Shown: positions 1 to 18,202 of the stretch, in pieces | Layout of the letters: the number at the start of each line of letters is the position of its first letter | Numbering within the stretch: the stretch's first letter is position 1 | Source: an uncultured delta proteobacterium | Lineage (GTDB): Bacteria; RBG-13-61-14; DRUE01 | NCBI GenBank assembly: GCA_903930515.1 | Contig: CAIYYW010000035.1 | Location: forward strand, 1 to 18,202 | Length of the DNA stretch: 18,202 bases | Direction: 5' to 3' | Program-made: the position numbers and the translations under genes | Notes under the pieces: generated by a model | Seen by the model: the letters and a program-made list of their open reading frames with translations, nothing else | What the model was told of the DNA's origin: nothing | Database searches by the model: none

Positions 1-1502
1 ACCGGCCCCCCGGCCTGCGGTTCCAATTCTCCGATCCAGCGGTCAATCTTTTCGCCCGCCTCTCCCAGAACCAGCACGGTTTTGGGAATGGGAATGATGT
101 CCTCGGAAATTCTGCCCAAGTTTCCTAGGCTTCCCTCCGGCGCCATAATTTTTCCGCCCGCCTCCACGAAATCCGCAAGAATTTTTTCCTGGTCCGGAGA
201 GAGTTTCCCGACCGGGAACGGGACCACCAGGATTTTAAAATTATTGAGCGGAGTTCCTTGCTCCAGCCGAGCCAGGACCTTGGTCTGGAACATCACATTG
301 TTCTTGATCAATGCATCGGCAAAGGGATTGGTTTCGGTCCCGGACAAAAGCGCGATCCTCGCCACCGGGATGACCTGATGATAAAGCTCGCGATGGTCCT
401 TGATGAATTTATGGTATTGCGCGATCGCGGCCCAGGCGAGAAGCGCCTGGGGATCGTCCCGGATCAGTCCGTCCAGGAACCGGCCTTCAATGTTTCGGGA
501 AAGCGCGGCGCCGAAGGCATAAGCCTCGGCAATGCTCAGCTTCTGCTCAGATGGAGCGGGGATGCAGGTTTCGCGCGGGCCGCAATGATCTTTGTCATGC
601 TCAAATTTGAGCGGCTGCCAATCCTGCTTGGCGCCATTGAGGAATTTCAATTTGCGGACATTACCGAGATACCAGCCGTTCTCCCAGATCCCGGGAGTGT
701 TCTTGCCGCCTTCGTCCCAGATCGCGTCGCAGTGGTCATTGATCTCAAACCGGGTCGGGTCGGCATGGGTATTGGCGTAAACCAAAGCCTTGGGCCTTCC
801 GGTTTTTTCCGATTCCGCCTCGGCCAGCAACTGGGTCTCGCTGATCAAAAGTTTCACCGCCTGATTGTCCCCGAAGATGTTGTCATAAAATATTCCGTCC
901 GCGCCCGCTTCAATCGCGAGTTGCGCCTTTTTCAAAAGATAGCCCCGCCATTCCGGCTTGCTCGGATCCGCCAAAATCCGGTGCGGGGACCCGCCGTAAT
1001 GCATCGGCAAGCCCGCGACCCGGTAAACCAATCCCCTGGTCTCCGGGTCGTCCCGGAACGCGCTCCACCAGAACATATTGGTCGCGGAAAGATATGCGGT
1101 GACCTTGATCCCCTCCTGGTGACAACGGCCGATCACTTTTTTCAAATCCTCCCGATTATCAGACTCCCGCTCCCAAGACCAGCCGTTGCTCCAGGTCACC
1201 CAGATCCAGTTGAACTCCGCCTGCTTCAACAACCCCAGCATCTTCTCAAAATCCCGGTCGTAAATATGCGCGAGCGTGTCCTGCTCCTGGTCCGTGAAAT
1301 TCATCCCCCACCAGGTCCGAGCCGCCTTCGCGCTTTCAATCCCCCCGCCGTCCAGACGGAGGAACCGGAAATTACCCTGCTCCGCCCATTCCGGCAGGGT
1401 CTCGCTGCTTGTCCGGTATAGCGGCTGATCCCCGGCCGCGCTTGCGGAGAAGAGCAGCGCAAAAACAATCAACCAGGCCGCTCCGGTAAAATTCCGATTC
1501 AT
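1..1502 (-). CDS. Secreted glycoside hydrolase-like protein, 3' end beyond window
   Basis: About 500 codons are open from the ATG at 1502 to the left edge with no stop, so the C-terminus is missing. The first 24 residues look like a signal peptide: a short basic start (MNRNF), a hydrophobic stretch (WLIVFALLF) and a small-residue cleavage region (SASAAG). The next roughly 330 residues read like a TIM-barrel glycosidase, rich in Trp and with strand-end acidic motifs such as GADGIFYDN and AIWDEGG. A second region near residues 395-470 (VARIALLSG, ILVVPFPVG, FVEAGGKIMA) resembles the Rossmann-like beta-galactosidase trimerisation domain that follows the barrel in GH42-like enzymes. The catalytic acids cannot be assigned. 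The likely role is exported carbohydrate breakdown. The gene has its own promoter and lies downstream of, and separate from, the nuo-like operon. The family call is inferred from fold-like motifs; the reading frame itself is certain. Confidence 0.8.
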   Translation of the reverse strand, partial: MNRNFTGAAWLIVFALLFSASAAGDQPLYRTSSETLPEWAEQGNFRFLRLDGGGIESAKAARTWWGMNFTDQEQDTLAHIYDRDFEKMLGLLKQAEFNWIWVTWSNGWSWERESDNREDLKKVIGRCHQEGIKVTAYLSATNMFWWSAFRDDPETRGLVYRVAGLPMHYGGSPHRILADPSKPEWRGYLLKKAQLAIEAGADGIFYDNIFGDNQAVKLLISETQLLAEAESEKTGRPKALVYANTHADPTRFEINDHCDAIWDEGGKNTPGIWENGWYLGNVRKLKFLNGAKQDWQPLKFEHDKDHCGPRETCIPAPSEQKLSIAEAYAFGAALSRNIEGRFLDGLIRDDPQALLAWAAIAQYHKFIKDHRELYHQVIPVARIALLSGTETNPFADALIKNNVMFQTKVLARLEQGTPLNNFKILVVPFPVGKLSPDQEKILADFVEAGGKIMAPEGSLGNLGRISEDIIPIPKTVLVLGEAGEKIDRWIGELEPQAGGP

Positions 1503-1512
1503 CTGCCCTCAG

Positions 1513-1542
1513 ATTATAAGCGATCATAATAATCCAAGTCAA
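1513..1542 (-). promoter_or_regulatory. Sigma70-type promoter of the glycoside hydrolase-like gene
   Basis: On the minus strand, TTGACT (1537-1542) is separated by 18 nt from a perfect TATAAT (1513-1518). The -10 ends only 10 nt before the ATG at 1502. A start site 7 nt after the -10 would give a leader of about 4 nt. The GAGGG just before the ATG would then lie largely outside the transcript. This is a prediction from consensus match only. Confidence 0.6.
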
Positions 1543-1627
1543 TGACCCGGGTTCCTGTTTCACCGCCGAACCAATCCCGGGAGGGGGCGAAAGAATCCTG
1601 TCTGCATAAAATAGCCGGTGAAATATC

Positions 1628-4600
1628 CTAGGCCTGGCCCCAATGGGGTCGCTTGAACCAACCCAACTGGATCAGCCGCTTCTGCAGATAGCCGTCCAGG
1701 CTGGCGTAAAAATAAGGGAGCGGGATCCCGGCTTGGGCCTCGATCTTGACCGGCTGCAAATGGATCGGTCCGGGGAAATTTTCCAGCGCGGGCCAGACCT
1801 TTCTGTTTTGGCGGGCTTGTTCCAATTGTTCCGGGGGAATTCCGAGCAGGCCGGAAAGTTCCTTGCGTATTTCCGCGGGGTCCGAGGGCATCTGGTGTCC
1901 GAGTTCGGCGGCAAGCAGGCAGAGGACTTCGGAACTGGTCTTGCCGGAAGCGGGATGGTCGGCGCGGTTCACGGCTTTGGCGATTCGGTCAAGGCTGATG
2001 ATAGTGCCGTCGGTCTCGGCCAGGGTGGACGCGGGAAGAACCACCTGGGCCTGCCGGGCGGTCCCGGTCAGGAAATGATCAATCACCACCAGGGCCTCCA
2101 GGCCGCCGAGCGCCTGGTCCGCTTGCGGGTCGCAGAACGGGTCTTCCAGCATCACCAACGCGCTTTTGATCTTGCCGGAAGCGAGCGCCTGGGATAAACC
2201 TCCTTGATCTTTCCCGGGCAAATGGTTGTCAAGGATCCCGGCGAGCCGGGCGCCCTCGGAATTGCAATCGGGCCGGAGCAGGAGCAGTCCGTTTCCGTTC
2301 CCGGATAGATGCCCGGTCAGGATCAGAATCTGGGCCAGCATTTTCAGATCCTCCGGGGATTGTTCAATGGTGTCATCCAAATCATAAATGGCAACCATCT
2401 TTTCCGCGCCCGCGATCAGGCCCGCGAGTTCTTCCAATTTTTTGCCGTCAACCCCCGCGGTCTTCGCTGCTTGATCCGGAGAAACTTTCGTGAGCGATTT
2501 TTTCAGAGACTCAAAATCCTCTTTGCCCTCTGATTCCTGCGGCTGGGCCGCTCCTTTTTCAATCAGTCCGGCCAGGACCCCGGCGAGCAAAATTCCGGCG
2601 GTTCCGCGCCTGGGATTCAGCCACAGTTTGGCCGAATGCGCCAGATCCATATTGCTGGAATTGATGATCACAACCCTGGCGCCTTTCCTCGCCGCGCGCC
2701 TGATCCTGATCGCCAATACCGGATGGGTGGTTGAGGGGTCCGCTCCCAAAACCAGGATCAGGTCCGCGGAATTAAGCTCGCTTTGGGAGCAGGTGGAAAT
2801 GGTTGCCCCGATCATTTTATCCAGGTCATTCCGCGGTCCGCCTTTGCGGAACTGGCTGAAGCTCCCGATCAGGCTGGTTCCCAATCCGGAGCGCGCCATC
2901 CTTCCGGCCAGGTATGCTTCTTCCAGGGTCATCCGGGCCGAGGACAGGAACGCGGTTGATCCCGGCCCGTTTTTCTTTTGCGCTTCTTTTAATATCCGGG
3001 CCGCGGTTTTGATCGCCTCGTCCCAGCTCGCTTCCACCAATTCCCCGTTCTTCCGGACTAGGGGCTTGGTAATCCGCTCCCCGCATTGGACCAGGCCGGT
3101 CCCGAACCGGCCGCGGTAGCAGAGGTCTCCTTCTCCGATCCGGGCAGTGGCTCGCGAGCCGGCCCAGAGCAGACCGTCGGTGACCACATTTAAATCCATT
3201 TCGCACCCGACCGAGCAGAAGCCGCACACGGAGTGGATCTTTTTGGTTTTCCAGGGACCTTGCCGGCGGAACGGCAGCTTGGCGCTGAGCGCTCCGGTGG
3301 GACAGGTCTCCACGCAGGCCCCGCAGGAAATGCAGGGGCTTTCCGCAAGCGGCCTGCCCATTGCCGGCTTGACCACCGTGGAGAAGCCGCGGTTCACGAA
3401 CCCGAAAACCGACTGGTCCAGGACCTGGGCGCAGGCGCGCACACATCTTCCGCACAGGATGCACTTGTTGGAATCCAGGACCAACAGGGGGTGGCTGCTG
3501 TCCACCTTGTGCCTGCGCACGGCGCCGGAAAGCCTTAGCTGGTCCGCGTTATATCGGGTGGCGTATTCGCGGAGCCGGCAATCAAACTGGGCCTTGCATC
3601 CGCATTCCATACAGCGCAAGGATTCCTCTTTCATCCCCGGCTCGGCCAGTCCCAACTCTGTTTCTTTAAAATCATTTTTGCGCTCCAAAGGATCCCGCTC
3701 CGGCATTGGTTGCCTTTTGGACCGGGCCACTTCGTCATAAACCTTGTCCGGGATCGGGCCGAACACCTCGCGCTTGCTGACAAATATTTTCTTTTCCTTT
3801 TTCACCTCGCCGGTTTTCAGGTATTGATCAATGGACCGGGCCGCGCATCCGCCGTGGGCAATGGCTTCAATCACCACCGACGGCCCGCTCACCAAATCCC
3901 CCCCGGCAAACACCCCCGGGATATTGGTGGTCATCAAGTCCTCATCCGCCTTGACCGTGTTGCCCCGGCCTAAAGCCGGCCGCGACCCCTCAGACTCTTT
4001 CTTGAGCGGGTCCGGGTCCGTGCCCTGGCCGATGGCCGCGAAGACAAAATCGCAGGAATATTCAAACTCCGAGCCCTTGATCGGAACCGGACTCCTTCGG
4101 CCGGAAGCGTCGGGCGCTCCCAGTTCCATCCGGATGCATTTCAAGGCCTGGAGCCTTCCCTTTTCCGCGATCACTTCCACCGGCGCGGCCAAAATTTCCA
4201 GCTTCACACCCTCTTTTACCGCAGCCTCCACTTCCTCGGGATGCGCCGGCATCTCCTTGCGCGTCCGGCGGTAAAGAATAATCACTTCATCCGCGCCGGA
4301 CCTGAGCGCGGTCCGGGCCGCGTCAATGGCGGAGTTTCCCCCTCCCACCACCACCACTTTGCCGTAAAGCTTGCGCGGTCCTTTGAGCACTGAGTCGCGC
4401 AAGAATTCCAGGGCGGATTCAATCCCTTCCGCGTCCTCGCCCGGGATTTCCATCTTTTTCCCCAGCGGCGCTCCCATTGCCAGGAACACCGCGTCAAACT
4501 TGTCCTGCTCGCGCAGGCTTTGAATGGTGAAATCCTTCCCGAGCTTCTTCCCCAATTCCACTTCCACTCCCAGGCTGAGGATCTCGGCGATCTCCTGGTC

Positions 4601-5368
4601 CAACTCGGACTTGGGGAGACGATATTCGGGAATGCCCCAGCGGAGCATCCCGCCCAATGCCGACATCGCCTCGAAAATTTTCACCGAATGGCCCATCAGT
4701 GAAAGGTAGTAAGCCGCGGTGAGTCCGGCCGGGCCCCCGCCGATGACGGCGACTCTTTTCCCGGTCGGCGCTTTTTTTGGGGGGAGCAGTTTTTCCCGGT
4801 CTGTTTTTTCAGCCACAAAGCGTTTCACATAATTGATCCCGACCGCCTCGTCCACAATATTCCGCCGGCAATTCACCTCGCACCTGCGCACGCACACCCT
4901 TCCGCAAACCACCGGCAAGGGATTGGTTTCCTTGATCAGCCGGAGCGCCTGGTCGTAAAAGCCGAGGTTGGCGAGGGAGAGATATCCCTGAACATCCACT
5001 CCGGCCGGGCAGTTGGTCTGGGCCGGACATAAACAGTCCGCGAAATGGTCGGAGAGGAGCAGGTCCAGCGCGGTCTTGCGCGCGCATTGAATCTTGTCGC
5101 TATTGGTGGTCACCTCCATATTTTCCCGGACCCGGGTGATGCAGGATGGGACCAGGCCGCGGGCGCCCTTGACTTCCACCACGCAAAGGAAACAGGACCC
5201 GAAGGGTTCCAGCTTGGGGTCGTTGCAGAGGTTGGGGATTTGGTCCAGCCCCTGCTCGTGCACGACTTCCAGGACGGTCTGGCCGGGTCTCGCTTTGATG
5301 GCTTGCCCGTTGATCCTAAGTTCAATCAGGTTTGATTTTTTTCCCGGTTCGGTAGAATTCCCTGACAT
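1628..5368 (-). CDS. NfnB/GltD-type flavin domain fused to NuoG/FdhA-like FeS-molybdopterin-fold protein
   Basis: This is a 1246-residue cytosolic redox fusion. The modules in order are as follows. Residues 13-90 are a NuoG-type [2Fe-2S] ferredoxin (C48, C59, C62, C76). Residues 108-120 are a cluster region with H108, C112, C114 and C120. Residues 150-170 are a GltD-type FeS segment (C155, C159, C163, C167). Residues 205-515 are an FAD/NAD(P) oxidoreductase (GGGPAG 210-215, GGGNSA 342-347, FAGGD 487-491). C586, C589, C591 and C597 form a further Cys motif. Two [4Fe-4S] ferredoxin motifs sit at C636-C646 and C679-C689. An FdhA/NuoG-type [4Fe-4S] domain has C715, C718, C722 and C750. A molybdopterin-oxidoreductase fold follows. 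The region where formate dehydrogenases carry Cys/Sec-His reads GSFSQFRKGG (835-844), with neither Cys nor Sec. The C-terminal dinucleotide-binding domain also seems absent, so this is NuoG-like electron wiring more than a formate dehydrogenase. It starts 4 nt after the NuoF-like stop and is probably translationally coupled. By analogy with HydABC, Nfn and Stn complexes it could pass electrons between NADH, NADP(H) and ferredoxin; that is inference. Confidence 0.9.
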   Translation of the reverse strand: MSGNSTEPGKKSNLIELRINGQAIKARPGQTVLEVVHEQGLDQIPNLCNDPKLEPFGSCFLCVVEVKGARGLVPSCITRVRENMEVTTNSDKIQCARKTALDLLLSDHFADCLCPAQTNCPAGVDVQGYLSLANLGFYDQALRLIKETNPLPVVCGRVCVRRCEVNCRRNIVDEAVGINYVKRFVAEKTDREKLLPPKKAPTGKRVAVIGGGPAGLTAAYYLSLMGHSVKIFEAMSALGGMLRWGIPEYRLPKSELDQEIAEILSLGVEVELGKKLGKDFTIQSLREQDKFDAVFLAMGAPLGKKMEIPGEDAEGIESALEFLRDSVLKGPRKLYGKVVVVGGGNSAIDAARTALRSGADEVIILYRRTRKEMPAHPEEVEAAVKEGVKLEILAAPVEVIAEKGRLQALKCIRMELGAPDASGRRSPVPIKGSEFEYSCDFVFAAIGQGTDPDPLKKESEGSRPALGRGNTVKADEDLMTTNIPGVFAGGDLVSGPSVVIEAIAHGGCAARSIDQYLKTGEVKKEKKIFVSKREVFGPIPDKVYDEVARSKRQPMPERDPLERKNDFKETELGLAEPGMKEESLRCMECGCKAQFDCRLREYATRYNADQLRLSGAVRRHKVDSSHPLLVLDSNKCILCGRCVRACAQVLDQSVFGFVNRGFSTVVKPAMGRPLAESPCISCGACVETCPTGALSAKLPFRRQGPWKTKKIHSVCGFCSVGCEMDLNVVTDGLLWAGSRATARIGEGDLCYRGRFGTGLVQCGERITKPLVRKNGELVEASWDEAIKTAARILKEAQKKNGPGSTAFLSSARMTLEEAYLAGRMARSGLGTSLIGSFSQFRKGGPRNDLDKMIGATISTCSQSELNSADLILVLGADPSTTHPVLAIRIRRAARKGARVVIINSSNMDLAHSAKLWLNPRRGTAGILLAGVLAGLIEKGAAQPQESEGKEDFESLKKSLTKVSPDQAAKTAGVDGKKLEELAGLIAGAEKMVAIYDLDDTIEQSPEDLKMLAQILILTGHLSGNGNGLLLLRPDCNSEGARLAGILDNHLPGKDQGGLSQALASGKIKSALVMLEDPFCDPQADQALGGLEALVVIDHFLTGTARQAQVVLPASTLAETDGTIISLDRIAKAVNRADHPASGKTSSEVLCLLAAELGHQMPSDPAEIRKELSGLLGIPPEQLEQARQNRKVWPALENFPGPIHLQPVKIEAQAGIPLPYFYASLDGYLQKRLIQLGWFKRPHWGQA

Positions 5369-5372
5369 TGCC

Positions 5373-7121
5373 TTACCTCTTTTCCACTGCGCCTTGACGG
5401 CACACGGTGATGCACTTGGAGCATTTTATACATTTGCTCGGGTCAATCAGATGCGGTTTTTTCTTTTCGCCGCTGATGGCTCCTGACTCGCAGGCCTTGA
5501 GACAAAGGCCGCATCCGGTGCAAAGCTCGGAATTGATCACATAGTCCACCAACGCCCCGCAGACCTTGGCCGGACATTTCTTGTCCTTGATGTGGGCCTG
5601 GTATTCATCGCGGAAATAGAGGATGGTGGTCAGGACCGGGTTGGGCGCGGTCTGGCCGAGTCCGCAGAGGGAACTGGACTTGATCTGCTCGGCCAATTCG
5701 GCCAAAGTCAGCAAATCTTTTTCCTCGCCCTTGCCCGCGCAAATCCGTTCCAAAATTTCCAGCATCCGCTTGGTGCCGATCCGGCAGAAGGTGCATTTGC
5801 CGCAGGATTCGTTCTGGGTGAAATTGAGAAAGAACCTGGCCACATCCACCATACAGGTATCGGTGTCCATCACCACCATCCCGCCCGAGCCCATAATGGC
5901 TCCGGTGGCGGTGATCTTTTCATAATCCACCGGGGTGTCTCCGAGCGCGGCCGGGATGCATCCCCCGGAGGGCCCTCCCATCTGCACGGCCTTGAAGGGT
6001 TTCCCGGAAATAGTCCCGCCTCCGATGTCGTAGATCACCTCGTTGATGCTGATCCCCATCGGCACTTCCACTAATCCGCCGCGCTTGATCTTTCCGGCCA
6101 AAGCGAACACCTTGGTGCCTTTGGAATTGCCGGTGCCGAAAATATTGAAGGCCTTGGCCCCGTTGATAATGATCCAGGGCACATTGGCCAGGGTTTCCAC
6201 ATTGTTGATGCAGGTGGGATGGCCCCACAGGCCGGAATCCACCGGGAACGGCGGCCGAACCCGGGGCATCCCGCGCCTTCCTTCAATGGAGGCGATCAGC
6301 GCGGTCTCTTCCCCGCACACGAACGCCCCCGCGCCTTCTTTTAAGCGGATGGAGAAATTAAATCCCTTGCCCAGAATATTATTCCCCAAATACCCTTTTT
6401 CCTCGGCCTGCCCGATCGCGTGTCTAAGGCGGCGCACGGCGTGCGGGTATTCGGCCCGGGCATAGATGTATCCGTGGTCCGCTCCGATGGCGGCCCCGGC
6501 AATGGCCATCCCTTCCAGGATGGAATGCGGGTCTCCCTCCAGGACGCTCCGGTCCATAAACGCCCCCGGGTCTCCCTCGTCCGCGTTGCAGACCACATAT
6601 TTATGTTGGTCTTTGGCCGCGGCCGCATACTTCCACTTGGTCCCGGTCGGGAACCCGGCCCCTCCCCTTCCGCGCAGGCCGGACTCGGCGATGATCGCGA
6701 TGATCTGTTCCGGCTTCAATTCGTTCAATACTTTGACCAGGGCCTGGTACCCGCCCACGCCCAAATATTCATCCAAGCTGAACGGGTCTATCTTTCCGCA
6801 GTTCCGAAGCACGATCCGCTTCTGCTTGGCCAGCACTTCATTCTCCTCGCCGACCTTCCATTCCTCAATCACCTTGCCGGCCCGCAGATGCTCTTCCACA
6901 ATCCGGTCCACCCGCTCTTTGGTCACATCCCCGTAAAGGGTCCTTTTGCCCTGTTCCCGGACCTCCACCAGCACCTCACGATAGCACATCCCCACGCAGC
7001 CGGTCTGCTTGAGCACGGCCTGGTCTTTTTGCGGGTCAATCAATTCCTTCAGCCGGTCGTAAACAGGGATGCCTCCCGCGGCGATCCCGCAGGCGCCCAG
7101 CCCGACCACTACTTCTCTCAT
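5373..7121 (-). CDS. NuoF/HydB-like NADH-binding flavoprotein with C-terminal 2[4Fe-4S] domain
   Basis: This 582-residue protein is the NADH- and FMN-binding subunit of a soluble, complex-I-related module. Residues 1-85 are a thioredoxin-like [2Fe-2S] domain. The FMN/NADH site includes GLRGRGGAGFPTGTKW (148-163) and ESCGKCTFCRIGT. The N3-type [4Fe-4S] ligands are C440, C443, C446 and C486. The C-terminus adds paired [4Fe-4S] motifs (C534, C537, C540, C544 and C564, C567, C570, C574), preceded by C516 and C521. The N-terminal thioredoxin-like and C-terminal ferredoxin additions are typical of HydB/HndC-like and electron-bifurcating members, not of plain complex I NuoF. The N-terminal domain shows only C11, C42 and C46, one Cys short of the usual four ligands. 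The start at 7121 is chosen because AGGAGG lies 5 nt before it. An in-frame ATG at 7160 has no better site and would place that AGGAGG inside the gene. The gene lies 40 nt after the NuoE-like gene and 4 nt before the fusion gene. Confidence 0.93.
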   Translation of the reverse strand: MREVVVGLGACGIAAGGIPVYDRLKELIDPQKDQAVLKQTGCVGMCYREVLVEVREQGKRTLYGDVTKERVDRIVEEHLRAGKVIEEWKVGEENEVLAKQKRIVLRNCGKIDPFSLDEYLGVGGYQALVKVLNELKPEQIIAIIAESGLRGRGGAGFPTGTKWKYAAAAKDQHKYVVCNADEGDPGAFMDRSVLEGDPHSILEGMAIAGAAIGADHGYIYARAEYPHAVRRLRHAIGQAEEKGYLGNNILGKGFNFSIRLKEGAGAFVCGEETALIASIEGRRGMPRVRPPFPVDSGLWGHPTCINNVETLANVPWIIINGAKAFNIFGTGNSKGTKVFALAGKIKRGGLVEVPMGISINEVIYDIGGGTISGKPFKAVQMGGPSGGCIPAALGDTPVDYEKITATGAIMGSGGMVVMDTDTCMVDVARFFLNFTQNESCGKCTFCRIGTKRMLEILERICAGKGEEKDLLTLAELAEQIKSSSLCGLGQTAPNPVLTTILYFRDEYQAHIKDKKCPAKVCGALVDYVINSELCTGCGLCLKACESGAISGEKKKPHLIDPSKCIKCSKCITVCRQGAVEKR

Positions 7122-7126
7122 CTCAA

Positions 7127-7132
7127 CCTCCT
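7127..7132 (-). promoter_or_regulatory. Shine-Dalgarno site fixing the NuoF-like start
   Basis: The minus strand reads AGGAGG with a 5-nt spacer to the ATG at 7121. It decides between this start and the in-frame ATG at 7160. Confidence 0.75.
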
Positions 7133-7161
7133 CGTAACGATGCCGAAAAAATGAAGACAAC

Positions 7162-7668
7162 TCAGGCGGCTTGCTCTTTCTTTCTGCGATATTGCTTGAT
7201 GATCTTCCGGACCTTTTCCGGGGTCAACCTCCCGTAAGCCTGGTCCCCGATCATAACCACCGGCGCCAGGCTGCAACAGCCCAGACACGCCACCACCATA
7301 TAGGTGAACAGACCGTCCTTGGTGGTCTCGTCCGGATATATCCCCAACTCGTCCTCAACCGTCTGCGCGATCAGCTCCGCGCCCGAAACATGACAGGCGG
7401 TTCCCTTGCAGGTCCGGAGCACATATTTCCCCAGGGGCAGAAGCCGGAACTGCTTGTAAAAGGTGATCACGCCGAAGACCTCGCTCGCGGGAATCGCGGT
7501 CACTTCCGCAATCTGCTCAATCGCCAGAGACGGGATATAACCGTAAGCGTCCTGGGCGGCCTGGAGCAGAGGGATCAGCATCCCCGGCTCTCCGTGATGC
7601 CTCCAGAGCATCTTGCTGAATGGCGATAAAACGGTTCCTTCCGATGTTCTTGCAGTTGCCTCGGTCAT
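7162..7668 (-). CDS. NuoE-like [2Fe-2S] subunit of NADH-dependent oxidoreductase
   Basis: This 168-residue protein matches the usual size of NuoE/HydC/HndA subunits. It has an N-terminal helical region (PLLQAAQDAYGYIP, near residues 33-46) and a thioredoxin-fold domain with the classic [2Fe-2S] ligands C87 and C92 (CKGTAC) and C128 and C132 (CLGCC). In the family it relays electrons to or from the FMN site of the NuoF-type partner, which is the next gene. AGGAG lies 6 nt before the ATG at 7668. It is the first enzyme gene of the operon and follows the regulator gene after an 87-nt gap that holds a large hairpin. No membrane complex I subunit is nearby, so a soluble complex is likely. Confidence 0.94.
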   Translation of the reverse strand: MTEATARTSEGTVLSPFSKMLWRHHGEPGMLIPLLQAAQDAYGYIPSLAIEQIAEVTAIPASEVFGVITFYKQFRLLPLGKYVLRTCKGTACHVSGAELIAQTVEDELGIYPDETTKDGLFTYMVVACLGCCSLAPVVMIGDQAYGRLTPEKVRKIIKQYRRKKEQAA

Positions 7669-7692
7669 CTTTCACTCCTCTTTCTCTTTCGT

Positions 7693-7753
7693 GGCGCAGA
7701 CCCTCTTGCTTGCCCTGGGAAGCTCCGAAGGAGCGAAGCAGGGTCTCTGCGCC
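7693..7753. repeat. Large imperfect palindrome between regulator and NuoE-like gene
   Basis: GGCGCAGA at 7693-7700 pairs with TCTGCGCC at 7746-7753. After a 2-nt bulge, CCCT (7701-7704) pairs with AGGG (7740-7743). Inside are a GCTT/AAGC pairing and a perfect GCTCC-GAA-GGAGC hairpin (7722-7734). There is no T-run after the stem on the minus strand, so it is not a classic terminator. It could be an mRNA-stabilising or processing structure, or an interspersed palindromic repeat. Confidence 0.65.
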
Positions 7754-7755
7754 TT

Positions 7756-8742
7756 TTACATCTTCATCAATTCCATTATGTCCAGCATTTTCATCCGGAC
7801 CACGCCCGGCTGAGTGCGGACTTGGCTGGACCAAGTCCTGCGGATTTGTTCAAAGTCCCGTCCTTGCAGGAGCAAAATGATTTGGCTGCCGTTGTCCGTG
7901 GCGTCGCAATTTACCACGGTATCGGTGAGAGACAGTTTGGCGAACAAGGGAGCCAGTTGCGACCGGTCCACTTCCAGGACCGCGTAGGCGCTCACCTGTT
8001 TCCGGTCCCGCTTATCAGTCCCGGTCTCTCCCGAATGTTTCAACGCGTAAGCGCTGATAAAAGATTCCAACTCCGCGGCCAGGGGGGCCCGCTCGGAATA
8101 ATGGACTTCAATCTCCGCGATCCCGGGTATGGAATTCACCTGCTGTTTCACCAACTCTTCCACGGCCTTGCGATCCTCGGCCTGGACCAAGAGCACAAGG
8201 TCCCAGTCCCCCCGCACCGCGTCGCAATAGATCACCTTTTTATTGGAATAAAGTTGAACGAAAATTTTTTCCAGATCCGCGTCGCTCTTGCCCCGAATGA
8301 ATATATACGCGCCAGCCGGATGCCTGACCGAAGGCTCGGACTGGGATTGGGGTTCCGCGATCCCGGGACCCAGCCGCTTCAATTCCGCTTCCAACTCTTC
8401 CAGCTTGAACGGCTTGTCCAAATAACCGTTGCGCAAATCCTTTTTGACCGCATCCCTGGTATCCTCGTCCCCATACCCGGTGATCGCCACCACCGCCAAA
8501 TCGGGATATTTGCTCCGGATCAGTTCCAGAACTTTCAGGCCGGCGATGTCCGGAAGGCGCAAATCCAGGATCACATAGTTATACGGGATGCCTTTGATCC
8601 GGGCCGACTCAATCTTTTTCAACGCGGTCAGACCGTCCTCGCAATCCTCAACCGCGTACCCCCGTTCGCTCAACCCGCGCGAAAGTTGCTTCCGAACCGA
8701 CGCCTCATCATCTACTACCAGCGCCCTGGCTGTCGTCTTCAT
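7756..8742 (-). CDS. Response regulator: receiver domain plus two Lrp/AsnC-type (RAM) ligand-binding domains
   Basis: This protein has 328 residues. Residues 5-125 form a complete CheY-like receiver: acidic pair D11-D12, phosphoacceptor D60 (VILDLRLPD), T88 (AITGYG) and K110 (YLDKPF). Residues 145-215 look like an AsnC/Lrp RAM domain: AYIFIRGKSDADLEKIF, then a GDWDLVLLVQAED core and a VNSIPGIAEIEV end. Residues 252-325 look like a second, more diverged copy (SAYAVLEVDRSQLAPLFAKL, then QIILLLQGRDFEQI and QPGVVRMKM). No helix-turn-helix or enzymatic output domain is visible, so output is probably through protein contacts or ligand sensing. The start at 8742 is preceded by GGGAGG with a 7-nt spacer; a longer in-frame start at 8874 would run through the promoter. 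It is the first gene of the operon with the three redox genes. A regulatory link to them is inferred, and no kinase is nearby. Confidence 0.85.
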   Translation of the reverse strand: MKTTARALVVDDEASVRKQLSRGLSERGYAVEDCEDGLTALKKIESARIKGIPYNYVILDLRLPDIAGLKVLELIRSKYPDLAVVAITGYGDEDTRDAVKKDLRNGYLDKPFKLEELEAELKRLGPGIAEPQSQSEPSVRHPAGAYIFIRGKSDADLEKIFVQLYSNKKVIYCDAVRGDWDLVLLVQAEDRKAVEELVKQQVNSIPGIAEIEVHYSERAPLAAELESFISAYALKHSGETGTDKRDRKQVSAYAVLEVDRSQLAPLFAKLSLTDTVVNCDATDNGSQIILLLQGRDFEQIRRTWSSQVRTQPGVVRMKMLDIMELMKM

Positions 8743-8749
8743 TTCTCTG

Positions 8750-8755
8750 CCTCCC
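8750..8755 (-). promoter_or_regulatory. Shine-Dalgarno site fixing the regulator start
   Basis: The minus strand reads GGGAGG, 7 nt before the ATG at 8742. It rejects the longer in-frame start at 8874. Confidence 0.75.
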
Positions 8756-8761
8756 ACCATA

Positions 8762-8789
8762 ATTCTACCGATCAGTATATTTTTTTCAA
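8762..8789 (-). promoter_or_regulatory. Promoter of the regulator-redox operon
   Basis: On the minus strand, TTGAAA (8784-8789), a 16-nt spacer and TAGAAT (8762-8767) match the sigma70 consensus at 5 of 6 bases in each hexamer. The predicted start is near 8755, leaving a leader of about 13 nt that still contains the GGGAGG site. An overlapping TATACT just upstream is an alternative -10. Confidence 0.55.
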
Positions 8790-8813
8790 CTTTTCTCGTT
8801 TTACCGGTCTTTT

Positions 8814-8838
8814 CCCCTTTTTCACCCCGCCCCCGCCC
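8814..8838 (-). other. G-quadruplex motif in the divergent promoter region
   Basis: The minus strand carries four G-runs of 3, 5, 4 and 4 with loops of 1, 1 and 7 nt. They lie about 25 nt upstream of the regulator -35 hexamer. The motif is directly visible; folding and function are inferred. Confidence 0.5.
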
Positions 8839-8853
8839 GTTGCCGAAGGCAAC
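8839..8853. repeat. Short perfect palindrome between divergent genes
   Basis: GTTGCC-GAA-GGCAAC has 6-bp arms and a 3-nt centre. It sits about midway between the two divergent promoters, so it could be an operator for either, or a small extragenic hairpin next to the G-rich tract. There is no direct evidence for protein binding. Confidence 0.4.
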
Positions 8854-8897
8854 TGCGCGCAATGTCCGGTTCAAGCAGGAGCGGCGAGAAATTTAAA

Positions 8898-8927
8898 TTG
8901 GCGGAAAGGGGATAATTTTGTTAGAAT
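8898..8927 (+). promoter_or_regulatory. Promoter of the amidase operon
   Basis: TTGGCG (8898-8903), an 18-nt spacer and TAGAAT (8922-8927). The -10 ends 12 nt before the ATG at 8940, so the leader would be about 5 nt. No Shine-Dalgarno sequence is visible in that leader. Confidence 0.5.
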
Positions 8928-8939
8928 AAAGATAAGCGG

Positions 8940-10823
8940 ATGCGGAAGCGGATATATCTGATTTTGGGGATGGGAATCGCGCTAAGCTTGGGCGCGGCCA
9001 ATGTCTGTTTGCAATCCTATCAGGCCGCGGACCAGGCTTACCAGGCTTTTGTCAAGGACCGTTCAAAAACCAAATACCATCAGAACTGGGAAAAGATGGC
9101 GGAGAAGTTCGCGCGGATCGGGATGACCTATCCGGATTGCGAAAAGGCGGATGACGCCTGGCTCAAGGCCGGGAAGGTCTGGCTGGACTGCTATCAGATT
9201 TCGAGGAGCCGTTCTGATCAGGATCAGGCCCTGGCCGCGTTGGCGGAACTGCTCAAGCGCTATCCGAAATCCAATTTGGCGGACGACGCTCTTTACTATC
9301 GGGCGGAAATTTATTTATCCCTGGGAGAGAGGGATTCGGGACAGGCGGAGCTGGGAAAAATCCTGGCCGGATATCCCGCCGGGGATCGCGCCGCGGAGGC
9401 GAAGAAGCGGCTGTCCGGGATGGGGGTGAAAAGCGGTCCCGCGGGGAACGGCTCGGAGCGGGTTTTTTCTTCGCAGTCAACCCAAGCCCAATCCGCGGCT
9501 CCGGGCAAGGCCCCGCTCCGGAACAATGACGCGATCGCGCTGATGCTGGATAAGTCGGATACGTCCGAATTGTCCGGCGCGGTTTCAACTCCGCTCTCGG
9601 AGCTGCTCCGGATCCGGTATTGGTCGGCGCCCAGCTATACCCGGGTGGTGATGGACCTGAGCCGGAAGGCCGGCGTTTCCGATCCGAAATTGCTTCCGGC
9701 TGATCCCGGCCGCGGGGTTGGGCCCCGGATTTATTTTGACCTGTTGCAGACCCGGCTCAGCCCTGAATTCCGGAATCAATTTCAATACCAGGACAATTGC
9801 TATGAACTTATGATCGGAGACGGCCTGCTCCGGAGGGCGCGCGCCGGTCAGAACCTGCCGGAGGTGGTCAGGATCGTTTTGGACCTTCAGTCCATCAGCG
9901 ATTTTCAATTGCGGTCCCTTCCGGGAGAGAACGGCACCTGGCGGATCGTGGTGGATATTTTCGGGGAAAGGAAACCGGATGAAGAGATCGCGCCGGCGCC
10001 TGCTCCCAATCCTCAGCCGGGGCAGACCCCCGCGCCTTCTCCGACACCGGTTCCGACTCCGAATCCTTTGCCCATGCCTCTTCCCAAGCCGGTCGCGAAG
10101 GCTTTTCCACCGGTGATCGTTATTGACGCGGGTCATGGGGGCAAGGACCCGGGGGCGCTCGGCAAGAGGAATCAGGAAAAAATCATCGCGCTGAACATTG
10201 CCAAATACCTGGAGCAGGAGTTGAAGAAGAAATATCCGGAGGCCAAGGTGGTTTTAACCCGGAGGGATGACCGGTTTTTGGAATTGGAGGAGCGGACGGC
10301 CAAGGCCAATGCCCTGGAGGCGGACCTGGCCAATGACCAGCAAGGGATTTTCATCTCAATTCATGTGAACGCCACCCGGGACGGGTCCGCTTACGGGATT
10401 GAGACTTATTACCTGGACAATACCACGGACCGGGCCAGCCTGAAGTTGGCGGCTCGGGAGAATTTCGTGAGCGAGGAAGTGATGGAACAGATGGGGTCGG
10501 ATGTGAACAAGATCCTGGCCGACCTGACCACCAACAGCAAGGTCAGCCAGTCGGTCCCGCTCGCGCGCAGCGTTCAGGAAAACCTGGTGGACGAATTGGC
10601 CGGGACTTATTCCAGCGTTAAAAACCTGGGCGTGAAAAAAGCGCCGTTCTGGGTTCTGACCGGGGCCAGGATGCCTTGCGTTCTGGTGGAGGTCGGGTTC
10701 ATCTCCAATCAGACCGAGGAAAAACGACTGGCTTCAACCGGGTACCAGAAGGCCATTGCCAAGGGGATCGCGGACGGCGTTAATGACTGGCTGAAAAATC
10801 CCCAGGCGCTTCTGATCCCGTAG
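8940..10823 (+). CDS. Exported N-acetylmuramoyl-L-alanine amidase with TPR and AMIN domains
   Basis: This 627-residue protein cleaves the MurNAc-L-alanine bond of peptidoglycan, by family. Residues 1-20 are a signal peptide or anchor (MRKRIYLILGMGIALSLGAA). Residues 25-165 contain TPR-like repeats (LKRYPKSNLADDALYYRAEI). Residues 220-345 form an AMIN domain, which in the AmiC family targets peptidoglycan or the septum. A proline-rich linker spans about 350-382. Residues 390-622 are the zinc Amidase_3 domain, with DAGHGG (H399), E413, H475 in SIHVNA and catalytic E584 in LVEVGFISN, so all key residues are present. The layout resembles amidases known from Desulfobacterota and Nitrospirota. There is no Shine-Dalgarno sequence at this ATG, and the promoter is almost adjacent. 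It is followed 8 nt later by a nucleotidyltransferase gene, suggesting a cell-wall operon. Confidence 0.94.
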   Translation: MRKRIYLILGMGIALSLGAANVCLQSYQAADQAYQAFVKDRSKTKYHQNWEKMAEKFARIGMTYPDCEKADDAWLKAGKVWLDCYQISRSRSDQDQALAALAELLKRYPKSNLADDALYYRAEIYLSLGERDSGQAELGKILAGYPAGDRAAEAKKRLSGMGVKSGPAGNGSERVFSSQSTQAQSAAPGKAPLRNNDAIALMLDKSDTSELSGAVSTPLSELLRIRYWSAPSYTRVVMDLSRKAGVSDPKLLPADPGRGVGPRIYFDLLQTRLSPEFRNQFQYQDNCYELMIGDGLLRRARAGQNLPEVVRIVLDLQSISDFQLRSLPGENGTWRIVVDIFGERKPDEEIAPAPAPNPQPGQTPAPSPTPVPTPNPLPMPLPKPVAKAFPPVIVIDAGHGGKDPGALGKRNQEKIIALNIAKYLEQELKKKYPEAKVVLTRRDDRFLELEERTAKANALEADLANDQQGIFISIHVNATRDGSAYGIETYYLDNTTDRASLKLAARENFVSEEVMEQMGSDVNKILADLTTNSKVSQSVPLARSVQENLVDELAGTYSSVKNLGVKKAPFWVLTGARMPCVLVEVGFISNQTEEKRLASTGYQKAIAKGIADGVNDWLKNPQALLIP

Positions 10824-10831
10824 AGGGGGCG

Positions 10832-11572
10832 ATGATGGAACCGGAAATTCGGGCGATGATCCTGGCCGCTGGTTTTGGAACCCGGATGAAAATCGGCGGA
10901 GAGCAAATCCCCAAGCCGCTGGTGAGGGTTTGCGGGCGGCCTTTGATCCATTACCCGCTCCGGCTCCTGGCCGGGGCCGGGTTCAAGGAAGCGGTGATCA
11001 ATCTCCATCACCGCGGGGAAGAGATCAGAGCGGAACTCGGCGGGAGCGCGTTCGGGGTCAAGGTTCATTATCTGGATGAGCCGGAAATCCTCGGCACCGG
11101 GGGCGGAGTCAAGAACGCGAACCGCATTTTCCCGGCCCGGAACTGGCTCACGCTTAACTCCGACACCATCATTGACCTGGACCTGAAACAACTCATTGCT
11201 TTTCACCGGAAGCATACCCCGATCGCCACCATGGTCCTTTCCCAATCCCGGCTGGGAAAGTTCAATGCCGTGTTCGCGGACTTTGAGGGAAGGGTCAGGA
11301 AGATCGGGGGAAGGCCGGAAGACGCGGATTCGGGATCGGGGCTTTCCGCTTATAATTTCTGCGGGGCGCAACTGATCCGGAGCGACTTGCTGGACTGCCT
11401 GCCGGACGGACACAGCAAAATCATTGAGCAGGCATACCTCAAGGTCCTGGAAAAGGAAACGGTGCTCGGTTACATTTTCAGCGGCCTCTGGATCCCGATT
11501 GACACGCCCGGGGCAAAAAGCCAGGCGGAAAAAGAAATGATCGCCGGCGATCCGGAATTCCTGAAATTTTGA
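10832..11572 (+). CDS. Sugar-phosphate nucleotidyltransferase (MurU/RmlA-like)
   Basis: This 246-residue protein of the NTP_transferase family couples a sugar-1-phosphate to a nucleoside triphosphate to give an NDP-sugar. The nucleotide-binding signature is at residues 11-19 (LAAGFGTRM), followed by PKP at 27-29. The metal-binding Asp is D111 (LNSDTIID), the sugar-side loop is ILGTGGGVKNAN (86-97), and the C-terminal IPIDTP is typical of the group. There is no left-handed beta-helix acyltransferase domain, so it is not GlmU. The size and the amidase neighbour fit MurU, which makes UDP-MurNAc during cell-wall recycling, but the sugar specificity cannot be read from sequence. AGAGGGGG precedes two tandem ATGs (10832 and 10835); either may be used. 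It converges with the rhomboid gene, with 18 nt between the two stops. Confidence 0.88.
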   Translation: MMEPEIRAMILAAGFGTRMKIGGEQIPKPLVRVCGRPLIHYPLRLLAGAGFKEAVINLHHRGEEIRAELGGSAFGVKVHYLDEPEILGTGGGVKNANRIFPARNWLTLNSDTIIDLDLKQLIAFHRKHTPIATMVLSQSRLGKFNAVFADFEGRVRKIGGRPEDADSGSGLSAYNFCGAQLIRSDLLDCLPDGHSKIIEQAYLKVLEKETVLGYIFSGLWIPIDTPGAKSQAEKEMIAGDPEFLKF

Positions 11573-11590
11573 AGCCGGGATCAGCCGGCC

Positions 11591-12304
11591 TTAATGGAAA
11601 GTAGGACGGTCCGTTCCGTCATAAACCTTGAACCGCTTCTTCCGCTTTTGCTCCGCGGCCCGGTATCTATATTTATAGATCAGCTTCCGGAAATCGCCGA
11701 TCCCGCGGATGTAGAAATAGCCGATGATGATCGCGCTCAGGTGCGCGATATTGGCGATGCCGCTCCGGGCGCCTCCCGCGTACTGGACGGTGGCGAACAA
11801 TTCCATCGCCCCGTAAATCAGCACCAGCCATTTGGCCTTGATCGGAATTAAGAAATTCAGGAGGATGGTGTTGTTGGGAAAGAGCAGGCCGTAGGCCGTG
11901 ATGATCCCGAAAATCGCCCCGCTCGCCCCGATCACATTGGCGTCTCCGTTCCCGAGCAAAAAATAAAACGCCGCGGCCATCACCCCGGAGCCGCACCCGC
12001 ACAGGAAATAATAAATCCAGAACCGCCGCTCCCCCAGGGTCCGCTCCAGGACCGGCCCGAAAAAGAACAGGCCGATCATATTGAAAAACAAATGGCTGAA
12101 ATCGGCGTGCACAAACAGGTAAGTCGCCAGCCGCCAGATTTCAAACCGGAAAAACAGCCGGACCGGAATCAGGCTCAGCCAGGTCCGGGTCAATTCCGGG
12201 GATAAAATGGAGAGGCCGAAAACCACGACATTGGCGATGATGATATAAAGCGTGGCCTGGCCGAGATATGACCGGCGCGGCCCCTGGTAATATGATTGTC
12301 GCAT
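11591..12304 (-). CDS. Rhomboid-family intramembrane serine protease
   Basis: This 237-residue membrane protein has about six transmembrane segments. The catalytic dyad is intact: S128 in GASG (126-129) and H188 in IAHLSAIIIGYFYIRG. The conserved HxxxxHxxxN of the second segment is present (H66, H71, N75), and WRLATYLFVHAD (57-68) is typical of the family. Rhomboids cut substrate transmembrane helices within the lipid bilayer; the substrate here is unknown. The tail is strongly basic and presumably cytoplasmic. GGGAGG lies 3 nt before the ATG at 12304; a GTG directly upstream (12307) touches the site and is less likely. It lies 18 nt after the enoate-reductase-family gene on the same strand, so the two are probably co-transcribed, though no functional link is apparent. 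Confidence 0.93.
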   Translation of the reverse strand: MRQSYYQGPRRSYLGQATLYIIIANVVVFGLSILSPELTRTWLSLIPVRLFFRFEIWRLATYLFVHADFSHLFFNMIGLFFFGPVLERTLGERRFWIYYFLCGCGSGVMAAAFYFLLGNGDANVIGASGAIFGIITAYGLLFPNNTILLNFLIPIKAKWLVLIYGAMELFATVQYAGGARSGIANIAHLSAIIIGYFYIRGIGDFRKLIYKYRYRAAEQKRKKRFKVYDGTDRPTFH

Positions 12305-12322
12305 CACCCTCCCGACCGAGAT

Positions 12323-14332
12323 TCAGATCTGGTTCCCGGAAAAAAATCCTTCCTGAACCGCGTCCATAATTTTCCTCGGCCCTTTGGCGTCTCCGATCTC
12401 GATAAACTTGGTCCCGTTTTTCTCCAGCTCCGCCGCCAGGTCGCGGTTTGCTTTGGAACCGAGCGCGAGCACCACCGAATCCGCCGGCTCGCTCCTGCTT
12501 GCCCCGTCAATTTCATAGATCACTTCCCCGGGCTTGATCTTGAGCACTTTCGCGCGGGTGATGGTTTTTATTCCGAAGCGGGAAAGGTCCTGTAGCAAAA
12601 CCCATTTGGTGGCCACCCCCAAATCCGGCCCGACCTTTTCCAGCATTTCAATGATCACGACCTGGCGGGAGCCTTTGGTGCAAATCTCGTAAAGTTTTTC
12701 AATCCGCTCGGCCTGGTTGAGAAAAAGGAATTTCAGGGTCTCCCCTGAGACGGTGCCCTGGTTCGCGATGAAAAGAGCGGTCTCGATCCCGGTGGAACCC
12801 CCGCCGATCACAACCACCTTCTCCCCCAAAGCGCCGCAGCCACTCTGGTCTGCTTTTAATATTTCCCAGGCCTGATGCACAAATTCAAGGTTTACTCCCG
12901 GAATTTTCGGCTGGATCGGTTTGGCGCCGGTGGCTAGAATAATCTGATCAAAGCCGGCCTTGGCGATCTTGTTCACGGTCGCCTTTTTGTTGAGCCTCAC
13001 CTTGACCTTGACCCGTTCCAATTCCTTTTCGTAAAAACGGGACAGCCTCGCGAAATCCCCTCTCCCCGGAGGGGCTGCGGCAAGGTCCAACTGGCCCCCG
13101 ACCCGGTCCGAGGCTTCCCATAACTCCACCTGGTATCCCCTCAATTTCGCGGTGATCGCGGCCTCCGACCCGGCCGGTCCTCCGCCAACCACCAACACTT
13201 TTTTCTTGCCTTCCATCGGATTGAGCTTCCGCTCCCCCTCATACCCGGACACCGGGTTGGCCAGACATTCCACCGGCTTGCCCGAGAACAGTTTGTCCAA
13301 ACACCCCTGCATACATCCCACGCAGGGACGGATCTCGGGATCGCGTCCTTCCCTTGCCTTGTTCGCCCATTCCGGGTCCGCGATCTGGGCCCTCCCGATG
13401 CAGACCGCGTCCGCCCATCCCTCCTGCAAAATTCTCTCCGCCTGAGCCGGATCGAAAATCCGGTTGCTGCTGAAGACCGGAACCTTTACCTTGCGCTTGA
13501 TCCCGAGCGCGAGATAAGTATAAGCGCCGGCCGGAACCTCCATCGGCAGCTGCGGAACCTTGGTCTCGTGCCATCCGCCCGTGACATTGATCGCGTCAAT
13601 CCCCCGCTCCACAAACAGCCGAGCATACTCGCTCATCTCCTCGTTGGTGTTCCCGCCTGGAATAAAGTCGTTCCCGCCGATCCGCATCGCAACCGGAAAA
13701 TCAGGGCCGACCTTTTCCCGGACCCGGTTAATAATATTGAAGACAAAGGTGGCGCGCTTTTCAAAACTCCCTCCGTATTCATCGGTGCGCAAATTGGTCA
13801 CCGGAGACAGGAATTGGTTGATCAAATAGCCGGCATTGCCGATCAGCTCAACCCCGTCCACGCCCGCCTGCTTCGCGCGCAAGGCCGCCTCCGCGAACTG
13901 TTTCTCGGTTTCAATGATCTCGTCCCGCGAAAGTTCCCGGGGCTCTTCCTTGGTGTACCTGCTCCGGACCACGCTCGGCGCCACGGACTTCTGGCCGATC
14001 AGGAAGGAGAACTGATAACGGCCGGAGTGGAACAATTGCAGGAACAGACGGGCGTTGTGCTTGTGAACGGCTTCGGCCAGCTTCTCATAGCCCGGGATAA
14101 AACTGTCATCATCCAACCCCAGCATCATCGGCCCTCCCCCGATGAAATTCACCCCGCATCCGCCCACAATGATCAGCCCGCATCCGCCTTTTGCGCGCGC
14201 CTCATAAAAGTCCAGCAGCTTTTGGCTCACCTTCCGGTCCTGGGTGTAAAGCAGCCCGAACGCCGGCATCACCACCCGGTTCCGTATTTCCAATCCCTTG
14301 ATCTTCATCGGCCGGAACAACTGCCTATCCAT
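12323..14332 (-). CDS. NADH:flavin oxidoreductase, 2-enoate / 2,4-dienoyl-CoA reductase family
   Basis: This 669-residue protein has the full FadH/BaiCD/enoate reductase layout. Residues 1-330 are an FMN-binding TIM barrel of the old yellow enzyme type (MPAFGLLYTQDRKVS, LQLFHSGRYQ, NQFLSPVTNLRTDEYGGS). Residues 337-356 carry the [4Fe-4S] ligands C337, C340, C344 and C356 (CVGCMQGCLDKL). Residues 378-669 form an FAD and NAD(P)H module with GGGPAG at 383-388 and a second GGGSTG near residue 510. Members reduce activated C=C bonds, in fatty, bile or aromatic acids or their CoA esters, using NAD(P)H. The GYL segment reads GNAGYLINQF, where FadH-like enzymes often have GSEGYLIN, so the substrate may differ. 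GGGAGG precedes the ATG at 14332 by 8 nt. It is probably cotranscribed with the rhomboid gene. Confidence 0.92.
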   Translation of the reverse strand: MDRQLFRPMKIKGLEIRNRVVMPAFGLLYTQDRKVSQKLLDFYEARAKGGCGLIIVGGCGVNFIGGGPMMLGLDDDSFIPGYEKLAEAVHKHNARLFLQLFHSGRYQFSFLIGQKSVAPSVVRSRYTKEEPRELSRDEIIETEKQFAEAALRAKQAGVDGVELIGNAGYLINQFLSPVTNLRTDEYGGSFEKRATFVFNIINRVREKVGPDFPVAMRIGGNDFIPGGNTNEEMSEYARLFVERGIDAINVTGGWHETKVPQLPMEVPAGAYTYLALGIKRKVKVPVFSSNRIFDPAQAERILQEGWADAVCIGRAQIADPEWANKAREGRDPEIRPCVGCMQGCLDKLFSGKPVECLANPVSGYEGERKLNPMEGKKKVLVVGGGPAGSEAAITAKLRGYQVELWEASDRVGGQLDLAAAPPGRGDFARLSRFYEKELERVKVKVRLNKKATVNKIAKAGFDQIILATGAKPIQPKIPGVNLEFVHQAWEILKADQSGCGALGEKVVVIGGGSTGIETALFIANQGTVSGETLKFLFLNQAERIEKLYEICTKGSRQVVIIEMLEKVGPDLGVATKWVLLQDLSRFGIKTITRAKVLKIKPGEVIYEIDGASRSEPADSVVLALGSKANRDLAAELEKNGTKFIEIGDAKGPRKIMDAVQEGFFSGNQI

Positions 14333-14376
14333 CCCTAAAACCTCCCGCGAAATTTTCCTTGATCGTGACGGCTCCT

Positions 14377-14404
14377 ATTTAACATAAATTTCCTTGGAAT
14401 TCAA
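14377..14404 (-). promoter_or_regulatory. Weak candidate promoter of the enoate-reductase-family operon
   Basis: On the minus strand, TTGAAT (14399-14404), a 16-nt spacer and TTAAAT (14377-14382); each hexamer matches the consensus at 4 of 6 bases. It would give a leader of about 38 nt containing the GGGAGG site. The rest of the 194-nt gap (14333-14526) shows no gene, no hairpin and no recognisable AbiEii toxin. Confidence 0.3.
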
Positions 14405-14526
14405 AGCCGGTCTCCTGGAACGATGGGCAAGGTCCGCGTTCTTAGGTTACCGGTCCGCGATCCGCGGAAGATCCATATAAAGTTTCCCGCGGAGAGCATC
14501 TCTTTCCCCTGCCCCTTGCCCCTTTC

Positions 14527-14862
14527 TCAGAAAATTGCTTCCAGGTAAGGCTTGATTATTTTCGTTACCCGGCAGAGGCGGGAGAGGCGGATGAGTTCAG
14601 GCAGATTTATCCGGTCCCTTTGAGCATATCGCCTTAGGGCCTGAACCGCGATTTCCGGGCCGATTTTATGACGGAATTTGAAGCAGTCCATAAGAGTTTT
14701 TTCCGGGCTATAGACCCGGACCGGGGGTTGCGGAATTCGGGGAGGCTCTGTGCTTTTTTTCAGGGCCAGGTGGATTTGATCAGGAACAAAATCCGCAAGC
14801 TGATGGAATGCCAGGGCGGAGCTCAGGCAGAGCACTGCTTTGGACGCGCGGATAGAGACCAA
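14527..14862 (-). pseudogene. Relic of AbiEi-family type IV antitoxin
   Basis: The 111-codon frame reads like the C-terminal part of AbiEi antitoxins: KAVLCLSSALAFHQL, VRVYSPEKTLMDCFKFRHKI and the ending CRVTKIIKPYLEAIF are hallmark segments. Full proteins have about 195-200 residues. Here the whole N-terminal winged-helix half (roughly 80 residues) is missing. About 24 residues are also missing in frame between PPRIPQPP and VRVYS. The only possible start is a TTG at 14862 without a ribosome site. The remnant begins 3 nt after the MATE stop codon and in the same frame as that gene, so a deletion probably removed its 5' half. No AbiEii toxin partner is recognisable downstream. Function is unlikely. 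The family call rests on recognised motifs. Confidence 0.75.
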
Positions 14863-14865
14863 GGT

Positions 14866-16272
14866 CTAGTCCTGACGGGGCTGGCGTTTGATCACGGGCC
14901 TTTTCCATCGGCCGGTGGAATAGTATGCGAGGCTGATGATCATCCCGGAGAAAACGCTGATAAGCATCGCGAACCAGATCCCTCGGACGGACTGGAGGTA
15001 GTCGGGAAGGACCCAAGCGAGCGGGATGCGGATTCCCCACATTGCGATGATGGAGATGATGGTGGTTGGGACGGTATGCCCGGAACCGTTGATCACTCCG
15101 TTGCTGACGAACATTACGGCGAAGATGACATAGGTGACTCCGACGATATGGAGATAGTCAACTCCGATCTTGATTACGGCGGGGTCATTGAGGAACGCTC
15201 GGAGGAAGACCTGCGGGATGGACAGGACCAGGATGGAGATGAATAGGGAGATGGAACCGGTGAGCAGGATACCCCACCAGAAGGTTTGTTTCACCCGCTG
15301 GTATTGCTCGGCGCCGAGGTTCTGTCCGGACAGGGTTGAGACCGCGGAACCCATCACCAGGGCCGGGAGGAACGCGACCTGGTCAATCCGGACCGCGGCT
15401 CCGAAGGCGGCGTCAGCCGCTGCTCCGAACTTGCTCACTAAGCTGACGATAAAGATCAGGCTGACCGAGACCACGGACTGCTGGATCATCGCGGGGAATC
15501 CGATCCGGACCAGGAGCCAGGCGGTTGGGGGATCAAAATGGAAATGGCGCCAATCCGCAGTTACCAGGGGACGCCGGCGGGGGATATAAATGATCAAGCC
15601 GATCACGACCAGGGCCTGGGAGATGATGGAGGCGTAAGCGGTCCCGTTCAGGCCGAGTTTGGGCAGGCCGATCAGGCCGAAGATCAGGAGCGGATCCAAG
15701 ACGGTGTTGACCGCGACCGCGACCGTCTGGAAATAGAGCGGGGTTTTGGAGTCGCCGATCCCGCGCAGGATGGACCCGATCAGGAAGGTTCCGAAGCTGA
15801 AGGGAAGTGTCCAGAAGAAGATTCGGAGGTAATGGACGGCTGGGAGGAACAGATCTTCTGGGGCGTTCATCAAGCGGAGGAGATGCGGGGCGAAATACAA
15901 TCCGAGTCCGAGGAAGAGGAGACTCAAGGAGCCGATCAGGATCACCGAGGTCTGGACCGCGTCCTTGAGCCGGCCCCATTCTCTCGCGCCGACATACTGG
16001 GCGATCAGGATATTGACGGCGATGGTTAGCCCGCCTCCGACCGCGATCAGGACGAACACCGCGGGAAAGCTTACGGTGACGGTTGCGAGGGCGTTGGTTC
16101 CGAGGAATTTTCCGACCCAGAAGGCATTGATCAGGCTGTATGCGGTCTGGAGGATGGACCCGGCGAGCATGGGCATTGAAAAGACCAGCAGGTTTTTCGG
16201 GATAGAGCCGCGGGTGAGGTCCATTCCCAATTCCTGGAGATGACTGTTTGATGGAGACTGGTCGGAAGCCAC
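14866..16272 (-). CDS. MATE-family multidrug/cation efflux transporter
   Basis: This protein of up to 468 residues has about 12 hydrophobic segments in two similar halves. Family landmarks include DLTRGSIPKNLLVFSMPML near the N-terminus, INAFWVGKFLGTNALATV in the first half and AADAAFGAAVRIDQVAFLP in the middle. MATE proteins export cationic drugs or metabolites using H+ or Na+ gradients; the substrate here is unknown. The longest start is a GTG at 16272, which lies at the predicted transcription start. The alternative is an ATG at 16224, preceded by AGGA at 7 nt; this gives 452 residues and a normal leader, so the start is undecided. The stop codon is followed 3 nt later by the AbiEi relic. 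The hydrolase gene upstream is on the same strand but is separated by a possible terminator and this gene's own promoter. Confidence 0.93.
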   Translation of the reverse strand: MASDQSPSNSHLQELGMDLTRGSIPKNLLVFSMPMLAGSILQTAYSLINAFWVGKFLGTNALATVTVSFPAVFVLIAVGGGLTIAVNILIAQYVGAREWGRLKDAVQTSVILIGSLSLLFLGLGLYFAPHLLRLMNAPEDLFLPAVHYLRIFFWTLPFSFGTFLIGSILRGIGDSKTPLYFQTVAVAVNTVLDPLLIFGLIGLPKLGLNGTAYASIISQALVVIGLIIYIPRRRPLVTADWRHFHFDPPTAWLLVRIGFPAMIQQSVVSVSLIFIVSLVSKFGAAADAAFGAAVRIDQVAFLPALVMGSAVSTLSGQNLGAEQYQRVKQTFWWGILLTGSISLFISILVLSIPQVFLRAFLNDPAVIKIGVDYLHIVGVTYVIFAVMFVSNGVINGSGHTVPTTIISIIAMWGIRIPLAWVLPDYLQSVRGIWFAMLISVFSGMIISLAYYSTGRWKRPVIKRQPRQD

Positions 16273-16278
16273 AGCTGG

Positions 16279-16307
16279 ATTCTAATTAAAAGAAGCCCGG
16301 GTGTCTA
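16279..16307 (-). promoter_or_regulatory. Promoter of the MATE gene
   Basis: On the minus strand, TAGACA (16302-16307), a 17-nt spacer and TAGAAT (16279-16284); each matches the consensus at 5 of 6 bases. The predicted start coincides with the GTG at 16272, so translation from GTG would be leaderless. Translation from the ATG at 16224 would have a leader of about 48 nt. Confidence 0.55.
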
Positions 16308-16321
16308 TTCTTGATCCCGGG
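16284..16321 (-). terminator. Possible terminator of the alpha/beta hydrolase gene
   Basis: On the minus strand, CCCGGG (16316-16321) and CCCGGG (16296-16301) can pair across a 14-nt loop, followed by the T-rich CTTCTTTTAATT. It lies just after the hydrolase stop and overlaps the MATE promoter. The long loop and broken T-run make it a weak call. Confidence 0.35.
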
Positions 16322-16327
16322 CCGGAC

Positions 16328-17323
16328 TCAGCGCCGGCCGGGCATCGGCAGGAACCGGTTGCACCATCCGATCGGGATTTCCATCCGGAACTCATGTTTG
16401 CCGGAGTGGATGTCGTGGATCAGTTGGTCGGTGGCGTTCTCAATCAGGTAGGCCTTCTTGAGGTATTCAAAGGATTCCACCGAGGACTTTACCGGGAAGA
16501 TCGGGTCTTCAAATCCGCTCTGGACCACCAGGGCACGCGGGGCGATCAAGGCGAAAATATCATAATAATCCAGGACCCCTTCCATCCGATATAGGTACTG
16601 GCACCGGCAATGAACCAACTCGCGATGCCACATCCGCTCGTGCATAATCAACGATCCGGAGGCTATGCAGAGCTTCACCCGCTGATCAAGCGCGGCCACA
16701 TACATCGCGGTGACCGAGCCGTTGCTCAATCCCGCGATCCCGATTTTGTCCGGGTCAATTCCAGGCTGGGTGAGCATAAAATCAATCGCCCGCTCAACCG
16801 TCCAGACCCGCTGCCCCATAAAGGGGAAGGGGACATCTTTCGGAAGCGGGCCCCAACTGATCCCGGTCGGCAGTCCCTCCAGAACCTCGTGGCCGATGTT
16901 CGGGGCGAACACGAGGTAGCCCATCTTGGCGAATTGTTCCCCGAAATAATAAATGGTCTTGGAGTCAAAGGCATCGTATCCCTTGCCGCCGTGGCCGTGA
17001 CAGACGATCATCAGCGGGAGCTTTTCCCCCGCCGCCTTGAGCGGCCGCGCCATCCAGCCCGAGCTGAGATGACCCTGCCGGTCGGTGAAGCTGACTTCCG
17101 CAAGCCTATATCCTTCCCGCGTCTCCTGCTTCCCGAATTTGGCCTCAAACGGCGCTGCCTGGGGAGGAGACCCATTGAACAAAATCTCCGAAAGCAACCC
17201 CCGAGTCTCAACCTGCCATTGCGAGAATTCCGCTGGAGTCGCCTTGGGATTAAAGGACTTCTGCGCCGCGAAAGCCGGCAGGGCAATCAGCATAAGGCAA
17301 AAAAACAGGTTCTTCCTGAACAT
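16328..17323 (-). CDS. Secreted alpha/beta hydrolase, esterase-like
   Basis: This 331-residue protein has a signal peptide (NLFFCLMLIALPAFAAQ, cleavage near residue 20), so it is exported. The alpha/beta hydrolase fold is clear: an oxyanion-type CHGHGG (108-113), nucleophile S200 in GLSNG, acid D273 in SGFEDPIFP and H310 in HSGKHEF form a plausible triad. The overall layout resembles dienelactone hydrolase and acetyl-xylan-esterase-like families; the substrate is unknown. GGGGAG lies 6 nt before the ATG at 17323. No clear promoter lies just upstream, because the gap to the next gene is filled by two hairpins. Together with the exported glycoside hydrolase at the left edge it could serve polysaccharide use, but the two genes are 15 kb apart. 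Confidence 0.9.
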   Translation of the reverse strand: MFRKNLFFCLMLIALPAFAAQKSFNPKATPAEFSQWQVETRGLLSEILFNGSPPQAAPFEAKFGKQETREGYRLAEVSFTDRQGHLSSGWMARPLKAAGEKLPLMIVCHGHGGKGYDAFDSKTIYYFGEQFAKMGYLVFAPNIGHEVLEGLPTGISWGPLPKDVPFPFMGQRVWTVERAIDFMLTQPGIDPDKIGIAGLSNGSVTAMYVAALDQRVKLCIASGSLIMHERMWHRELVHCRCQYLYRMEGVLDYYDIFALIAPRALVVQSGFEDPIFPVKSSVESFEYLKKAYLIENATDQLIHDIHSGKHEFRMEIPIGWCNRFLPMPGRR

Positions 17324-17345
17324 TATTGGCTCCCCTGATCAATCC

Positions 17346-17372
17346 GGGCGACCTGCAATCGCCCTTTTTTTT
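17346..17372 (+). terminator. Intrinsic terminator pointing along the plus strand
   Basis: A perfect 6-bp stem GGGCGA/TCGCCC (17346-17351, 17359-17364) with a 7-nt loop is followed by eight T residues (17365-17372). The form is textbook, but no plus-strand gene ends nearby; everything around it is on the minus strand. It may stop antisense transcription or belong to a palindromic repeat. Confidence 0.6.
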
Positions 17373-17374
17373 GA

Positions 17375-17387
17375 GCGGGCATCCCGC
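17375..17387. repeat. Short GC-rich hairpin next to the orphan terminator
   Basis: GCGGG-CAT-CCCGC is a perfect 5-bp inverted repeat 2 nt beyond the T-run. Just beyond, the minus strand reads AGGCGCAG followed by a TGCTTGG-like stretch, resembling the start of the 7693-7753 palindrome. Confidence 0.4.
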
Positions 17388-17411
17388 CCCCAAGCAAGAC
17401 CTGCGCCTAAA

Positions 17412-17966
17412 TCAATACCCGATTTCCCCTTTAATCGGATTATATCTCTCCAGGACAAAGAAACTCGGGAACAGGCGGAGCGGCCCGATCGCGAAATGCG
17501 CCTTGCCCAAATATAGGTTCGGGTTGTCCGGATCCACCTGGACCAGGTAATCCCGGAGCAAACGCGCCGGATGAAGGCCGTTCCTGGAAATGCCGTAATT
17601 CAGGAGCAAGGCATTGGGATATTTATTATCGCGCTCCTGCTGGTTCACCTTGTAAACCCGGTAAAAACCGTAGCGCTTCGGGGCCTGCTCATTCGGGAGC
17701 GCCACCCATTTATCCTTCGCTTCCTTCTGCGAAATCAGAACATTGAAGCCCATAACCTCCTGACCGTCCGGCTTCTGACCCGGCGCAATGAAAAAGCCTT
17801 TCTTGAATTTCTGCATCCCTAAAATCTTGGTGATGATCGGGACATTGAATCCCCGGAACTCGGATCCAAGCAAATTCTTGAATCCAGGGGTCTTGCCCTG
17901 CTTGAAAATATCCTCCAATTCCTTGTCCTTCTTCCCGCAAAGTTCATCGTAACTATGCTTCGGCAT
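17412..17966 (-). CDS. Conserved protein of unknown function
   Basis: This 184-residue soluble protein has no signal peptide or membrane segment. I know of no function. Its features recur in a bacterial family of uncharacterised proteins: an N-terminal ELEDIFKQGKTPGF, then RGFNVPIITKILGMQKFKKG, KRYGFYRVYKV, LLRDYLVQVDPDNPNLYLGK and a C-terminal SFFVLERYNP. It is rich in aromatic and basic residues. The start at 17966 is chosen because GGGAGG stands 7 nt before it; an ATG at 17972 touches that site. The reading frame stays open upstream to 18188, but that part is translated repeat sequence and is left out. An 88-nt gap with hairpins separates it from the hydrolase gene downstream. Confidence 0.75.
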   Translation of the reverse strand: MPKHSYDELCGKKDKELEDIFKQGKTPGFKNLLGSEFRGFNVPIITKILGMQKFKKGFFIAPGQKPDGQEVMGFNVLISQKEAKDKWVALPNEQAPKRYGFYRVYKVNQQERDNKYPNALLLNYGISRNGLHPARLLRDYLVQVDPDNPNLYLGKAHFAIGPLRLFPSFFVLERYNPIKGEIGY

Positions 17967-17973
17967 TTCCATT

Positions 17974-17979
17974 CCTCCC
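17974..17979 (-). promoter_or_regulatory. Shine-Dalgarno site deciding the start of the unknown gene
   Basis: The minus strand reads GGGAGG, 7 nt before the ATG at 17966 and directly against the ATG at 17972. It supports the shorter protein and separates it from the repeat-derived upstream frame. Confidence 0.65.
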
Positions 17980-18038
17980 GTGCCATAGTTCTTACCATAG
18001 CTTCCTTCCCGAAGCAAGTCTCTAGACCTTTCTGTGCG

Positions 18039-18054
18039 GGCGACTTTAGTCGCC
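18039..18054. repeat. Small perfect hairpin
   Basis: GGCGAC-TTTA-GTCGCC is a 6-bp inverted repeat with a 4-nt loop, in the non-coding stretch upstream of the unknown gene. The form resembles REP-type extragenic palindromes. Confidence 0.5.
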
Positions 18055-18075
18055 ATTTGCTTCTTGAATGTGCGA

Positions 18076-18171
18076 GCGCCTTCCTTGTCCGCCGACTTGT
18101 CCGCCGAAGCTTTGGCGAAGGCCGGAAGCCACTTCTTGCTCGGACAATCTGTAGGCGAAGGCGGAAGGCGC
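18076..18171. repeat. Palindromic repeat element with internal tandem 12-mers
   Basis: The outer arms GCGCCTTCC (18076-18084) and GGAAGGCGC (18163-18171) are a perfect 9-bp inverted repeat. Inside is a tandem 12-mer, CTTGTCCGCCGA, at 18084-18095 and 18096-18107, followed by CGCC/GGCG pairings near 18102-18117. On the minus strand it reads through without stops as a low-complexity peptide (AFAKASADKSADKEGA). I recall similar peptide strings as repeat-derived artefacts in candidate-phylum genomes, but cannot check that here. It is probably a non-coding interspersed element. Confidence 0.6.
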
Positions 18172-18202
18172 GATAGCTCTGAATACACCTCTGGGGTGCA
18201 GA

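Follow-up and report, generated by a model that had tools for sequence, protein, structure and literature searches.

The closest described systems are three solved complexes, StnABC of Sporomusa ovata (PDB title of 8oh5), Nfn-ABC of Caldicellulosiruptor saccharolyticus (9bov) and NfnABC of Thermococcus sibiricus (9n5u). In S. ovata, StnC is a fusion of a GltD domain to a NuoG-like domain, 1172 aa in length (PMC10482914, PMC7483475), in which the FdhF part is catalytically dead; the FAD only hands electrons on and bifurcation occurs at the FMN module of StnAB (PMC10482914). Schut et al. (2022) placed the same enzyme type as Nfn-Bfu in the Bfu family and linked true bifurcation to the presence of clusters B1-B5, in which B2 is pentacoordinate with His/Cys ligands (PMC9304861). 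Stn and Nfn have been reported to be nearly mutually exclusive (PMC7483475).

Gene order and identity of the operon

In the window (the whole stretch of 18,202 nucleotides that was analysed, from an uncultured delta proteobacterium) open reading frame calls gave four tandem genes on the minus strand, in the order REC-RAM-RAM, NuoE, NuoF and a long fusion (Table 1). The REC-RAM-RAM and NuoE genes are separated by 87 bp, NuoE and NuoF by between one base and 40 bp depending on the choice of start codon, and NuoF and the fusion by 4 bp. Homology of the NuoF-like protein begins at the ATG at 7121, which is the likely start. The Pfam scores (NuoE 3e-49, Nuo51 1.5e-49, NADH_4Fe-4S 3e-34, Molybdopterin 7e-36, Pyr_redox_2 1.6e-29) are so strong that the gene assignments are not due to chance. 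On the fusion, Pfam and NCBIfam identified Fer2_4, Fer4_20 and Pyr_redox_2 (GltD), NuoG-type Fe-S domains and a molybdopterin-oxidoreductase-like end, with Fer2_4 at residues 14-90, GltD at about 112-520, the NuoG Fe-S region at 586-694 and the FdhF-like domain at 709-1160.

Table 1. Features of the locus, in positions of the window
Feature	Position	Strand	Basis
Promoter-like site before the REC-RAM-RAM gene	8762..8789	-	Consensus scan only, 10/12 matches
REC-RAM-RAM companion gene	7756..8742	-	328 aa; start ATG at 8742
Companion REC	8380-8721	-	Pfam Response_reg 2e-22
Companion RAM1	about 8092-8337	-	Pfam AsnC_trans_reg 3e-15
Companion RAM2-like repeat	about 7759-7995	-	
StnA / BfuC (NuoE-like)	7162..7668	-	Best PDB matches 9n5u_C, 8oh5_A, 9bov_C
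StnB / BfuB (NuoF-like); N-terminal Trx-like and C-terminal 2[4Fe-4S] domains	5373..7160	-	Best PDB matches 9bov_B, 8oh5_B, 9n5u_B; tree; ligand alignment
StnC / BfuA fusion	1628..5368	-	1246 aa; PDB 9bov_A 2e-244, 8oh5_C 2e-221, 9n5u_A 1e-191
StnC N-terminal [2Fe-2S] domain (C48, C59, C62, C76)	5048..5329	-	Fer2_4 3e-18; ligand columns invariant
StnC shifted cluster-ligand motif C112-x-C114-x5-C120-P (others C-x3-C-x3-CP)	5009..5035	-	Alignment
StnC GltD/NfnB-like FAD-NADP(H) module	3809..5035	-	GGGPAG at 210, GGGNSA at 342, K182, R250
StnC post-GltD cysteine motif CxxCxCx5C and 2[4Fe-4S] domain (C586-C689)	3287..3613	-	Every ligand column kept
StnC FdhF-like domain, [4Fe-4S] motif C715, C718, C722, C750	1889..3244	-	Molybdopterin 7e-36

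All four genes of the sequence-only reading (a regulator, NuoE, NuoF with a C-terminal 2[4Fe-4S] domain and an NfnB/GltD-NuoG fusion) were confirmed by the reading frames, Pfam and NCBIfam, and, as it had stated, no hydrogenase, membrane or quinone gene was found in the operon. The fusion was correctly recognised but its order was not, since the NuoG-like chain is interrupted by GltD behind its N-terminal [2Fe-2S] domain. The same set of NuoE, HydB-type NuoF and GltD/NuoG fusion with no further catalytic subunit was also found in genomes G001 and G002.

When all PDB sequences were searched, the top matches of all three subunits were the 9bov, 8oh5 and 9n5u complexes. The fusion aligned with 9bov_A over residues 14-1160 and with S. 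ovata StnC over 15-1161, with identities of 44% and 41%, respectively, calculated over the only stretch with available letters. In a tree of 22 NuoF-like proteins the NuoF of the window grouped with StnB of S. ovata, 9bov_B and 9n5u_B (support 99/98), and the HydB proteins, a formate dehydrogenase-linked NuoF-GltD fusion from the genome that carries the window and complex I NuoF all fell outside this clade; a wider NuoF tree of 38 rows agreed. Given this placement in the StnB clade and not with complex I or formate dehydrogenase, the proposal that the operon encodes a bifurcating enzyme was not refuted, and the soluble complex coupling NADH, NADPH and ferredoxin that had been suggested, belonging to the HydBC-type bifurcating family, gained support. 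What had been described as an added NuoG-like relay is no addition: S. ovata StnC already has this part and the window protein matches it over residues 15-1161, so that the relay is a defining part of Stn and its normal design.

We therefore consider it highly probable (roughly 0.92) that the three enzyme genes specify an electron-bifurcating transhydrogenase of the StnABC (Nfn-Bfu / NfnABC) type, preceded by a REC-RAM-RAM companion gene. This identity is based on homology, clade, ligand conservation and gene linkage, from which the reaction, its direction and its regulation can only be deduced. The StnABC design found here is not new and the enzyme is an ordinary one of a known kind, which is also common: a strong match to the fusion was present in 51 of the 386 sampled genomes. 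The range of Stn is extended to a phylum represented by just three genomes in the set searched, all three of which carry the stn operon.

The upstream receiver-RAM-RAM gene

The companion consists of a receiver (REC) with the phospho-acceptor motif VILDLRLPD, a RAM domain (the ligand-binding domain of Lrp/AsnC) and a second RAM-like repeat. Comparison of repeat 2 with RAM 1 gave a local score of 75, against a mean of 24.4 (sd 4.4) for shuffled sequences, and none of 1000 shuffles reached the observed score. No DNA-binding domain was recognised in members of the companion family by a Pfam scan.

Further copies were found upstream of other Stn loci with a profile of five companion genes, and a 10-row RAM-RAM alignment was searched in 386 genomes. 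Ten full-length tandem-RAM matches were obtained (E 1.5e-63 or better), and these correspond one for one to the profile's ten rows. Each lies directly upstream of stnA, in the same orientation and at a distance of about 15-195 bp. The remaining eight matches were weak and partial (E 5e-11 or worse, less than half of the profile); no further full-length copy away from stn was found in the 386 genomes by this search, which was not blind to the known ten. Nine of the ten have the REC-RAM-RAM architecture and one (in G298) has RAM-RAM only. The ten genomes span eight families and, given that the window's phylum has only three genomes, the companion must occur in at least two phyla; the conclusion from 60 genomes that REC-RAM-RAM is confined to the phylum was rejected because of these copies in the larger sample.

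In the StnB tree the companion-bearing loci fell within one 14-row clade (92/92), the rest of which consists of three closely related loci without a companion and one locus whose contig ends too early to show whether the gene is there. This points to a single gain of the companion as the most likely history, after which it remained next to stn as its sequence diverged. A single clade could also result if an unrelated response regulator merely adjoined the operon, one old insertion having been carried along, and the companion is missing at 13 or more other Stn loci. We regard such chance adjacency as unlikely, given that the linkage to stnA was kept at ten out of ten full-length copies despite an identity to the window copy of 17-27% outside the phylum, and that one copy retains just the two RAM repeats.

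The companion is thus conserved across one branch of the Stn family. Tentatively, and with less than even confidence, we suggest that this (receiver-)RAM-RAM protein, which has no recognised DNA-binding domain, could be a fourth component dedicated to Stn and work directly on the enzyme, through allosteric control or in StnC assembly. If this were true, the balance of NADH, NADPH and ferredoxin would be under the control of a phosphorelay and a small ligand. The strict linkage of companion and stnA across diverged loci makes the companion a concrete candidate for control of a bifurcating transhydrogenase. Of eight companions that were scanned, five gave weak NapD matches (E 0.0008-0.03), none of which reached the Pfam cut-off. 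RAM and NapD share a ferredoxin-like fold, and a chaperone role suggested by these matches is only an idea. To our knowledge, no dedicated regulator of a bifurcating transhydrogenase has been described. Nothing was found in a literature search for the companion, which might still be described in other literature, and no regulator is mentioned for S. ovata Stn by Kremp 2020.

Cofactor ligands and the proposed electron path

Comparison with the published sets (PMC9304861) showed that every ligand residue of the Bfu core is present, both for B1-B5 of BfuB, with the His/Cys-ligated B2 among them, and for C1 of BfuC. In StnB the B2 set is complete, with C436, C474, H523, C529 and C534 corresponding to C438, C476, H525, C531 and C536 of NiFe-Bfu; position 474 is Cys in the window and Thr in S. 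ovata. The B1, B3 and B4 ligands and the cysteines of the N-terminal Trx domain are also retained, as are all eight C-terminal ferredoxin cysteines. The loop EGDPGAF is of the bifurcator type and not of the complex I type, with E195 as the equivalent of E184 and D197 as that of S. ovata D186. StnA has C87, C92, C128, C131 and C132.

For StnC, the window protein was aligned with the three solved enzymes and six relatives, and all Fe-S ligand columns were kept except one. The NADP motif GxGxxA is kept, and K182 and R250 correspond to S. ovata K170 and R239, of which K170 touches the FAD-proximal cluster (C7) and is reported to be strictly conserved; the K182 column was invariant in alignment A1. 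The exception lies in the C6/C7 region, where the equivalent of S. ovata C104 is A116 and a new cysteine is found at 114, so that the cysteine has moved two residues (116 to 114). The resulting motif H-x3-C-x-C-x5-CP is shared by the window and both other genomes of the phylum, whereas the canonical spacing H-x3-C-x3-C-x3-CP was seen in all 28 other relatives inspected and in 3/3 solved enzymes. The equivalent of S. ovata C114 is V126, and the Thermococcus enzyme likewise has V. From the ligand pattern of GltD/Nfn enzymes the C104-equivalent cysteine would serve the cluster second from the FAD, and we infer that C114 takes over as the moved ligand; if it does not, an Fe-S cluster close to the FAD may be changed or absent. 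The shifted cysteine is not described in the Stn papers cited here. An AlphaFold model of StnC 1-1190 based on six sequences had a mean pLDDT of 61.5 and a pTM of 0.39 and was poor in the Fe-S regions; the top four Foldseek hits with this model were the same three Stn/NfnABC enzymes, at TM-scores of about 0.3 with no good overall superposition.

The same modules could build a non-bifurcating enzyme, either an NADPH-NADH transhydrogenase or an NADPH-dependent sulfur or metal reductase. Relatives were first named so, NsoABC of Thermococcus litoralis and SfrAB of Geobacter (PMC7483475), and the shifted StnC cysteine could alter electron flow. We nevertheless find this very improbable, given that all of the B2-B4 ligands absent in non-bifurcating homologues are found here and that a Thermococcus enzyme of the Stn type was shown to bifurcate (PMC9304861); in addition, the cysteines of the StnA [2Fe-2S] cluster are kept, and deletion of that cluster in S. 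ovata abolished coupling (PMC10482914). Still less credible is a formate dehydrogenase made of NuoEF and an NADP-linked FdhA, even though the C-terminal half of the fusion scores to Fdh-alpha (280 bits) and the catalytic Sec position is an in-frame TGA in relatives G026 and G311. The window fusion lacks the catalytic Cys/Sec and the CARLCH motif, reading GSFSQF where the FdhA of its own genome reads DHCARLCH, and the dinucleotide-binding domain PF01568 is not listed by Pfam for StnC; that separate, intact FdhA has both, and S. ovata Stn did not show formate activity (PMC7483475). By its sequence, the FdhF-like end of StnC is predicted to be catalytically dead and structural. A complex I NADH module (excluded by the C-terminal 2[4Fe-4S] of NuoF and its position outside the complex I clade), HydABC (the H-cluster domain PF02906 is absent from the operon) and NfnAB (the operon has no gene for NfnA, FNR-like and NAD-binding) were rejected; the genome's only PF02906 match lies on another contig, in a kinase fusion.

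For the preferred reading as StnABC, the catalytic layout would by homology be that of the solved Stn/NfnABC enzymes. NADP(H) would bind at the FAD in the GltD module of StnC, and single electrons would pass along the StnC Fe-S chain to the StnB FMN, the expected binding site of NAD(H). This FMN and the nearby StnA and StnB clusters would split or merge electrons between NAD(H) and ferredoxin, with the C-terminal 2[4Fe-4S] domain of StnB as the putative docking site for ferredoxin and the [2Fe-2S] domain of StnA as a moving gate, as was proposed for S. ovata (PMC10482914). Given that Stn bifurcation sits at the StnAB FMN, the NfnB-like flavin is unlikely to bifurcate. Speculatively, the companion may couple phosphorylation and a small ligand to the activity of the enzyme or its assembly.

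The net direction in the host is likely from NADH and reduced ferredoxin to NADPH, which would be used for biosynthesis. The genome is about 93% complete, and absences from it are therefore soft. No RnfC was found above the cut-off, so that Rnf was undetected, and acetyl-CoA synthase was not detected either; there were one FTHFS and five POR gamma-type matches. This gene content makes an acetogen less likely than an anaerobe with a biosynthetic demand for NADPH. The genome encodes one complex I-type NuoF and three of the HydB type, including that of stn, and no separate NfnB was found, which fits the report that Stn and Nfn seldom occur together (PMC7483475).

Comparison with known systems

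StnABC of S. ovata (8oh5; Kremp 2020, Kumar 2023) resembles the window enzyme in its subunit set, StnC domain order, StnB ligands, K170/R239 and dead FdhF-like end, at identities of 41% for the aligned part of StnC and 63% for StnB. The window differs in having V in place of C114, in the displacement of C104 by two residues upstream and in the REC-RAM-RAM gene before stnA; none is mentioned for S. ovata, where the stn genes are flanked by metVF and pabAB. Nfn-ABC of C. saccharolyticus is the best match to NuoF and the fusion (64% and 44% identity, respectively) and its BfuA of 1178 aa has the same design, but its motif is the canonical C-x3-C-x3-CP. NfnABC of T. sibiricus (9n5u; Schut 2022) is the best match to NuoE, belongs to the StnB clade and also has V at the C114 position; its BfuA is shorter (963 aa) and lacks one [4Fe-4S] cluster that is present in the window protein.

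The more distant systems share single parts. The HydABC [FeFe] hydrogenase has the BfuBC core (NuoE, and NuoF with Trx and 2[4Fe-4S] domains), whereas the window operon has no H-cluster domain and in the trees its NuoF does not group with the HydB rows. NfnAB (NfnSL) has the GltD/NfnB-like FAD-NADP(H) module; in contrast, the window has no NfnA, it has Lys rather than Glu near the FAD-proximal cluster, and its bifurcation is expected at the FMN-FeS core and not at the FAD.

Redox loci other than the window's stn operon

The genome from which the window derives also carries, on contig C243, a locus (L009) whose 1027-aa product is a HydB-type NuoF in which a complete GltD/NfnB module stands where the C-terminal 2[4Fe-4S] domain would be; the FdhA encoded by its third gene is intact and of the Cys form. 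The same NuoF-GltD fusion was present in G002 (L045), G003, G040 and G059, and in the tree of 22 NuoF-like proteins these fusions formed a separate clade (support 97/100). The system may be a formate dehydrogenase linked to both NAD(H) and NADP(H), possibly a bifurcating one, and this arrangement was not found in the Bfu paper (Schut et al. 2022, PMC9304861).

At L051 the NuoF clustered with PDB chain 9mqx_B (support 98/96), the NuoG-like protein is short and the 528-aa protein contains a glutamate-synthase domain (Glu_synthase 1.5e-14). It is possible that this Bfu core is coupled to a flavoenzyme resembling glutamate synthase.

Coordinates of the loci discussed
Locus	Source	Positions	Strand	Content
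L009	own genome, C243	2189-8523		NuoE, 1027-aa NuoF-GltD fusion, 895-aa FdhA
L051	own genome, C245	2027-6729		NuoE, HydB-type NuoF, 220-aa NuoG-like protein, 528-aa protein
L041	G026	150-4391		StnC-like GltD-NuoG-FDH fusion, in-frame TGA
L091	G173	1686-5867		as L041
L092	G311	6796-11091		as L041
L063	own genome, C55	5573-7507		ferredoxin, [FeFe]-hydrogenase-like, FeS, HisKA and HATPase_c fusion
L105	G369	3016-4575		separate GltD/NfnB-like gene
	window	12323-14332	minus	Old Yellow Enzyme and pyridine-nucleotide-disulphide oxidoreductase protein

StnC-like fusions with an in-frame TGA

When the sequences were read, the TGA in the G026 and G311 fusions coincided exactly with the selenocysteine position of formate dehydrogenases (DHCARL-TGA-HSP). 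Neither NuoE nor NuoF was seen near any of the three fusions. These fusions appear to be selenoprotein formate dehydrogenases linked to NADP, and they suggest an origin for the dead FdhF-like end of StnC.

Other genes

The only PF02906 match in the own genome was the L063 fusion, which is followed by a response-regulator gene and is a hydrogenase-like kinase of the sensory rather than the catalytic kind. In G369, the REC-RAM-RAM gene and stnABC are immediately preceded by the separate GltD/NfnB-like gene. The Old Yellow Enzyme-type protein of the window, while scoring below the curated cut-offs of both, resembles BaiCD and long-form bilirubin reductase.
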